DNA from: Tissierellales bacterium
GTDB lineage: Bacteria; Bacillota; Clostridia; Tissierellales; Sedimentibacteraceae
Reading direction: 5' to 3'
Assembly: GCA_018433765.1 (NCBI GenBank)
Contig: JAHDQO010000017.1
Location: 1-64,000, forward strand
Length of the DNA stretch: 64,000 nt
Shown here: positions 1 to 64,000 of the stretch, in pieces
Numbering within the stretch: position 1 is the stretch's first letter
Layout of the letters: the number at the start of each line of letters is the position of its first letter
Translations under genes and position numbers: made by a program
Notes under the pieces: generated by a model
Database searches by the model: none
Told to the model about the DNA's origin: nothing
What the model saw: the letters and a program-made list of their open reading frames with translations, nothing else

Positions 1-438
1 GAATTGTGGGAAAAGGCGGTGCTTGAGGCTCAAAAAGAAGGCATTATGGTTATTGATTGTTATACCGGTTTTGTCTTTTCGTCATATTATGACTTAGATG
101 ATAAAGAAAATGTATCTAAATGTATCCCAGGGTATCCAAATAATAATAAAAATTACTATACAGATAAATATTGGAAAAGTGCACTTTTTGCACCAGCTTC
201 ATTCCGAACATTGGCACAAGAATTTATAAAAGGTGATTACCGCTATCGATATGATAGTGTAGGAGGACGGAGCTGGGCTGTTCCGTATGTAGCTGGAGTG
301 CTGGCACTTGGCTGGCAGGTTAATCCTGAATTAGATAGTGAAACAATGAAGGAACTTCTTTTTGAGACAAGCTGGGTTAATGAAGAAGGACTTCATTTCA
401 TAAATCCTCCTGCTTTTATAGAGGCTGTTCAAAACTAA
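1..438 (+). CDS. Subtilisin-like serine protease, C-terminal part (cut by window edge)
   Basis: The frame is open from base 1, so the true start lies outside the window. The visible 145 residues contain GGRSWAVPYVAG, which matches the region around the catalytic serine of family S8 peptidases (usual form GTSMATPHVAG), followed by a typical C-terminal helix. The catalytic Asp and His would lie upstream and cannot be checked. S8 proteases often process leader peptides in RiPP loci. This one ends about 180 bp before the lipoprotein gene of the peptide locus, so a processing role is possible but not shown. A strong terminator follows the stop codon, which separates its transcription from the next gene. 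Confidence 0.75.
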   Translation, partial: ELWEKAVLEAQKEGIMVIDCYTGFVFSSYYDLDDKENVSKCIPGYPNNNKNYYTDKYWKSALFAPASFRTLAQEFIKGDYRYRYDSVGGRSWAVPYVAGVLALGWQVNPELDSETMKELLFETSWVNEEGLHFINPPAFIEAVQN

Positions 439-441
439 CAT

Positions 442-473
442 AAAAATACCTCCTTTAATTAGGGGGTATTTTT
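442..473 (+). terminator. Rho-independent terminator after the S8 protease gene
   Basis: The arms AAAAATACCTCC (442-453) and GGGGGTATTTTT (462-473) pair over 12 positions with one mismatch or wobble, around an 8-nt loop. The 3' arm ends in a run of T. It starts four bases after the stop codon. Confidence 0.8.
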
Positions 474-547
474 ATATAATAATATTAAAATACACTATAA
501 TGTGACTTTATACAAGCTGTAGAGAGATTTTAAATTGCAGTGGTTTG

Positions 548-576
548 TTGCAAATTTTAAAGTATTGTGCTATGGT
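548..576 (+). promoter_or_regulatory. Possible sigma-A promoter for the lipoprotein gene
   Basis: TTGCAA (548-553) and TATGGT (571-576) are separated by 17 bp, in the gap before the lipoprotein start. The -10 box is weak, so this is a suggestion only. Confidence 0.3.
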
Positions 577-620
577 ACTAACATGTGTTACATTAAAATA
601 AAAATAGAAAGGATTAAGTT

Positions 621-1103
621 ATGAGAAAAATTACATTTTGTCTCTTATTTTTTTTGATTTTTCTAGTGGCATGTTCATCAAATAATATAAATAGTAATCC
701 TCAGGATGAAGATGTTTTAAAGGATAATATAGAAAATAATATTACTAAAAAAATCAAAACTTATATTATTAGTGGACAAGAAGATAAGCCAGAAGCACAA
801 AGAATTAATTGGAGTAAAACATTTCTAGATAAAGTTGATATTGAAAGCTTATATGAACAATATATGTCTGATGGTGGTTCTGATGAAGACTTAGAGGACT
901 TTGTGAAGTATATGACTAAAAATGCACCTATTCCTAATGACTGGGAGGAGTTAGTAAAAAAAGATATATATGATACATATGGGGAAAAAGTTGTAAGATT
1001 TGAAAAATTAGAAAATGATTTATACCAAGTATATGTTGAGATAGACGGTGAAGAAGTACCATATGTTGTTGTTTCATCAAGAACTGGGTATTTCCATGGA
1101 TAG
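621..1103 (+). CDS. Small lipoprotein, possible immunity protein of the peptide locus
   Basis: This 160-residue protein has a lipoprotein signal peptide: a charged N-terminus, a hydrophobic stretch of about 14 residues and the lipobox LVAC with Cys18. The rest is hydrophilic and acidic, and I recognise no domain. The start ATG follows GAAAGGATTAAGTT. A relic of a second copy lies at 5745-5777, just upstream of the ABC exporter, so this lipoprotein and that exporter were once neighbours. Small lipoproteins next to ABC transporters often give self-protection in bacteriocin loci; immunity is therefore my inference from context. It could equally be an unrelated surface protein. A terminator lies downstream. 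Confidence 0.6.
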   Translation: MRKITFCLLFFLIFLVACSSNNINSNPQDEDVLKDNIENNITKKIKTYIISGQEDKPEAQRINWSKTFLDKVDIESLYEQYMSDGGSDEDLEDFVKYMTKNAPIPNDWEELVKKDIYDTYGEKVVRFEKLENDLYQVYVEIDGEEVPYVVVSSRTGYFHG

Positions 1104-1159
1104 TCATGACCATAGAAATATGTGATTTTAATTAATGTAGAACAAAATAATAAATGTAA

Positions 1160-1197
1160 AAAAGAAGGCAATATTATAAATTATGTCTTCTTTTTTT
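1160..1197 (+). terminator. Terminator after the lipoprotein gene
   Basis: AAAGAAGGCA and TTATGTCTTC form an imperfect stem followed by seven T. A near copy with better pairing lies at 5778-5813, as part of the duplicated segment. Confidence 0.6.
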
Positions 1198-1279
1198 GTT
1201 AGTACTAACAACTGTAAAGTGTAATAATATCATACAGCATTATAATACATTTTAACATATTTTCATAAAAATAAATTGT

Positions 1280-1308
1280 TTGCATTAATATGTATTAAAT
1301 GATATAAT
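1280..1308 (+). promoter_or_regulatory. Sigma-A promoter, upstream duplicate
   Basis: TTGCAT (1280-1285), a 17-bp spacer and TATAAT (1303-1308). The promoter and its surroundings are duplicated at 5902-5930 in front of the intact ABC exporter gene. Here the gene behind it has decayed. It may now drive the glycosyltransferase operon starting at 1744, with a leader of about 430 bp, since I see no terminator in between. Confidence 0.6.
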
Positions 1309-1378
1309 GTGACATATTTATACAAAAAATGAAATATTGTAATTTGTTAATATACTTTATTTTTATCAGTTTATCAAT

Positions 1379-1640
1379 AAAAAAGAACTTATTATTAGCA
1401 AATGATAAGTAGTTACCGGATTATGATATTGTACAAGCTTGCAAGAATGTATATATCCATGATGATATTATGAATTTACTTAAAAAGTATGATACTTTGT
1501 CATTAGCACAAAAACAAAGACTAGATATATCTAGAGCCTTTCTTGAAGGAATCAAAGGCTATATTATTTGTTAAACCTACCTCTGGACTAGACAATATAT
1601 TTTAATATTATATAAATAGATTTTAAATTAGTAAAATCTA
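1379..1640 (+). pseudogene. Relic of a second ABC exporter gene
   Basis: The segment aligns by eye with bases 7320-7590 of the intact ABC exporter gene at 6015-7760. Long nearly identical blocks include the region after ABC Walker A (GTACAAGCTTGCAAGAA, ATATCCATGATGATATTATG) and the stretch after Walker B (CCTACCTCTGGACTAGACAA). About 1.3 kb of the 5' part is gone, the block encoding the LSxGQ signature region is deleted, and stop codons and frameshifts break the frame. The upstream promoter region matches too, so this is a decayed duplicate and not a chance similarity. Confidence 0.85.
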
Positions 1641-1743
1641 AGGAAATTACAGTAAAAGAGGAATTTTATTTATGTAATTTTTACAGATATTTAATTTTAT
1701 AATTTAGTATGAATTAAATAAATTTTTTATAAGGGTGATGAGG

Positions 1744-2859
1744 ATGAAAATTTTAATTATTGGTAAATATGTTCCTGAAGTGAACATAACATCAAAACAA
1801 AATTATAATTTAGCTAATAAATTAGCTGAAGAAGGTCATAAAGTTTTTGTAGTAACTGATTCTTGGTGTTGTAAAAGTGAAAATATGATGTGTATTGAAG
1901 CTGATGAATTTAAACTTATAAACAATAAACAAATTAAATTACTATCTTTAGATTTTTTACAGATTAAGATGTATGGAAAAGAATCAAAGACTGCTAGACT
2001 AGCTGGGCTAGCATATGAAGTATGTAAAAAGTATGATATTGATTGTATATATGCAAGTAGTATAGACCCATATGGAATAGCAGCTTATATGGTGAAAAAA
2101 ATCATTAAGAAACCGTTGATTTTGAGTAATTTTACCTATGACTTACAATATTCATTAAATGATCCATATTTAAAAGAATATTTAAAAGCAATATTAAAAG
2201 AAATAGATTTTATTATTGGGCATGATTATCAAGAAAAATCATATAAAAGTATTGGACTCAAAAACTTTAAAGAATATGTTCCGATTATTAATACAGTAGA
2301 ATCTAATAATATAAATTATTTTGAGGAAATAAAAATAAACAAAGAGCAACCTTCAATATTATTTTTAGGTAATATAAAAAGGAAAGAAGATTGTAGATAT
2401 TGCGTTAATCAATTGGAAAGTATTCCTCGAAACAGTAATTTAATAATATCTGTATATGGTAAGGGTGCAGATTTATTCAAGAAACTTATAAAACAGAGTA
2501 AGATTAATAAAAATTCTTATTTGATATCGCCTTTATCTCCTTGGAGAGAAAATAATTTAATTAAGAATAGTGATATGGTTATAGATGTTTCAGTATTAAT
2601 TAGAAATATGTATTTTGATTTAAATTCAACATTAAATATATTATCCTCTGGAGGTATACCTTTAATAGATAGAACTACGGAAATGTATTTAAATAGCAAA
2701 TATAATTTTTTGAAATCATATATTGCAATAGATAATTTTACAAAAGATGTGGAAACCAAAGTAAATTCAAGAGAATTTAATCAAATAAAAAGAAGTGTAG
2801 ATTTTAAAGAAAGTATATTTAATTATACAGCTGATGCAATCAAGGAGGTGATAAGGTAA
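1744..2859 (+). CDS. GT-B fold glycosyltransferase of the peptide locus
   Basis: This protein of about 371 residues has the look of a family 4 type glycosyltransferase. The N-terminal Rossmann half begins MKILIIGKYVPE and continues with a helix of the NLANKLAEEGHKV type. The C-terminal half starts near ILFLGNIKRKED and carries a nucleotide-binding style LNILSSGGIPLID segment near the end. I prefer the ATG at 1744, which has AGGGTG six bases upstream, over GTG 1735 or ATG 1738. The stop codon overlaps the start of the radical SAM gene by one base (TAATG), so the two are translationally coupled. This suggests it acts on the peptide product, perhaps on Ser, Thr or Cys of the core. The acceptor is unknown, and a role in cell-surface sugars is the main alternative. 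Confidence 0.7.
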   Translation: MKILIIGKYVPEVNITSKQNYNLANKLAEEGHKVFVVTDSWCCKSENMMCIEADEFKLINNKQIKLLSLDFLQIKMYGKESKTARLAGLAYEVCKKYDIDCIYASSIDPYGIAAYMVKKIIKKPLILSNFTYDLQYSLNDPYLKEYLKAILKEIDFIIGHDYQEKSYKSIGLKNFKEYVPIINTVESNNINYFEEIKINKEQPSILFLGNIKRKEDCRYCVNQLESIPRNSNLIISVYGKGADLFKKLIKQSKINKNSYLISPLSPWRENNLIKNSDMVIDVSVLIRNMYFDLNSTLNILSSGGIPLIDRTTEMYLNSKYNFLKSYIAIDNFTKDVETKVNSREFNQIKRSVDFKESIFNYTADAIKEVIR

Positions 2860-3950
2860 TGGCAGATTTTTCTTACAGTAAACTTTATGGGTTAACTAAT
2901 ACAGATAACATTAAGGGCGCATTAACTTTGCAGTGGCATATAACAGCAGAATGTGATCAGCATTGTAAACACTGTTATATGTATGATTCAAGTACATATT
3001 CTTCGGAGAAAGAAGAACAACTAAGTTTAGAAAACTGTTATAAATTAGTAGATCAGTTTCATGATATGGTAAAGAAATTTGATACATACGGATCAATAAA
3101 TATTACTGGTGGAGATCCAATATTGAGACAAGATTTTTGGAAAATATTAAAATATATTAATACTAAAGATAGAATTCAAATGACTATTTTGGGTAATCCA
3201 TATCATATAACGGATAATGTTGCAAAAAAATTAAAAAAGATGAATGTATATTCATATCAAATTAGCATTGATGGATTAGAAAAAACTCATGATTATTTTA
3301 GAAAAGAAGGTAGTTTCAAGGATTCATTAAGAGCTTTAGAGTGTCTAAATAGGAATGGAATTTATGCTAAAGTAATGTTTACTTTAAGCAAAAGAAATAA
3401 AGAAGAACTTATAGAAGTCTACAAATATTTATCAAAATTTAGTTTTATAGATGGATTTGCTTTTGATAGATTAGTGCCGATTGGTAGTGGCAGTAGTTTG
3501 AATTCTGAGGACTATTTGACTGCTCAAGAGCATAGAGATTTGTTATATAAAATGTATATGTGTGAAATAAATAATGATTCAGGCATGATTCAAACTAGGA
3601 AAGATGAATTATGGAAATTATTGTTATATCAAATGGGAGTTTCAAAACCATTACCTGAAACTAATAATAAAATTTTTTCTGGATGCGGCATAGCTTTCGG
3701 TCTGTTAACAGTACTTGCAGATGGTACTATATATACTTGTAGGAGATTAGATATAGGTATTGGAAAATTTCCACAGAATGATTTATGTAATACAATTATA
3801 AATAGTAAATTATTAAATGACATAATAGAAATTGATAATTATGATAAATGCAGAGAATGTGAATTAGTTTATTTTTGCAGGGGATGTCCAGCAGTTAAAT
3901 ACGGCTATAATAAAGATGTGTTTAAATCTGATCCACATTGTTGGAAATAA
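2859..3950 (+). CDS. Radical SAM/SPASM peptide maturase 1
   Basis: 363 residues. The radical SAM cluster motif CDQHCKHC (Cys32, Cys36, Cys39) binds the [4Fe-4S] cluster that cleaves SAM, and GGDP follows in the SAM-binding region. The C-terminal part has a SPASM-type cysteine pattern: CGIAFG, CRRLD, CRECELVYFCRGCP and a final CWK, which normally holds auxiliary Fe-S clusters. Unlike the other two radical SAM enzymes here it has only about 30 residues before the CX3CX2C motif, so it has no large N-terminal leader-binding domain. It is coupled to the glycosyltransferase upstream. Such enzymes form thioether or carbon-carbon links or epimerise residues; which one applies here cannot be read from sequence. 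Confidence 0.9.
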   Translation: MADFSYSKLYGLTNTDNIKGALTLQWHITAECDQHCKHCYMYDSSTYSSEKEEQLSLENCYKLVDQFHDMVKKFDTYGSINITGGDPILRQDFWKILKYINTKDRIQMTILGNPYHITDNVAKKLKKMNVYSYQISIDGLEKTHDYFRKEGSFKDSLRALECLNRNGIYAKVMFTLSKRNKEELIEVYKYLSKFSFIDGFAFDRLVPIGSGSSLNSEDYLTAQEHRDLLYKMYMCEINNDSGMIQTRKDELWKLLLYQMGVSKPLPETNNKIFSGCGIAFGLLTVLADGTIYTCRRLDIGIGKFPQNDLCNTIINSKLLNDIIEIDNYDKCRECELVYFCRGCPAVKYGYNKDVFKSDPHCWK

Positions 3951-3988
3951 TTATAAATATACAATGATTACAGATAAGGAGGGATTTA

Positions 3989-5077
3989 ATGAAAATACGA
4001 ATAGAAAACAATTTTCATGTAGTTGAATATCTTAATAAATATTATGCAATAGATTGTAGCAGTTTAGATATTTTTGAAGTTAATAATATATTTATAAAAA
4101 TTATTAATTTAATGAATACACTAAATGAAGAAGAAATAATTAGTACATTAAAGAGTGAATATACACTCAATGATATTAAAGATGAGATAAAAAAGGTAAA
4201 AGAGTATTACTTAATAAAATCTAAGGAAGTATTAGAAAATCAAGAAGACATTATATACAAATATATCGGGATTAATGAAATAAAAAAATTTGATTTTAAG
4301 AATATTAGTAATAAATACTTTGATAAGTATATTCTCATGTTAACCGTAGATGATTTTTATGATGAGAATTTAACTAATTTACTTGACAGAACAAATATCT
4401 TTACTTTATTGAATATGGACGAAAAGGATATTGATAACAATTGTATAGCATATAAAAACATAAAACAGTATTTAAAAGTTCGACAGGGTAGATTTAGAAT
4501 TAATATATCAAGTGAAGATTTCGTAAAGTGCTATAGTATTTTAATTAATGAAGGTATTAAAAATTTTGATATACAATTAAAATCAGATTATATTAACAAA
4601 ATTAATGATGAGGAAATTGAAAAGATCCAAGCTCTTTTGATGAAAACCTTTAACACTAAACAAGATCCTTATTTAGCAGTAATTAAAGATATAATAAGGA
4701 TTATAGCTTTTAAATTACATTATAAAAAGGCATGTGAAATTAAGTGTATAGGTAGTAGATTTTGTACAAATACGGACGGTAGTGATGATAGAGTATTATG
4801 TAAACTTAATAAAGTTTATTATAACTTAGGTGTTTTATATGTTGTTAAATACCTTAATTCTCGCCAGAATAATATACATAAAATTCTTATAGAAGACTTA
4901 AATATTTCTTTAACTAATAAAGAAAAAATATTATTAAGTAAATCTTATCATTGGTCTAGAAACTTAGAAGAAATTTATAAAAATTCATTAAAGAATATGT
5001 GTAGAAATAAAGAAAATAATTTAATAACTTTTAGGGATTTAAATAAAAGCAGAATTATAACTGGAGTGAGTTACTAA
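3989..5077 (+). CDS. Radical-SAM-maturase-like protein lacking the CX3CX2C motif
   Basis: This 362-residue protein has no domain that I can name with certainty. Its first 75 residues (FHVVEYLNKYYAIDCSS, then FEVNN) resemble the leader-binding N-terminus of SPASM peptide maturases such as the SCIFF type. There is no radical SAM motif, but a late CEIKCIGSRFC segment recalls SPASM cysteines. A possible role is a leader-binding scaffold or a catalytically dead partner of the true radical SAM enzymes; this is inference. It begins with ATG after ATAAGGAGGG, 38 bp behind maturase 1, and ends 104 bp before precursor A1. Confidence 0.6.
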   Translation: MKIRIENNFHVVEYLNKYYAIDCSSLDIFEVNNIFIKIINLMNTLNEEEIISTLKSEYTLNDIKDEIKKVKEYYLIKSKEVLENQEDIIYKYIGINEIKKFDFKNISNKYFDKYILMLTVDDFYDENLTNLLDRTNIFTLLNMDEKDIDNNCIAYKNIKQYLKVRQGRFRINISSEDFVKCYSILINEGIKNFDIQLKSDYINKINDEEIEKIQALLMKTFNTKQDPYLAVIKDIIRIIAFKLHYKKACEIKCIGSRFCTNTDGSDDRVLCKLNKVYYNLGVLYVVKYLNSRQNNIHKILIEDLNISLTNKEKILLSKSYHWSRNLEEIYKNSLKNMCRNKENNLITFRDLNKSRIITGVSY

Positions 5078-5180
5078 TTCAAAATTTTATAGAAAAAATA
5101 AAATACTGCTATTTTGAGAAGGAAATCTTATTAAGGAATAACATACTAAAAATGTATTAAGTATCTTAGGAGGAACTAAA

Positions 5181-5336
5181 ATGAAATCACTAAATGAATT
5201 GATTTGGAACAATGAAAATTTTAATGATGGTGAAGAGATTACTATAAATGACTATGATCAAGTTATGGTCGCTTTATGTGGCGGCGGTTCAGGAGGCGGT
5301 AGTATTCCTGGATGTGCCTTGCTTTATGTTCGTTAA
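5181..5336 (+). CDS. RiPP precursor peptide A1
   Basis: 51 codons, ATG after TTAGGAGGAACTAAA. The leader begins MKSLNELIWN and is acidic up to about residue 28. The segment MVALCGG marks the start of the core, which is glycine- and serine-rich with Cys33 and Cys45 and a hydrophobic tail (ALLYVR). Three paralogues in this locus share the leader nearly identically and differ mostly in the core, as expected of ribosomally made, modified peptides. A likely product is a loop closed between the two cysteines, or a sulfur-to-alpha-carbon link. The cleavage site is unknown: the GG after the cysteine resembles a double-glycine site, but the local exporter has no C39 protease. Confidence 0.85.
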   Translation: MKSLNELIWNNENFNDGEEITINDYDQVMVALCGGGSGGGSIPGCALLYVR

Positions 5337-5433
5337 AATATATAGTATATAACAATAGTAGATTTTAACATAGGTAACTGCGGAAAATTTTCAAATAATT
5401 TACATACTAAAAAACTAGTAAAGGAGGATAAGG

Positions 5434-5586
5434 ATGAAGTCATTAAATGAATTGATTTGGAACAGTGAAGACTTTAACGATGATGGAGAAATTACTATAA
5501 ACGATACCCATTACCCTATGGTTGCTTTATGTGGTGGTAGTCCATCAGGATGCGGTTGTGGCTGTCTTTTAATTGTTACTAATTAA
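5434..5586 (+). CDS. RiPP precursor peptide A2 (Cys-Gly-Cys-Gly-Cys core)
   Basis: 50 codons, ATG after AAAGGAGGATAAGG. The leader is MKSLNELIWN followed by SEDFNDDGEITIND, and the core starts at MVALCGG. The core differs from the other three: Cys33 plus a tight CGCGC run (Cys40, Cys42, Cys44), then LLIVTN. Four cysteines would allow two links or metal binding. It lies 97 bp after A1 inside the same inverted-repeat cassette, with its own ribosome binding site. Confidence 0.85.
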   Translation: MKSLNELIWNSEDFNDDGEITINDTHYPMVALCGGSPSGCGCGCLLIVTN

Positions 5587-5744
5587 TATATATAGTTTAT
5601 ATATTGTGTAAATTGTAACAAAAGATTTCCTTCTCTTAATAAAATACAATTAATTCTACAATTATTTTATTATTTACTAATATTAAAGAATTTAATGTAT
5701 AGTTATTACAAATATAAAAAATATTTGTATAGCATATTATACAT

Positions 5745-5777
5745 TTTTTTCTAGTAGTATGTTCATCAAATAATATT
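5745..5777 (+). pseudogene. Relic of a second lipoprotein gene
   Basis: CTAGTAGTATGTTCATCAAA and its surroundings copy bases 659-690 of the lipoprotein gene, which encode the lipobox and the residues after it. One substitution changes the codons around it. The rest of the gene is missing, and the copy runs straight into the duplicated terminator at 5778 and the promoter at 5902. Confidence 0.75.
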
Positions 5778-5813
5778 AAGAAGACAATAAATATAAGTTA
5801 TGTCTTCTTTTTT
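5778..5813 (+). terminator. Duplicated terminator before the exporter gene
   Basis: AAGAAGACA (5778-5786) pairs with TGTCTTCTT (5801-5809), followed by more T. It is the better-paired copy of the terminator at 1160-1197, and may end transcripts coming from the precursor cassette. Confidence 0.65.
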
Positions 5814-5901
5814 GTATGTACTAACCTTCAACTGTAAAAGGTGTAATGATATTATATAGCATTATAATACATTTTAACATATTTGCATAAAAATAAAGTG
5901 T

Positions 5902-5930
5902 TTGCATTAATATGTATTAAATGATATAAT
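5902..5930 (+). promoter_or_regulatory. Sigma-A promoter of the exporter/maturase genes
   Basis: TTGCAT (5902-5907), 17-bp spacer, perfect TATAAT (5925-5930), about 85 bp before the exporter start. The same promoter with its flanks is present at 1280-1308. Confidence 0.75.
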
Positions 5931-6014
5931 GTTACATATTTATACAAAAAATGCAATGTTATAACTGTTTAAAAATATTTTATTTTTATATAATTCATTA
6001 ATGTGAGGTATAGT

Positions 6015-7760
6015 ATGAAATCAAAAGCATTTAGTTCAGAAGATGTAAAATTATTAAAGAGAGCATTAACATATAACCTTAAGTTTAAGTGGAGATATAT
6101 ATTTGTTATTTTTACTAATATAGCATTAATAATTATATCTGTTGTAGAACCTTTATTGTATGGGGAACTTATAACAACATTTATTAATAAAAGTCAGTTT
6201 AAACAAATTGTTAACATAGTGTCTTTTTTAATTGTTATATATGTAATAAAAGTAATTATTCAAATAAGTAATAAATATTTAGAACTATATATTAGAAAAA
6301 ACATACTTGAAAATGTAAAATGTACAGTATTCAAAAAAATAACAGGACTGTCATTAAAGCAGTTATATAAAATAAAGTTTGGGAGTTTAACTACATATAT
6401 TCATTCAGATTCTAATGCAATTGTGGAAGTTATAATGAATGATTTTATGAGGGCAATTATAGATGTCCTCACGATTCTTTGTATAGGTTATGTAATTATT
6501 AGGATAAATCTTTTGCTTTTTTTCATGGTTTTATTATCTTTCCCAATAACTTATTGTATATATGTAAAGTATGGAGATAGTTTAAGGAAGAAAAATAGAC
6601 ACCTAAAAAAACTAGAAGACAAATACTTTAATAATATACAACAGTATATTACTGGTATAGAAGAAATAAAGAGCTTTGGAATAATAGATAAAATAAATAG
6701 ACGTTTCTCAATGCTTTTAAATAATATAAAAATAGTTTCAATAAAAATTTCACAATTAAATTTTATGGCAGATAGATTAGCTGGTATAGTTGATTTTATT
6801 ATTCATATAGGATTTATTATCGTAGGAGGATATTTAGTTTTTGTTAATAAATTAGATATTAAATTTTTTATAGCTTTCTCATCTTACTCAAAACTTTTTT
6901 CAAATTCACTATTAAAATTAACTAGGCTAAATTCTAATTTGCAGAGAAAGTTAATATCTCTTAAAAGAGTCTTTGGTTTTCTTGATATTGAATGTAATGA
7001 AGAAGAAGAAATCAAAAAAATAAATATAAATAATGTAAAAGGACATATACAATTTAAAAATGTAAGTTTTTCATATGATGATATTAACTTAAATATCAAA
7101 AATATTAATCTAGATATCCTTCCAAATCAAAAAATAGCTATTATTGGTAAAAGCGGCTCAGGTAAGACTACAATTTTAAAATTATTAATAAATTTATACA
7201 GTCCTTCAGCTGGAAATATACTTGTTGATGATATAGATATCGAGTCTGTCAATAAAGAGAGTCTAAGAAAACAAATTACAATTGTTAGGCAAGAAGCATT
7301 TTTGTTTAATTTATCAATTAAAGAAAATTTATTATTAGTCAATGATAAGTTAACAGATTATGACATTGTACAAGCTTGCAAGAAGGCATATATCCATGAT
7401 GATATTATGAATTTACCTGAAAAGTATGAGACTGTTCTTAAAAATACTGGAGTAAATTTGTCAGTAGGACAAAAACAAAGACTAGCTATTGCTAGAGCTT
7501 TCTTAAAGAAATCAAAAGTTATATTATTTGATGAACCTACCTCTGGACTAGACAATATATCTCAAGATTATATAAATAAAGTTATTGATGAATTAAGTAA
7601 TTATCATACTGTTATCGTAACTGCTCATAGATTAAATATAATTAAGGATTACGATCAAATTATATTAATAGATAAAGGAGAAATTATTGCACAAGGAATT
7701 CATGAAGAGCTTATTAAGGAGAACCTTGTATATAAGCAACTATTTGATTTATGCAGTTAA
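6015..7760 (+). CDS. ABC exporter, fused membrane and ATPase domains
   Basis: 581 residues from the ATG at 6015, which has GAGGT five bases upstream; a GTG at 6003 is a weaker start. The first 320 residues form a six-helix exporter domain and the rest an ATPase with Walker A GKSGSGKT, signature LSVGQKQR, Walker B VILFDEP and the H-loop TAHR. There is no N-terminal C39 peptidase, so it should export peptides without cutting the leader. A decayed duplicate lies at 1379-1640. It is set between precursor cassette A and two maturase genes, so it most likely exports the modified peptides and may also help self-protection. Confidence 0.9.
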   Translation: MKSKAFSSEDVKLLKRALTYNLKFKWRYIFVIFTNIALIIISVVEPLLYGELITTFINKSQFKQIVNIVSFLIVIYVIKVIIQISNKYLELYIRKNILENVKCTVFKKITGLSLKQLYKIKFGSLTTYIHSDSNAIVEVIMNDFMRAIIDVLTILCIGYVIIRINLLLFFMVLLSFPITYCIYVKYGDSLRKKNRHLKKLEDKYFNNIQQYITGIEEIKSFGIIDKINRRFSMLLNNIKIVSIKISQLNFMADRLAGIVDFIIHIGFIIVGGYLVFVNKLDIKFFIAFSSYSKLFSNSLLKLTRLNSNLQRKLISLKRVFGFLDIECNEEEEIKKININNVKGHIQFKNVSFSYDDINLNIKNINLDILPNQKIAIIGKSGSGKTTILKLLINLYSPSAGNILVDDIDIESVNKESLRKQITIVRQEAFLFNLSIKENLLLVNDKLTDYDIVQACKKAYIHDDIMNLPEKYETVLKNTGVNLSVGQKQRLAIARAFLKKSKVILFDEPTSGLDNISQDYINKVIDELSNYHTVIVTAHRLNIIKDYDQIILIDKGEIIAQGIHEELIKENLVYKQLFDLCS

Positions 7761-7860
7761 TATAGTTTTTTTATAAAGGAGGAATTATATAGAAGTAAAA
7801 TTACAAAGATTTGTTTAAAGTAAATATGTTGATCAAATTTTATTACAGGAAGGTGATATT

Positions 7861-9216
7861 ATGAAATTTAAAGATAATTTAGTTTTAATAAATGATAAGA
7901 CTATTTTATTTATTAATCTTGTTTCTTATAGAAGGAAGAAAGTTCAATACAAACATAAAGATATGGTCTTATCTATTATAGACAAAGAAAAAGGAAATAA
8001 TAATTTTAATGATGAAGAATTGTCATTTATAAAGGAATTAGAAGAAGAAAAACAAATTCTAAATAAAGATTTAGATAGTTTAGTTAAGAAGGAATTATTA
8101 TCATATTATGGAGATTCGATGAATGATAATAGAATTAGACCTAGTATTGTATTATCTTATGAATGTAATAGTAATTGTATATATTGTTATCAAAAAGGAA
8201 AAAAATTACCTAATGGTAAAATTAATGTTGATTATATTGATAAAATAGACGAATTTTATAATAAATATTCAGAAAATTTCCCTTTGAAGAATAAAAATTT
8301 TGTAATTTATTTAACAGGTGGAGAACCATTGTTAGATAGTAATATTACTACACTCAAATATATCTTTGAAAAATGGGATAATGCAAAGTTTGAAATTGCA
8401 ACAAATGGAATAAATATTACAAAATTCATTGATTATCTTCCAATTGATAAAATTAAGGAATTTGACATATCATTAGATGGCGATAGAGATACTCATAATA
8501 AAAGAAGACCTATGAGGAATGGAGACAAAAGCTTTGATAGAATTGTGCAAGGTATAGAAATGGTTATTGAGAAAGGCATACCTGTAAATTTGAAAGTAAC
8601 ATCTGACAAAAATTCTATTTTATACCTAACAAATCTACTTGATTTTCTTGAGAAAAAAGACTGGTTGAATAATCCATTGATTAAAATTGGAATATCATGT
8701 GTATTCAGTTTCAAAGAAGGTATTAAGCTAGACGAAAAATTTAATACTAGAACAGATATTATTAACAGTTATATAGAAATGAAAAAATGTGATAAAAGAA
8801 TGAGAAATATAGAGCCAAATTTTATGGACGGTATAGGTACTTTAAACAAGATTGTTACAAGAAAACAAAATTCGAGAGTAATGCCAGGTATTTATTGCTG
8901 TGAAAACCTATTCACACCAAGTTATACATTTGATCCTTCTGGAAATGTTTATTTTTGTGTAGCTTTAACTGGAAATGATAAAGGAAAAGTTGGAACTTTT
9001 TATCCTGAAGTAAACATAGATTACGATGTAATTTCAAAATTGAGAGAAAGGCATATATATCAAATGAATGAATGTGAAGAATGCAGCTATAAGTTTATTT
9101 GCAGAGGTGGATGTCCAGCTTCAACTATACTACAGTACGGTAATTTGATGAAGTCAGATTGTGGTTTTTATCAAGATGAGTTTGTAATGGATAAATTAGG
9201 ACAAATTATATTATAG
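7861..9216 (+). CDS. Radical SAM/SPASM peptide maturase 2
   Basis: 451 residues, ATG after GGAAGGTGATATT. About 100 residues precede the CNSNCIYC motif (Cys102, Cys106, Cys109) and may bind the leader. TGGEP follows for SAM binding. The SPASM part shows CCENLF, YFCVA, CEECSYKFICRGGCP and DCGF. The layout and length match maturase 3 at 9260, so the two are probably paralogues that act on different residues or different precursors. The gene follows the exporter by 100 bp. The chemistry (thioether, C-C link or epimerisation) is not readable from sequence. Confidence 0.9.
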   Translation: MKFKDNLVLINDKTILFINLVSYRRKKVQYKHKDMVLSIIDKEKGNNNFNDEELSFIKELEEEKQILNKDLDSLVKKELLSYYGDSMNDNRIRPSIVLSYECNSNCIYCYQKGKKLPNGKINVDYIDKIDEFYNKYSENFPLKNKNFVIYLTGGEPLLDSNITTLKYIFEKWDNAKFEIATNGINITKFIDYLPIDKIKEFDISLDGDRDTHNKRRPMRNGDKSFDRIVQGIEMVIEKGIPVNLKVTSDKNSILYLTNLLDFLEKKDWLNNPLIKIGISCVFSFKEGIKLDEKFNTRTDIINSYIEMKKCDKRMRNIEPNFMDGIGTLNKIVTRKQNSRVMPGIYCCENLFTPSYTFDPSGNVYFCVALTGNDKGKVGTFYPEVNIDYDVISKLRERHIYQMNECEECSYKFICRGGCPASTILQYGNLMKSDCGFYQDEFVMDKLGQIIL

Positions 9217-9259
9217 TTTAAATATTTTAAGTTAATTAATTTAGTTTTGTGGAGGAGTT

Positions 9260-10588
9260 ATGAAACCTATAGATGATTATGTAAAGATAAAAGCAAATGA
9301 TAAAGAGTATATCTATATAAATACATTAAATGGAGCTATAGATATAATTGAAGTTGAAGTTGATAATATTTTTGAGAAGTGGAAGAGAAATGGTATTAAT
9401 TTTGAAACAGATTATGATAAAGAAATATATGACTTCATGGTTAAGAGAGAATATATACTAGAAAAAGACAAAGCGAAGAAATTAAAGGAAGATATATACA
9501 CAAGACTAAAGAAAGAATTGAAATATAAACAAAAGAATATAGAATCTATTACTTTAGTATTAACTTATGATTGTAATTTTAACTGCTTTTACTGCTATGA
9601 AAAAGAAGATGAGGAACTTTCAAATAAGACATCAAAAACTTTAACAAAAGAAATGGTAGATAAGATTTATAATATGTTCGGAGAAAATTTAAAAAATGTA
9701 AACTTATTTGGTGGCGAACCTTTACTTCTGAAAAATTATGAGTTAGTAAAATATATATTAAATAAAAGAAATGATTTAAGTTATGGTATTACTACTAACG
9801 GCTATTATCTAGAGGAATTTGTACCAATTCTTAAAGATAAAAAAAATTTAAAAATTCAGGTAACTCTTGATGGACCAAAAGAAAAACATGATAAAAGAAG
9901 AGTATTATTTGATGGTTCACCTACTTTTGAGAAAATTTCTAGAGGGATTATAAAAGCTTTAGATAATAATATATCTATAAAAATAAGAATGAATATAGAT
10001 GATTCAAATTATAATGAGGCAAAGGATTTTAGGGAAAATGTTTTAAGTAAATATGCTCAATATTCAGATATATTATCTTTTGAACTATATCCATTATTTC
10101 AAAACAATAATTTAAAGAAATATAATTTATATGAAAAAATGTATAATGAAGACATTATCTTTAAAGAGAATGGTGAAGTAGATACAAGTATAAATTATAC
10201 TTTATATACTGCTTTACCTATTATTAACAATCTATTATCAAATGCTAAATATAAACCTCAATACGTTTTTTGCAATGCAAGTTTAGGTAACCGCTATTTT
10301 GATCCTAATGGAGATATTTATACATGTTCATTGGCAGTGGGGAATAAAGAACTATCATTAGGAAAATATTATCCTGAATATAATATAGAGCATGAAGAAA
10401 ATTGGCTAAATAGAACTGTTGAAACCATTGACAAATGTAGAGAATGTAAAATGGCATTATTATGTGGTGGAGGCTGCCCTTTGGCAGCATATAAATCTAC
10501 AGGCAGTTTTTCAAATGGGACATGCTATCAAACAAAATTTTATCTAGAGAAAATATTGCCTCTTATGTGTAATAAGTATAAGAAGTAA
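9260..10588 (+). CDS. Radical SAM/SPASM peptide maturase 3
   Basis: 442 residues, ATG after GTGGAGGAGTT. An N-terminal stretch of about 100 residues (YIYINTLNGAIDIIEV near the start) is followed by CNFNCFYC (Cys105, Cys109, Cys112), GGEPLL and a SPASM tail with CNASLG, YTCSLA, CRECKMALLCGGGCP and a last Cys in NGTC. Neighbour and probable paralogue of maturase 2, 43 bp downstream of it. With four precursors in two sequence classes, the two enzymes may share the work or act in sequence. Confidence 0.9.
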   Translation: MKPIDDYVKIKANDKEYIYINTLNGAIDIIEVEVDNIFEKWKRNGINFETDYDKEIYDFMVKREYILEKDKAKKLKEDIYTRLKKELKYKQKNIESITLVLTYDCNFNCFYCYEKEDEELSNKTSKTLTKEMVDKIYNMFGENLKNVNLFGGEPLLLKNYELVKYILNKRNDLSYGITTNGYYLEEFVPILKDKKNLKIQVTLDGPKEKHDKRRVLFDGSPTFEKISRGIIKALDNNISIKIRMNIDDSNYNEAKDFRENVLSKYAQYSDILSFELYPLFQNNNLKKYNLYEKMYNEDIIFKENGEVDTSINYTLYTALPIINNLLSNAKYKPQYVFCNASLGNRYFDPNGDIYTCSLAVGNKELSLGKYYPEYNIEHEENWLNRTVETIDKCRECKMALLCGGGCPLAAYKSTGSFSNGTCYQTKFYLEKILPLMCNKYKK

Positions 10589-10912
10589 TATCAGTAGTTA
10601 TACAACTATCTAGTTATATATTGGCGATTGTGAAATGTCGCTCAGGATGACTTATTATTAGATAAAAGTTAAAAGTATAATGTTTAAAGTTTTGGAGGCT
10701 TTACTTACGTAAAGCAATTTAATAATAAAAAGAATTTTTCTTTACTCTCTTTGTTACTCAGTTGACTAATCGATGTCATTCTAAGCAAAAGTATATTTTG
10801 ATAAATAACTGGAGTGATAAAATTTGATATACAAAATGAATTCAAGTAGTAATCAATGATTACAAATTTGACAACATTCTAATTAATACTACGTAAGGAG
10901 TGATTTAAGTTA
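10589..10912. other. Intergenic stretch with worn repeat fragments
   Basis: I find no gene in these 324 bp. It holds GCTCAGGATGAC (about 10639-10650) and, farther on, GATGTCATTCTAAG in the opposite sense. Both look like worn halves of the widespread bacterial repeat that reads roughly CGCTCAGGATGAC. A related relic is at 40945-41003. No clear terminator follows maturase 3. Confidence 0.45.
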
Positions 10913-11905
10913 ATGAATATATTAATAGTTGCAGATATGGAAGGAATAACAGGCATATATGAAGAAAATATATCGTGCATTAGAAGTAATAGTAAGGACT
11001 GGGAAGCTTATGGGCGGAGAATGATTACACAGGATGTGAAAGTAATAGTAAACGAATGTTTAGATTGCGGAGCAGAAAGTATAACCATATGTGATGCACA
11101 TGACAATGGAAATTCTATAATTCGTGAAGAGTTTAAAAGTACAAAGATTAATTTTATATCACAAATATGGGAATTAAAATTAAAAGAGACTAGATATGAT
11201 TACGCTATTTTAGCAGGATTTCATGGTATGAATAATAGTGGAGGTATAATAGCTCATACATTTAGGCCAGATATTAAAAGAATGATAATGTTAGATAAAG
11301 AAATTGGTGAGGTTGGTTTAATATTAGGTTTATTAAATGAGAATAAGATACCAACAATTTTAGTAACTGGTGATTATCATGGAGTCAAAGAAGCTCTGGA
11401 GATTTGTCCTAAATGTATAGGCTGTATTGTTAAATCTAAAGTAAACAATAAATTAAATATGCTAACAGAAGATGAATCTGAAAAATTAATTAAATCTTGT
11501 GTAAGAGAAGCTATAAATAATAGAAATAATATACCTTTAGTTACTTTTAATTATCCACTCAATATTACTTTGGAATTAATAAATAATGACTATCTAGAGG
11601 GACTGGGTAACAATCAAGATTGTAGGTATATAATTCAATCAGATAAATTACTATGGAAGGATATTAATTTTACAGATTTTTTCAATGATTTTTATAAACT
11701 AATCATTAACTTTATGAATGTATACAGAGAAAATTTAATTATAAATAAAGAATTTGTTATGAAAATGAGAAAAAAATATTCGCATACAAATAAAGAAAAA
11801 TATAAATCAAATAAAGAACTAGGAATGTTATTAAGTAAAAATTTATTTACCTTAACTAATTCTGACAGAAAGAGAATTGAGACATTATTTGAGAATGCAG
11901 AATAA
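10913..11905 (+). CDS. D-aminopeptidase, peptidase family M55 (DppA-like)
   Basis: 330 residues, ATG after GTAAGGAGTGATTTAAGTTA. The start NILIVADMEGITGI carries the Asp and Glu zinc ligands of family M55 (DxEG). CDAHDNG, GFHGMN and EIGEVGL match the later histidine and glutamate ligand regions of B. subtilis DppA. These zinc enzymes form decamers and cut D-amino acids from peptide N-termini. Its place inside a radical SAM peptide locus is striking, because some radical SAM enzymes turn L- into D-residues. It could trim or destroy D-residue peptides, or serve in self-protection. A plain nutritional role is the alternative. The protein is longer than usual at the C-terminus. Confidence 0.85.
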   Translation: MNILIVADMEGITGIYEENISCIRSNSKDWEAYGRRMITQDVKVIVNECLDCGAESITICDAHDNGNSIIREEFKSTKINFISQIWELKLKETRYDYAILAGFHGMNNSGGIIAHTFRPDIKRMIMLDKEIGEVGLILGLLNENKIPTILVTGDYHGVKEALEICPKCIGCIVKSKVNNKLNMLTEDESEKLIKSCVREAINNRNNIPLVTFNYPLNITLELINNDYLEGLGNNQDCRYIIQSDKLLWKDINFTDFFNDFYKLIINFMNVYRENLIINKEFVMKMRKKYSHTNKEKYKSNKELGMLLSKNLFTLTNSDRKRIETLFENAE

Positions 11906-11996
11906 CTGAAATTATAAAAAAACTAAAAAGACAGTTTTTCAAAACGGTGCTATTTTGAGAAGGAAATCTTATTAAATAAATAAAGGAGGAATATTA

Positions 11997-12152
11997 ATGA
12001 AATCACTAAATGAATTGATTTGGAACAATGAAGATTTAAATGATGATGCTGAAAGTACTTTAAATGTTACTTCACTTGAAGCTATGGTAGCTTTATGCGG
12101 TGGCTTTGGTGGCGGCGGCGTTAATGGATGTGGGTTCGCTTACAGTCATTAA
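11997..12152 (+). CDS. RiPP precursor peptide B1
   Basis: 51 codons, ATG after AAAGGAGGAATATTA. The leader MKSLNELIWN is identical in its first ten residues to A1, A2 and B2, and continues NEDLNDDAES. The core begins near MVALCGG, with Cys34 and Cys45 eleven residues apart, glycine-rich between them, and an aromatic tail (GFAYSH). The leader is closer to B2 than to the A pair, in line with duplication of whole cassettes followed by divergence. Confidence 0.85.
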   Translation: MKSLNELIWNNEDLNDDAESTLNVTSLEAMVALCGGFGGGGVNGCGFAYSH

Positions 12153-12260
12153 TACATTTAGTTTATAAATTTGTAGAGATATAGGATATTATATAATTAA
12201 TTAAAATATAACTCTAGCAATATTAACATCTAAAAATAAATGAGAAAAGGAGTAATAAGA

Positions 12261-12419
12261 ATGAAATCATTAAATGAATTGATTTGGAATAATGAAGACT
12301 TGAATGATGATGCAGAAAATACTTTAAACGATGTAGAACAAGTTATGGTAGCTCTATGTGGTAGTGGTGGCACAGGTGGGGGCATAGGCCCTGGATGTGG
12401 CTTCTTATTTGGTTTCTAG
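12261..12419 (+). CDS. RiPP precursor peptide B2
   Basis: 52 codons, ATG after AAAAGGAGTAATAAGA. The leader starts MKSLNELIWN, then NEDLNDDAEN. The core starts at MVALCGS, with Cys33 and Cys46 separated by a Gly/Ser/Thr spacer that ends in PG, and a GFLFGF tail. It is the most hydrophobic and glycine-rich of the four cores and ends the inverted-repeat cassette B. Confidence 0.85.
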   Translation: MKSLNELIWNNEDLNDDAENTLNDVEQVMVALCGSGGTGGGIGPGCGFLFGF

Positions 12420-12573
12420 TATAAATAGTTAATAATTTGTAACAAGTAAGATTTCTTTCTCTTAATAAAAATAGTTAATTTTCAGTACATTTAATAATAA
12501 TTAGCTGAATTAATGTAATTGACTTAAATTTTAAAATAATAAGTTAAGTTTACTAATATACGAGGAGAAGTAT

Positions 12574-15500
12574 ATGATAAGATATAAAAAATATAAAAAA
12601 CAAATTTTTATATTAATAATTACTTTAGTGTTTTCTATACTAACACCTTATAATAATACAGCTGTATTTTCAAGTGAAACTAAAAATGATTTATCAATAG
12701 ATAAAGAATACAGCGGCTTTAAATTAATAGAAAACAAAACATTAAACGAAATAGATTCTAACTTTAAATTATTTAAGCATGAAAAAAGTGGAGCAGAATT
12801 AGTATTTGTAGATAATGATGATACTAATAAAATTTTTTCTATTGCTTTTAAAACACCTGCTGAAAATGATATGGGAATTCCTCATATTGTAGAGCATTCA
12901 GTATTTTGTGGTTCAGAAAAATTTAATGCAAAGCATACTCTTCTTGCAATGAAGCAGCGAAGCCTTGCTACTCATATAAATGCAGCAACTGATGATTTGT
13001 ATACTTATTATACAATATCAAGTCAAAACAATAAAGATTTCAGAAATCTTATGGATGTTTATCTTGATGCTGTATTTAATCCGAATTTTATAAATAATCC
13101 ATACATATTTAAGCAAGAGGGAATTAACTATAGTATTAATTCGTCAGAAGATGAAATAACTTATAATGGCATAGTTTACAATGAGATGAAGAAATTTTAT
13201 ACTAATCCATATTTTTTATTAAATACTGTAATTACAAAATCACTTTATCCAGATACTCCATATAACTATGCATCAGGTGGAAATCCAGATGATATAGTAA
13301 AATTGACTTATGATATGGTTGTACAATATTATGAAAAATATTATCATCCTTCCAACAGCATAATATATCTTTATGGTGATTTAAATATATCTGAAACATT
13401 AAAATTTATTGATAATAATTATCTAAATTCTTTTCAAGATAAAAACATTAACTGCTCTGTAAAAATGCAGGAAAAATTTAATGAAAGAAGTGAAATGAAT
13501 CAAATATACGGCATTCCAGCTAATGAGGATGAGACAAACAAAGCATATTTAGCCTTAAGCTTTGTTACTGGAAATTTTGAAGACAAAGAAGAAAATGTAG
13601 CTATGGATTTAATATGTGCATATTTAAATTCAACTGATTCACCGTTGAAAATGGCATTTAGAGAAGCTGGGTTAGGTGAAAATATTTATACTTCATTTAA
13701 CCTTAAAGTACAGCCTTACTTTTCTTTCATACTTGAAAATGCTAGTTTAAGTGATACAGAAAAATTTAACGATGCTGTATTGAAATCTCTTAATGAGATT
13801 ATTGAAAATGGTTTAGATGAGAGAGTAATTACTTCTATTATTAAAAATTGCGAGATAAATATTCAAACCAATAAAACCGATGCTTATAGAGGATACTACT
13901 ATCAAGAAAAAATATTGGATAGTTGGGCTTGTGGAGATGATTTATCTTTATATATAGAAATAGATGAAGTTTTAAATGATATTAAAGGTAAAATTAGTAC
14001 AGATTATTTTAAAAATCTTATTTTAAAATACTTAATTAACAATGAATATAGTTCTTTAGTTACATTAGAGCCTAATGCAGGCTTACAGATAAAAAAAGAT
14101 ATGGAAACAAAGCAATACTTGGATACATATAAAAAATCTCTTACAAAAGAAGAATTGAACAATTTAATTGAAAGTAACAATATACTTAAAGTTAAACAAG
14201 AAACTCCTGAAACTTTAGAAAGTATGCCAATTATTTCTTTGAGTGATATAGATTGTGATTTAGAAGAACCCATTCAAATTAAAGATAATATTGAGGGAGC
14301 TACAATCCTATATACTCCTATATTTACCGACAAGTTATCATACATCAATCTTTATTTTGATAGTAGAAGAGTTCCAGAGGATAAATTATCATATTTATAT
14401 TTAATTCAATATTTATTAGGTAATGTTAGTACTGAAAATTATAGTTATTCAGAACTCAGTGAAAAAATAATGCTTGAAGCAGGTAGTATGAATTTTGCAG
14501 TTAGCAATTATAAAGATTTTAACAATATTAATGCATATTATCCTAAATTTGAAATATCTACATTTACTTTAACAGAAGAGCTGCCTAATACTTTTAAATT
14601 AATTGAAGAAATTATAAATAACAGTAAGTTTAATGATATAGAGAGATTAAAGGAAATAATACATGTTATTAAGTGTACATTTAACAAACCAAATTATAAT
14701 TTTATAGCAAACCAAAGATTACAAAGTTATTTTTCTGAAGCAGCAAAATATAACGAAATCGGTGGATTAGAATTTTATGAATTTATCTGTGAAATTGAAG
14801 AACTGCTAAAAACTAATCCTCAGAAAGTTGTTAAAAATATTGAAGAGATTAGTAAATTAGTTTTTCCAAAACAAAATTTAATAGTTGGTGTAACAACATC
14901 TAAGGAAGATTACTGTAAATTTGTAGAACCTTTCAAAGAGTTTTCACAGAATTTATCATATGTCTCTACGCCAATACAAAAATATGAGTTTGAAGATTCT
15001 GTATCAAATGAAGGATTTTACTCTAAATCTCAAGTTCAATATACCGCTAAAGGATACAATTTAAAAGAGTTAGGTTATGAATTTGATGGAAAAATGTTCG
15101 TTTTGGCAAATGTTATTGATGAATTTTTATTTAATAAAATAAGGATGATGGGAGGAGCATATAGAGGTGACGCAAAAATCATTCCTACAGGCGAGGTTAT
15201 TTTTAGTTCAAGTCAAGATCCTAATTTAATTCAAACTTTTAATATATATGATGAAATCTCTGATTATATAAAAGAATTTAGTGCAGATGAAAGGCAAATG
15301 GAGAATTATATTATTGGTACATATGGTAAATTGAATCCATTACTAAATCCTTCGCAAAAAGGTATAGTAGCTGAAGAAAAATATATAATAGGATATTCCT
15401 ATGAACAAGAGCAAAAGATACTGAAAGAAATAATGTCAACAACTGTTGAAGATATTAGAAGCTATTACAAGTTGATTGAAAATATTGTAAATAAAGATTT

Positions 15501-15582
15501 TATTTGTGTCATTGGAACTGAAAATAAAATAGAAGAAAGCAAAGATATATTTAATAAAACATTACCTCTTTTTCAATATTAA
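12574..15582 (+). CDS. Secreted M16 metallopeptidase (presequence-protease type)
   Basis: 1002 residues, ATG after CGAGGAGAAGTAT. A signal-like segment (basic start, hydrophobic residues about 10-24) comes first, unusual for this family, whose members are mostly cytosolic. The inverted zinc motif HIVEH (His104, Glu107, His108) and the distal Glu204 in YNEMKKF are intact. The length fits a full four-domain M16C enzyme of the PreP type, which digests small unfolded peptides in a closed chamber. It directly follows cassette B, so removal of leaders outside the membrane, or clearing of used leaders, is a reasonable inference. It could also degrade unrelated peptides. Confidence 0.85.
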   Translation: MIRYKKYKKQIFILIITLVFSILTPYNNTAVFSSETKNDLSIDKEYSGFKLIENKTLNEIDSNFKLFKHEKSGAELVFVDNDDTNKIFSIAFKTPAENDMGIPHIVEHSVFCGSEKFNAKHTLLAMKQRSLATHINAATDDLYTYYTISSQNNKDFRNLMDVYLDAVFNPNFINNPYIFKQEGINYSINSSEDEITYNGIVYNEMKKFYTNPYFLLNTVITKSLYPDTPYNYASGGNPDDIVKLTYDMVVQYYEKYYHPSNSIIYLYGDLNISETLKFIDNNYLNSFQDKNINCSVKMQEKFNERSEMNQIYGIPANEDETNKAYLALSFVTGNFEDKEENVAMDLICAYLNSTDSPLKMAFREAGLGENIYTSFNLKVQPYFSFILENASLSDTEKFNDAVLKSLNEIIENGLDERVITSIIKNCEINIQTNKTDAYRGYYYQEKILDSWACGDDLSLYIEIDEVLNDIKGKISTDYFKNLILKYLINNEYSSLVTLEPNAGLQIKKDMETKQYLDTYKKSLTKEELNNLIESNNILKVKQETPETLESMPIISLSDIDCDLEEPIQIKDNIEGATILYTPIFTDKLSYINLYFDSRRVPEDKLSYLYLIQYLLGNVSTENYSYSELSEKIMLEAGSMNFAVSNYKDFNNINAYYPKFEISTFTLTEELPNTFKLIEEIINNSKFNDIERLKEIIHVIKCTFNKPNYNFIANQRLQSYFSEAAKYNEIGGLEFYEFICEIEELLKTNPQKVVKNIEEISKLVFPKQNLIVGVTTSKEDYCKFVEPFKEFSQNLSYVSTPIQKYEFEDSVSNEGFYSKSQVQYTAKGYNLKELGYEFDGKMFVLANVIDEFLFNKIRMMGGAYRGDAKIIPTGEVIFSSSQDPNLIQTFNIYDEISDYIKEFSADERQMENYIIGTYGKLNPLLNPSQKGIVAEEKYIIGYSYEQEQKILKEIMSTTVEDIRSYYKLIENIVNKDFICVIGTENKIEESKDIFNKTLPLFQY

Positions 15583-15612
15583 AATCTTTATAAATATATT
15601 TAAAATTTAAAA

Positions 15613-15674
15613 TGAGAATCACTTCATATGATATAATGTAAGTTCTTAAATAAACATTATGGAAGTGATTCTCA
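15613..15674. repeat. 13-bp perfect inverted repeat downstream of the M16 gene
   Basis: TGAGAATCACTTC (15613-15625) is exactly inverted as GAAGTGATTCTCA (15662-15674), with a partly paired 36-bp centre. The 3' side is only moderately T-rich. It may end transcription of the peptide locus or be a small repeat unit. The remainder of the 245-bp gap up to 15828 shows nothing else. Confidence 0.5.
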
Positions 15675-15827
15675 ATTTAATTATAAACAATAAAATTTAT
15701 TTAATTATTAAGATAGATTTAAGAAACAAGATTTACCATACTATAAGAGATAAAAAATTGTTTTTAAATTATTAAAAAGAAATATTTTTAAAATATTAAG
15801 TGATTAAAGACATAAGGGAGGTAAAGC

Positions 15828-16781
15828 ATGGACAATTATAGTGTAGATAGAAATAGTGAGCTAATTGAAAGACTAAGAGATGAAATTAATAAGGTTATTA
15901 TTGGACAAGATTATATGGTAGATAGACTTCTTATAGGTTTATTAACAGGAGGACATATTCTTATTGAAGGTGTTCCGGGACTTGCTAAAACCTTAGCAGC
16001 TAGTACTGTAGCAAAGGTAGTCGGTCTTAGATTTAATCGTATACAGTTTACCCCAGATCTTTTACCAGCAGATATATTGGGGACAGAAATTTATAATCAA
16101 AAAACAGGACAGTTCGTTATAAAGAAAGGTGCTATATTTTCTAATATCATTTTAGCTGATGAGGTAAACCGTGCACCGGCAAAAGTTCAATCAGCACTTC
16201 TTGAAGCAATGCAGGAAAAACAAGTTACTATTGGTGATACAACTTATAAATTTGAACTGCCTTTTTTAGTTCTTGCAACACAAAATCCATTAGAACAACA
16301 AGGCACTTATCCTTTGCCGGAAGCTCAGCAGGATAGGTTTATGTTAAAGATAAATGTGAAATATCCTACAAGAGAAGAAGAAAGAGGTATTATTGATCGC
16401 TTCACAACAGGAAACTATACAGTTCCAGAAATGAATAAAATTATTTCAGCTCAAGATATTTTAACAATGAGAAAGCAGATAAATGAAATTTATATAGACG
16501 ATCGTATTAAAAATTATGTTTTAGATATTGTATTAAAAACGAGAGAACAGTCACCTTACATAGCTTGTGGAGCTTCTCCCCGTGCTTCTATTAATCTTAT
16601 TAAGGCTGCAAAAGGAAAAGCATTTATAGAAGGTCGTGAATATGTTACACCTGATGATATAAAAGCAATGGTTTATGATGTTCTTAGGCATAGAATTATA
16701 ATTACATATGAAGCAGAAGCAGAGGAGATGACTGTAGAAAATATTATAAGCCGTATTCTTGATGACATTATTTTACCTTAA
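15828..16781 (+). CDS. MoxR-family AAA+ ATPase of the Bat operon
   Basis: 317 residues, ATG after AAGGGAGGTAAAGC. It has Walker A GVPGLAKT, Walker B with sensor region ILADEVNRAPAKVQSALLEAMQE, and a C-terminal lid domain with GASPRAS. MoxR ATPases work as chaperones with von Willebrand factor A proteins encoded beside them, often for metalloenzyme maturation or envelope stress. It is the first gene of a tight seven-gene set (MoxR, DUF58, membrane protein, two VWA proteins, TPR protein, BatD-like). Confidence 0.93.
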   Translation: MDNYSVDRNSELIERLRDEINKVIIGQDYMVDRLLIGLLTGGHILIEGVPGLAKTLAASTVAKVVGLRFNRIQFTPDLLPADILGTEIYNQKTGQFVIKKGAIFSNIILADEVNRAPAKVQSALLEAMQEKQVTIGDTTYKFELPFLVLATQNPLEQQGTYPLPEAQQDRFMLKINVKYPTREEERGIIDRFTTGNYTVPEMNKIISAQDILTMRKQINEIYIDDRIKNYVLDIVLKTREQSPYIACGASPRASINLIKAAKGKAFIEGREYVTPDDIKAMVYDVLRHRIIITYEAEAEEMTVENIISRILDDIILP

Positions 16782-16809
16782 AGACTAATAAAGAAAGAAG
16801 TGATTAATT

Positions 16810-17631
16810 ATGCTTTCTACAGAATTAGTACGAAAGATCAAATACATAGAAATTAAATCTAAACGTGTAGTAGATGAGATTTTCTCAGGCGAATATAGGT
16901 CAAACTTTAAAGGTAAAGGAATGGAGTTTGAAGATATCAGAGAGTATTATCGTGGAGATGATGTAAGAAATATTGATTGGAATGTAACAGCAAGATATAA
17001 TCAAGCTTTTGTTAAACAGTTTAGTGAAGAGCGAGAGTTAAACATTTTTCTTATGATAGATGTATCATCTTCAAATGATTTTGGACGAAAGAAAGAGATT
17101 ATAGCTGAACTTGGAGCTACACTGGCATTTTCAGCAAATAGAAATAATGACAGGGTAGGAATGCTTCTTTTTACAGATAAGGTCGAAAAAATTATACCTT
17201 TTAAAAAAGGAAAGCGTCATGTATTAAGTATTCTTGATACTTTGTTAAGTCATGAGCCTGAGTCTAAAGGGACAAACATTAAAGAAGCTATAAATTATTA
17301 TAGTCGTATAATGAAAAAACGCAGTGTTCTTTTTATAATTTCTGACTTTATGGATGTAGGATATGAGAGTGCTATAAAAAGTATAGCAGGTAAGCATGAA
17401 GTTATTATGATCCGTATTGCAGATCCTATAGAAGAAAAAATTCCTAAAGGAGCTGTTTTTACCTTTGAAGATCTAGAAACAGGAGAAATTATTACTGTTG
17501 ATAATCATAAAGGGCAAGTAGAATTGAACCCTATTAAAGGAATTAATAAAAGAAATATTATAAATATTTATACTGATGAAGATTATGTGAAAAAACTTAA
17601 GTTATTTTTTAAGAGAAGAGGATTGAGATGA
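16810..17631 (+). CDS. DUF58 domain protein (VWA-like) of the Bat operon
   Basis: 273 residues. The DUF58 signature YRGDDVRNIDWNVTAR is near residue 45, followed by a VWA-type fold with the metal-site-like IDVSSSNDFG. DUF58 proteins almost always sit directly after MoxR and are thought to be adaptors for it. The stop codon overlaps the next start by four bases (ATGA), which indicates translational coupling. Confidence 0.9.
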   Translation: MLSTELVRKIKYIEIKSKRVVDEIFSGEYRSNFKGKGMEFEDIREYYRGDDVRNIDWNVTARYNQAFVKQFSEERELNIFLMIDVSSSNDFGRKKEIIAELGATLAFSANRNNDRVGMLLFTDKVEKIIPFKKGKRHVLSILDTLLSHEPESKGTNIKEAINYYSRIMKKRSVLFIISDFMDVGYESAIKSIAGKHEVIMIRIADPIEEKIPKGAVFTFEDLETGEIITVDNHKGQVELNPIKGINKRNIINIYTDEDYVKKLKLFFKRRGLR

Positions 17632-18443
17632 CAAGAGAAAAAAATACTGTATTAATTAGAGGATTTATTGTTAGCTGTTTTTTCATTATTCTCTTTGTAA
17701 GCACTGTATTTGCGGATACACGTGATATTTATATTGGTGATCCTATTACTCTTGAAATAAAATCTCAAACACTGACAGAAGAGGAATTAAAAAACGCATT
17801 AGAAAAATTTGAAATCTTGGATATAAAAAGTATAGAGGAAGGATACCGAGTTACTCTTACAAGTTTTGACACAGGAAAAAAAAGCGTTGATGTAGAAGAA
17901 AATGAAATTATTATTACGATAGCATCTATGTTAGAGGAAGTTGATAGAAAAGATATATATGAAGTAGATTGTACACAAACTTTAAAAAGCAGTACAGTAA
18001 AAAAAAGCCTTAAGTTTGGTCTGCTTGTGATATGTGCTTTATTTTTTGCAGTAAGTGGAGTCCTTCTTTTAATTATAAAGTTAAAAGAAAAAAAGCAAAA
18101 GACTAAACCACCTTACATAAGATTTAATAAATCATTAGAAAATCTTGACCTAAATAGAGAAACTGCTTTAGAAGAAATGACCAAATTATTTAAAGTATAT
18201 ATTGAAGAATTGTTTAACAGTGAAATTATGGGCAAAACGTCTAAGGAAATTATGAGTCAAATACAGTGGAATAAAAGAAGAAATGAGTACAAGCAAAGTA
18301 TTGAAAGATGGTTAGTAAAATGTGATTATTATAAATTTGGTGGAATTCAAGTTGACTTAAATCAGAAAGAACAGTTAAAAAAAGAGCTTTATGAGCTAAC
18401 AGCCTTTATTCATGAAAGAGAAGAGGTGGACTCATGCAATTAA
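17628..18443 (+). CDS. Membrane protein of the Bat operon (DUF4381-like position)
   Basis: 271 residues. A hydrophobic segment at about residues 11-28 ends in VFADT and may be a signal peptide. An extracytoplasmic part of about 100 residues follows, then a transmembrane helix near residues 130-150, and a cytosolic basic C-terminus. The arrangement and gene position match the small membrane protein usually found between DUF58 and BatA genes, but I see no diagnostic motif. It overlaps both neighbours (ATGA upstream, 10 bp downstream). Confidence 0.65.
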   Translation: MTREKNTVLIRGFIVSCFFIILFVSTVFADTRDIYIGDPITLEIKSQTLTEEELKNALEKFEILDIKSIEEGYRVTLTSFDTGKKSVDVEENEIIITIASMLEEVDRKDIYEVDCTQTLKSSTVKKSLKFGLLVICALFFAVSGVLLLIIKLKEKKQKTKPPYIRFNKSLENLDLNRETALEEMTKLFKVYIEELFNSEIMGKTSKEIMSQIQWNKRRNEYKQSIERWLVKCDYYKFGGIQVDLNQKEQLKKELYELTAFIHEREEVDSCN

Positions 18444-19399
18444 CTTATTGGTATGTGCTTTTAATACTGCCTTTTATATTTTATTTGTTTTTCAGAAAAG
18501 GAAAAAAATCAGCTCTTAAGTTTTCTAATGTAAACCTTCTAAAAATTAAAGGGAGATTGAAGAGTATAAAGTATAAGATTGGTCGTTATCTAATTATGAC
18601 AGCAGCTATACTTTTAGTATTTGCATTAGCTCGACCAAGAATAGAAAAACCTATGAGTCCATTCATGGAAAAAGGAATAGATATAGCTATGTTGCTAGAT
18701 GTGTCGGGTTCTATGCAATCGGTAGATTTTACTCCAAATCGTTTGGAGGCTGCCAAAAAAACTATAGATAACTTCATTAGAAATAGGCATCAAGATCGTG
18801 CGGCACTAATAGTTTTTGCAGGCAACGCTTATACAAGAGTACCACTTACTTTAGATCACGAAATGATTAGTAAATCTATTGAGCAGATTGATGTATTTTC
18901 TGTAAAAGAAGATGGTACAGCTATAGGAATGGCTATTTCTGTAGGTATGAACAGATTGAAAAAGAGTGAAGCAGTTTCAAAAGTTATGATTCTGGTGACT
19001 GATGGTGATAATAATGCAGGTTCTATAGATCCTATTACAGCGTGCAGGTTAGCCAAAGATTTAGGTATTAAAATTTATACTATTGGTGTTGGTACTGATG
19101 AGACGATACGTCCATATAACTTTTTTGGTGAGACAAGATACGAAATAGTTGAAGGAGGCATAAATGAAGAACTTCTTAAACAGATTGCTGCTGAAACAGG
19201 TGGGGAGTATTATCGAGCAAAAGACCAAGAAAATTTATCTAATATTTTTAATGAAATAAATGATTTGGAGACTACGGATTTCGAACAGGATAAATTTAAG
19301 CAGTATATAGAACTAGCCTATCCTATTATGAAACTTGCTTTAATAATATTATTAATTGGTCTTTTTTTAGATAAATATTATTATATACAAATACCTTAA
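18434..19399 (+). CDS. BatA-like von Willebrand factor A membrane protein
   Basis: 321 residues. Two hydrophobic helices at the N-terminus (about 5-20 and 50-68) and one at the C-terminus enclose a VWA domain with an intact metal-ion-dependent adhesion site DVSGSM and the later TDGDNN. This is the layout of BatA (aerotolerance operon). Such proteins work with MoxR and BatB at the membrane; the exact client is unknown in most bacteria. Confidence 0.88.
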   Translation: MQLTYWYVLLILPFIFYLFFRKGKKSALKFSNVNLLKIKGRLKSIKYKIGRYLIMTAAILLVFALARPRIEKPMSPFMEKGIDIAMLLDVSGSMQSVDFTPNRLEAAKKTIDNFIRNRHQDRAALIVFAGNAYTRVPLTLDHEMISKSIEQIDVFSVKEDGTAIGMAISVGMNRLKKSEAVSKVMILVTDGDNNAGSIDPITACRLAKDLGIKIYTIGVGTDETIRPYNFFGETRYEIVEGGINEELLKQIAAETGGEYYRAKDQENLSNIFNEINDLETTDFEQDKFKQYIELAYPIMKLALIILLIGLFLDKYYYIQIP

Positions 19400-19457
19400 A
19401 AGATGAAAGTGTAAGATGAATAAATTTAACATGGCTTAATTAAAGGAGACGAATATA

Positions 19458-20447
19458 GTGTCATCAATAATGTTTAAATATCCTAGCAATTGGTTCTATA
19501 TGATTATACCATTTCTTTTGCTTATTATTATGGTCTTAGGATGGAGAAGAAAGAAGAGTATATTAAAAGAACTAAGGTTAGCTATAAAAATTAAAAATGA
19601 AATATTAAGAATATTTATTATGTTTTTAGGCTTATTTCTAATTGGTATTGCATTATTAGGTCCTCAGAAATTAGAAGGTACTGTAGAAATAAAAAAAGAA
19701 AGTCTAGATATTTATGTTTTGCTAGATACCTCTAAGAGTATGTTGACTGAAGATATTAAACCAAATAGATTACAGCGTGAAAAACAAATAGTGAATAAAA
19801 TTTTAGATTCATTAGAAGGGGAACGTATTGGTTTTATTCCTTTTTCTTCATCTGCGTATGTTCAGATGCCGCTTACAGATGATTATGACATTGCAAGAAT
19901 GTTTCTAGATGTTGTCGATACAGACATGATTGGAGGAGGAGGAAGCGACTTAAGCAAAGCAGTGACACTTGCGTATGATTCTTTTGAACAAACAAGCAAA
20001 GGCGAGAAAGTTATTATTATAATAAGTGACGGCGAGGAACATAATACATATAGTGAAAAAGCTCTTGGAAATTTAAATGATGATAAGTTGAAAGTATATG
20101 CTGTAGGTGTAGGTACTAAAGAAGGTGGACTTATTCCTATTTATGATAAAAACGGACTAAAAACTTACAAAAAGGATAACAATGGCAATCATGTAGTGTC
20201 AAAATTAAATGATAAAACTTTACAAGGTTTAGCTGATGTTGGAAATGGTAAGTATTACAAATCAACACTTGATGGTAAAGAGATAGAAATGATATTAGGT
20301 GACATTTCTCATTTGAAAAAGGAAATAAAAAAATCACAAGAAGTTAATCAATATGAAGAACTTTTTATGTACTTTTTATGTACTGGTTTAGCTTTATTTC
20401 TAATAGCTTATCTTTTACCAAAAGGAGGCGAAAAGTGTGAAAAATAA
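19458..20447 (+). CDS. BatB-like von Willebrand factor A membrane protein
   Basis: 329 residues from a GTG start behind AAAGGAGACGAATATA. It has the same layout as BatA: two N-terminal helices, a VWA domain with DTSKSM as the metal site and SDGEEH later, and a C-terminal helix. It overlaps the TPR gene by 11 bp. BatA and BatB are thought to form a complex in the cytoplasmic membrane. Confidence 0.88.
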   Translation: MSSIMFKYPSNWFYMIIPFLLLIIMVLGWRRKKSILKELRLAIKIKNEILRIFIMFLGLFLIGIALLGPQKLEGTVEIKKESLDIYVLLDTSKSMLTEDIKPNRLQREKQIVNKILDSLEGERIGFIPFSSSAYVQMPLTDDYDIARMFLDVVDTDMIGGGGSDLSKAVTLAYDSFEQTSKGEKVIIIISDGEEHNTYSEKALGNLNDDKLKVYAVGVGTKEGGLIPIYDKNGLKTYKKDNNGNHVVSKLNDKTLQGLADVGNGKYYKSTLDGKEIEMILGDISHLKKEIKKSQEVNQYEELFMYFLCTGLALFLIAYLLPKGGEKCEK

Positions 20448-21318
20448 AAAGACCTTGATTATTATTTTTATCATTTCTGGCATAGGTTTATTAGCTATGA
20501 TTTTTATTATGCTATTCAATACAAATAACATTAAAGAAACTAATATGCAGCTAATAGAAAAAGGCAATGAAATGTACAAACAGCAAAAATATGAAGAAGC
20601 CGTTGAATTTTACGGCAGAGTAAAAAATGCAGAAGATAATAATACAAAAGAGAGTGATGTTTATATGGCACTTGGCAATTCTTATTATCGATTAGGAGAT
20701 AGTTTAAAAGATGTACAAGAACAACAAATATCACAGCTTGGAGAACAAAAGATACAAGCTTATGAACAAGCAATTGAACAGTATAAATTAGGTATAGAAG
20801 AAAAACCTAATAATCTTGAAATAAAATATGACTATGAGTTTGTAAGAAAGAAATTAGATGAATTAAAAAAGGAACAGCAAAATCAAAAAAATAATCAAGA
20901 AAATAAAGAAAAAGAAGAAAATCAAGATAAACAAGAAAATCAAGATAGTGAAGGGCAAAATAAAGATAAACATCAAGATAAAAAACAAAATGATAATGAA
21001 CAAGAAGATCAAAATAATCAGGGTCAGAATGAAAATAATGATAATAAAAACAGCCAAAATGATGATGAATTAAATAATCAAGAATCTAAAAAAGATAGCC
21101 ATGACAGCAATAGTAAAGATCAAAGTGAACAAAGTAAAGAAGAACAGCAGGATAAGATGGAGGAAGGTCAAGATAGAGAAGAACAAGAAAATGAAGTTAA
21201 TATGAATAATCAAACTATACAGCAAATATTAAATATGCTGGAAAAGCAAGAGAAGGAAAGTCTTAAAAATAATCAGGCTGTTATAGATCAAGGTAAGGAG
21301 GAAACATATGATTGGTAA
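20437..21318 (+). CDS. BatC-like TPR membrane protein with acidic low-complexity tail
   Basis: 293 residues from GTG with AAAGGAGGCGAAAAGT upstream. One N-terminal membrane helix (residues 6-26) is followed by TPR-type repeats (about 36-145, including MYKQQKYEEAVEFYGR) and then more than 100 residues made almost only of Gln, Asn, Glu, Asp, Lys and Ser. Such tails are typical of BatC homologues and probably disordered. It ends in a short conserved-looking NNQTIQQILNMLEKQE segment. It overlaps the BatD gene. Confidence 0.85.
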   Translation: MKNKKTLIIIFIISGIGLLAMIFIMLFNTNNIKETNMQLIEKGNEMYKQQKYEEAVEFYGRVKNAEDNNTKESDVYMALGNSYYRLGDSLKDVQEQQISQLGEQKIQAYEQAIEQYKLGIEEKPNNLEIKYDYEFVRKKLDELKKEQQNQKNNQENKEKEENQDKQENQDSEGQNKDKHQDKKQNDNEQEDQNNQGQNENNDNKNSQNDDELNNQESKKDSHDSNSKDQSEQSKEEQQDKMEEGQDREEQENEVNMNNQTIQQILNMLEKQEKESLKNNQAVIDQGKEETYDW

Positions 21319-22972
21319 AAGACAGATGAATAAAATAGTTATCATAAGCCTGTTTATGCTTATAATCTTTTTAATTATGAAAGTAAATTGTTTTGCAAGT
21401 GAATCAGGAATAAGATTAGAAGCTGATGATGCTAACCTTGAAATTGGAGTAAGTACTAACATAAGTTTAATTATAGACAACTTAAAAGATGCAAGTCTTG
21501 AAAAAATTGAAGGAATTGATAATTTTGATGTGCTATCAAGCGTCCAATCATCAAGTACTTCTATCATTAATGGAAAAAAAAGTCAGAGCGTTATAATAAA
21601 TATGTCTATTTTGCCTAAAGTAACAGGTGATTTAAAACTTACAGCTTATGTTAAGAATGATGATCAAAGCTTAATAACTAATACAGTAACAATACATGTT
21701 ACAGAAAAAAAAGAAAACCAAGAAGGAGAAAATAACAATCAAGATATCTATGTAAAAACTAATATATCAAAAGAGTCTACTTATTTTGGTGAAAAAATTG
21801 TTTTAACTTATGATTTATATACTTGCAAAAACTTAGATAACTATGGAGTTGTTGACTTAAATTTAGATGGGTTTGTTATTAAAGAAGTACCTCAAATGCA
21901 GTTGAAAGATAAAGTAGTTAACATTGATGGCAAAAACTACGTTAAAGCGGAATTGAGAAAAATAATACTAACACCTGTAAGTACTGGAGAAATCAAAATA
22001 CCATCATGTAGAGTCCAAGTAAATTTACAAGGAGAAGATTATTTTAGCAGTGGGAAAACTATTTTCCTATATACAGATGAAAAAACTATAGATGTTAAAC
22101 AACTGCCAGAAGATAATTGTCCCAAAAATTTCTCTGGACTTGTAGGAAAACCAAAAATTAGTACTGAATTTAGTCAAGATGAAATTAATTATGGAGAATC
22201 ATTTACACTTCAAATTAATTTATCTGGTAATTGCAACATAGATACACTTGAGTCTATCTATCCGAAAGATAAAGATGATGTTACTATTTATGAAACATCA
22301 AAGGATTTAAAAGAAGGTATTGATGGAAGTGATTATTATGCAGAAAAATCATATGAAGTTATTGTTATACCCCAAGAAACTGGCAAAATTGAACTTGAAC
22401 CTGTAGCTGTCAATTATTTTGATGTAGAAAAAGGAACTTATGAAGAATTGATAATAGATGGTAAGACATTAACAGTCAATGGAGAAAAGACTGTAGAAGA
22501 AGAAAAACAAGATGAAAGTAAGCAAAACTCAAGCTCAAATGATAAACAAAGTATTATCATTAATCAAATTCAGCCTTTACAGACAGATGGCGATTATTTT
22601 ACTATTAAAAAGAGCTATGTATATGTATTGTTAATTATAGCTGCATTGCTAATTATCTTTTATTTTATATATTTTAAGATAAAGAAAAGTGATATTAGAG
22701 GTAATAAACAGTTACGTAATTTATATAATAAAGCTAAAAAAGCTACAGATAATAAAGAACGGTTCAAATATTTAAACGATATGATTAAATACCGCTATAA
22801 TGTCAGTTTAAAGACTGCTAGTAAGTCTGAATTAAAGAACTATATTAGTGAAAAGAGTGTCCTTAAAGATGTACTTTCTGTAATAAATATTATGGAGAAA
22901 AATTATCAATTATGTCAAATAGAAGAAGTATCTATAGCTGACCTTATAAGTAAAATATATAAGCAGATGTAA
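21308..22972 (+). CDS. BatD-like oxygen-tolerance family membrane protein
   Basis: 554 residues, ATG after GTAAGGAGGAAACAT. A signal peptide (residues 8-30, ending at CFAS) precedes tandem immunoglobulin-like beta domains of the BatD (DUF11/oxygen tolerance) type and a transmembrane helix near residue 440-460, with a cytosolic C-terminal domain. It is the last gene of the operon; the inverted repeat at 23026-23085 lies after it. Confidence 0.85.
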   Translation: MIGKRQMNKIVIISLFMLIIFLIMKVNCFASESGIRLEADDANLEIGVSTNISLIIDNLKDASLEKIEGIDNFDVLSSVQSSSTSIINGKKSQSVIINMSILPKVTGDLKLTAYVKNDDQSLITNTVTIHVTEKKENQEGENNNQDIYVKTNISKESTYFGEKIVLTYDLYTCKNLDNYGVVDLNLDGFVIKEVPQMQLKDKVVNIDGKNYVKAELRKIILTPVSTGEIKIPSCRVQVNLQGEDYFSSGKTIFLYTDEKTIDVKQLPEDNCPKNFSGLVGKPKISTEFSQDEINYGESFTLQINLSGNCNIDTLESIYPKDKDDVTIYETSKDLKEGIDGSDYYAEKSYEVIVIPQETGKIELEPVAVNYFDVEKGTYEELIIDGKTLTVNGEKTVEEEKQDESKQNSSSNDKQSIIINQIQPLQTDGDYFTIKKSYVYVLLIIAALLIIFYFIYFKIKKSDIRGNKQLRNLYNKAKKATDNKERFKYLNDMIKYRYNVSLKTASKSELKNYISEKSVLKDVLSVINIMEKNYQLCQIEEVSIADLISKIYKQM

Positions 22973-23025
22973 GAATTTATTTATTGTGCAATACAAGTAA
23001 TTAAATTGGTATATAGAGTTAAAAT

Positions 23026-23085
23026 AATAAATCATAACTATAATTTTTAAAATAATTATTGATTAAATTGTAGTTATGATTTATT
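23026..23085. terminator. Long inverted repeat after the Bat operon
   Basis: AATAAATCATAACTA (23026-23040) is exactly inverted as TAGTTATGATTTATT (23071-23085). The stem is AT-rich but 15 bp long. It most likely ends Bat operon transcription. Confidence 0.6.
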
Positions 23086-23144
23086 CTATAAATTGTTAAA
23101 GTATAAATATCATTCCATATTTTTTAGCTTATAGAGGTGTAATT

Positions 23145-24518
23145 ATGAAGAAAAATGTAATAACAAAGAAATATACCTATTTGATGTTTGCTGTTTCATT
23201 AATATTAATATTAAGTTGTATATTGTTTAATTATTCTTTATTCTACGGATTTCTAGGAAGTATTATCTTATCTTTTTGCATATTTTTAAAAAATGGTTTT
23301 TCAAAGAAAGAATTGCTAACAATGATAAAATCAGGTTTAGTGGAATGTAAAACACTCTATATTCTTATACTTTTAATTGGAGCAACGGTATCCATATGGC
23401 TATGTTCAGGTATAATACCTAGTATGATTTATTATGGATTTGAATATATGAGGGGAATGAATTTTTTATTTGCTTCTTTTATTATTACATCTATAATCTC
23501 AGTTTTTATGGGAACTGCTGTAGGTACGATTAGCACTATAGGTATAGCACTTGTAGGAATAGGAAATGGCTTTGAAATACCTCAGTATATTTTAATAGGT
23601 GCTATTATTTCTGGAGCATTTATTGCAGATAAAATATCACCGATATCAGGACTACTAAATCTTACTTTAGTAACAACAAAAACTTCATATAAACAAACAA
23701 TAAAGAGAATGCTAATTACATTTATTCCTATATATGTTTTAACAGCAGTAGTTTATTACTTTATTGGTAAAGGTTACAATGTTAATTTAGCTAGTTGTGA
23801 TTTAGATAAATTTCAATTTGCAATTAAAGAAGGTTTTTATATTTCACCATTTTTAATTCTTTTGCCAATTTTAATCTTGGTAATGACTTCAATTGGTATT
23901 AAAACAATAAAGGCTATCTCAATAGGATTATTGGGAGGAATAATTGTTAGCCTTAGTTTGCAGAATATGAATTTATTTGATGTTATTAAAGCAATATTTT
24001 GGGGATATAAAGGAAATACTGCAACAGCTGAACTAAATGAGATATTAGTTTGTGGAGGTATTTTTTCAATGATAGAAGTAGCTCTTATTGTTATGGGAGC
24101 GGTAACTTTAAATAGTTTATATGAAGGAACAGGGATAATACAGCCTATAATTAACAATATAGTTTCTAATGTAAGAACAAAAAGTGGACTTATATTAAAG
24201 ACCGGATTAATCAGCAGCATATTAACTATTATAACATGCGATCAAACAGTAGGAATAATCTTACCAGCTAGGTTGCTTAAAGAAAAATATAGTGAATTTG
24301 AAGTAGATAACACAATTTTAGCACGTACTATATCAGATACAGGAACTGTTATAGCTCCTCTTATGCCGTGGAATGTAAATTCATTAATAATTTCTATTAT
24401 TTTAGGAGTTACAGCTATAGATTATGCCCCTTATGCTGTATTATGCTATATTTCACCTATAATAACTTTTATCTTTGCCTTTTTATTTAAATCAAAAAAA
24501 GAGTTTTTAGTAAAGTGA
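23145..24518 (+). CDS. NhaC-family Na+/H+ antiporter 1
   Basis: 457 residues, about ten to twelve hydrophobic segments. Motifs such as GTAVGTISTIGIA, GAIISGAFIADKISPISG and SDTGTVIAPLMPWN match the NhaC (ion transporter) family, where the aspartate in the AFIADKISP stretch is part of the transport core. Some relatives exchange organic ions such as lactate/malate. It is transcribed alone. A second family member is at 37481-38824. Confidence 0.88.
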   Translation: MKKNVITKKYTYLMFAVSLILILSCILFNYSLFYGFLGSIILSFCIFLKNGFSKKELLTMIKSGLVECKTLYILILLIGATVSIWLCSGIIPSMIYYGFEYMRGMNFLFASFIITSIISVFMGTAVGTISTIGIALVGIGNGFEIPQYILIGAIISGAFIADKISPISGLLNLTLVTTKTSYKQTIKRMLITFIPIYVLTAVVYYFIGKGYNVNLASCDLDKFQFAIKEGFYISPFLILLPILILVMTSIGIKTIKAISIGLLGGIIVSLSLQNMNLFDVIKAIFWGYKGNTATAELNEILVCGGIFSMIEVALIVMGAVTLNSLYEGTGIIQPIINNIVSNVRTKSGLILKTGLISSILTIITCDQTVGIILPARLLKEKYSEFEVDNTILARTISDTGTVIAPLMPWNVNSLIISIILGVTAIDYAPYAVLCYISPIITFIFAFLFKSKKEFLVK

Positions 24519-24587
24519 CTTATGATTTCAACAATACAAAATTATGGAATTAAAAAGTAAATAAAAAAACTTGTAGGTTAAAGATTA

Positions 24588-24786
24588 TGACGATATATAT
24601 AGCTATATCGTTAGGCTATTGACAAACCCGAATTTCATCGTTGTTGCCTCAATCGAGAATGCTCACGTATTTCTATATACGCTCCGCTTACTCGCTTTCG
24701 GCACGCCTCGAACTTCAAGTTTCTCAAAAGCCTATCATCTTGTTGACTTTGTCAACAATCTGACGATATATATAGCTATATCGTTA
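24588..24786. repeat. Palindromic interspersed element flanked by 26-bp direct repeats
   Basis: The 26 bp at 24588-24613 recur exactly at 24761-24786. Each copy contains its own hairpin (ACGATATA with TATATCGT). Between them lies a GC-richer, imperfectly palindromic core from AGGCTATTGACAAA (about 24612) to TCTCAAAAGCCT (about 24733), folded around CGTATTTCTATATACG. It has no open frame. The base composition differs sharply from its surroundings, so it looks like a non-coding mobile or interspersed repeat. The rest of the gap 24519-25114 has no gene that I can support. Confidence 0.7.
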
Positions 24787-25002
24787 TTTTTTTTATAAAA
24801 CATACTTTTCTTTATAGCAAAGACTTATATTATATATAGAAAATATTTCTTAGTTATACTATTTCTGCATATTGTATAGTCTTTATAATAGAATTTCTTA
24901 TCTTTTATATTTTACAATTTAGTAAATTATATGTCGAATTAGATAAAATTATGATACAATTAATAATAGAATGTAACATATAGTATTAGCAAAATTTACA
25001 CA

Positions 25003-25017
25003 TTTGACACCGTCAAA
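25003..25017. promoter_or_regulatory. Small palindrome upstream of the M28 peptidase gene
   Basis: TTTGAC-ACC-GTCAAA is a perfect 6-bp inverted repeat about 100 bp before the peptidase start. A strong AAAGGAGG follows at 25028-25035, with a TTG-started frame of only eight codons (25043-25069). It may be an operator with a leader peptide, but this is weak evidence. Confidence 0.3.
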
Positions 25018-25114
25018 AATTTTACTTAAAGGAGGTAGGACGTTGATTTGTAGTGCATTTGTATACTAATTAATATTATATATCGTTAAGGTATGGAAAG
25101 GAATGTATGTTATT

Positions 25115-26542
25115 ATGAATAAAATAATTACAAAGACTTCAAAATTGTTAATATTCTTAATGTTAATCGTTTTATTAACACTAAGTTGTAGTTGCAATCA
25201 AGATTTACAACAAGTTAATGATGTTTATACAGAGTTATATAATGATTCTATTAACGCTGATGAAATTGAGAAAACTATAAAGGAATTAACTTTAGAAAAG
25301 TATCAAGGTAGGTTAACTGGAACAGAAGGTAATGAATTAGCTATTGAATATATAATTAATGAATTTAAAAAAGCAGGTCTTAAAAATCCTGAAGGATTAG
25401 AGAATTATAGGCAACAATATAATCAAGAAGTAAGAATAGTCAATAAAGTACCTAAGCTAGAACTGCTTGATAAAAAAGGAAATGTAATTAAAGAATATAA
25501 ATATATAGATGATTTCACAATAGTAACTAATCGTGCTGATACCAGAATAAATGGTGATATAATAGCTCCTGTTTATGCAAAAGATGAGTTAAGATATTTT
25601 AAACCTGAAGAAGTAAAGGATAGGTTTGGGATAATGCCAGAAAAAATATATAATGAGTATCCAACTTATACTTCATTTATAAAAGAAACTGTAGATTATA
25701 GTGTAAGATTAGGAGCACATGGGGTTATAGTGGAAAGAGCTTTAAATACTAAGCAATACCCATATAATAAATATCCTGTAGTACCATCTGTATATGATAA
25801 TACAACAGTAAATAATAAAGGACCTATGATTTATTTTGTGTCAACTCTCATTTATAGTGAGATAAAGGAGGAAACAGGTAAAGGAGCTTTAGTACATGCT
25901 TTTATTGATTGTTCAATAGAAGAAGTGCAAACTTCAAATGTTATTGGATACATTCCAGGTAGTGATAAAGAATTAAAGAATGAATATATAATTTTAAGTG
26001 CACATTTAGACCACGCAGGTTCTAATGGAGATGGAACATATAACCCAGGAGGTCTTGATAATAGTTCAGGTATATCATGTATTTTGGAAGTTGCTAAAAC
26101 TATACAAGAAAAAAATATAAAGCCAAAAAAATCTATAGTATTTGTAGCATTTAATGGTGAAGAGGAAGGAAAGATTGGATCACAGAATTATGTCAAAGAA
26201 CCAGTATTTCCACTAGATAAGTCTTTGGTTATAAATCTTGATATGGTAGGATCAAAAAAAATGTTACCTCTAACAATAGAGAGTAACGATAAAGAAGAGA
26301 CAGATTTAAGAGATGAATTCGTTAAATTTTCAAATGAAATGGGTATATATAATAAAGCTGCTGTTGGTAATAGAAGTGATCATGCATCTTTTTATACAGC
26401 AGATGTACCGGCTATTAGTCTTATTAATTATGACTGGAATGGTTATCATACTCCATATGATACTATTGATAATGTAGATATTACAAGAGTAAAGAAAGTG
26501 GGTGAACTTATCCTATATTATTTAGCTCATCATGCCTATTAA
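25115..26542 (+). CDS. M28-family zinc aminopeptidase, lipoprotein
   Basis: About 475 residues. A lipoprotein signal peptide with a cysteine in LTLSCSC anchors it outside the cytoplasmic membrane. The M28 metal and catalytic motifs are in order: SAHLDH, PGGLDNSSG, NGEEEG, NLDMVG and RSDHASF. Between them and the N-terminus lies an inserted PA-like domain (roughly residues 130-270). The start at 25115 is chosen because the GGAAAGGA signal touches the earlier ATG at 25103. It probably releases amino acids from peptides for nutrition. Confidence 0.88.
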   Translation: MNKIITKTSKLLIFLMLIVLLTLSCSCNQDLQQVNDVYTELYNDSINADEIEKTIKELTLEKYQGRLTGTEGNELAIEYIINEFKKAGLKNPEGLENYRQQYNQEVRIVNKVPKLELLDKKGNVIKEYKYIDDFTIVTNRADTRINGDIIAPVYAKDELRYFKPEEVKDRFGIMPEKIYNEYPTYTSFIKETVDYSVRLGAHGVIVERALNTKQYPYNKYPVVPSVYDNTTVNNKGPMIYFVSTLIYSEIKEETGKGALVHAFIDCSIEEVQTSNVIGYIPGSDKELKNEYIILSAHLDHAGSNGDGTYNPGGLDNSSGISCILEVAKTIQEKNIKPKKSIVFVAFNGEEEGKIGSQNYVKEPVFPLDKSLVINLDMVGSKKMLPLTIESNDKEETDLRDEFVKFSNEMGIYNKAAVGNRSDHASFYTADVPAISLINYDWNGYHTPYDTIDNVDITRVKKVGELILYYLAHHAY

Positions 26543-26625
26543 AAATAAAGTAATATGTAATATATTCTAACTATATGGTATAATAATACATATTACGCAT
26601 AAATTATTAAATTATAGGTGGAAAG

Positions 26626-27225
26626 ATGGAATTCTTAGATGTAATTAAAAAGAGAAGGTCTGTTAGGAAATTCAAAGATATTGAAATAAGCGAAGAAATA
26701 ATTAACAATATTTTGAATAGCGCAAAACTTGCTCCAGAAACAGATACGTGTAATTATTATTTTGGTGTAATAAAAGATGAAAATGTTAAAAATGAAATTG
26801 CTAAAGCTACTTTATGGGCAGAATGGGTAGCAAAGGCACCAGTAATATTTGCATGTTGCTGTGATATTAGTTGGGATATAGGTGAACAAAAAGAAGAAGA
26901 TTACGGTGTAATTGGCAATAAGCTTAGATATAGTGATGAAATTGTTAATTTCCTTATGAAACACGAAAACCGTAAAGCATGTAAAACATTAATTCAAAGT
27001 ACACCTGTTTACATAGCAGCTCAACATATGATTCTTACAGCTGTTTCACATGATTTGAGAGGCTGCTTTGTTGATTTTATGGATATACAAAAAATAAATA
27101 CAATATTAGAACTACCAGAACATGTTACATGTCAGTTACTTGTACCTATAGGATATGCTGGTGAAATTCCAAGGGAAAAGAGTAATAGAAGTGATAAAGT
27201 TGTTTTTTATGATAAATGGCAATAA
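26626..27225 (+). CDS. Nitroreductase-family FMN flavoprotein
   Basis: 199 residues, ATG after ATAGGTGGAAAG. The opening FLDVIKKRRSVRKFKD is the FMN-phosphate binding start of the nitroreductase family, and the C-terminal LLVPIGYAGE is its usual late motif. Members reduce nitroaromatics, quinones or enones with NAD(P)H; the substrate here is unknown. It is transcribed alone and shares a bidirectional terminator with the cupin gene facing it. Confidence 0.88.
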   Translation: MEFLDVIKKRRSVRKFKDIEISEEIINNILNSAKLAPETDTCNYYFGVIKDENVKNEIAKATLWAEWVAKAPVIFACCCDISWDIGEQKEEDYGVIGNKLRYSDEIVNFLMKHENRKACKTLIQSTPVYIAAQHMILTAVSHDLRGCFVDFMDIQKINTILELPEHVTCQLLVPIGYAGEIPREKSNRSDKVVFYDKWQ

Positions 27226-27300
27226 GCTTTATATTTAATCATAAATTTAACTATTAGTTTTCGAAACAATAATACATATTTAATTAATATAAAGAATTAA

Positions 27301-27346
27301 AGAAGACAGATGAAAAGAATGAATATTCTTTTAAATGTCTTCTTTT
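27301..27346. terminator. Bidirectional terminator between convergent genes
   Basis: AGAAGACA (27301-27308) pairs with TGTCTTCT (27336-27343), with a second hairpin (AAAAGAAT/ATTCTTTT) nested inside. T follows on one side and A-rich sequence precedes on the other, so it can act for both the nitroreductase and the cupin gene. Confidence 0.75.
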
Positions 27347-27353
27347 TCAAAAT

Positions 27354-27890
27354 TTAATGATGGTGCCTTTCATCAGCTTCTGCATCTTCTTTAGTTTTAT
27401 GAATTGTTCCACGTGGGTGTTCTGGTGGTGCATAAATAGAATATAATTTAAGTGGTGTCATACCCGTGTTAATTAAATTATGCCATTTTCCAGCAGGTAT
27501 CATAATTGCATAGTCATCATACACTTTTTCTTCAAAATCCAACTTATTCTTACTATCACCCATTTTAACTAGTCCTTGACCTTCTTCTATACGTATAAAT
27601 TGATCAACGTCTGGATGTAATTCTAAACCTATGTCTTCACCTGGTTTAATGCTCATTAAAGTAACTTGTAAATTATCTCCTGTCCATAAAGCAGTACGGA
27701 AATTATTGTTTTGCTTAGTAGCATCTTCAATATTTACTACAAATGGTTCTGGTCCATAGTCTTTTAATTTAATTAGCTTATGCATTGGTGAGTTAACAAA
27801 ATATGGACATGGATAACCTCTATAACCATACATATTACGCCTTGGATTATTGATAAAATATGGGCACTGATATGGATTAACATTATACAT
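27354..27890 (-). CDS. Cupin-domain protein
   Basis: About 178 residues from the ATG at 27890, which has GAAAGGA nine bases upstream; ATGs at 27899 and 27908 are alternatives. The N-terminal part has two similar repeats, QCPYFINNPRR and PCPYFVNSPMH. The cupin domain has ELHPDVDQFIRIEEG and the second motif IPAGKWHNLINTG, with the histidines and glutamate-like positions for metal. It ends with an acidic, His-rich tail (ADERHHH). Short cupins of this kind are common in Clostridia and often of unknown role. Confidence 0.82.
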   Translation of the reverse strand: MYNVNPYQCPYFINNPRRNMYGYRGYPCPYFVNSPMHKLIKLKDYGPEPFVVNIEDATKQNNNFRTALWTGDNLQVTLMSIKPGEDIGLELHPDVDQFIRIEEGQGLVKMGDSKNKLDFEEKVYDDYAIMIPAGKWHNLINTGMTPLKLYSIYAPPEHPRGTIHKTKEDAEADERHHH

Positions 27891-28099
27891 ATTGTTCATT
27901 CCTTTCATAGCCTTATTAATTATGATATGCTCTCTTTTTACAAAATGTTCTATAAACATAATTAAGAAAAAAGTATGTTAAGTACATTTTTTAGATTGAC
28001 TTAAGAAGTAATTCTATATATCATTTAAATGTAAATAAAATAAGATTTATACAGACCAAATAGTGAATTATAAAATAAATAATTATAATGGGTGAGTAT

Positions 28100-28567
28100 A
28101 TGAAAAAAAATAAAATTATATTATTAATAATTATATTAACTGTATTCATATTAACATCAGTATACATTGAAATTTATCCCTTTGGTTATCCTGCAAAAGA
28201 AATTCAAGAAGGCGTTTTAAGATTAGGCGATTATGCTGTTAAAGAAGATATACCAAATACTAGTATATATAGTTATAGGGTTAAAGATAAGTTTAAAGAT
28301 AAATCAGATGTTATTAATTTTTTAAATAAATATAAAGAGATAGAAAATTCTGATATGTACTCTTTAGGATTTGACTTAGGTAGTTTTAAAGATAATGATG
28401 GCAATGTTGTTTGGGAAGATGTTTATAGTTCAATTAAAGTCGAAAATAAGTTATGGAAAAAGATATATAAACTAGATTATAAAACATCTCATGAAGAATG
28501 TAATGGTAATAGTATATCAATAACAAAAGATGGATATATACTAGATTATAGATCATCAGGTAAATAA
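28100..28567 (+). CDS. Hypothetical secreted or membrane-anchored protein
   Basis: About 155 residues. The ATG at 28100 is preferred because GGTGAG lies four bases before it, while the ATG at 28088 has no signal. One N-terminal hydrophobic segment (about residues 5-22) suggests export or a membrane anchor. The rest is a small mixed domain with many charged residues; I recognise no family. No operon partners. Confidence 0.55.
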   Translation: MKKNKIILLIIILTVFILTSVYIEIYPFGYPAKEIQEGVLRLGDYAVKEDIPNTSIYSYRVKDKFKDKSDVINFLNKYKEIENSDMYSLGFDLGSFKDNDGNVVWEDVYSSIKVENKLWKKIYKLDYKTSHEECNGNSISITKDGYILDYRSSGK

Positions 28568-28687
28568 GTTATTACATAAAAATTTAGGTAATTACGATAT
28601 AAAAGTGCAGAACAAAATTGAAAAATTTTGTGTATAGTATAAAAATAACGACAACTGTCTAGCAAAAACTTGTTAGGAGGAAACAAG

Positions 28688-29131
28688 ATGAATAAATATC
28701 CAGAACCTACTGTTGGAGCTGTCATTTTTAATCCAGAAGGAAAGGTTCTTCTTTGTAAATCTCAAAAATGGAACAATCAATATGTAACTCCAGGTGGACA
28801 TGTAGAGTTAGGTGAAGAAATGGAAAAAGCTTTAAAAAGGGAGATATTAGAAGAAACAGGATTACATATATATGATATTAAATTAGTAAGTTTAAAAGAA
28901 AGCATTTTCAGTGATACATTTCATGAGAAGAAACATTTTATTTTTATTGATTATCAATGTAAAACAAATTCAAGTATCGTTAAGTTAAATGACGAAGCAG
29001 ATGATTACGCATGGGTGGATTTGGAAGAAATCGAAAATTATAATTTGGGTGGATATGTAAGAGAATTATTAATAAGAATTAAGGATAGAAAAAAAGCTAA
29101 GGACAGTGTAGAAATATTTTATAATTACTAG
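28688..29131 (+). CDS. Nudix hydrolase
   Basis: 147 residues from ATG 28688, with TTAGGAGGAAACAAG upstream. The Nudix box runs from GGHVELGEE to KREILEETGL and has all catalytic glutamates (Gx5Ex7REUxEExGU). Such enzymes hydrolyse nucleoside diphosphates linked to another group; the substrate is not readable. It ends in a C-terminal region rich in lysine. Confidence 0.9.
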   Translation: MNKYPEPTVGAVIFNPEGKVLLCKSQKWNNQYVTPGGHVELGEEMEKALKREILEETGLHIYDIKLVSLKESIFSDTFHEKKHFIFIDYQCKTNSSIVKLNDEADDYAWVDLEEIENYNLGGYVRELLIRIKDRKKAKDSVEIFYNY

Positions 29132-29300
29132 ATATTAATAGAATGTTTTTAATATTAAACTTTGCTCTATTATTTTATTTACTACTAATCTTAACAATCT
29201 AAATTCATCAGTCCTATAACAACTTTTTTCATAGCCTTTTTAATTAAACAATAAGATAAAAAATTATACAGCATGCAAATAATTTTATATGGTCTAGTAT

Positions 29301-29375
29301 TCAAATCCTAGAAAATTTTCTAAGGCATTTTATAAAAAGTATGGCTTAAATCCTAGTGATGTAAAGGGTAAATAG
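29301..29375 (+). pseudogene. Remnant of an AraC-family regulator C-terminus
   Basis: The frame reads SNPRKFSKAFYKKYGLNPSD followed by VKGK and a stop. This matches the last helix-turn-helix of AraC regulators (S.FSR.FKK..G.TPS.YR). An in-frame stop lies two codons upstream and no remainder of the gene is visible. The remaining 29132-29391 gap holds nothing else. Confidence 0.65.
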
Positions 29376-29391
29376 TTTATATATCTAAAGC

Positions 29392-29847
29392 TTATGATGT
29401 TGGTAAAGTTTTTGTTGTTTTATTATCACCTTTAATATAAAAATAAAGACCAATAATAATTAATATACCTCCAATGATTTTACCACTAGATATCATTCTG
29501 TATTTTAGATAATCAATTATAATTCCAGTGGTAAGCTGACCTATGAAGACTAGAATAGTTACATAAACTGCTGATAATTTATTAATTACTAAGTTATTTA
29601 GAACCATAATTAAAGAACCAATAATTCCACCTAGGAAATAATAAAATGGTATATCACTCTCAAGCATGAATATATTACTTAATGTAAATCGACTTACTAT
29701 ATAGATATATACAATGGAACTTATAAGTCCAATAAAGTAATTTATTATGCCAGCTTGAATTAAACCTACTTTGGCAGCTAGCTGACCATTAATTGAAATA
29801 CATATAATTACGAGTGATCCTGCTATTAACGCTAGTGCTATAAACAT
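29392..29847 (-). CDS. YdcZ/DUF606-type DMT transporter, half B
   Basis: 151 residues, four to five transmembrane helices, ATG after AAGGAGAAATTTT on the minus strand. With its neighbour at 29859 it forms the usual pair of small DUF606 membrane proteins, which probably work as a heterodimer of the drug/metabolite transporter class. Conserved-looking NGQLAAKVG at the start parallels NGLLASHIG in the partner, showing they are paralogues. The substrate is unknown. Confidence 0.8.
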   Translation of the reverse strand: MFIALALIAGSLVIICISINGQLAAKVGLIQAGIINYFIGLISSIVYIYIVSRFTLSNIFMLESDIPFYYFLGGIIGSLIMVLNNLVINKLSAVYVTILVFIGQLTTGIIIDYLKYRMISSGKIIGGILIIIGLYFYIKGDNKTTKTLPTS

Positions 29848-29858
29848 AAAATTTCTCC

Positions 29859-30281
29859 TTATATTATAATCATGGATATAATGCCAATAATCATAATGGC
29901 AACACCAATTAACTTTGTTTGATTAATTTTGTTTACTACTAATCCCAACAGCCCAAAGTGATCAATGAGCATAGAAGATATCAATTGTCCTATTAGATTA
30001 AGGCTCAATGTTAAGGTAGCTCCTAGAGCTGAGAAACAGATGTTATTAAAAAGTACATTAAAAATGCCAAGTGCTCCAGCTATGAAGAGGTAAACTGGTA
30101 AACCACTTAAACTTTGTATTTTGGTACGTGTTCCTAAAAGTAAAATGATCGTTCCTATTAATCCTAAAAAATGAATTACCATTAATGATTGTTCGTTTCC
30201 AATATGTGAAGCTAGTAATCCATTGAAAGCTACCATCAACGCAATTAGTACACCATCAAATGTAGCTAATAATTTATACAT
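29859..30281 (-). CDS. YdcZ/DUF606-type DMT transporter, half A
   Basis: About 140 residues with four to five membrane helices. I take the ATG at 30281, which has AGAAGGAGTAATTTAAGT before it; the frame is open upstream to 30317 without a better signal. First gene of a two-gene unit with half B 11 bp downstream. It runs divergently from a Crp/Fnr-type regulator that may control it. Confidence 0.8.
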   Translation of the reverse strand: MYKLLATFDGVLIALMVAFNGLLASHIGNEQSLMVIHFLGLIGTIILLLGTRTKIQSLSGLPVYLFIAGALGIFNVLFNNICFSALGATLTLSLNLIGQLISSMLIDHFGLLGLVVNKINQTKLIGVAIMIIGIISMIII

Positions 30282-30463
30282 ACTTAAATTACTCCTTCTT
30301 TTTTGCCATTGTAGCATACCTCAAAAATAATATAATAGGACATTTGTCAAAGAGTTATAATATTTACAAATTGTTTTGAGTACGGTATGATTATAATAAT
30401 TTATAAATATTGATATAATACAATATACTATATATGGTAGATACCTTATTAGGAGGTTAAAAT

Positions 30464-31156
30464 TTGCATAAATACAGAGATAATCTAAAGCTAAAAAAAT
30501 ATCTTGAATTCTATCAATTAGATAGTGTTGTTAATAAGGATATACAAGAACATTATGAATTTCACGAATTTAAAAAAGGTGAATTAATTTGCGGATTAGG
30601 CGAACCATTACATTATTTTTATATATTATTGAAAGGAAAGGTAAAAGTATTTACTACTTCAACTGATGGTAAAGTTCTTTCTCTTAGGATTTTTAGTCCA
30701 CTTATTAATTTGGGTGATATAGAACTTATTACTGGTACAAAGAGCCGGTGCAGTGTTGAGGCACTGTCTGATAGTTTGTGTTTGGCATTTCCTGTACAAG
30801 TTATTAAGTCAATTGGTCTTAATTATAATTCTTTTTTAAGATATTTATGTACTGATTTATGTAATAAATTTGATGACATTGCTAGTATTAGTTCAAACAA
30901 TATTTTGTATCCTCTGCGAAATCGCCTAGTAAGTTATATGCTGGAATATCTACATGAAGATACTAATACAATAACCTTTCCTTTTTCTCACAAAGAACTT
31001 GCGGAGTTGCTAGGTATTAGTTATAGACACCTAACTAGGTCGCTAAGTGAATTAGAAAACAGAGGTTTAATTAAGATGATTGACGGTACTATCCATGTTC
31101 TAGATGAAGAAAACTTACGGATACTGAATGTTGATATTTATCCTCATAAGAATTAA
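30464..31156 (+). CDS. Crp/Fnr-family transcriptional regulator
   Basis: 230 residues, TTG start behind TTAGGAGGTTAAAAT. Residues about 30-120 form the cyclic-nucleotide-binding type beta roll; residues about 155-215 form the winged helix-turn-helix, with FPFSHKELAELLGISYRHLTRSLSEL as recognition region. There is no N-terminal four-cysteine cluster, so it is not an oxygen-sensing Fnr. Divergent from the DUF606 transporter pair, which is the likely target. In other bacteria the same regulator-transporter arrangement is common. Confidence 0.88.
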   Translation: MHKYRDNLKLKKYLEFYQLDSVVNKDIQEHYEFHEFKKGELICGLGEPLHYFYILLKGKVKVFTTSTDGKVLSLRIFSPLINLGDIELITGTKSRCSVEALSDSLCLAFPVQVIKSIGLNYNSFLRYLCTDLCNKFDDIASISSNNILYPLRNRLVSYMLEYLHEDTNTITFPFSHKELAELLGISYRHLTRSLSELENRGLIKMIDGTIHVLDEENLRILNVDIYPHKN

Positions 31157-31209
31157 TAAAAGATTAATTCTTATAGGATAGTTTAAGAATAGCTGTATTT
31201 ACTTGTATG

Positions 31210-31578
31210 TTAGATTATATGTACTTCTAACTCAACTGATTTTTCGTTTTTATATTGCTTTGATTCTTCAAGTCGAGTTAATAGATTTTTCTTTTCTTGC
31301 TCTATTTCTTCACGACTGTACTTTTTATACATATCAATAAATAATAAATATCTGTACTTAATAGACTCATTTTTTGGAGGAATAATAATCTTTTTGCCAT
31401 TAACAATATTACCATCTAATTCATTTCTTGCGATTTGGTCATCAATTTCTGCAAGTTCAAGGCAACACAACTTATATTCCTTCCAAGAAATTTTAGCTAT
31501 ATTGCGTTTATATAAATAAGCTGCTAATATACTTAACTTTGAAAATGCATTAGTGATTATAATTTTTATGTTTTTCAT
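31210..31578 (-). CDS. Hypothetical protein of unknown function
   Basis: About 122 residues from the ATG at 31578, which has AGGTG eight bases upstream on the minus strand; earlier ATG at 31617 has no clear signal. The N-terminus is basic and mildly hydrophobic, and the C-terminal 50 residues are a charged probable coiled coil (REEIEQEKKNLLTRLEESKQ). I recognise no family. It follows the FadR-type regulator gene on the same strand at a distance of 72 bp, and might be co-transcribed. Confidence 0.5.
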   Translation of the reverse strand: MKNIKIIITNAFSKLSILAAYLYKRNIAKISWKEYKLCCLELAEIDDQIARNELDGNIVNGKKIIIPPKNESIKYRYLLFIDMYKKYSREEIEQEKKNLLTRLEESKQYKNEKSVELEVHII

Positions 31579-31650
31579 AAGTATACACCTGTTTTTATGT
31601 AATATAAGATTCTTCAACTATGCTATTATATAATATACTATCTTTAAACT

Positions 31651-32355
31651 TCAATAGTAGATTTGTCTGTTGCCGTTGATGGTATCATTTATAGTGGATG
31701 TTAACCATTTAATAGCTTTTTCAGCATCTCTCTTTTCTATGTAATTACACAAAACAGCTGTATTTTCGTATAAAGATTCTAAACCATACAATCTACAGAA
31801 CCGTTTCCATAAAGTAATAATAGGAACTTTAAATGAGGTGAAGATTAAAGGCATAATTATGTTTCCAGAAAGCACGGCTAACTCGTGTTGAAAACAAAAA
31901 GAAAGTTCAGCAGCTTCATCTGGAGAGTCTGTTTGTTCAATTTGGTTTACATATTCTTTTAATATGTCAATTTCATCATGTGTAATCTTTGGTATACATA
32001 ATTTAACTGCAAGGGTGTCAAGTGCAATTCTAAGCTCCAGAATGGAACGTATTTCTGCATCTCGTAATATTCCACCATTATAATTCATAATTGAAATTAA
32101 AGTATCCATGGTTCCTTCTCTACGGTAATCAGCAACAAATGTACCAATTCTTGGCTTAATCATTAAAAATCCTTTTCTTGCCAGTTCTGAAATTCCTGCA
32201 TTAACTACAGCTCTGCTGACCTGCATCGATTCTGCGAGTACTCTTTCTGAAGGAAGCTTTTCTCCGATAGAAAGTTTACCTGATAAAATCATAGTCTCTA
32301 GTTCTCTAATAAAAAGTTCTTTTAATGAAGGTGAACTTAATTTTTTAAATTCCAT
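31651..32355 (-). CDS. GntR/FadR-type transcriptional regulator
   Basis: 234 residues from the ATG at 32355 with AAAAGGAGTGATAAACCAC before it. The winged HTH covers about residues 10-75 (GEKLPSERVLAESMQVSRAVV). The C-terminal helical FCD-type domain follows, with ELRIALDTLAVKLC and the histidine in CFQHELAVLSGN, which in relatives binds metal and ligand. It faces the DUF5692-hypB operon, and palindromes of the TGGT...ACCA type typical of FadR proteins lie in front of both. It probably represses its own gene and that operon. Confidence 0.88.
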   Translation of the reverse strand: MEFKKLSSPSLKELFIRELETMILSGKLSIGEKLPSERVLAESMQVSRAVVNAGISELARKGFLMIKPRIGTFVADYRREGTMDTLISIMNYNGGILRDAEIRSILELRIALDTLAVKLCIPKITHDEIDILKEYVNQIEQTDSPDEAAELSFCFQHELAVLSGNIIMPLIFTSFKVPIITLWKRFCRLYGLESLYENTAVLCNYIEKRDAEKAIKWLTSTINDTINGNRQIYY

Positions 32356-32383
32356 GTGGTTTATCACTCCTTTTAACTGATTG

Positions 32384-32401
32384 TGGTATGTCCACATACC
32401 A
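32384..32401. promoter_or_regulatory. FadR-type operator before the regulator gene
   Basis: TGGTATGT-CC-ACATACCA is a perfect 8-bp inverted repeat, 28 bp upstream of the regulator start. The TGGT...ACCA ends match the usual FadR-subfamily site. Confidence 0.7.
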
Positions 32402-32475
32402 ACAAAATAATTATAATATAATATTTCCAAAAAATCAATAAAAATCATTGAATATATTACATAAAACACTAAATA

Positions 32476-32504
32476 TTGACAAGAAAATACTAGTATGTTA
32501 AAAT
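32476..32504 (+). promoter_or_regulatory. Sigma-A promoter of the DUF5692-hypB operon
   Basis: TTGACA (32476-32481), 17-bp spacer, TAAAAT (32499-32504). The second operator lies about 40 bp downstream, where a bound repressor would block elongation. Confidence 0.75.
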
Positions 32505-32542
32505 ATTATCAAAGTCTTCTGCTCAATTAAATAATAGGCAGT

Positions 32543-32553
32543 TGGTATGACCA
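32543..32553. promoter_or_regulatory. FadR-type operator in the operon leader
   Basis: TGGT-ATG-ACCA, a compact site of the same type as the palindrome at 32384. It lies between the promoter and the first gene of the operon. Confidence 0.6.
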
Positions 32554-32635
32554 GAGACAAATTGAACGTGGACTAGCCTACGATTATCATAAAAAGATGG
32601 CAATCGCAGAGTATTATAAAAGGAGAAGCGTTGAG

Positions 32636-33640
32636 ATGTTTTTATTTAATTTTGATGTTGGTACATCAGTAATTTCTGTCTGGCTTGTCTGGATAGCAGT
32701 ATTTGCTTTATTATTTGTTTTAAACGAAGTAACAAGAAGATCTGTAATAGTGGCATTTTTATGTTTTATTATCATGCCGATTGTACTTTCTATTCTTTGG
32801 TTTACAGTATTGAAGGATACAACATATACGGACTGGTTCCATCTTGCTAAGGTATATTCTTCTACTGCAGGTTGCATTGGTTTTTGGTGTATAAGACACT
32901 TACACGGGAAAAACAAGAAAACTGGGAAAGAATGGCGTCTTTCTACCAATCGAATTGCACTCTGCTTTCCACCTTTAATTCTTGCTATAAATATTTGTGA
33001 AGCAGTAGTTCGTGATATTGAAATAGGTATTAATTATACTAGCGGTGGATTTCTACAAGATGAAGCAATGTACGTACTTGGTGGATCATGGAACTTCATG
33101 AATGCAGCAGCAGGTATTATTAGTATAATAACCATTACTGGATGGTTTGGTATAAGTATACGAAAAATGACTAAAAAAGATAAAAGTCAGGATATGCTAT
33201 GGCCGGATATGATGTGGTTTTGGATTATAGCTTATGATATTTGGAATTTTGCATATACATATAACTGTTTACCAGGACATGCATGGTATTGTGGATTTGC
33301 GTTACTGTTAGCTCCTACTGTGTGTGCATTTACTATAGGTAAAGGTGCTTGGCTACAGCATCGTGCACATACATTAGCTTTATGGTGTATGTTTGCTCAA
33401 ACATTCCCTGCATTTATTGATAAGGGAAGATTTGCTGTTTCTTCTACATACAATACTACAGCGTTAACTATCTGGAGTGCTGCAGCATTAGCAGCAAATG
33501 TTTTGGTACTCATCTTCATGATATATAAAGTTGTTAAGACCAAGAGAAACCCATATAAAGACGAGCTTTATGTGGATATGAAAAAGTATAAAGAAGTAAA
33601 AGCACTTGCTGAAAGTGAATATAGTTATAAAGGAATATAA
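32636..33640 (+). CDS. Polytopic membrane protein (DUF5692-like)
   Basis: 334 residues from the ATG at 32636, which has AAAGGAG ten bases upstream; an ATG at 32597 would add 13 residues but has a weak signal. About eight hydrophobic helices, rich in Trp (GTSVISVWLVWIAVF; MLWPDMMWFWIIAYDIWNFAY; YCGFALLLAPTVCAF). It resembles DUF5692 proteins, whose function is not known. First gene of an operon with hypB, a large iron-sulfur flavoprotein and hypA. It could be a transporter for the compound sensed by the FadR-type regulator; this is inference. Confidence 0.7.
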   Translation: MFLFNFDVGTSVISVWLVWIAVFALLFVLNEVTRRSVIVAFLCFIIMPIVLSILWFTVLKDTTYTDWFHLAKVYSSTAGCIGFWCIRHLHGKNKKTGKEWRLSTNRIALCFPPLILAINICEAVVRDIEIGINYTSGGFLQDEAMYVLGGSWNFMNAAAGIISIITITGWFGISIRKMTKKDKSQDMLWPDMMWFWIIAYDIWNFAYTYNCLPGHAWYCGFALLLAPTVCAFTIGKGAWLQHRAHTLALWCMFAQTFPAFIDKGRFAVSSTYNTTALTIWSAAALAANVLVLIFMIYKVVKTKRNPYKDELYVDMKKYKEVKALAESEYSYKGI

Positions 33641-33667
33641 TATAAACAATTGTAGGAGGTTGAAACT

Positions 33668-34336
33668 GTGAGTAATTTTAAAGTTCTTGAAATTAAACAA
33701 AATGTTTTTGAAAACAACAATCGACTAGCGGACTCCCTTAGAAAAGACTTAAAAAAGGACAAAACTTTTTTATTAAATTTGATGTCATCACCAGGCTCTG
33801 GAAAAACAACAACACTTACTAAGACAATTAACTCTTTAAAAGATGAAATGAATATTGGAGTTATTGAAGCTGATATTGATTCTAGTGTTGATGCTAATAC
33901 TATTTTTCAAACAGGTGCAAAAGTAATCCAGCTTCACACAGGAGGAATGTGCCATCTAGATGCAGGTATGACAAAACAAGGTTTAATTGGTCTTGGTACA
34001 AAAGAAATTGATTTTGCAATATTAGAAAATGTAGGGAATTTAGTATGCCCTGCAGAATTTGATACAGGTGCATCAAAAAATGCTATGATTTTAAGCGTTC
34101 CAGAAGGAGACGATAAACCTTTAAAATATCCTTTAATGTTTTCAATAGTTGATGTTCTGTTGATAAATAAGATAGATGTTATAGAACATTTTGATTTTGA
34201 TTTAGAGGCTGTAAAAGAGCGTGCAATGAAATTAAATCCTAATATTAAAATCATCCCAATATCTGCTAGGACAGGGGAAGGAATTGACGAGTGGGTTGAT
34301 TGGATTCGTACTGAAGTAAAAAAATGGAATTCTTAG
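33668..34336 (+). CDS. hypB: HypB-type nickel insertion GTPase
   Basis: 222 residues, GTG behind TAGGAGGTTGAAACT. P-loop SSPGSGKTTTLTKT, then EADIDSSVDA and the GGMCHLDAGM metal-site region, and the NKID GTP-specificity motif. HypB GTPases insert nickel, classically into [NiFe]-hydrogenase, together with HypA. It has no His-rich N-terminal nickel store. HypA is the last gene of this operon, but no hydrogenase gene is present in the window, so the client may be elsewhere or a different nickel enzyme. Confidence 0.9.
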   Translation: MSNFKVLEIKQNVFENNNRLADSLRKDLKKDKTFLLNLMSSPGSGKTTTLTKTINSLKDEMNIGVIEADIDSSVDANTIFQTGAKVIQLHTGGMCHLDAGMTKQGLIGLGTKEIDFAILENVGNLVCPAEFDTGASKNAMILSVPEGDDKPLKYPLMFSIVDVLLINKIDVIEHFDFDLEAVKERAMKLNPNIKIIPISARTGEGIDEWVDWIRTEVKKWNS

Positions 34337-34375
34337 TAGTGTTTTAATAGAAATGAAAAATGGGAGGAAATAGGA

Positions 34376-37057
34376 ATGGTAAATGAAAAAGTATTGGATC
34401 TTGCAAATAAAATTAGTAGGACAAAACGGGGTTCAAAATTAGAAATTAAACCTGAATATCCAGAATATAAAGTTTTGGAGCCTATTGTTACAGAAGAAAT
34501 GGCAGAAGTTGCACTTTGTCTTGAATTGCGCAAACCTATGAGTGCAGAAGAGATAGCACCTTTATGCGGTAAATCTGTAGAGGAGACAAAGAAATTATTA
34601 TGGAAGTGTGCTGTTAATGGAATTGCATTTGTCAATAAAATTGATGGTGTTGATAAATACTGGCATGAAGTTTGGGTTCCCGGTCATATGGAAATGATAG
34701 TTAACAACAGAGAAAATGTCAAAAAATATCCACAACTTGCTAGGGCTTTTGATGAATATGGAAAAAGAAAAGGTCCAATGGGAGTAGGTGTTTTTTCTGT
34801 TGGAACAGGTCCAATGCGTGTTATTCCTATTGAAAGTGCTATTGATGGGGAAACTAGAAAAGCGTCATATGAAGAAGTATCTAAATATCTTAATGAAAAT
34901 ACTATTTTTTCAGTTTCAGATTGCGCTTGTCGTGCAACAAGAGAAGCCATGGGAGAAGGTTGTGGTCACTTGAAGGAAGATATGTGCATTCAGATGGGAC
35001 ATGCTGCTGAATACTATATTCGTACAGGTAGAGGACGCCAAATTACTCGTGAAGAAGCTTTTGAAGTTATTAGAAAAGCTGAGGAAAATGGTTTAGTGCA
35101 TAGTATACCAAATTTAGATGGTTCGGGAAAAACTCATGCAATTTGTAACTGCTGCGGTTGTTCATGTTTTTCTATGAGGATTGCTGAAATGTTTGTAAAC
35201 CCTGATATGGTACGTTCAAATTATGTTTCACATGTGGATGAAGATAAATGTGTTGGGTGCGGAGAATGTGTGGAGGTCTGTCCTGTTAATGCATTAAAAT
35301 TAGGTCAAAAATTATGTGCTAAAACACCAATTGAAGAAAAGAAAAGAAAGGATTTTCCACATAATTCAGAGTGGGGGCCAGACAAATGGAATCTAGATTA
35401 TCGTATCAATAGGAAAAATGTTGTTGAAACAGGTACAAGTCCTTGTAAAACCGAGTGCCCAGCGCATATTTCAGTTCAAGGATATATAAAGCTGGCTTCT
35501 CAAGGAAGGTATAAAGAAGCCCTTGAACTTATAAAGCACGAAAACCCATTTCCAGCAGTATGTGGTCGTATCTGTCCTAGAAATTGTGAATCAGTTTGTA
35601 CAAGAGGTGATGTTGATGATCCGATTGCTATTGATGAAATAAAAAAATTCATTGCTGAACAGGATTTGAATGAGAAGAACCGATATGTTCCAAAATTAAG
35701 ACATGAATATGGCAATAAAATTGCTGTTATAGGTGCTGGTCCTTCAGGTCTGTCATGTGCTTACTACTTAGCTATTGACGGTTACAATGTAACTGTATAT
35801 GAAAAACAAAAAGTACTTGGTGGTATGTTAACACTTGGGATTCCATCTTATAGATTGGAAAAAGATGTAATTAATGCTGAAATTGATATTTTAAGAGAAT
35901 TAGGTGTTAAATTTGAGACAGGTGTTGAAGTTGGCAAAGATATGAGCCTTAATGACTTAAGAAATAAGGGATATGAGGCATTCTATCTTGCAATTGGAGC
36001 ACAAAAAGGCAAAAAGCTTGGGTTAGAAGGTGAAGAAGCAAAAGGTGTTATTGCAGGTGTTGATTTCTTACGTGATGTAAACTTAGGTAGTGATAAAAAA
36101 CTTGAAGGAAATGTTGTTGTTATCGGTGGTGGTAATGTTGCAATAGATGTTGCAAGAACAGCTGTAAGAGTTGGTTCTTCTCAAGTTGATATGTTCTGCC
36201 TTGAAAGTAGAGAAGAAATGCCTGCTCTTCCTGAAGAGATTGAAGAAGCTATGGGCGAAGACATAGAAATTAAAAATTCTTGGGGTCCGAAACGTATTGT
36301 TACTGAAAATGGTTGTGTTGTAGGGGTAGAATTCAAGAAATGTCTTTCAGTTTTTGATAATAATGGAAAGTTTAGGCCAACTTATGATGAGAATCAAACC
36401 AAGACAGTTAAAGCAGATTATGTTCTAATGTCAGTAGGTCAAGCAATAGATTGGGGTAACATGATTATAGACAGTAAGATAGAATTAAATCCCAACAGGA
36501 CAGTCAAAGCAGATTTGTTTACACTACAGACAGGAGAATCTGATGTATTTGTAGGAGGAGATGCATTGACAGGTCCTAAGTTTGCTATTGATGCCATTGC
36601 TTTAGGCAAAGAAGGTGCAATTTCAATTCACCGTTATGTTCAGCCAGGACAAAGCTTAATTCTAGGACGTGATAGAAGAGAGTTTAGTGCACTTGATAAA
36701 GAAAACTTGGTTCTTGAGAGTTATGATCGTTTTCCAAGACAAGAATTAAATAATGTTGACTCAGTTAAAGCTAAAGAATCTTTCAAGGATTTGCGTGGTA
36801 CATTTACTGAAGAGCAAGTTATGAAGGAAACAGAACGCTGCCTTGGTTGTGGGGTTACAACCGTAGATGAATTCATGTGTGTTGGTTGTGGTGGATGTAC
36901 AACTAAATGTAAGTTTGATGCAATTTCACTTGTCAGAAAATATGATGCTGAGAGTGTACCGTTAGAAAAGATTAAACCTATAGTTGTTAAAAATATGATT
37001 AAGCGTAAAGGAAGAATTGCAGTTAAAAAAGTTAAAAATGCCCTTATAAAAGATTAA
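34376..37057 (+). CDS. Large iron-sulfur flavoprotein oxidoreductase (GltD/NfnB-like)
   Basis: 893 residues, ATG after TGGGAGGAAATAGGA. The first 280 residues hold a cysteine-rich domain (SDCACRATRE, CNCCGCSCF). Then comes a ferredoxin motif CVGCGECVEVCPVNA near residue 292, the Fer4_20-type cysteine region (CPAHISVQGYI, CGRICPRNCESVC), FAD-binding GAGPSGLSCAYYLA near 452, NAD(P)-binding GGGNVAIDVARTA near 583 and a last CVGCGGCTTKC near 834. Thus it should pass electrons between NAD(P)H and an unknown partner. The N-terminal extension sets it apart from glutamate synthase small subunit and NfnB. It lies between hypB and hypA in one operon. Confidence 0.88.
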   Translation: MVNEKVLDLANKISRTKRGSKLEIKPEYPEYKVLEPIVTEEMAEVALCLELRKPMSAEEIAPLCGKSVEETKKLLWKCAVNGIAFVNKIDGVDKYWHEVWVPGHMEMIVNNRENVKKYPQLARAFDEYGKRKGPMGVGVFSVGTGPMRVIPIESAIDGETRKASYEEVSKYLNENTIFSVSDCACRATREAMGEGCGHLKEDMCIQMGHAAEYYIRTGRGRQITREEAFEVIRKAEENGLVHSIPNLDGSGKTHAICNCCGCSCFSMRIAEMFVNPDMVRSNYVSHVDEDKCVGCGECVEVCPVNALKLGQKLCAKTPIEEKKRKDFPHNSEWGPDKWNLDYRINRKNVVETGTSPCKTECPAHISVQGYIKLASQGRYKEALELIKHENPFPAVCGRICPRNCESVCTRGDVDDPIAIDEIKKFIAEQDLNEKNRYVPKLRHEYGNKIAVIGAGPSGLSCAYYLAIDGYNVTVYEKQKVLGGMLTLGIPSYRLEKDVINAEIDILRELGVKFETGVEVGKDMSLNDLRNKGYEAFYLAIGAQKGKKLGLEGEEAKGVIAGVDFLRDVNLGSDKKLEGNVVVIGGGNVAIDVARTAVRVGSSQVDMFCLESREEMPALPEEIEEAMGEDIEIKNSWGPKRIVTENGCVVGVEFKKCLSVFDNNGKFRPTYDENQTKTVKADYVLMSVGQAIDWGNMIIDSKIELNPNRTVKADLFTLQTGESDVFVGGDALTGPKFAIDAIALGKEGAISIHRYVQPGQSLILGRDRREFSALDKENLVLESYDRFPRQELNNVDSVKAKESFKDLRGTFTEEQVMKETERCLGCGVTTVDEFMCVGCGGCTTKCKFDAISLVRKYDAESVPLEKIKPIVVKNMIKRKGRIAVKKVKNALIKD

Positions 37058-37091
37058 AATTAAAAGTAAATCATAAGGATAGGTGGTTTCT

Positions 37092-37433
37092 TTGCATGAG
37101 TTAGGAGTTGTAATTGAAGTAGTTAAGACAGTAGAAAAATTTGCTGCTGCAAATCATTTAGTTAAAATTGATACATTGGTTTTACAGATTGGAGAATTAT
37201 CTTCAATGATTCCAAGATATATCAAAGAGTGTTACCCTGCGGCAGTTGATGGTACTATATTGCAGGATACAGAATTGAAAATTGAGATAATACCTGGCAA
37301 TGCCATTTGCAAGGATTGTAATAAGGTATTTAATATTATTAAGAATAATGGTAAGTGTCCTTGTTGTAAAAGTAAAAACTGGGATTTATTAAGCGGAAAA
37401 GAGTTTTTTATAAAGGAAATTGTCGCTTGCTAA
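37092..37433 (+). CDS. hypA: HypA-type nickel metallochaperone
   Basis: 113 residues from the TTG at 37092 with AGGTGG five bases upstream. This start gives the family's N-terminus Met-His-Glu, in which the histidine binds nickel; the GTG at 37083 would place extra residues before it. The zinc site CKDC...CPCC is present at about residues 75-95. HypA delivers nickel with HypB. Last gene of the FadR-controlled operon. Confidence 0.9.
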   Translation: MHELGVVIEVVKTVEKFAAANHLVKIDTLVLQIGELSSMIPRYIKECYPAAVDGTILQDTELKIEIIPGNAICKDCNKVFNIIKNNGKCPCCKSKNWDLLSGKEFFIKEIVAC

Positions 37434-37456
37434 TACATTATTTAAATATAAACAAG

Positions 37457-37490
37457 CCCCTTTTAGCGATTAAAATAACATTAAAAGGGG
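37457..37490. terminator. Bidirectional terminator, hypA / antiporter 2
   Basis: CCCCTTTTA (37457-37465) pairs with TAAAAGGGG (37482-37490). The 3' arm overlaps the last codons and stop of the convergent NhaC gene. T-rich sequence is found on either strand. Confidence 0.75.
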
Positions 37491-38824
37491 TTATCGACTT
37501 TTTGTAAATTTTTATGCTGTCGTTGATAATAGAATAAAGTATATATTATAGGAAGAAGGTATAAATAAAATGCGTATGGAATATATCCATATGAATGTAT
37601 TCCCAAAGTTTTTATTGGTACTACTGCAGCAACATTCCAAGGTATCAGTGCAGCAACTAATACACTTGTATTCTCTATATCTAACGCAATTCTTCCATTA
37701 GTTTGGTTTTTATTTTTATATCCTTTATTTATCCAGTTATTAGTCAAAATGATTGATATTGTTTGATTGCATCCAAAACAAGAAGATAGTATGCTGTAAA
37801 ACAGTGTCCAGTTTATTAATTTCTTTTCACTTTTAACATTTTCAACATTTGTTTCTAAAAACCTAAAAATCTTAGTATCTCTAAATACACCTGCCATTGC
37901 ACATGATATGCAAACACTTATACCTGCTTGTACCATAGATACTATGCCTCCACCTTTAATTACATCGTTAATATATATTTCCTTTTCTCCATAATATCCT
38001 ATTAAACTTGATTCTAGAATTTTAACAAAATTTACATCTTGAACAGTAACTCCGATAATAACAGCAGATATAATACTTGCAGCCATTGATTTATAAATAG
38101 GAACTTTCAATACAGCAAGAAGAACAATTAGTAAAGCTGGAAATAAAACTACAATATTAACATTGTATATTTCAGTTATTTGATTTTGTAAAGATGTATT
38201 AGTAAGTGATAAAGGCTGATTATATGATAAAACAAAATATATTATACATGATAAAATAAAAGGCATTATACTTGTCTTTATCATATTAAGAATGTTTGTA
38301 TATAAATTACTTTTTGTTATAGTGCTTACCAAGATTGCACTTGAAGACATAGGAGAACATCTATCTCCAAAATATGCACCTGACATTATTGCACCTGCTG
38401 CAAGCAATATATTACCTCCGCTAATTCTAGTAATTAACATAAAAACAATACCTATTGTACTTGCAGTTCCTAAAGCAGTTCCTAGCAATGATGATACTGC
38501 ACATGTTATTATAAATATTTGTAAATAAAAACTATTTTGTCCGACCATTTTCAAACCGTAAAAAATAAGTGCAGGTATAGTACCGCTTATAATCCACGTA
38601 GCCGTAATAATTCCTATTAGTATGAATATTAAAAAAATAATCTTAGCTTCTAGTATTCCATTAATCTGCATTATTAAAATTTCTTTAAATTTAAATCCTT
38701 TAGATACAGCAACAATTGAAAATACTATCAACATAACAAACAATCCATACCATATAGGTAAGCTGAAATAAATACAAAAAACAATACTCAAAAAAGATAT
38801 TACTAAACCTATTATTACTGCCAT
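37481..38824 (-). CDS. NhaC-family Na+/H+ antiporter 2
   Basis: 447 residues, ATG on the minus strand with AGGAGAC upstream. About eleven hydrophobic segments; GTALGTASTIGI, GAIMSGAYFGDRCSPMSSSA and ENTSVLVAALIPWNVAA match the family, closely like antiporter 1 at 23145 in the same blocks. It has an aspartate in the GDRCSP region, as expected. Convergent with the hyp operon. Single gene. Confidence 0.87.
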   Translation of the reverse strand: MAVIIGLVISFLSIVFCIYFSLPIWYGLFVMLIVFSIVAVSKGFKFKEILIMQINGILEAKIIFLIFILIGIITATWIISGTIPALIFYGLKMVGQNSFYLQIFIITCAVSSLLGTALGTASTIGIVFMLITRISGGNILLAAGAIMSGAYFGDRCSPMSSSAILVSTITKSNLYTNILNMIKTSIMPFILSCIIYFVLSYNQPLSLTNTSLQNQITEIYNVNIVVLFPALLIVLLAVLKVPIYKSMAASIISAVIIGVTVQDVNFVKILESSLIGYYGEKEIYINDVIKGGGIVSMVQAGISVCISCAMAGVFRDTKIFRFLETNVENVKSEKKLINWTLFYSILSSCFGCNQTISIILTNNWINKGYKNKNQTNGRIALDIENTSVLVAALIPWNVAAVVPIKTLGIHSYGYIPYAFYLYLLPIIYTLFYYQRQHKNLQKVDNPF

Positions 38825-39066
38825 ATTTTGTCTCCTTAGTATTGTTAAACAACTAATATATTAGTTGCTTTAATTTCATATAACAATTATAGACATACTA
38901 TCTTTAAACTTCAATAGTGAATGTAAATTAAATTCTTTTGTAATTGAGTTAGAGAAATGCATATGAAGAGATTATTTTCATAATAGTAACTTTTAATAGC
39001 TAGTAACATAAGAATAGTATATAAGTTTTTAAAAAATATTAATTTATAAGTGGGGTGTATATTATT

Positions 39067-40788
39067 ATGGTACAAAAGAGTGACCAAAAGGAAGTATCTA
39101 AAGGTGCTAATGATAAAATAATTACAAATGTAGTTTTAAATATCGAAGAGTCAATTAAAAGTAAAAACAAAGTTAAGCAAAAAGATGGAATAGATAAGAT
39201 TACTGATTTAGATAAACAAATTTTTATAAAAGAAGAAAAAGAAACATCAAGTTTAAACTTAAATGAATCATGTGAAGTAGGGCCATTGACTGCACAACAG
39301 CGTAGAAAAAAAGCATTTAAAATTCGTAAGAATGCAGCTTCATTTCAAGAAAATCTTCCTCTTCCTAATCATCCATGCAATGGAGATGAAGAGCTATATC
39401 CTAATAAGATTGGGAATTTTTCAAAAACTCTGCCGCATAATGATTTAGGAGAAGTAAATATTGATGCATATAAGTCTCTTATAAAAGCATTAATGACTGG
39501 TAATCCAAATAACTTTGAATCCATTCAACTAGGAGGTATGGCTAAGCTTGCTAATCCTCAAGCTTCTTATGCATATGATTTAGTAGGACCTGATTCTCAT
39601 CATTTAAGTATGTTGGTACCTCCAAACTTTAATAGTGCTTGGATAGCTAGTGAAATGGCTGAGGACTATTGGAGTGCACTGGCTCGTGATGTTGCATTTA
39701 TAGATTATATTACCAATTCAATTACTAATGAAGCAGCTTCTGATTTATCAAAATTTTCTGATTTTGATGGGCCAAAAGAAAATGGGTTAGTTACTACAAA
39801 AACGCTTTTTAGAGGAAATACCCCTGGTGATTTAACAGGACCATATATTTCTCAATTTTTGTATAAAGATATTCCATTTGGTAATAGAACTATAATCCAG
39901 CGATATAATAGTCCAATAGCTATGGATGATTTTATGATTTCATATGATGAATGGTTAAACATACAAAACGGAGGAATGCCAAAGGATTCAATAACTTTTG
40001 AAAAAACTAACCGTTATATTAGAAATGGTAGAGATTTAGGTCAATATGTTCATGTAGATTTTACTTATCAAAGCATGTTGAATGCTTGCTTGATTTTATT
40101 AAGTTATGGAGTGAAAGCTCTAGATCCACAAAATCCTTATATTTCTTCCAAAACTCAAGTTGGTTTTATTACCTTTGGAGCAGCTCAAATTTTAGATTTA
40201 GTAGCTAAAGCAACAAGAGTAGCGTTAGAAGCTGCTTGGTTTCAGAAATTTTTGGTTCATCGTATGCTTCGCCCTGAAGAATTTGGAGGATGCGTCCAAA
40301 ACAATTTAAAAGGAGTTACGGACTATCCTATTAATATAGAATTATTTGATTCTAATGTTCTTTCACAGATATACAGTAAATTTGGTTCATATTTACTGCC
40401 TATGGCATATCCCGAAGGTTGTCCTACGCATCCATCATATCCAGCTGGTCATGCATGTGCTGCTGGAGCTGGTGCAACTATGCTTAAAGCCTTCTTTAAA
40501 GAATCATTTATAATTCCTAATCCTGTTGTAGCAAGTTCTGATGGACTTTCATTACTTCCTTATAAAAAAGAATCTTTGACATTAGGAGGAGAATTAAATA
40601 AACTAGCTTCTAATATATCTATTGGTCGAGATTTAGCAGGTGTGCATTGGCGTTTTGATGGAAGTGAAGGATTGAAATTAGGTGAAACAGTTGCAATACA
40701 AATACTCCAAGACTATAAACATACTTATAATGAGAAGTTTAACGGATTTACTCTTACTAAGTTTGACGGAACAACTATAATAATTTGA
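39067..40788 (+). CDS. Vanadium-dependent haloperoxidase-like protein
   Basis: 573 residues from the ATG at 39067, with GGGGTG nine bases upstream. The C-terminal half has the vanadate/phosphatase fold: FLVHRMLRPEEFGG (lysine/arginine region), HPSYPAGHA with His462, and GRDLAGVHWRFDG with Arg521 and His527 six residues apart, as in algal bromoperoxidases. The usual serine of PSGH is alanine here (PAGH). No signal peptide is visible; a charged 80-residue N-terminus precedes. Such enzymes use vanadate and peroxide to oxidise halides; acid phosphatase activity is the alternative. Single gene with its own terminator. Confidence 0.85.
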   Translation: MVQKSDQKEVSKGANDKIITNVVLNIEESIKSKNKVKQKDGIDKITDLDKQIFIKEEKETSSLNLNESCEVGPLTAQQRRKKAFKIRKNAASFQENLPLPNHPCNGDEELYPNKIGNFSKTLPHNDLGEVNIDAYKSLIKALMTGNPNNFESIQLGGMAKLANPQASYAYDLVGPDSHHLSMLVPPNFNSAWIASEMAEDYWSALARDVAFIDYITNSITNEAASDLSKFSDFDGPKENGLVTTKTLFRGNTPGDLTGPYISQFLYKDIPFGNRTIIQRYNSPIAMDDFMISYDEWLNIQNGGMPKDSITFEKTNRYIRNGRDLGQYVHVDFTYQSMLNACLILLSYGVKALDPQNPYISSKTQVGFITFGAAQILDLVAKATRVALEAAWFQKFLVHRMLRPEEFGGCVQNNLKGVTDYPINIELFDSNVLSQIYSKFGSYLLPMAYPEGCPTHPSYPAGHACAAGAGATMLKAFFKESFIIPNPVVASSDGLSLLPYKKESLTLGGELNKLASNISIGRDLAGVHWRFDGSEGLKLGETVAIQILQDYKHTYNEKFNGFTLTKFDGTTIII

Positions 40789-40796
40789 TAAAAACG

Positions 40797-40835
40797 TAAA
40801 AGACCTCTGGTAAATACTATCGGAGGTCTTTTATG
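40797..40835 (+). terminator. Terminator after the haloperoxidase-like gene
   Basis: AAAAGACCTC pairs with GAGGTCTTTT around about 15 nt (TGG...CG closing), 10 bases after the stop codon. Confidence 0.8.
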
Positions 40836-40944
40836 TTAGGATAATTTTGTTAGTATCTTTTGCATAGGTAAATATTTTATGATAAAATAAAAGCACAAAC
40901 GGTCTTTTTTATTATTTCTAATAATATATTTTACCTCAGAAAAT

Positions 40945-41003
40945 AGTACAAGATCCTTTGACACACTATGTTCACTCAGGATGACTCGTCATAGTCATTC
41001 AAC
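40945..41003. repeat. Worn copy of a widespread short bacterial repeat
   Basis: The stretch CAAGATCCTTTGACACAC ... CACTCAGGATGACTCG resembles the common interspersed sequence read roughly as AAGATCCTTCG...CGCTCAGGATGAC. It stands in the 200-bp gap before the TetR gene, where I see no reading frame. Related fragments lie at 10639-10650. Confidence 0.4.
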
Positions 41004-41039
41004 AATCGTCTACAAATATCAATTTAAGGAGAGTGATAT

Positions 41040-41642
41040 ATGCCAAAAATATCAGAAGAGAAAAAGCATATTAGACGAGAGCATATTTTAGAAGTGGCTT
41101 TTGTTTTATTTGCAGAGAAAGGTTATTCAGCAACAAGTATACGTGAAATAATGGAAGCTGCTGATATAAGTAAAGGCGGAATTTATGTATATTTTAAGAG
41201 TAAAGCAGAGATTTTTTTAGCGATAGTAGAAAGATTTGACGGTAGGAGACATGGAATTATTGAAAATATTGATATTACTTTGTCTGGTGAAGAGATATTT
41301 AGCAGATATATTAAAGGTAGACTTGAGGTATTTAAGTGTAAAGAAAATTTAAAATGGTCAAGGATTGTTTCAGAATTTTGGTCACTGCCTAATAAGGTAC
41401 CTAAACTAAGTGATATTGTTGAAGAAAGATTTAAAGCTTATCAAACAGATATAGAATTCATCATCAAATTAGGGATTGATAAAGGTGCCTTCAGAAAAGA
41501 CTGTAGAATAAAAGAGGCTGTTTATTTGATTATGAGTTCAATTAACGGTGTAGCATTTTTATCAGCTTCAATGGGTAGGATTGTCACAGATAAACAAATT
41601 GAAGAAACAATAAATATGTATTTAATGTATTTGAAAGGATGA
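41040..41642 (+). CDS. TetR-family transcriptional regulator
   Basis: 200 residues, ATG after AAGGAGAGTGATAT. The N-terminal HTH is typical: ILEVAFVLFAEKGYSATSIREIMEAADISKGGIYVYFKSKAEIF can be read in order from residue 16 to 60. The C-terminal ligand-binding helices are divergent, as usual. It lies 7 bp before the GNAT gene, so the two form an operon. The ligand is unknown; it may regulate this pair or the nearby efflux genes. Confidence 0.9.
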   Translation: MPKISEEKKHIRREHILEVAFVLFAEKGYSATSIREIMEAADISKGGIYVYFKSKAEIFLAIVERFDGRRHGIIENIDITLSGEEIFSRYIKGRLEVFKCKENLKWSRIVSEFWSLPNKVPKLSDIVEERFKAYQTDIEFIIKLGIDKGAFRKDCRIKEAVYLIMSSINGVAFLSASMGRIVTDKQIEETINMYLMYLKG

Positions 41643-41649
41643 TGGTTAA

Positions 41650-42498
41650 ATGTATGAGATTAAAAAATGCTCAGAAGTATCAGACTCTATAATATTCAAA
41701 GCTTTTACAGATGGATTTGCTGATTATATAATTAAAGTAAATATGGAAGAAGATTTTTTTATAAGTAGATTTTTTGGTCCAGAAGGTAATAACAGAGAAT
41801 TATCATATATTGCTTTTAAAGAAAATATACCTGTAGGTATTACTTTAGGAGGAGTAAAAGTTGGCGAGAATTTCAAGACATTAAGATGTGGAGGAATGTC
41901 ATTAATTCCTTCAGAAAGAGGAAGTGGATTAGCTAAAACATTGATGGAATTTCATGAAAAAAAAGCTAGAGAAATTGGATGTAAGCAGCTATTTCTTGAA
42001 GTCATAGATGGAAATGATAGAGCTATAAATTTCTATAAAAAAATAGGTTATGAGAAGGTGTATAATTTAACCTATCGAAAATGGGAGTTAAAATACGAAA
42101 ATATAATAAATGTAAATACATTGCAAAGCAAAGTTGAAGTAATGAATTTTGAAGATATTTATTCATTAAGAGAGATGGATTATTCGCATTTACCATGGCA
42201 AGGTGATTTTCCTTATTTTAAAGAACTGCCATGTAATTATTATGGTATTAGAGATAATGGAAATATTATTGCAGGTATTGCTTCGACAAATAATTCTATA
42301 TTTTATTTATGGGTACATCCAAAATTTAGAAATAAAGGTTATGCAACAGCATTATTAAGTAGAATCATTAATGATTTAAAACCTATAGAGTTAAATGTTA
42401 CATATTCGAATAATTCACTAGCTCATACATATGCAAATCATTTAAATATGAAGTTAAAGCCTATAAGTCAATTAGAGATGTATAAATGGCTATGTTAA
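41650..42498 (+). CDS. Tandem GNAT N-acetyltransferase
   Basis: 282 residues. The first GNAT domain (1-150) has the acetyl-CoA loop PSERGSGLAKTLM and ends with FYKKIGYEKV. The second (about 165-282) has PKFRNKGYATALLS. The substrate is unknown; it could acetylate an antibiotic or an amino acid. Co-transcribed with the TetR regulator and closed by a strong terminator. Confidence 0.85.
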   Translation: MYEIKKCSEVSDSIIFKAFTDGFADYIIKVNMEEDFFISRFFGPEGNNRELSYIAFKENIPVGITLGGVKVGENFKTLRCGGMSLIPSERGSGLAKTLMEFHEKKAREIGCKQLFLEVIDGNDRAINFYKKIGYEKVYNLTYRKWELKYENIINVNTLQSKVEVMNFEDIYSLREMDYSHLPWQGDFPYFKELPCNYYGIRDNGNIIAGIASTNNSIFYLWVHPKFRNKGYATALLSRIINDLKPIELNVTYSNNSLAHTYANHLNMKLKPISQLEMYKWLC

Positions 42499-42520
42499 TT
42501 ATTATACTATTTAAATAATA

Positions 42521-42555
42521 AAAAATTCCTTAGACAATAGTCTAGGGATTTTTTT
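42521..42555 (+). terminator. Terminator after the TetR-GNAT operon
   Basis: AAAAATTCCTTAGAC and GTCTAGGGATTTTTTT form a stem of about 14 pairs with an AATA loop and T-run. Confidence 0.85.
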
Positions 42556-42720
42556 AGTTTATAAAGCTAATTAGCTGATGTAAATAAAATTTTTATACCT
42601 TATAATAATACTGTAATATAAAAAGAAACTTAAGATATTTAAATCTTTACATAATAGAGCATGAAATGCGAGGATATAAAAATTTTATTATGCTAATCTT
42701 ATTGTTAAGGAGGCTAAAGT

Positions 42721-43590
42721 ATGGAATGGTTAACTAGGATGAGCAAAGCAATTGAATATATTGAAGATAATTTAACAGGTAATATTTCATATGATAAGGC
42801 AGCGCAAATTTCTTGCTGTTCAACTTATTATTTCCAGCGTATCTTTTCCTATATTGCGGGTGTATCACTGTCTGAATATATTCGTCAAAGACGTATGACA
42901 GCAGCAGCTTTTGAGTTACTTACAAGTAATATAAAGGTTATGGATGTTGGGTTAAAATATGGCTATGAATCACCAACATCATTTAATCGTGCATTTAAAA
43001 GTGTTCATGGTGTTGCACCAACCGCTGCTAGAAGAGAAGGAACGAAGTTAAACACTTATCTGCCTATTAGTTTTTCTATAAACGTAACTGGAGGTGAAAG
43101 TATGAAATATAGAATTGAAACAAGGGACCCTATTAGAATTGTTGGGGTAAGAGTTGAATTACAAGAAGATCAAGAGTGTAATTTCAATATTGTACCTAAA
43201 TTCTGGAACAGAACGTTAAATAGCAATTTATATTTTGAAATTAGTAAATTATCTAATCAAACTCCTTATGGAATTTTAGGTGTTACAGTATATAGAAATC
43301 CTGATGAAATCTATTATTATATTGCAGCTTCTACAGATAAAAAAATTCCTGACAATATGGTTGAATATGAGATTCCATCAGCTACATGGGCAGTTTTTGA
43401 GTGTAATGGACCTTTTAAAGATTCTGTACAAGAAACTTTTAAACGATTTCTTACAGAGTGGCTTCCTTTTTCTGGATATGAATATGCTCAACTGCCAGAT
43501 ATAGAAGTTTATCCTATTAATAAACAAAATGTAAAAACCGGCCATACAGAAGTCTGGATTGCAGTAAGGAGGAAAAGAAATGAATTATGA
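42721..43590 (+). CDS. AraC-family regulator with GyrI-like effector domain
   Basis: 289 residues, ATG after TAAGGAGGCTAAAGT. Residues about 5-105 form the AraC DNA-binding domain (two HTH; YESPTSFNRAFKSVHGVAPTAAR is the second). Residues about 125-287 form a GyrI/effector-binding domain, as in Rob, BmrR-like and SbmC proteins, which bind lipophilic or cationic drugs. The gene overlaps the next by 11 bp and heads an efflux set; it probably activates that set when a drug is bound. Confidence 0.9.
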   Translation: MEWLTRMSKAIEYIEDNLTGNISYDKAAQISCCSTYYFQRIFSYIAGVSLSEYIRQRRMTAAAFELLTSNIKVMDVGLKYGYESPTSFNRAFKSVHGVAPTAARREGTKLNTYLPISFSINVTGGESMKYRIETRDPIRIVGVRVELQEDQECNFNIVPKFWNRTLNSNLYFEISKLSNQTPYGILGVTVYRNPDEIYYYIAASTDKKIPDNMVEYEIPSATWAVFECNGPFKDSVQETFKRFLTEWLPFSGYEYAQLPDIEVYPINKQNVKTGHTEVWIAVRRKRNEL

Positions 43591-44044
43591 AATTAAAATT
43601 AAGGATATTGAATCAATTAGAGTAGCTGCTATGAGATATAAGGGACCTGTTACTGAGGCAGTCAAATATTTTCCTAATGTGTTCAAAGCAATAAAAGGTA
43701 AATCAAATGGTTCTCCACTTTTTTGTTACTACAAAGTTAATCAGAATACCGGTATAGGTGAGATAGATTTGTGTGTACCTACAGCTGAAACTCCAAATGG
43801 TAATGGCATAGCAATAAAACAACTGCCCTCTGCAAAAGCAGTTTGTGTTACTCATAATGGATCGTACGAGGGTTTGAAAAATGCATATGAAAAAGTTGAA
43901 TGTTATATAAAGGAGAATAACTTGTCAGTATTACTACCTTGGAGAGAAGTTTATGTAAAAGGACCGGGGATGTTGTTTAAGGGCAATCCTAATAAGTATA
44001 TTACAGAAATATTGTTTCCTATTAAAGAGGAGGAAATAAAATAG
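43580..44044 (+). CDS. Stand-alone GyrI-like small-molecule-binding protein
   Basis: 154 residues, ATG after AAGGAGGAAAAGA, overlapping the AraC-GyrI gene. The whole protein is one GyrI-like domain: RVAAMRYKGPVTEAVKYFP at the start, EIDLCVPTAE in the middle, AVCVTHNGSYEGLKNAYEKV later and the WREVYVKGPG end motif. Related to the C-terminal half of the regulator upstream, so the operon has two drug-binding modules. It may sequester or hydrolyse the drug. One base separates it from the ABC ATPase gene. Confidence 0.88.
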   Translation: MNYEIKIKDIESIRVAAMRYKGPVTEAVKYFPNVFKAIKGKSNGSPLFCYYKVNQNTGIGEIDLCVPTAETPNGNGIAIKQLPSAKAVCVTHNGSYEGLKNAYEKVECYIKENNLSVLLPWREVYVKGPGMLFKGNPNKYITEILFPIKEEEIK

Positions 44045-44992
44045 ATGTCAGCAATTGAAGTTAAAAAATTAGTTAAGCAGTATAAAAATGGAGTCAGGGC
44101 TTTGGATGATTTGAACATTAAAGTAAATAAGGGAGAAATTTTTTCACTACTTGGACCTAACGGTGCTGGCAAATCTTCTCTTATTAATATTTTGACAACA
44201 TATTATACTCCTACATCAGGTAATGTAACAGTCCTTGGAAAAGATTTATTTAAAGAGCCAGCTTGGATTCGTACACAAATTGCTTGTGTTGCTCAGCATA
44301 TATCAATAGATGCACATTTGTCTCTTATGGAAAATATGATATTTCAAAGTAGAATTTACAAAGTTGAAGCAAAGGTTGCAAAACAAAGAATAGAGTCATT
44401 GATAGATAGTTTTGAACTTTCAGATTATTTAAAATATCCTACTGTATCTTACTCAGGTGGAGTAAAGCGAAGACTTGATATAGCTATGAATATGGTTTCG
44501 TCTCCTAAAATTTTATTTTTAGATGAACCTACAGTAGGTATGGATGTTAATTCACGTAAAAACATGTGGAAAATGTTATTGAAAATACGTGATGAGTATA
44601 AAACAACTATTTTTCTAACAACTCATTATCTTGAGGAAGCAGAACATCTAAGTGATACAATCTGCATTATGAAAGAAGGAAAAGATCTAGCGCAAGGAAC
44701 ACCTAGCAGTTTACGAAATTACATTAGTCAAAATATAATTCGTATAGCGTTTTCTGATACAGGAAAAGCAAAAAAATGTAAAGATGCACTTGATGGCATG
44801 GAACTAGTTAATTTTACTAGTATACGTAACAACTCTGTTTTTGCAAGTGTAGGTGACAGTAGAACCGATTATCCTAAAGTAAATAAGTTTCTTTTAGATC
44901 ATATGGTAGAATTTAATGCTATAGAAATTTCAGAGCCTAGCTTAGAAGATGTGTTTTTAGCATTAACAAGTGCAAATAGAGGGGAGGAGTAG
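44045..44992 (+). CDS. ABC transporter ATPase, DrrA/CcmA type
   Basis: 315 residues. Walker A GPNGAGKSS, signature YSGGVKRRLD, Walker B ILFLDEPTVGMD and H-loop TTHY. The long C-terminal part after residue 220 is typical of the DrrA drug-resistance subfamily. It pairs with the ABC-2 permease two bases downstream to export a drug or antibiotic; regulation by the AraC-GyrI protein upstream is likely. Confidence 0.92.
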   Translation: MSAIEVKKLVKQYKNGVRALDDLNIKVNKGEIFSLLGPNGAGKSSLINILTTYYTPTSGNVTVLGKDLFKEPAWIRTQIACVAQHISIDAHLSLMENMIFQSRIYKVEAKVAKQRIESLIDSFELSDYLKYPTVSYSGGVKRRLDIAMNMVSSPKILFLDEPTVGMDVNSRKNMWKMLLKIRDEYKTTIFLTTHYLEEAEHLSDTICIMKEGKDLAQGTPSSLRNYISQNIIRIAFSDTGKAKKCKDALDGMELVNFTSIRNNSVFASVGDSRTDYPKVNKFLLDHMVEFNAIEISEPSLEDVFLALTSANRGEE

Positions 44993-44994
44993 AA

Positions 44995-45744
44995 ATGTTA
45001 AACATTCTATGGCGTAGTATAAAGTGGCGTTTTCAAAATCCTATATCAATTGCTGTTACAGTATTGCAGCCGCTAATTTGGCTTGTTTTATATAGTGCAG
45101 TTGCAGGTCAGATAATGCAGAATTTAGGGATAAGCAATTACACAGCTTTTATTCTACCCGGCATTATAGTGTTAGTTACTCTTGGAGCCTGCTGTAGTGG
45201 TGGTATCATTAATTTCATCATGAAAACTAATGGCAGCTTTTATAGAATATTAATTGCTCCTATAAGAAGAAGTTCTATTGTACTCGGGCAGATGCTGGAG
45301 GCTGTACTAGTTTCATTTTTAGAAGTAGCAATTCTATGTATTGTCAGTTTCTTTTTCTCTGTGACTGTAGCATCAGGCATTGCTGGGATTCTACTTATGA
45401 TACTGCTAATATTTATGACAGCATTTTTTATGTCAGGTATTACGTATACAATTAGTTTATTACTGCCAAATGAAGTCATATATGAGACTATAATGAATGC
45501 GATTGTACTTCCTATCTTTTTCTTAAGTCCAGCTCTTTTTCCTCTTGAAAATTTGACTGGTGGATTAAAAATAGCTATCATGTTAAATCCATTTACGCAT
45601 ATAATAAATGCTTTACGAAGATTAATATTTGAAGATACAATATTAATTAATGATATTGTACCTGTCATTGGATTATTTACAGTAATGTGTTGTATAAGTT
45701 TTGCATTAGCATTTTGGAGACTTAAAAAAGAAACTACTCATTAA
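44995..45744 (+). CDS. ABC-2 type permease
   Basis: 249 residues, six hydrophobic segments, with the ABC-2 layout (YTAFILPGIIVLVTLGACCSGG; FLSPALFPLENL before the last helices; ending in a short basic tail). Membrane partner of the DrrA-type ATPase. Terminator follows at 45759. Confidence 0.9.
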   Translation: MLNILWRSIKWRFQNPISIAVTVLQPLIWLVLYSAVAGQIMQNLGISNYTAFILPGIIVLVTLGACCSGGIINFIMKTNGSFYRILIAPIRRSSIVLGQMLEAVLVSFLEVAILCIVSFFFSVTVASGIAGILLMILLIFMTAFFMSGITYTISLLLPNEVIYETIMNAIVLPIFFLSPALFPLENLTGGLKIAIMLNPFTHIINALRRLIFEDTILINDIVPVIGLFTVMCCISFALAFWRLKKETTH

Positions 45745-45758
45745 AAAATATAATAAAT

Positions 45759-45807
45759 AAAAAGAATTGCTTTTAAAATAATGAGAATATTTTAAAGGCA
45801 ATCTTTT
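45759..45807. terminator. Strong terminator after the efflux operon
   Basis: AAAAAGAATTGCTTTTAAAATA is followed, after ATGAGA, by ATATTTTAAAGGCAATCTTTTT. The stem is about 20 bp with small mismatches and a T-run; the A-run on the other side means it can serve the convergent YlbF-type gene too. Confidence 0.85.
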
Positions 45808-45828
45808 TATAAAGTTGATGTATCTAAA

Positions 45829-46164
45829 CTATTGATTTAGTTCTGAATTTAAAGCTTTATTAATTTTCTCATAAATATTATTCATCATTTTATTGAAACT
45901 AGTTTTTGACTTAATCATGTTGTTTACATTAGGGTGCTTTGATAAACTTTTAAATTGCTGCTCAATAATTTTCATATTTGACTTAGCTTCTCGAGGAGAT
46001 TTGTTAGAACTTAACAATTCCATTTGTTTTTTTTGCAGTGATTCAATCTCTTCTTTTATATCCTTATATTTATCAAGGTTTTTAATAGCTTGCTTAAGTT
46101 CTTTAAATTCTCTTGTTAATTTGATTTCATTAATCAATCCTTGAACAGTTCGATCTATTGACAC
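45829..46164 (-). CDS. YlbF/YmcA-family protein
   Basis: 111 residues from the GTG at 46164, decided by the strong GAGGAGGAGCAAA just before it; upstream ATGs lack a signal. All-helical small protein: VQGLINEIKLTREFKELKQA at the start, central charged helix with EEIESLQKKQMEL, then FKSLSKHPNVNNMI. This is the layout of the YlbF/YmcA (DUF964) family. In B. subtilis YlbF and YmcA act with YaaT on RNase Y and on competence, sporulation and biofilm control. A related role here is inference. Confidence 0.8.
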   Translation of the reverse strand: MSIDRTVQGLINEIKLTREFKELKQAIKNLDKYKDIKEEIESLQKKQMELLSSNKSPREAKSNMKIIEQQFKSLSKHPNVNNMIKSKTSFNKMMNNIYEKINKALNSELNQ

Positions 46165-46282
46165 TTTGCTCCTCCTCAATATACTTTTATTTATTATAAA
46201 AATATGTTTTCTTATCATAATATGTTATAATAAAATCAATTGTGCAATTTAGACCAAAATAAGTGAAAGTGAAGTTTTACAA

Positions 46283-47293
46283 ATGAGAAAAAGACATGGA
46301 ATTTTTATTTTTATTTTATTGATTATAGTTATTTTATTTTTAATAAATAATTATATCCTTAAACCAGCAAATAATTCTGAAATATTAAAACAATCTTCTG
46401 GTATTTATCAAGGTAATGATAATAGTAAAGGAAGAAAAAAAATAGAAGAAATTCGCATACCTATATTAATGTATCATCATATTTCTGAAGATCCATTAGA
46501 ATGGAACAGTTCAATAATATCTCCAGATAAATTTAGAGAAGATATGCTTTATTTGAAAGCTTTAGGGTATAATACTATTCATTTTAAAGATTATATTGAT
46601 TTTATAGAAAATGGAAAAGAGCTTATAGATAATCCGATATTAATAACTTTTGATGATGGTTATCTTAGTAATTACCAATATGCATATCCTATTTTAAAAG
46701 AGCTTGATATGAAGGCTACTATTTCAATTGTAGGATGGTCTGTTGGAAGAAAATATCATAAAGATGGAAGTACTCCAATATATGAGCATTTCACTTGGGA
46801 ACAGGCAAAAGAAATGTATAATAGCGGAACTATAGATATACAACATCATACTTATGATCTCCATAATGAGGGTGATGTTTTGCATTATGGCAAAGGTGTA
46901 AGTCGAAAAGAAAACGAAAATGAAGAAGATTATATAAAAAGATTTACTAACGATACAGTGAAACTAAAAAAATTAATAGAGCAAAATATAGGTAACGAAG
47001 CAATTCTGTATGTTTATCCTTATGGTATGTATAATGAAACAACTGAGAAAATTATTAAAGAACTAGGTTTTAAAGTATCAGTTACTACTAAAATGGGTAT
47101 TACACCTATTTCGGATGAGTTATATTTATTGAATAGGATTAATATGCCTTCAGATGTTTCTAGTCCTGAGTTGATGAAGAAAATACTAGAATATCAAGGG
47201 ATAGAAAAGCAAATACCTTTTATTGATATTGATGATAATATAGAAAGAATTGCGAAACTTAAAAGTTTATTAAAGGAACGTAATAATAAATAA
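46283..47293 (+). CDS. Polysaccharide deacetylase, membrane-anchored (1)
   Basis: 336 residues. An N-terminal hydrophobic helix (about 6-25) anchors or exports it. The NodB-type domain has PILMYHH, ITFDDGYLSNY (metal Asp), IQHHTYDLH (metal His pair) and YVYPYGMYN. It removes acetyl groups from cell-wall or exopolysaccharide sugars. Monocistronic, or followed by the MOSC gene 38 bp later. Confidence 0.9.
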   Translation: MRKRHGIFIFILLIIVILFLINNYILKPANNSEILKQSSGIYQGNDNSKGRKKIEEIRIPILMYHHISEDPLEWNSSIISPDKFREDMLYLKALGYNTIHFKDYIDFIENGKELIDNPILITFDDGYLSNYQYAYPILKELDMKATISIVGWSVGRKYHKDGSTPIYEHFTWEQAKEMYNSGTIDIQHHTYDLHNEGDVLHYGKGVSRKENENEEDYIKRFTNDTVKLKKLIEQNIGNEAILYVYPYGMYNETTEKIIKELGFKVSVTTKMGITPISDELYLLNRINMPSDVSSPELMKKILEYQGIEKQIPFIDIDDNIERIAKLKSLLKERNNK

Positions 47294-47331
47294 AAGTACT
47301 GCAAAATTATATAAAAAGTAGAGGTTTAATA

Positions 47332-47745
47332 ATGGGGAAAGTTTTATCTATAAATATCAGCTCAGTAAAAGGTGTTGTAAAAGACCAAGTAGATAAAGTA
47401 AATGTAATTGAAAATTGGGGTCTGGAAGGAGATGCTCATGCAGGTAATTGGAACAGACAAGTATCTATTTTACCAGTTGAAGTTTTAGACCAAGTTCCGC
47501 TTAATAAGAAAGAAGAAGTATTATTGGGTGGATATACTGAGAACTTTACTATATCTGGTGTACCATTACAAGAATTAGAAGTAGATGCTGTTATAAGAAT
47601 AGGAAAAGCAGAAGTAAAGATATATCAAATAGGTAAAGAACACAAAGAGCATGGCAGACCTTATATAGTTAGTAGACAGGCTAGATTTGGGAAGGTTGTT
47701 AAAGGCGGAAAGGTAAGTATAGGTGATGAGGTTTTAGTTTTGTGA
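47332..47745 (+). CDS. MOSC-domain protein
   Basis: 137 residues. GLEGDAHAGNWNRQVSIL and FTISGVPLQEL fit the MOSC domain (molybdenum cofactor sulfurase C-terminal type), a small beta-barrel domain that binds the molybdenum cofactor or shuttles sulfur. The usual MOSC cysteine is not obvious here. Stand-alone small forms of this kind occur in Clostridia, often with molybdenum cofactor genes, none of which is next to it. Confidence 0.8.
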   Translation: MGKVLSINISSVKGVVKDQVDKVNVIENWGLEGDAHAGNWNRQVSILPVEVLDQVPLNKKEEVLLGGYTENFTISGVPLQELEVDAVIRIGKAEVKIYQIGKEHKEHGRPYIVSRQARFGKVVKGGKVSIGDEVLVL

Positions 47746-47821
47746 CGTTCATAAATAATTAAAACATTAATTATTGTAGTTATTCATATAATCAATTAAT
47801 AAATAATATGAAGGAGGTTAT

Positions 47822-48754
47822 ATGAATAAAACATTTGTAGTTTATGAAAGTAAATACGGCGCAACTAAACAAACAGCAAAAAACATAGCAATGATTCTAG
47901 GACCAGCAGAATACTGTACTACAAAAGAATGGAAAAAAGAATATGAAAATTGTCAGTCCATTATAATTGGTACATCAATATACAATGAACAAGTAAATCA
48001 AGAAATATATGGTTTTGTAGAGAAGAATAAAAATTGGCTTAAGAATAGTAAAGTATATCTTTTTTGTGTGTGCTTGATGGATCAAGGAGGAGAAAAATAT
48101 CTAAAACCATTAGAAGATATTTTAGGAAAATGCGTTGTTTCAAAGAAGTCTTTTGGCGGCAGGATAGAACTTAACAAATTAGATACTAAAGACTTTTGGG
48201 CTTTAAAAAAATTCTCACAAACATACGGCTTTGAATTTAAAAATATAGATATATATAATATTAGAGAAGTTATTAATTATGGGATAGCTATAAAAGAAGA
48301 AAGAGATTTTCAAGTAGAAATGCCTTATGAAGAATTAAAAATGTATGTGGAACAATTCCTTTTAGAGCATAGTTCATGTACACTTTGTAGTGGATATGAA
48401 AATAGTGTAAGGGCTACACCTGTTGATTATACATATAAAGAAAGTAATATGTATGTATTGAGCGAAGGAGGAATAAAATTTACTAACTTGCTATTTAATG
48501 AACAAGTGTCTCTTGCAGTTTATGAAGTATTTACAGGATATAATAATTTGGCTGGAATGCAGATTACAGGAAGAGCAGATATTGTAGAAAATGAAAGCGA
48601 AGAATATAAGCTTTTTTTGAAATTGAAAGAAATTAATATAGATAAGCTTCCAGCACCGCTACATCTTATAAAAATAAGAATTGAGAAAATTGAATTTTTA
48701 TGGTTTAAATTTAAGAATATGGGATATGGAATAAAACAGTATTTTGAATTTTAA
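47822..48754 (+). CDS. Flavodoxin-PNPOx-like fusion protein
   Basis: 310 residues, ATG after AAGGAGGTTAT. Residues 1-155 are flavodoxin-like: VVYESKYGATKQTAKNIA is the FMN phosphate loop and GTSIYNEQ a second contact. Residues about 180-310 look like a pyridoxamine-5'-phosphate-oxidase-type split barrel (RATPVDYTY, LSEGGIKFTNLL, GRADIVE), which also binds flavin. The fusion should hold two flavins and act in electron transfer; the partner is unknown. A cysteine pair CTLC stands between the halves. Confidence 0.75.
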   Translation: MNKTFVVYESKYGATKQTAKNIAMILGPAEYCTTKEWKKEYENCQSIIIGTSIYNEQVNQEIYGFVEKNKNWLKNSKVYLFCVCLMDQGGEKYLKPLEDILGKCVVSKKSFGGRIELNKLDTKDFWALKKFSQTYGFEFKNIDIYNIREVINYGIAIKEERDFQVEMPYEELKMYVEQFLLEHSSCTLCSGYENSVRATPVDYTYKESNMYVLSEGGIKFTNLLFNEQVSLAVYEVFTGYNNLAGMQITGRADIVENESEEYKLFLKLKEINIDKLPAPLHLIKIRIEKIEFLWFKFKNMGYGIKQYFEF

Positions 48755-48810
48755 AACAATTATTAGGTATATATTTTGCATACTAACAAAAGCTATTATA
48801 GGTGATTAGT

Positions 48811-49821
48811 ATGATAAGTTATATACCTAAAAAAGTATATTATGAAAAGGAAGTACTTAAGTACGAGCAGGGATTAGAAATTTATAATAGATATAAAAAC
48901 ATGGGTATACCAACAATAGAAATTTCAAGTCATAATAAGATAGAAGAATTGAGACAGCTTCCAGACAAAGAATTTACTAATTTAAAAAAATATCTGATAT
49001 TAGGTATTAGAAAAAGTTTAAGACTTATACCAAATGATAAGTCAGCAGATTTTATAGTTCCATTTACTTCTTCTGGATGCATGGCTATGTGTACATACTG
49101 TTATTTAGTATGTACTTTTTTTAAAGGTGCATATCTTAGAGTTTTTGTAAATCGAGAACAAATGATGCAAGCAATAAAAAGAAAAATAAACAAAATAGGT
49201 GAACATAAAGTATATGAACTAGGGTCAAATAGTGATATGGTTTTAGAAAACGTTATAACAGGGAATTTAAGATGGGCAGTAGAAGAGTTTGGCAAATTAG
49301 ATAATGCTACAGCAACATTTGCTACTAAATTTAACATGGTTGATGATTTACTAGACTCTAAACATAATGGAAATACGCAAATAAGAATAAGTGTAAATCC
49401 ACATGAAATAATAAAAAAAGTTGAAATAGGAACTTCTTCTTTGGACGAAAGAATAAAAGCTGCAAATAAAATGTATAGAGCAGGTTACAAGGTAGGCATA
49501 AATATTGCACCTATAATATTAATAAAAGATTGGAGAAGAAACTATAAGAAATTAATAAAGGAATTGCATGACAAGTTGAATAAAGAAATGCACGATAAAA
49601 TATTTTTTGAACTTATTTTTATGACCTATGGATATGCGAACGATATTATAAATAAAGAGGCAATGCCAAATGTTTATAATGTTTTTGATAAAAATATAAT
49701 GAGACCTAAAGGTAGAGGTAAATATTGCTATAAACAAGACATAAGAAATGAAGCTGAAAGCTATATATTTGATGAGATTTCAAAATATTTTCCATATGCT
49801 AAAATTAGCTACTGTGTTTAA
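48811..49821 (+). CDS. splB: Spore photoproduct lyase
   Basis: 336 residues, ATG at 48811 with AGGTGAT five bases before it. The radical SAM motif is CMAMCTYC followed by YLVCTF, and the position-conserved cysteine of SPL lies just after. EISSHNKIEEL and KAANKMYRAGYKVG are family-like blocks. SPL reverses the thymine dimer 'spore photoproduct' in germinating spores; this supports a spore-forming host. Single gene, followed by GAGGGACGGTACTTTTTT, a common clostridial repeat fragment. Confidence 0.88.
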   Translation: MISYIPKKVYYEKEVLKYEQGLEIYNRYKNMGIPTIEISSHNKIEELRQLPDKEFTNLKKYLILGIRKSLRLIPNDKSADFIVPFTSSGCMAMCTYCYLVCTFFKGAYLRVFVNREQMMQAIKRKINKIGEHKVYELGSNSDMVLENVITGNLRWAVEEFGKLDNATATFATKFNMVDDLLDSKHNGNTQIRISVNPHEIIKKVEIGTSSLDERIKAANKMYRAGYKVGINIAPIILIKDWRRNYKKLIKELHDKLNKEMHDKIFFELIFMTYGYANDIINKEAMPNVYNVFDKNIMRPKGRGKYCYKQDIRNEAESYIFDEISKYFPYAKISYCV

Positions 49822-49945
49822 AAACAAGAATCGAGGGACGGTACTTTTTTGCTAAAACAGAGAATTATTATCTAAAATTCTTTATATGCAGTATAATATA
49901 TAGAAATGGGTTTGCAAAAAACAATTATAAATAAGGAGGAGTATT

Positions 49946-50668
49946 ATGAAATTAAAGACTAAAAAATCTATTAAGATTACAATTATAAGTATAGTTGCTG
50001 TAATATTTTTATTAATCGGTGGATTTTACATTTATACATTGGACTATTATAGAGCAGATGATTTTGCAGTTGAAACATTTAATATAAATAAAGTTTCTAA
50101 CCTAAATAAAGGTGATATTATGGTGTTTACTCCAGACAATGAAATGAAAGAAAGTACAGGGCTAATTTTTTATCCCGGTGGTAAGATTGAAGCTATAGCT
50201 TATGCACCACTTTTAACTGAGTTATCTCATAATGGAATTACATGCATACTTGTTAAGATGCCTTTTAATCTTGCAGTATTTGGTATTAATTCTGCTAATA
50301 ATATATATGACGAATATCCAGATATTAAAAACTGGTATATTGCAGGTCATTCTCTAGGTGGAGCAATGGCTAGCAGTTATATAGATAAAAACAGCGACAA
50401 TGTTAAAGGCCTTATTCTACTTGGTTCCTATCCTATCAACAATTCCAATATTCCTACTCTTGCTATATATGGAAGTGAGGATATTAGATTAGATACAACT
50501 AAACTAGAAAATGTTAAAAATAAGGTAGAGATAGCAGGAGGTAATCATGCATATTTTGGAAATTATGGTGAGCAAAAAGGAGATGGAAAAGCTGTAATAA
50601 CAAGAGAAGAACAGCAAGAGATAACTGTAAAAGAAATAATTAAATTTATAGTTGAAATTAACAAATGA
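49946..50668 (+). CDS. Alpha/beta hydrolase, membrane-anchored
   Basis: 240 residues, ATG after AAGGAGGAGTATT. An N-terminal hydrophobic segment (about 8-29) is followed by a compact alpha/beta hydrolase: FYPGGKIEA (oxyanion region), GHSLGGAMA nucleophile elbow, YGSEDIRLD with acid and GGNHAYFGNYG with histidine. The family is close to small hydrolases often annotated as dienelactone hydrolase-like; substrate unknown. Single gene. Confidence 0.85.
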   Translation: MKLKTKKSIKITIISIVAVIFLLIGGFYIYTLDYYRADDFAVETFNINKVSNLNKGDIMVFTPDNEMKESTGLIFYPGGKIEAIAYAPLLTELSHNGITCILVKMPFNLAVFGINSANNIYDEYPDIKNWYIAGHSLGGAMASSYIDKNSDNVKGLILLGSYPINNSNIPTLAIYGSEDIRLDTTKLENVKNKVEIAGGNHAYFGNYGEQKGDGKAVITREEQQEITVKEIIKFIVEINK

Positions 50669-50859
50669 GTAGTTAAGTTAATATTTTATAATTTTTCTTG
50701 ACTAAGAAGATAAAATTTTAAACTTTATTATTAAAAATGTATTGAAAAATCATTAGAAATTAATTAAATAATTCTCAAATTATAGAATTCTTATCTAAAT
50801 TAATATACAATTAATTTTATGTAATAAGTGATTATTTATATAAAAGTGGATGGTCGAGA

Positions 50860-52107
50860 ATGAAGTATCTTATTAATGATTTAAAGTCTAAATATTTGTC
50901 TTTATGGTTTGAGTCGAGAACTGATTTTCCTAAGTTTGAAAAGAAGATTAGTTATAAAAATAGAATAACGGATGAAAAGAATATAAGTAAATTTATTAAT
51001 AATCTTATTTTTGAACTGCATCAAATACCAGATAGTCAAAATGATATTAATAAATGGAGTTTAAGTATATTCTCATTAATTAAAAAATTTGAATTTTCGA
51101 TAACAGGTAGCAAAAGTAGTATGTTAGATTTTTTTATAGATAAAGGTTATCAAAATGTAACAGAAATGTTTATTAAAGAAGTAAGGCAATTTGATTCGAA
51201 AATCGATATAACAGATATTTTTCAAGCAATGAGAAATGTTTGGATAATGAATAGTGTGCAGATAATGTTTAATATGAAAGTAAGATTGACACCTTCAATT
51301 TTTTCATACAGCATGTTATATCCATATAGCGATAATTATTTAGATGATATAAATGTATCAGGTGATAATAAAAAGGAATTTAATGATAAATTTAGAAAAT
51401 GGCTTTCAGGAGAAATAACAGAGCCCTCTAGTCAGCGTGAGAAATATATATTAAAGCTTATTAATAAAATAGAAGAAGAATTTGTCAGAGCAGAGTATGG
51501 TGGTGTTTTTGATAGTTTACTGTCAATACATACAGCACAAGAAGAAAGTTTAAAACAGCAGAGAATTAACAGTTTACCATATGAAAAAGACATAATAGGA
51601 ATAACTTTTGAAAAAGGTGGTACATCTGTATTAGCAGATGGCTATTTAGTTAAAGGCAATCTTTCAAAACAAGAAGCTGATTTTATGTTTGGATATGGTG
51701 TATTTTTGCAAATTATTGATGATCTTCAAGATGTAGAAGAAGATTTGAAAAATGGGCATATAACCATGTTTTCACAGATAGCTAATAAATGGACTTTAGA
51801 TAAATTATCTAATAAGTTATTTTCATTTATTGAAAATATTTTGAACAGGCAGACTATTTTACTATCAGATGACAGTGTGAAATTAAAAAAAGTTATACTT
51901 GAAAGTTGTAATATCATGATTTTAGAGGCTATTTCTAAAAATAAAAAAATGTTTAGCAGAAAATATATTAAACAAATTGAAGAATATTCAATGATTAGAT
52001 TAAAATTTTATAAAAAAGTTAAGAAAAAGATAAACAAAAACTTTTCATCAGAAGATATTAATAATTTAGTATTAGCTATGAATTATGCAAATAAGGTTAA
52101 TAATTAA
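50860..52107 (+). CDS. Isoprenoid-synthase-fold protein, divergent
   Basis: 415 residues, largely helical. Two acidic motifs in the right order and spacing for a class I prenyl/terpene synthase: SDNYLDD at residues 157-163 and IIDDLQDVEED at 285-295, the latter followed by KNGHITMF, similar to the region after the second DDxxD of polyprenyl synthases. The first motif is DxxxDD instead of DDxxD. The N-terminal 150 residues are not recognisable. Thus it could be a divergent prenyltransferase or terpene synthase. No isoprenoid genes are next to it. Start ATG after GTGGATGGTCGAGA. Confidence 0.6.
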   Translation: MKYLINDLKSKYLSLWFESRTDFPKFEKKISYKNRITDEKNISKFINNLIFELHQIPDSQNDINKWSLSIFSLIKKFEFSITGSKSSMLDFFIDKGYQNVTEMFIKEVRQFDSKIDITDIFQAMRNVWIMNSVQIMFNMKVRLTPSIFSYSMLYPYSDNYLDDINVSGDNKKEFNDKFRKWLSGEITEPSSQREKYILKLINKIEEEFVRAEYGGVFDSLLSIHTAQEESLKQQRINSLPYEKDIIGITFEKGGTSVLADGYLVKGNLSKQEADFMFGYGVFLQIIDDLQDVEEDLKNGHITMFSQIANKWTLDKLSNKLFSFIENILNRQTILLSDDSVKLKKVILESCNIMILEAISKNKKMFSRKYIKQIEEYSMIRLKFYKKVKKKINKNFSSEDINNLVLAMNYANKVNN

Positions 52108-52194
52108 AATTAATAGATAAAAATGAGAAGTTTAAATATTAGTATTTTATTAGTTTTTCTATATATGAAATGATTAAATTTATATATTTATAAA

Positions 52195-52231
52195 GGACAT
52201 AAGCTGCAGTAATATTTTACAGTTTATGTCC
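52195..52231 (+). terminator. Terminator after the isoprenoid-synthase-like gene
   Basis: GGACATAAGCTG pairs with CAGTTTATGTCC with one mismatch (A-A/T-G region), loop of 13 nt, then an AT-rich tail. Confidence 0.65.
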
Positions 52232-52243
52232 TATTATTTATAG

Positions 52244-52447
52244 TATTACAAAATAAATGATAAATTACCTAATTTAATTGAACTTCCATATTCTTCGACA
52301 AGAAAAGGAACTGTTAAAAGCGGACATGGTTTGGGCTTACCAATGGTTGCAAGAATTGCTAAAGCTCATAAAGGTCAGCTAATATTAGAAAGTGATGTTG
52401 GAAAAGGAATGGAGTCTATAATAAAGCTGTCAACTAATTATGATTAA
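52244..52447 (+). pseudogene. Remnant of a histidine kinase (ATPase domain C-terminus)
   Basis: An open frame behind a stop at 52241 reads LPYSSTRKG, then GHGLGLPMVARIAKAHKG, LILESDVGKG and ends with a stop at 52447. These are the F/G2-box and tail of a HATPase_c histidine kinase domain. The rest of the kinase is missing, and there is no start or binding site. Confidence 0.75.
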
Positions 52448-52708
52448 AAATCTATCTAGAAGTTGCAACATATCAAATATATAATTCAGATACTATCAAT
52501 ATTGTAAATAGATGAAACCCATGATAGAATTGCATAATGTAATAAAACTAGTATAAAAAATAATATATGCTATGTATAGTAACGATAAGTATAAATATTT
52601 TTATATAAATAAATAATAAGAAAAGAATTTATTTATATGTGTATTACAATATTGAAGTTTATTAAGATTAATTATAATCTATATGATTAACAAAGGGAGG
52701 AATTATAT

Positions 52709-54595
52709 GTGAAGATAGCTTTTATAGCACCATATGAAGATTTAGCTAGATTAGTAAATAGCGTATCTGTTGAAATGGGAATAAAGGTCGATGTATTTCC
52801 CGGAGTTTTTAAAGGTGGAGCTGGAACAGCTAAGGAGTTAGAGAAGCAGAACTATGATATTGTAATAAGCAGAGGAGCTACTTATTATAATATCTCAAGT
52901 GAAGTTAATATACCAGTTATAAATTGTGATATAACTTCTTTTGATATTTTATATGCATTATATGAAGCTGTAAAATTTTCGAAAAAAATAGGATTAATTA
53001 TACATCAACAAAATTCATTTAATGTAAAGCTTATTTCAGATGTTTTTGGTATTGATTTATTATATATGAATTCATACAAAAATATTGAAGAGTCAAAATT
53101 GATGATTGAAAAAGCTTACAATAAAGGTTATGAAGTAATAATTGGAGGTATAAGTACTAAGAGTTATGCAGAACATTTAGGATTAAAGGGTATACTTATT
53201 AAAACATCTCCTGAAACAGTAAGGCAAGTAATAAAAAATGCTGTAGAAGTAATAACATTATCAAGAAAACAAATGATACAAGCAGAAAGACTTAATCAGA
53301 TACTTAATTTTTCTTATGAGGGAATAATTGTTACTGATTCAGAAGGAATAGTAACATTTTTTAATCCTGCGGCAGAAAAAATAATGAGGATTAAAGCAAA
53401 TGATATAATAGGAAACAAAGCAGACAAATTTATTCCTACAACTGGATTAATAGAGGTTGTTAAAACTGGTGAGGCTCAGTTTAGTGCAGTGCAGAAAGTA
53501 AAAAATAATACAATAATTACTAATAGAATACCAATAAAGATTAAAGGTACTGTACAAGGAGCAGTTGCTACATTTCAGGATATTAGTAAAATTCAAGATT
53601 ATGAAATAAAAATACGTTCTGAAATATACAAAAAAGGACTATTGGCAAAATATACTCTTGAGAACTATATAGGTTCTAGCAATAAAATAAAAACGTTAAT
53701 ATCCAAGGCAAAAATGTATGCTAAATCAGATTCAACTGTACTTATCACTGGAGAATCTGGCACAGGTAAAGAAATATTAGCGCAAGGTATTCACAATGCA
53801 AGTCTGAGAAAAGATTATCCATTTGTAGCTGTAAATTGTTCAGCAATTCCAGAAAATCTTTTAGAAAGTGAACTTTTTGGATATGATGAAGGTGCTTTTA
53901 CAGGAGCTAAAAAAGGTGGAAAAATGGGTAAGTTTGAACTTGCGCATAAAGGAACAATTTTCTTGGATGAAATCGGTTCAATGCCAATGAATCTTCAGTC
54001 TGGTTTGTTAAGAGTACTACAAGAAAGACAAGTTTGGAGAGTAGGGTCAAACAAAGTTATTCAAATTGATGTAAGGATAATAGCAGCAACTAACAATGAC
54101 CTCTTTAGAGCGGTTGAAAAAGGAAATTTTAGAAGTGATCTATATTATAGGCTTAATGTATTGAAACTTGATACTATACCTCTTAGAGAACGAAAAGATG
54201 ATATAGAAATACTTTTTGATTATTTTTTAAATTCTTTTTGTAGTGAAGATGTTAATATAAATCAAACATTAAAGAATGAGTTGAAAAAATATTATTGGCC
54301 GGGTAACGTTAGAGAATTAGAAAATTTTGTTGAAAGAATAGTACTACTTCATAAATATATACCTCCAAAAGAAATATTTAAAGATTTTATTGAAGATATT
54401 AATAATGCTAATGTAAATATGATAGAAGATAACGATTCATTAATAATTAAAAGAGGAACATTAAATGAAATGGAACAAGATATAATAACAAAACTTTATA
54501 GTGAATGTAATGAAAACTCTACTCAATTATCTGAAAGATTAAATATAAGTCGTACTACTTTATGGAAGAAATTAAAAAAAATAAAAGAAAAATAA
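52709..54595 (+). CDS. PrpR-type sigma-54-dependent activator
   Basis: 628 residues, GTG behind GGGAGGAATTATAT. Residues 1-175 form a PrpR-N effector domain ([18 protein letters not shown] at the start), 190-300 a PAS domain ([14 protein letters not shown]), 320-550 the AAA+ domain with [14 protein letters not shown] for sigma-54 contact, and arginine finger region, and the end is a Fis-type HTH ([18 protein letters not shown]). PrpR-N relatives sense 2-methylcitrate or similar tricarboxylates or dicarboxylates. The next genes follow a -24/-12 promoter at 54699, and so are its likely targets. Confidence 0.92.
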
Positions 54596-54601
54596 TAAAT
54601 C

Positions 54602-54648
54602 GTTAATAAAATGAACAAGCGTCCAGTTATGTGTTAATAAAATGGACG
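54602..54648. promoter_or_regulatory. Possible activator-binding repeats for the catabolic operon
   Basis: GTTAATAAAATG occurs at 54602-54613 and again at 54633-54644, 31 bp apart (about three helical turns). CGTCCA (54620-54625) is inverted as TGGACG (54643-54648). It is about 50-100 bp upstream of the sigma-54 promoter, where enhancer sites usually lie. It could also be a weak terminator of the regulator gene. Confidence 0.5.
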
Positions 54649-54698
54649 TTTTATTTTTATTTTTTGAAAGTTAAGTGCAAAATTACTACATTTTATTT

Positions 54699-54713
54699 TG
54701 GCATGTTTATTGC
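54699..54713 (+). promoter_or_regulatory. Sigma-54 (-24/-12) promoter
   Basis: TGGCATG-TTTA-TTGC matches the consensus TGGCACG-N4-TTGC with one change and exact spacing of GG and GC. It lies 41 bp before the start of the PrpF-family gene. Confidence 0.9.
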
Positions 54714-54753
54714 GTATTTATATAAGCAAGTAAGAATAAAAGGAGGAAGAATT

Positions 54754-55914
54754 ATGCATTCACAAATGGATATGTACAAATGTTCAATTGTAAGAGGAGG
54801 AACAAGTAAAGGGGTATTTATATTAAAGAATGAACTCCCTAAAAATCCTAAAGAACGGGACAAAGTAATTATGTCGATTTATGGAAGCCCTGATGTAAGA
54901 CAAATTGATGGTTTAGGAGGTGCAGATACTTTAACTAGTAAGCTAGCTATTATTTCAAAAGGAAGTATTGAAGGTGCAGATGTTGATTATACATTTGGAC
55001 AAGTAAGTATGACAGAAGAATTTATTGATTATGGAGGAAACTGTGGAAATATTTCTTCAGCTGTAGGACCTTATGCAATTGACAATGGTCTGGTTGAAGC
55101 TATTGAACCTATAACCAAAGTAAAAATTCATTTAACTAATACGGGTAGAATTCTAGAAGCTGAAGTTCCAGTCATAGACGGAAAGGCAGCGGTCGAAGGA
55201 GATTTTCAAATAGATGGAGTACCTGGAAATGGTTCAAAGATTACCTTGGATTGGTCAGATGTTGTCGGAGGAATTACTGGAAAACTTCTTCCAACTGGCA
55301 ATGCAAAAGATGAAATCGATGTAGATGGTAAAAAATACATTGTATCCATAGTAGATGCTGGAAATGTAGTTGTATTTATAAATGCTAAAGATTTAGGTAT
55401 TAAAGGAACTGAAACGCCTAATGAAATTGATGGAAATAATGAATTAATGGAGACAATAGAAAAAATTAGAGGAAGAGTATGTGTGAAAATTGGTTTAGTA
55501 TCTAATTGGGAAGATGCTGCTAAAACAACGCCTTATCAACCATTTTTTGCAATGGTAAGTTCTGCTGTAGATTATGATTGCTTTAATGGAAAAAAAATAA
55601 AGAAAAATGAAGTAGATTTTCTTTCAAGATTAACATTTATGTTAAAGATGCACAAGGCTTATCCAGTAACAGGAACAGTAGCGACAGGTGCTGCAGCTAG
55701 GGTTAAAAATAGTATTGTTTGGGATTTATTAAATGATGATGCTAAAAATAGAGTTAGTTTAAATATTGGACACCCGTCTGGAGTAATTCCAGTGGAATCC
55801 GAATATGAGGAAAAATTAGGTGAATGTAAAATAAATAAATTAGGAGTTTATAGAACAGCTAGAGTTATTATGGATGGATATGTTTATGTAAAAAAAAGTG
55901 CTATAAATAAATAA
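54754..55914 (+). CDS. PrpF-family isomerase
   Basis: 386 residues from the ATG at 54754 with AAAGGAGGAAGAATT; the frame is open upstream but untranslated. Family blocks are CSIVRGGTSKGVF, GLGGADTLTSK, GGNCGNISSAVGPYA and TGTVATGAAARV. PrpF proteins move a double bond in substituted aconitates or methylitaconate (methylitaconate isomerase, aconitate isomerase, oxalomesaconate tautomerase). The first gene of a sigma-54 operon with MatC carrier, LeuCD-type hydratase, CoA-transferase and lyase, so it probably isomerises the incoming unsaturated acid. Confidence 0.9.
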   Translation: MHSQMDMYKCSIVRGGTSKGVFILKNELPKNPKERDKVIMSIYGSPDVRQIDGLGGADTLTSKLAIISKGSIEGADVDYTFGQVSMTEEFIDYGGNCGNISSAVGPYAIDNGLVEAIEPITKVKIHLTNTGRILEAEVPVIDGKAAVEGDFQIDGVPGNGSKITLDWSDVVGGITGKLLPTGNAKDEIDVDGKKYIVSIVDAGNVVVFINAKDLGIKGTETPNEIDGNNELMETIEKIRGRVCVKIGLVSNWEDAAKTTPYQPFFAMVSSAVDYDCFNGKKIKKNEVDFLSRLTFMLKMHKAYPVTGTVATGAAARVKNSIVWDLLNDDAKNRVSLNIGHPSGVIPVESEYEEKLGECKINKLGVYRTARVIMDGYVYVKKSAINK

Positions 55915-55934
55915 AAATAACAGGAGGAATTTAT

Positions 55935-57194
55935 ATGATAAATAATCTTTCATTAATTTCATTGTTCTTTTTAGTAGGGGCGATTGCAGTAGGATTTGCA
56001 AAAAAAATTAATGTAGGTCTTATAGCTATTGCTTTTGCATTAATAATAGGCAGAATTACCGGAATGACAGATAAAGCAATTATTAAAGGATTTAATGAAT
56101 CACTTTTCGTTATGTTAGTTGGTATAACTTATCTTTTTAGTATTGCCCAAATGAATGGTACGCTAGAGTTGATAGCTAAGAAATCAGTTGCCTTAGCGGG
56201 TAAAAGAACAAATTTAATTCCTATAATTATGTATATTTTAGGAGCTGTAATAGCAGCTGTAGGACCTGGAACAATACCAAGTTTTGCATTATGTGCAGCA
56301 TTTGGAGTTCCTCTAGCTCTTGCTATGGGAGTAAATCCTCTTCTGTTAACTTCTATGGGTCAATTGGGAGCTATAGGAGGTGGTATGACAGCAATTGCTC
56401 CTACCGGTATTATTGGCATAACTTTATCTGCAGAACAAGGAATTAACAATGCAGCAATTCCACTATTAGGAAATGCGTTGTTAGGCTCAGCTTTCTTTGC
56501 AATAGTTTTATATATTGTATTAAAGGGTTATAAAATTAAAGGGGATAATCCTATTAAGTATAGTGAAATTAGTAGATTTGATAAAAATCAAAGAATTACA
56601 CTTTTAGGTGTGTTAATTATGATAGTTATGACAATGGCATTTAAAATTAATGTTGGATTAGCATCATTTTTAGTTGCAGGTGTGCTTACTATATTAAAAG
56701 TAGCAAATGAAAAAGAATGTATTAAGGCTATTCCATGGGGAACACTTATGCTGGTTACAGGAGTTGGAATTTTAATGAATGTAGTAATATCTTCAGGTGG
56801 TATAGATCTTTTAGCGAAATCACTGTCTAATCTAATGAATGAAAATACAGCAGCACCTATAATAGGCTTAACATCTGGTATTATGTCTTGGTTTAGTTCA
56901 ACTTCTGGAGTAGTAATGCCTACTATGATACCAACAGTAAATACTGTTATTGATACAGTTGGTGGTAATATTTCAGCTCCAGAGCTGGTATCGGCTATAT
57001 CGGTTGTGGCGTCAGTAGCAGGCTTAAGCCCAGCATCTACAGGAGGCGCACTTGTGTTATCGTCTTATATAACAAATGTGCATCTTGATGAAGAGGAACA
57101 AAATAAAATTTTCATGAAACTCTTTTTAATATCAATTTGTGCAGTTATTTGCTTAACAATCTTTGTTGGTTTAGGAGGATTTAAATTTATTTAA
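55935..57194 (+). CDS. MatC-type dicarboxylate carrier
   Basis: 419 residues with about twelve hydrophobic segments, ATG after CAGGAGGAATTTAT. The start VGAIAVGFAKKINVGLIAI is the MatC-N family signature (malonate/dicarboxylate carriers of the ion transporter superfamily). GLTSGIMSWFSSTSGVVMPTM resembles the conserved second hairpin. Probably brings the operon's substrate into the cell with Na+ or H+. Confidence 0.85.
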   Translation: MINNLSLISLFFLVGAIAVGFAKKINVGLIAIAFALIIGRITGMTDKAIIKGFNESLFVMLVGITYLFSIAQMNGTLELIAKKSVALAGKRTNLIPIIMYILGAVIAAVGPGTIPSFALCAAFGVPLALAMGVNPLLLTSMGQLGAIGGGMTAIAPTGIIGITLSAEQGINNAAIPLLGNALLGSAFFAIVLYIVLKGYKIKGDNPIKYSEISRFDKNQRITLLGVLIMIVMTMAFKINVGLASFLVAGVLTILKVANEKECIKAIPWGTLMLVTGVGILMNVVISSGGIDLLAKSLSNLMNENTAAPIIGLTSGIMSWFSSTSGVVMPTMIPTVNTVIDTVGGNISAPELVSAISVVASVAGLSPASTGGALVLSSYITNVHLDEEEQNKIFMKLFLISICAVICLTIFVGLGGFKFI

Positions 57195-57213
57195 CAAGGA
57201 GGATAATAAAATT

Positions 57214-58476
57214 ATGGGAATGACAATTTCAGAAAAAATTCTAGCACGTGCTGCAAGATTAAATAAAACAAAAGCTGGAGATATTGTATGGGTTAAGGTT
57301 GATAAAGCAATGATGGATGATATATTAGGTCCTAGAGTTGAAATTGCTGAAAATCTAAAAAAGCTAAAGAAAGACGTTTGGGACAGAAATAAGGTTGTAA
57401 TAATATCTGATCATTATACTCCTCCTGCAAATGCAAAACAAGCACAAATAGTAAAATTTACTAGAGATTGGGCTAGAGAATATGGAATAGATAATTATTA
57501 TGAATTTATTGGACCATGTCATCAAATAATGGTTGAAAAAGGGCATGCTCTTCCAGGAAAAGTGTTGCTTGGTACCGATTCTCATACATGTATGTATGGT
57601 GCTATGGGAGCATTTGCAACGGGCATAGGGTCTACTGAAATGCTTGGTGTATTGGTAACAGGCGAAATATGGTTGAAAGTACCAGAAACTATAAAAGTAA
57701 TCTGGGAAGGAAATCTTAAAAAAGGTGTAATGGCAAAGGACGTTATTTTGAAAACGATAGGAGAAGTAGGACATGCAGGTGCAACTTATAAAGCTGTTGA
57801 GCATGTAGGTAATACTATTGAAAACATGATAATGGATGAGAGAATGTGTATTTCTAATATGGCTATAGAAATGGGAGCTAAAGCTGGAATAATTCCTGCT
57901 GATGATAAAACAAAAGATTATTTACTTAATAGAGGAATAAATGATGGATACGAGATTTATAAAAGTGATAATGATGCAAAATACTGTGATACTTTGTATT
58001 TTAAAGCTGAAGAATTAGAGCCTGTAGTTTCATGTCCTAATGAAGTAGATAATGTAACTGAAATTAAAAATGTTGAAGGCACACCGATACATCAAGCTTA
58101 TATAGGTTCCTGTACAGGTGGTAGATATAATGATTTACTTCAAGCTTCTAATGTGTTAAAGGGAAAAAAAATAGCAAAAGGTGTACGTCTTTTAGTTTCA
58201 CCAGCATCTAAAGAAGTATGGGATAAGTGTGCTAAAGATGGAATACTACAAATACTGTCAGAAGCTGGTTCTACAATACTTGCTCCAAGCTGTGGAGCGT
58301 GCTTGGGTCTTCATTCTGGTGCATTAGCGTCAGGAGAAGTATGTATATCATCAACTAATAGAAATTTTCTTGGTAGAATGGGAAGCAAGGATTCTAAAGT
58401 ATATTTAGGATCTCCTTTATCAGTTGCTGCTTCATCTATAGAGGGTAATATAGTAGACCCAAGAAAATATTTATAA
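57214..58476 (+). CDS. Aconitase/LeuC-family hydratase, large subunit
   Basis: 420 residues, ATG after AAGGAGGATAATAAAATT. It has GTDSHTCMYGAMGAFATGIGSTEM, SCTGGRYND and PSCGACLG, which hold the three cysteines for the [4Fe-4S] cluster. This size and the separate small subunit fit the LeuCD/homoaconitase/dimethylmaleate hydratase group of archaeal-type (no long N-terminal domain). Here, together with a PrpF isomerase, the substrate is likely a branched unsaturated dicarboxylate and not isopropylmalate; leucine genes are absent. Confidence 0.9.
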   Translation: MGMTISEKILARAARLNKTKAGDIVWVKVDKAMMDDILGPRVEIAENLKKLKKDVWDRNKVVIISDHYTPPANAKQAQIVKFTRDWAREYGIDNYYEFIGPCHQIMVEKGHALPGKVLLGTDSHTCMYGAMGAFATGIGSTEMLGVLVTGEIWLKVPETIKVIWEGNLKKGVMAKDVILKTIGEVGHAGATYKAVEHVGNTIENMIMDERMCISNMAIEMGAKAGIIPADDKTKDYLLNRGINDGYEIYKSDNDAKYCDTLYFKAEELEPVVSCPNEVDNVTEIKNVEGTPIHQAYIGSCTGGRYNDLLQASNVLKGKKIAKGVRLLVSPASKEVWDKCAKDGILQILSEAGSTILAPSCGACLGLHSGALASGEVCISSTNRNFLGRMGSKDSKVYLGSPLSVAASSIEGNIVDPRKYL

Positions 58477-58493
58477 TAAAGGAGGTTAAGTAT

Positions 58494-59003
58494 ATGTCAG
58501 ATAAAATATTTACAGGAAACGTATGGAAATATGGTGACAATATAAATACTGATATTATTTCACCACCTGCATATATGGAACTAAGTATAAAAGAAGCATC
58601 AAGATATGCAATGAGTCCGATAGATACTAATTTTTCACAAAAATTTAAAAAGGGAGACATATTGGTTGCAGAAAATAATTTTGGTTCTGGTTCAAGTAGA
58701 GAAACAGCACCACTTACCCTTAGAGAAATAGGTGTTTATATAATAATTGCAAAATCTTTTGCAAGGATATTTTATCGAAATTCTATTAATATTGGTATTT
58801 TAGTTTTAGAGTGTAGTGAAACGCATAAAATTGAGGATAGAGATGAACTTGAGGTTGATTATCTTGGCGGTAAAATAAAAAATATTACTAAAAATGAGAT
58901 TTATAAATGTACTAAAATGCCTGAGCATATCATGAAAATAATTAATGCTAAGGGACTTGTGCCTTTTCTAGAAGAGCATAATAAAGATAGAGAGGAGTAT
59001 TAG
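58494..59003 (+). CDS. Aconitase/LeuD-family hydratase, small subunit
   Basis: 169 residues, ATG after AAGGAGGTTAAGTAT. GNVWKYGDNINTDIISP at the start and NNFGSGSSRETAPL form the swivel domain with the SR loop that contacts the substrate. Partner of the large subunit 17 bp upstream. A length near 165 is normal. Confidence 0.9.
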   Translation: MSDKIFTGNVWKYGDNINTDIISPPAYMELSIKEASRYAMSPIDTNFSQKFKKGDILVAENNFGSGSSRETAPLTLREIGVYIIIAKSFARIFYRNSINIGILVLECSETHKIEDRDELEVDYLGGKIKNITKNEIYKCTKMPEHIMKIINAKGLVPFLEEHNKDREEY

Positions 59004-59005
59004 AA

Positions 59006-60208
59006 TTGACTAAAAAAATAAATGGAGCACTTGGAGGTATAAAAGTACTTGATTTGACAAGGGTGTTAGCTGGTCCTTTTTCAACTATGATGCTTGCTGA
59101 TATGGGAGCTGAAGTTATTAAAATTGAAATCCCAGGAAAAGGAGATGATAGCAGACAATTTGGACCATTTAAAAATGGTGAAAGCTCATATTATATGAAC
59201 TTAAATAGAAATAAAAAAGGAATAACCCTTAATCTTAAATCACAAAGAGGTAAAGAGGTGTTTTTGGAGCTAGTTAAGAAAGCTGATGTAGTTATGGAAA
59301 ATTACAGACCTGGAACTATGGAGAAATTGGGAATAGGATATGAAAAACTAAAAAAAGTAAATCCACGTCTTGTTTATGGTTGTGTATCAGGATTTGGACA
59401 TTATGGACCATATAAGGATAGAGCAGGATATGATATTATTGGTCAAGCTATGGGTGGTCTTATGAGTACTACAGGTTGGCCAGATGGTGAACCTACTAGG
59501 ACAGGTACTGCTATGGGTGATGTTTTAGCTGGACTTTCAGTAACTATAGGAGTTCTTTCAGCCTTAAGATACAGGGATGTAACAGGAATAGGTCAAAAGG
59601 TTGACGTATCATTAGTTGATTCAGTTGTAGCTAGTCTTGAAATAATAAATCAAATATATTTAGTAGATGGAAAAATTCCTCAAAGGATAGGGAACAGATA
59701 TGAATCAGTTTATCCATACGATTCATTTAAAGCTAAGAATGGTAGTCTTGTAATAGGATGTGGTAATGATAAGCTTTGGAGTAAACTCTGTGATGTAATG
59801 GATAATGCTGAATTAGCTTCTGATGAAAGATATGATAAAAATCCTAAAAGAGTTGCTTTAAATAAAGACGTAAAGAAAATAGTTGAAAGATGGACTTTAA
59901 CAAAGAGTGTAGATGAGTTAATAGATGTAATGTTAAATGCAGGTATTCCATGTGCTCCTATTAATAACATTGAACAAGTTGTAAAAGATCCTCATATTGC
60001 AGATGCAAGAGAAATGTTTGTTGAGGTTGAACACCCTAATGCAGGTAAAATTAAAATTACCGGTTCTCATATTAAGCTTTATGAAACCAAGCCTTATATT
60101 AAGACTCCATCTCCGACTTTAGGAGAGCATAATAATTATGTACTTAAAGAATACTTGAATTATTGTGATGAAGAAATAAATGAATTATATGAGAACAATA
60201 TTATATAG
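59006..60208 (+). CDS. Type III CoA-transferase (CaiB/BaiF family)
   Basis: 400 residues, TTG start behind GAGGAGTATTAGAA, two bases after the small subunit stop. LDLTRVLAGPFSTMMLADMGAEVIKIE is the family start; the catalytic aspartate is in GYDIIGQAMGG; NRNKKGITLNLK follows. It moves CoA from a donor (such as succinyl- or acetyl-CoA) to a carboxylate. In this operon it probably makes the CoA ester of the hydrated acid for cleavage by the lyase next to it. Confidence 0.92.
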   Translation: MTKKINGALGGIKVLDLTRVLAGPFSTMMLADMGAEVIKIEIPGKGDDSRQFGPFKNGESSYYMNLNRNKKGITLNLKSQRGKEVFLELVKKADVVMENYRPGTMEKLGIGYEKLKKVNPRLVYGCVSGFGHYGPYKDRAGYDIIGQAMGGLMSTTGWPDGEPTRTGTAMGDVLAGLSVTIGVLSALRYRDVTGIGQKVDVSLVDSVVASLEIINQIYLVDGKIPQRIGNRYESVYPYDSFKAKNGSLVIGCGNDKLWSKLCDVMDNAELASDERYDKNPKRVALNKDVKKIVERWTLTKSVDELIDVMLNAGIPCAPINNIEQVVKDPHIADAREMFVEVEHPNAGKIKITGSHIKLYETKPYIKTPSPTLGEHNNYVLKEYLNYCDEEINELYENNII

Positions 60209-60219
60209 AGGTGGTTACA

Positions 60220-61113
60220 GTGTTATCAAAAAAAATAAATATAATTGAAGTTTGTCCAAGAGATGGTTTGCAAAATATAGAAAAATTTATTCATACAGAA
60301 ACAAAACTCGAGCTTGTTAAATATCTTGTTGAAGCAGGCTTTAAAAAAATGCAGGTAACTTCATTTGTAAATCCAAAAGCAGTGCCACAAATGAAAGATG
60401 CAAGAGAAGTGGCTGTAAAAGCAGTTGAAAATTATCCTGATGTAATGTTTACTGCCCTTGTTCCAAATTTATTTGGAGCAAAGGCAGCTTATGAATCAGA
60501 TATTAGAGAAATAAGTTATGTTATATCAGCTAGTGAAGCTCACAATAAAGAAAATGTAAGAAGATCAATTAATGAGTCTTTTGAAGAATTGTCAAAAATA
60601 AGAGATAAATATGAAGATTTAATAATAAAACTTGATATTGCTACTGCATTTGGCTGTCCGTTCTTAGGGGAAGTTTCTGTAAATCAGATAATAAGAATGA
60701 TAGATACTGCTTTTAATATTGGAGTAGATGATATATTCCTTGCAGATACAATCGGAGTGGCAAATCCTAAACAGGTGGGGCAAGTCCTTACAAGTATTAA
60801 AAGCGAGTATCCTGATAAAGATTTTGGGCTGCACTTGCATGATACAAAGGGAATGGGACTAGCTAATGTAGTAGTTGCACTTGAAAAAGGTATTACCACT
60901 TTTGAATCAGCTGCTGGAGGACTTGGTGGTTGTCCTTTTGCTCCTGGAGCAGCTGGAAATATTGCTTCTGAGGATTTAATTAATATGATTGAACAAATGA
61001 ATATGTTAACGGGAGTTAATTTAAATAAGCTCTTAAATGCTACAGATTTTATTAGAACAAATATAAAGGAAAATTTAACTGGACATTTAGCAAATATATG
61101 TAAGAAGAATTAA
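60220..61113 (+). CDS. HMG-CoA lyase-like DRE-TIM lyase
   Basis: 297 residues. The GTG at 60220 is five bases after GAGGTGG, better than the GTG at 60211. EVCPRDGLQN is the DRE motif, GLHLHDTKGMGLAN has metal histidines, and GGLGGCPFAPGAAGN has the catalytic cysteine of HMG-CoA lyase. It cleaves tertiary 3-hydroxyacyl-CoA esters to acetyl-CoA and a keto acid. Citramalyl-CoA, the analogue that gives acetyl-CoA and pyruvate, would suit this operon; the substrate is inferred. Confidence 0.88.
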   Translation: MLSKKINIIEVCPRDGLQNIEKFIHTETKLELVKYLVEAGFKKMQVTSFVNPKAVPQMKDAREVAVKAVENYPDVMFTALVPNLFGAKAAYESDIREISYVISASEAHNKENVRRSINESFEELSKIRDKYEDLIIKLDIATAFGCPFLGEVSVNQIIRMIDTAFNIGVDDIFLADTIGVANPKQVGQVLTSIKSEYPDKDFGLHLHDTKGMGLANVVVALEKGITTFESAAGGLGGCPFAPGAAGNIASEDLINMIEQMNMLTGVNLNKLLNATDFIRTNIKENLTGHLANICKKN

Positions 61114-61137
61114 AAATTAATTATTATATTATGTAAT

Positions 61138-61170
61138 AAAACCTATAGGTAATTTTCCTTATAGGTTTTT
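61138..61170. terminator. Terminator of the catabolic operon
   Basis: AAAACCTATA pairs with TATAGGTTTT with a loop of about 12 nt and further T, 25 bases after the lyase stop codon. Confidence 0.85.
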
Positions 61171-61213
61171 ATTGTATTTTTACTAATATTATTTAATCAT
61201 TAAATTAGCTGCT

Positions 61214-62038
61214 TTAGAACAATCTAGAATACTTTATAATTTCATATTTATCACTGTGCTTATTAATAAACAAAATAATTTGCTCAAGTTTTTCTTTACT
61301 ATATGTCATACCATATCCATCATCAGTATCTCCAATTTTATGTAAAATCAATATTACTGCTTTAGGATTCTTAGCAGTCTGTGTAAGTATACTTTTAACT
61401 TCATTCACAGTTATACATGTTAGTAAGTTTATTGTAGTAACTGGATAATATTCTATTTCATTAGTATACAATGTAATAATATTATCAGATGTTCTAATAT
61501 TGTGATATCCAGCATCTTTAAGCTGCTCAATAAGATAAGGATTAATTTCTCCGTAGGGGATAACTAATATGTCACTGTTTTTACCTATATATCTGTTGTC
61601 CATCCATTGCTTTGCCTTATTAATATCTGAAAGAAGTTCAGAACAATTATAATACATATTTTCTTTATGGGAGTAAGAATGGTTTAATAAATCCCACCCT
61701 CCCAAATATAAATCTGCAATTTCTTTATAAGTCATGTATTCTTTTTCACCAATTAGTGAAGGGATAATTTGAACGCTTGCTTTGTAGTTATATTTTTTCA
61801 TTATATCATATGCTTCTGTATAAATACTTTTCCATCCATCATCAAACATAAATATGATTTTAATTTTATCAGGATTAGTACTAATGTGATTATCTTGAAC
61901 AATAATATTGTTAAGTTTTTTTGCCGTATAGATATTTTGTATATTGCTTATACAGAAATTTAAAGTTTTTGGATACATGAATACAGCAAGAAGAATTGAT
62001 AAAATAATAATTTTAATTTTAATCTTTATAATTATCAT
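61214..62038 (-). CDS. Polysaccharide deacetylase, membrane-anchored (2)
   Basis: 274 residues. N-terminal hydrophobic helix (about 4-22) for export or anchoring; IIFMFDDGWKS (metal Asp), LLNHSYSHKEN (metal His pair), VIPYGEINPY and the end VILILHKIGD match a NodB-type deacetylase. It follows the CotH gene by 11 bp. The ATG at 62038 directly abuts GGAG, an unusually short gap; no better ATG/GTG/TTG is nearby, so translation may be coupled to CotH. Confidence 0.82.
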   Translation of the reverse strand: MIIIKIKIKIIILSILLAVFMYPKTLNFCISNIQNIYTAKKLNNIIVQDNHISTNPDKIKIIFMFDDGWKSIYTEAYDIMKKYNYKASVQIIPSLIGEKEYMTYKEIADLYLGGWDLLNHSYSHKENMYYNCSELLSDINKAKQWMDNRYIGKNSDILVIPYGEINPYLIEQLKDAGYHNIRTSDNIITLYTNEIEYYPVTTINLLTCITVNEVKSILTQTAKNPKAVILILHKIGDTDDGYGMTYSKEKLEQIILFINKHSDKYEIIKYSRLF

Positions 62039-62049
62039 CTCCTATTTAA

Positions 62050-64000
62050 TTAGTTCATTTTTTCTTTGAAAACAGCTCTAAGATATGAAGGCTTTGATAA
62101 TTTTATTTCTATAGTAGTGCGGTATGACTTATCAATTCCTTCCCAACCAGCAAATTCAAATCCATATTTAGGTATTGCTTCAACAGTTATAGGTATATCT
62201 TTAAAATAAATACCTTCCCATGGGATGGATGAGTTTTCTATATTTAAAGTATTAAGCTTTACTATACCACCTTTATCTACTTCAACTTTAATTTCAGCAG
62301 TACCATTTAAATTAAAGTATTCTGTGATATGCTGGCGTATATGTTTTGGACGCTCTACTGCAAAATTTTTCATAACTTCAATTTCATCTAGCCAGTTTTC
62401 TATATTGCTGTCATGTAAATTCCATTTTGTAATATGATCAATTACATTTGGATAATAAATGTTTTTCATAGTTTCAATATTATCAATTACAGCTTCAGGT
62501 AAAAAAGCTGTATTAAGTCTATCTGCAAAAATATTAATGAATTTATTTTTAAATGTATTATTTTGTAGTAAAGTTCTTAATAAAAAAGTAGACCAAGGTG
62601 GATTAGGCCATTCTGGACCATTAGGTTCTGTTGCTCTTTCTAAAGAATTATTTTCAACTGTTTTTGTACCCTTAAATAAACCAAATCCATAATCTAAATC
62701 AAAAATCATCCACCTCCAACGTCCATCATGACCGTAAGGTGCATTTGGATTATAAATAGGTGTTCTTTTGCGCCATATTCGTACATTGTTTCCCGGCCAG
62801 TCACGATTATCACAGTAAATTTGCAGTACATTATATTCAATGAAATTATCAATATCAATTTGAGTAGTTATAAAATTGTAATTACTATTAATTTTTATGT
62901 CATGATTTTTTATATAATCTATCATTCTATTATAATGCATTTCATCACCAACATAACCTTCTTGAATTTCGACTCCTGCTATACCTGTTGGATTTTTAAT
63001 TATAACTACATCTTCTTTTTCTATTGCATAATGATTATTTATATAGTTTTTATCTAATGCTTCTCTAATATTTCGAATACCGTGATATTCTCCATTTATA
63101 AATAGTATACAGGGCTTTGAATTTTGCGTATCTAAAATCATTGGAGATTTTATTAAGCTTTGTATTAATGCATCTCTAAATAAAGAGTCTTCACTATCAG
63201 TTGATGAAGTTCTAAGTAATATTCTTGAAAAATTACATATTTCTTTATTATTTCCAAAGAAATCATATTGAAAATATTCATTATCATCATAATCTAAACG
63301 AGCAAATAGAGATAGAGGTTTTAAAGTACTAGCTCTTGAGTATCCACCATAAGTTCTAATACCAATATTTTGAATTATTCCTACTGAACCGTCAGGTTGA
63401 AACAATTCTATACTTGCTTTTCTTTCCCAACTTTTACCTCGTTGATTGTAATTAGCAGGTGTGATTTGGTTTATTTCACAATTAGGGTTATTAATTATCC
63501 AGTCATCAAAAACTTTTCCAGCTACATAAATACCCTTTTCGTAATCAAATAAATTTTTAGGATCAGTGACTAAAGAAATAACAGGAACATTATATGTATT
63601 ATATATGTCCTTATTAACAAAGTAACTTTGTGTATTAATTTCACTTTTTGGATATCCATCTTTATAAACTCTAGCTCGAATTATAGTAGATGAATTATCT
63701 TTTGATTGTATTAATATTGGATTAGTATACTTATTTGAATTTTTAGTAGGGATAGATCCATCTAAAGTGTAATAAATATGAGAACTAGAATCATTTGATT
63801 TTAAAATTAATTCAAATGATTTTTTATAAAAACCACCCCCATGCGAGAAAATGGGCTTTTCTAATCTCTTTGTGTTTGGGCCTGGAATTAATATTTCACT
63901 CATATTAGTTTTGCCGGGTGTTCCACCATCAAAACCATATAAATTAGAACTTCCATCAGGTTTTTTTCCATAAGAAATATTTTCTTCCATAGGCTGGAGT
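62050..64000 (-). CDS. CotH kinase-family spore-coat protein (5' end beyond window)
   Basis: The frame stays open to base 64000, so the start is outside. The visible 650 residues begin in the last part of a lamin-tail-like domain (NISYGKKPDGSSN). Next comes a chitobiase C-terminal-type beta domain (IYYTLDGSIPT, about residues 40-115), then the CotH atypical kinase domain (about 120-520; VPVISLVTDP, LRTSSTDSEDSLFRDALIQ, and RWRWMIFDLDYGFGL with the metal Asp residues), and a C-terminal InlB-type repeat (FEFAGWEG...YLRAVF). CotH kinases phosphorylate spore coat proteins. Co-transcribed with the deacetylase downstream. Confidence 0.88.
   Translation of the reverse strand, partial: LQPMEENISYGKKPDGSSNLYGFDGGTPGKTNMSEILIPGPNTKRLEKPIFSHGGGFYKKSFELILKSNDSSSHIYYTLDGSIPTKNSNKYTNPILIQSKDNSSTIIRARVYKDGYPKSEINTQSYFVNKDIYNTYNVPVISLVTDPKNLFDYEKGIYVAGKVFDDWIINNPNCEINQITPANYNQRGKSWERKASIELFQPDGSVGIIQNIGIRTYGGYSRASTLKPLSLFARLDYDDNEYFQYDFFGNNKEICNFSRILLRTSSTDSEDSLFRDALIQSLIKSPMILDTQNSKPCILFINGEYHGIRNIREALDKNYINNHYAIEKEDVVIIKNPTGIAGVEIQEGYVGDEMHYNRMIDYIKNHDIKINSNYNFITTQIDIDNFIEYNVLQIYCDNRDWPGNNVRIWRKRTPIYNPNAPYGHDGRWRWMIFDLDYGFGLFKGTKTVENNSLERATEPNGPEWPNPPWSTFLLRTLLQNNTFKNKFINIFADRLNTAFLPEAVIDNIETMKNIYYPNVIDHITKWNLHDSNIENWLDEIEVMKNFAVERPKHIRQHITEYFNLNGTAEIKVEVDKGGIVKLNTLNIENSSIPWEGIYFKDIPITVEAIPKYGFEFAGWEGIDKSYRTTIEIKLSKPSYLRAVFKEKMN

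Follow-up and report, generated by a model that had tools for sequence, protein, structure and literature searches.

Among the described systems that resemble the locus reported here, the thuricin CD pathway has two maturases, TrnC and TrnD, which are reported to form a complex acting on two precursors (PMC12093266). The epipeptide system brings together EpeX, EpeE and the M50 peptidase EpeP (PMC8326336, PMC10885120), and the combination of a SPASM maturase, a short Cys-rich peptide and an exporter is the general build of ranthipeptide and sactipeptide gene sets (PMC9062424, PMC8326336). One of these sources also outlines a "Cluster 115" with 3 to 5 rSAM enzymes, a peptidase, a hydrolase and Asp-Cys in the peptide, and our system may overlap it (PMC9062424). 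Outside most subscription journals, we found no literature that links radical SAM and RiPP to Tissierella, Tissierellales or D-aminopeptidase, or radical SAM to "peptidase M55" or to ACGX.

We analyzed a 64,000-nucleotide stretch of DNA (the window) from a Tissierella-related bacterium and found genes that together probably turn four related templates into small cross-linked peptides. The set most likely encodes a RiPP pathway with a pair of maturases, one that would cross-link core cysteines and work like that of thuricin CD, with which it shares two radical SAM/SPASM maturases kept together, at least two paralogous precursors and an RRE-like N-terminus (PMC12093266). It differs from thuricin CD in having an M55 peptidase as a regular part and an exporter that has no peptidase domain, in that no sactipeptide maturase model was reached among the best 25 listed for each protein, and in that thioethers here are predicted from the genes. 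Similarly, the epipeptide system offers the likeness of a short peptide, a radical SAM enzyme and a metallopeptidase, whereas the maturases here are others, there are two of them, and an M55 peptidase is added.

Tandem modules and four related precursors

The window contains one module duplicated in tandem, with the upstream copy carrying GT, rSAM1 and ORF3 in place of the core enzymes and a broken exporter remnant. All genes named below lie on the forward strand. Module A (1162-5655) begins with a decayed exporter duplicate (1162-1620), consisting of the region upstream of the exporter and a broken piece of its ATPase, and continues with a glycosyltransferase-like gene (GT, 1744-2859), rSAM1 (2859-3950), ORF3 (3989-5077, 362 aa) and the precursors P1 (5181-5336) and P2 (5434-5586), the latter with four cysteines. 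Module B (5778-12480) opens with a pre-exporter stretch (5778-5989) in which we saw by eye a hairpin and a T run, together with a promoter-like TTTGCA-18-TATAAT at 5901-5930, followed by an ABC exporter (6003-7760), rSAM2 (7861-9216), rSAM3 (9260-10588), the M55 peptidase (10913-11905), P3 (11997-12152) and P4 (12261-12419). Three pairs of segments record the duplication: 1162-1366 and 5778-5989 share 86.9% identity; 1370-1618 and 7310-7578, the latter inside the exporter gene, share 79.5%, with the reading frames of the upstream copy broken; and the block holding P1 and P2 with their flanks (5107-5655) is 69.2% identical over 578 columns to that holding P3 and P4 (11948-12480). We consider it likely that the RiPP locus is two tandem copies of one module, of which module B is the conserved system and would work as proposed below. 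ORF3 and the decayed exporter copy were not in the inventory of the initial annotation.

That annotation had described four paralogous precursors that all carry MKSLNELIWN and a MVALCG junction while their cores vary, and this description held throughout. The leaders of P1 to P4 are nearly identical over the motif, and a purine-rich ribosome-binding stretch could be seen by eye upstream of each gene. The pattern is not chance, because at E<=10 a typed, consensus-like precursor query matched these four places and nowhere else in the same genome (E 5.7e-29 to 6e-15). Past the first core cysteine, which is the sole fully invariant core position in an alignment with 11 rows, drawn from the 19 known precursors, the cores have little in common and in the window they are Gly-rich, so that acceptor residues cannot be named.

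The locus gave no match in Rfam. Inverted repeats flanking the precursor pairs were rejected as a feature: they scored 14 and 12, where 40 shuffles reached maxima of 13 and 12, and those at 16 precursors of relatives did not exceed shuffles. PADLOC, given rSAM1, ORF3, rSAM2, M55 and M16 but not rSAM3, returned viperin matches only, for rSAM1 and rSAM2, as expected because radical SAM cores are shared.

Paired maturases and a core conserved in relatives

What recurs in other genomes? We found rSAM2, rSAM3, an ABC exporter and a precursor with the leader motif common to the window and its relatives, L-x-x-[LI]-[IM]-W, together in eight other loci, whose hosts are Tissierella relatives, Lachnospiraceae and Defluviitaleaceae. 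The two maturase genes are adjacent, as in the window, in L042, L048, L050, L051 (with just the end of rSAM2 present, close to the contig end), L053 (in which rSAM3 is split) and L106, and are parted by M55 and the exporter within one gene run in L107 and L108. The exporter and the precursor are present in all eight paired loci and M55 in seven, L053 being the one that lacks it; by comparison, M55 occurred in none of 14 loci, some of them short, that have rSAM3 without a relative of rSAM2. The initial annotation had allowed that a lack of conserved co-occurrence of precursors and maturases elsewhere would speak against it, an objection that falls because the leader motif occurs repeatedly alongside rSAM2, rSAM3, the exporter and, in most loci, M55. 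Its view of one gene set survives for this core (rSAM2, rSAM3, M55, exporter and precursor) but not for GT, rSAM1, ORF3 and M16, which are local additions or neighbors.

The leader motif also identifies these precursors in profile searches. When each locus was left out in turn, a leader profile built from the others put the held-out precursors at the top in 9 of 9 loci (E 4.8e-8 to 1.1e-4, compared with 0.065 for the best unrelated ORF), a test that is partly circular because the peptides were initially chosen by eye and regular expression. Precursor profile A8, which itself includes rows from its five matched genomes, gave E<1e-8 in those 5 of 199 genomes, the 14 matches at that level all lying within these clusters, and detected five of the six genomes of that sample with clustered rSAM3; 3 further genomes at E about 0.03 were chance-like in appearance. 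The window-only profile A1 matched its own genome alone among the 199, and tblastn with P1 to P4 at E<=1e-3 found none of the relatives' precursors, which mixed profiles alone reach.

All three maturases had been called radical SAM/SPASM enzymes. The radical SAM part is secure (Pfam Radical_SAM 72.8, 55.2 and 67.9 bits against 29.5), whereas Pfam SPASM was over its cut-off in none, scoring 20.5 against 21.5 for rSAM1 and being unlisted for rSAM2 and rSAM3. The designation of the latter two as SPASM-type rests on seven invariant cysteines after CxxxCxxC and on resemblance to SPASM families; the 3 + 7 cysteines are invariant in 5/5 aligned rows of rSAM2 and 7/7 of rSAM3. The AlphaFold2 model of rSAM3 has three strands and then a winged helix in residues 1-92 (pLDDT 83-93 over residues 1-80), a topology that matches a putative RRE-like leader-binding domain, while much of 335-421, in the SPASM part, is poorly modeled with pLDDT under 60. 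Among solved structures, 5wgg, which we take to be the SCIFF ranthipeptide maturase CteB, is closest to rSAM3 in sequence-profile comparison (90.2 bits); it also ranks first in Foldseek, with a loose overall fit (TM 0.49, rmsd 9.9). In a tree, a branch with support 100/98 sets 22 rSAM3 rows apart, and the window rSAM3 is in none of the small sets starred there.

Searches elsewhere added little. The single-protein scan of genome contigs with rSAM3 gave nothing; viral contigs gave one 34%-identity fragment with rSAM2 and nothing with profile A5; and plasmids gave only distant rSAMs for rSAM2 and rSAM3 and no match for ORF3. Of eight genomes inspected around rSAM2-like genes, one (G401) has a solitary rSAM3, and the other seven have only distant rSAM and ABC proteins in common with the window.

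Does the locus simply belong to a known thioether class, ranthipeptide or sactipeptide, for which the class models are too narrow? The general build of those classes, a SPASM maturase with a Cys-rich short peptide and an exporter, is present here (PMC9062424, PMC8326336), and we regard this as the alternative that survives best, if somewhat short of an even chance. Against it stand the separate clade, the M55 gene as a regular member, the leader motif of its own and the absence of any class model over its cut-off among the 25 top-ranking NCBIfam models listed for each protein. On those lists no named-maturase model reached its cut-off for the three window maturases or for four relatives' maturases, although the generic SPASM domain model TIGR04085 did so in one of the relatives (39.6 against 27). 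Of the class maturase models SCIFF, PapB, StsB, RumMC and SkfB, all that were listed fell under their curated cut-offs, and no EpeE-type model was among the 25. For instance, rSAM2 and rSAM3 reached 70.2 and 83.1 bits against 425 for SCIFF (TIGR03974), and the precursors are not six-Cys SCIFF peptides. CefB (NF038107), Clo7bot (TIGR04334), TIGR04463 and PapB (NF047865), among the best-scoring named maturase models listed, scored 134 or less against cut-offs of 340-600, TIGR04463 giving 106-129 bits against 525 for rSAM3 and its relatives. The precursors scanned, which were P1, P2 and P4 (P3 left out) along with three relatives' peptides, likewise matched no NCBIfam family. The earlier statement that no named class could be recognized is thus upheld, and these sequence comparisons support a placement of the locus outside named families.

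Enzymes of the upstream module

The glycosyltransferase of the initial annotation is retained as a resemblance, since its Pfam matches miss their cut-offs (26.8 against 28.5; 20.2 against 26.4), and tblastn at E<=1e-3 found no match to it in 22 relative loci. rSAM1 had no match at E<=1e-40 in 189 other genomes searched. Its radical SAM domain starts at residue 28, which leaves no room for an N-terminal leader-binding domain. ORF3 has no Pfam match over cut-off and none in NCBIfam; its residues 8-73 bear a weak resemblance to the N-terminal part of an rSAM protein (E 4.6e-5), and perhaps it is a leader-binding partner of rSAM1. Its AlphaFold2 model is poor (mean pLDDT 41), and the idea of a degenerate rSAM found no support (hhalign probability 0.2%).

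Could two RiPP pathways adjoin here, GT-rSAM1-ORF3-P1-P2 acting in an ACGX/SbtM-like manner on Cys-Gly and ABC-rSAM2-rSAM3-M55-P3-P4 acting separately, with the leader common by descent and the exporter shared? The duplicated modules do carry different enzymes, and rSAM1 is only 23% identical to rSAM2/3. Its nearest models are TIGR04340 of the ACGX system (295.4 bits, cut-off 400) and TIGR04082, SbtM (197.3 bits, cut-off 350), the latter over profile positions 199-515 only, and ORF3 could supply the missing part. The cores here have Cys-Gly as well, but by eye the precursors are without the ACGX repeat and the maturase is under its cut-off. Since P1 to P4 differ little in the motif region of their leaders, rSAM2 and rSAM3 could also take P1 and P2, and ORF3 resembles leader-binding domains only weakly; we hold the two-pathway arrangement as a tentative possibility, a little behind ordinary class membership.

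Proposed maturation, export and peptidases

In the pathway that we favor, the RRE-like domain of rSAM3, rSAM2 or both would bind the conserved leader motif, and these two paralogs, kept together, would work on the cores jointly and link core cysteines to other residues, thioethers being the most likely bond. Alternatively, the maturases might make another radical bond or change, such as cyclopropylglycine, a cyclophane or epimerized residues, with the cysteines free or metal-binding. This would suit the lack of any named maturase model reached among the best 25 per protein and the similar scores of the TIGR04463, PapB, CefB and Clo7bot models; the peptides beside solitary relatives have an aromatic residue next to CC, M55 would fit D-residue products, and the EpeE epimerase is among the structural neighbors, though at rank 46. 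rSAM3 also matches TigE (8vpo) at 54 bits, and the TigE family makes cyclopropylglycine. However, the invariance of the first core cysteine, the seven further cysteines in every aligned rSAM2 and rSAM3 row and the position of the thioether maturase 5wgg as closest solved structure by both sequence and fold make such other chemistry unlikely in our judgment.

The exporter has ABC_membrane and ABC_tran domains and, as had been noted earlier, no C39 domain listed in the Pfam scan; C39 likewise had no match in the exporters of four of the eight relatives, those scanned. Because this domain is absent, the modified peptide would leave with its leader still on, to be removed by a peptidase outside the membrane, which may be a HEYxH lipoprotein in five relatives and perhaps the M16C peptidase here. 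Zinc-peptidase lipoproteins of this kind adjoin precursors in 5 of the 8 relative loci, in numbers that vary among loci, and HEYxH was present in 11 of 11 that we read; no homolog was found in the window's own genome, a weak negative of low weight. In L042 an M50 gene adjoins the precursor. The M16C/PreP-like peptidase (12574-15582), described earlier as secreted, has M16, M16_C, M16C_assoc and PreP_C over cut-off and HIVEH, whereas its secretion is suggested by eye from a hydrophobic N-terminus. A fixed place for it in the system found no support: homologs occur in four of five other genomes tested (none in the fifth), and at the seven of eight such places whose surroundings were inspected it adjoins neither the RiPP genes nor the MoxR-type operon.

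The assignment of the M55 zinc peptidase to the D-aminopeptidase family was confirmed (PF04951, 132.1 bits against 25). D8, E10, H63, H104, H115 and E133, which we take to be metal ligands, are invariant in 4/4 rows and align with DppA (1hi9). It is not a DppA equivalog (NF058634, 103.2 bits against 430), and it differs also in its RiPP context and longer C-terminus, residues after about 225 being unmatched by family models. DppA acts on short D-peptides, and few roles are known for M55 D-aminopeptidases. No signal sequence is visible by eye, and the enzyme should therefore act in the cytoplasm, where it might clear or trim peptides with D-configured modified residues as quality control or self-protection, the weakest step of the proposal. 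That L053 lacks M55 counts against this step, and the D specificity is predicted. An M55 that instead removed leaders or trimmed N-termini, leaving the secreted peptidases as, for instance, targets or partners of the peptides, would suit an aminopeptidase nearly as constant as the maturases (7/8 loci) and lipoprotein peptidases that vary in number and, on weak evidence, are missing from this genome, but its apparent cytoplasmic location and the short D-peptide substrates of DppA make that rather doubtful. rSAM1, ORF3 and GT would make further changes, perhaps on P1 and P2 only, which is a guess. The most far-reaching extension, a new RiPP class in which a two-maturase complex would produce D-configured cross-linked residues, a dedicated M55 would serve proof-reading or immunity, and in many members every precursor would be matched with an extracellular metallopeptidase of its own, we consider improbable.

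Our study points to a recurrent, testable RiPP subfamily with its own leader motif, beyond the named maturase models compared. The position of M55 beside peptide-modifying radical enzymes suggests a role for this family in proof-reading or in immunity against D-containing peptides. Moreover, the pairs of precursor and lipoprotein-peptidase genes are natural matched sets for the specificity of leader removal where the exporter has no peptidase of its own.

A conserved core in related genomes

The RiPP locus of the window has counterparts in eight of 22 other loci (counted after records met twice had been dropped) in which relatives of the radical SAM proteins rSAM2 and rSAM3 lie in the same gene run. 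All eight also encode an exporter and a precursor with the leader motif L-x-x-[LI]-[IM]-W, so the precursors and maturases that the initial annotation had joined in one locus do co-occur in other genomes. These paired loci belong to Anaerosalibacter (L042), a Defluviitaleaceae MAG (L048), Tissierella sp. P1 (L050), Lachnospiraceae MAGs (L051, L053) and genomes of the window's order (L106, L107, L108), L107 being of the same family. The two maturase genes adjoin in six of the eight; in L107, which has a second rSAM2 copy, and in L108, the exporter and M55, a D-aminopeptidase-family peptidase, stand between them. M55 is present in seven and missing from L053. The glycosyltransferase-like GT, ORF3 (362 aa, without family) and M16 were not matched by tblastn (E<=1e-3) at any of the 22 loci, and rSAM1 scored at most 41 bits against them, as a distant paralogue.

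When contigs were scanned with an alignment of rSAM3 and a single relative, 17 loci came up, 14 of them strong. In whole-genome searches, the seven-row rSAM3 profile exceeded 470 bits in 12 genomes among 199 relatives and in two among 398 from the phylum, each tally including the own genome; below these, the highest scores were 240 and 270 bits. In a tree of 41 rows, from which the split L053 rSAM3 was left out, a branch with 100/98 support sets the 22 rSAM3 rows apart, and within this clade the position of the window enzyme is poorly supported; the rSAM2 rows, nine in number, make up another group, at 97/91 when the long rSAM1 row is not counted and 87/70 for rSAM2 rows alone.

In 14 of the 22 loci, rSAM3 stands beside a short peptide without an rSAM2 relative of its own, and these solitary enzymes cluster together inside the rSAM3 clade (86/96). 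The peptide ends in an aromatic residue plus CCAC in nine of the 14, and M55 is found in none, some of these loci being short or holding other, distant rSAM/ABC genes (L049, L100, L105). A two-gene variant, an rSAM3-type enzyme with a peptide of ~35-42 aa (from the MKMK start), was seen at L043-L047, L096, L100, L103, L104 and L105, with the aromatic-CCAC end in 9/10 peptides. Because its enzymes are near-identical between genomes of different families, one outside the class (end branches 0.006-0.12), the sequences suggest horizontal spread.

Two other radical SAM loci were met. L033:9200-16461 (genome G256) carries five consecutive SPASM-type genes on a single strand, near which the Cys filter applied showed no precursor. 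Read by eye, L036:8603-19900 encodes a pair of Nif11-like leader peptides that have a Gly-Gly site, followed by three radical SAM genes and an exporter whose N-terminus is C39-like.

Precursors, leader and duplication in the window

At 1744-15582, all on the plus strand, lie in order GT, rSAM1, ORF3, precursors P1 and P2, the exporter ABC, rSAM2, rSAM3, M55, precursors P3 and P4, and the peptidase M16C. A common leader with variable cores, as first proposed, is apparent in the alignment of the four precursors (50-52 aa), where 20 of the 25 invariant columns, out of 53, belong to the leader and MVALC stretch; in the own 4.19-Mb genome a precursor query matched these four places only. Of the description of three radical SAM/SPASM enzymes, the radical SAM part stood; although the Pfam SPASM model did not exceed its cut-off in any of the three, CxxxCxxC with seven further cysteines is kept in 5/5 aligned rSAM2 and 7/7 rSAM3 rows.

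Each locus in turn (L050 together with L106) was withheld from the training of a leader profile, which was then searched against the small ORFs of that locus. Precursors ranked first in 9/9 cases (E 4.8e-8 to 1.1e-4; best unrelated ORF 0.065), which speaks for consistency and not for independent discovery, because candidates had first been picked by eye and regex. Across 199 genomes, the mixed profile A8 gave 14 matches at E<1e-8, all inside these clusters in five genomes from which it includes rows; another three, at E about 0.03, appear to be chance hits, and A8 did not pick up the precursor of Anaerosalibacter. The window-only profile A1 matched in no other genome, and tblastn with P1-P4 found no precursor of the relatives.

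Compared with itself, the window DNA yields three pairs of matching blocks that keep their order: 1162-1366 and 5778-5989 (86.9%), 1370-1618 and 7310-7578, inside the exporter (79.5%), and the precursor pairs, 5107-5655 and 11948-12480 (69.2%). Our reading is that the locus would have arisen when a unit of upstream region, exporter, enzymes and precursor pair was duplicated in tandem. The upstream copy has a broken exporter remnant with GT, rSAM1 and ORF3 as its enzymes; the downstream copy has the exporter, rSAM2, rSAM3 and M55. Both copies have a promoter-like hexamer pair (1279-1308, 5901-5930), a pattern that this region holds no more often than random expectation would give (130 occurrences against 136 expected). 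A 34-base stretch, 91% identical between 658-691, where a small lipoprotein gene begins, and 5746-5779, in the gap after P2, is perhaps a further trace of duplication.

GAGAAGGAAATC lies upstream of P1-P2 (5116-5127) and of P3-P4 (11957-11968), with an inverted (near-)copy downstream (5624-5635 and about 12450), so that a long hairpin could close round each pair; these repeats are statistically marginal, and none like them was seen round the precursors of relatives. Another imperfect inverted repeat, of ~90 bases, lies between M16C and a MoxR gene (15599-15687).

Peptidases and the maturation chemistry

RiPP leaders can come off inside the cell, in the course of export or extracellularly, and metallopeptidases of the M1, M16, M61, M103 and M50 families are among those that cleave them (excerpt of PMC10885120). 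The window exporter, when scanned, showed no C39 peptidase, in agreement with the initial annotation, and neither did the relatives' exporters scanned (four of eight). Lipoproteins of 439-569 aa, recognized by eye from their N-termini, adjoin precursors at L050, L051, L106, L107 and L108; all 11 read have HEYxH, and 2/7 scanned matched Peptidase_MA_2, under its cut-off. Four further copies found by tblastn (L107:1208-2818, L108:1171-2802, L106:17538-19178, L050:1838-3478) bring the count to 15 lipoprotein genes versus 12 precursors at five loci. Three of the four adjoin another precursor (the L050 copy does not), and therefore precursor and lipoprotein peptidase genes apparently multiply together. 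Elsewhere there is an M50 peptidase (L042), a papain-family peptidase (L053) and, at the solitary locus L049, an S41 peptidase; the L048 contig, of 6 kb, showed none. The PreP-like M16C (12574-15582), earlier counted among the locus's genes, is present as the sole copy in its genome, and its linkage to the system did not hold in relatives.

Of the best 25 models listed for each of seven maturases, none that stands for a maturase family reached its cut-off, in keeping with the earlier view that no named class could be recognized. The predicted structure of rSAM3 has an RRE-like domain, and its nearest solved relative is 5wgg, which we take to be CteB; the SPASM part of the model is weak and the superposition loose overall, and TigE (8vpo) and TIGR04463 give similar scores, which makes other chemistry possible. 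Thuricin CD is produced by a complex of two radical SAM enzymes, just one of which requires its radical SAM activity (excerpt of PMC12093266). Given the modelled RRE-like domain of rSAM3 and its relation to 5wgg, rSAM2 and rSAM3 fit such a pair and may act together in that manner. In M55, the metal-ligand positions of DppA are kept in the four aligned members. Because sactisynthases and radical SAM epimerases work at the alpha carbon (excerpt of PMC8326336), a D-aminopeptidase activity of M55 would fit in if modification by the maturases yielded alpha carbons of D configuration.

We conclude that the system is ordinary in kind, a SPASM-modified RiPP. What is new is the set of leader, maturase pair, M55 and pairing of precursor with peptidase, with which 'Cluster 115', going by an excerpt of PMC9062424, may overlap.
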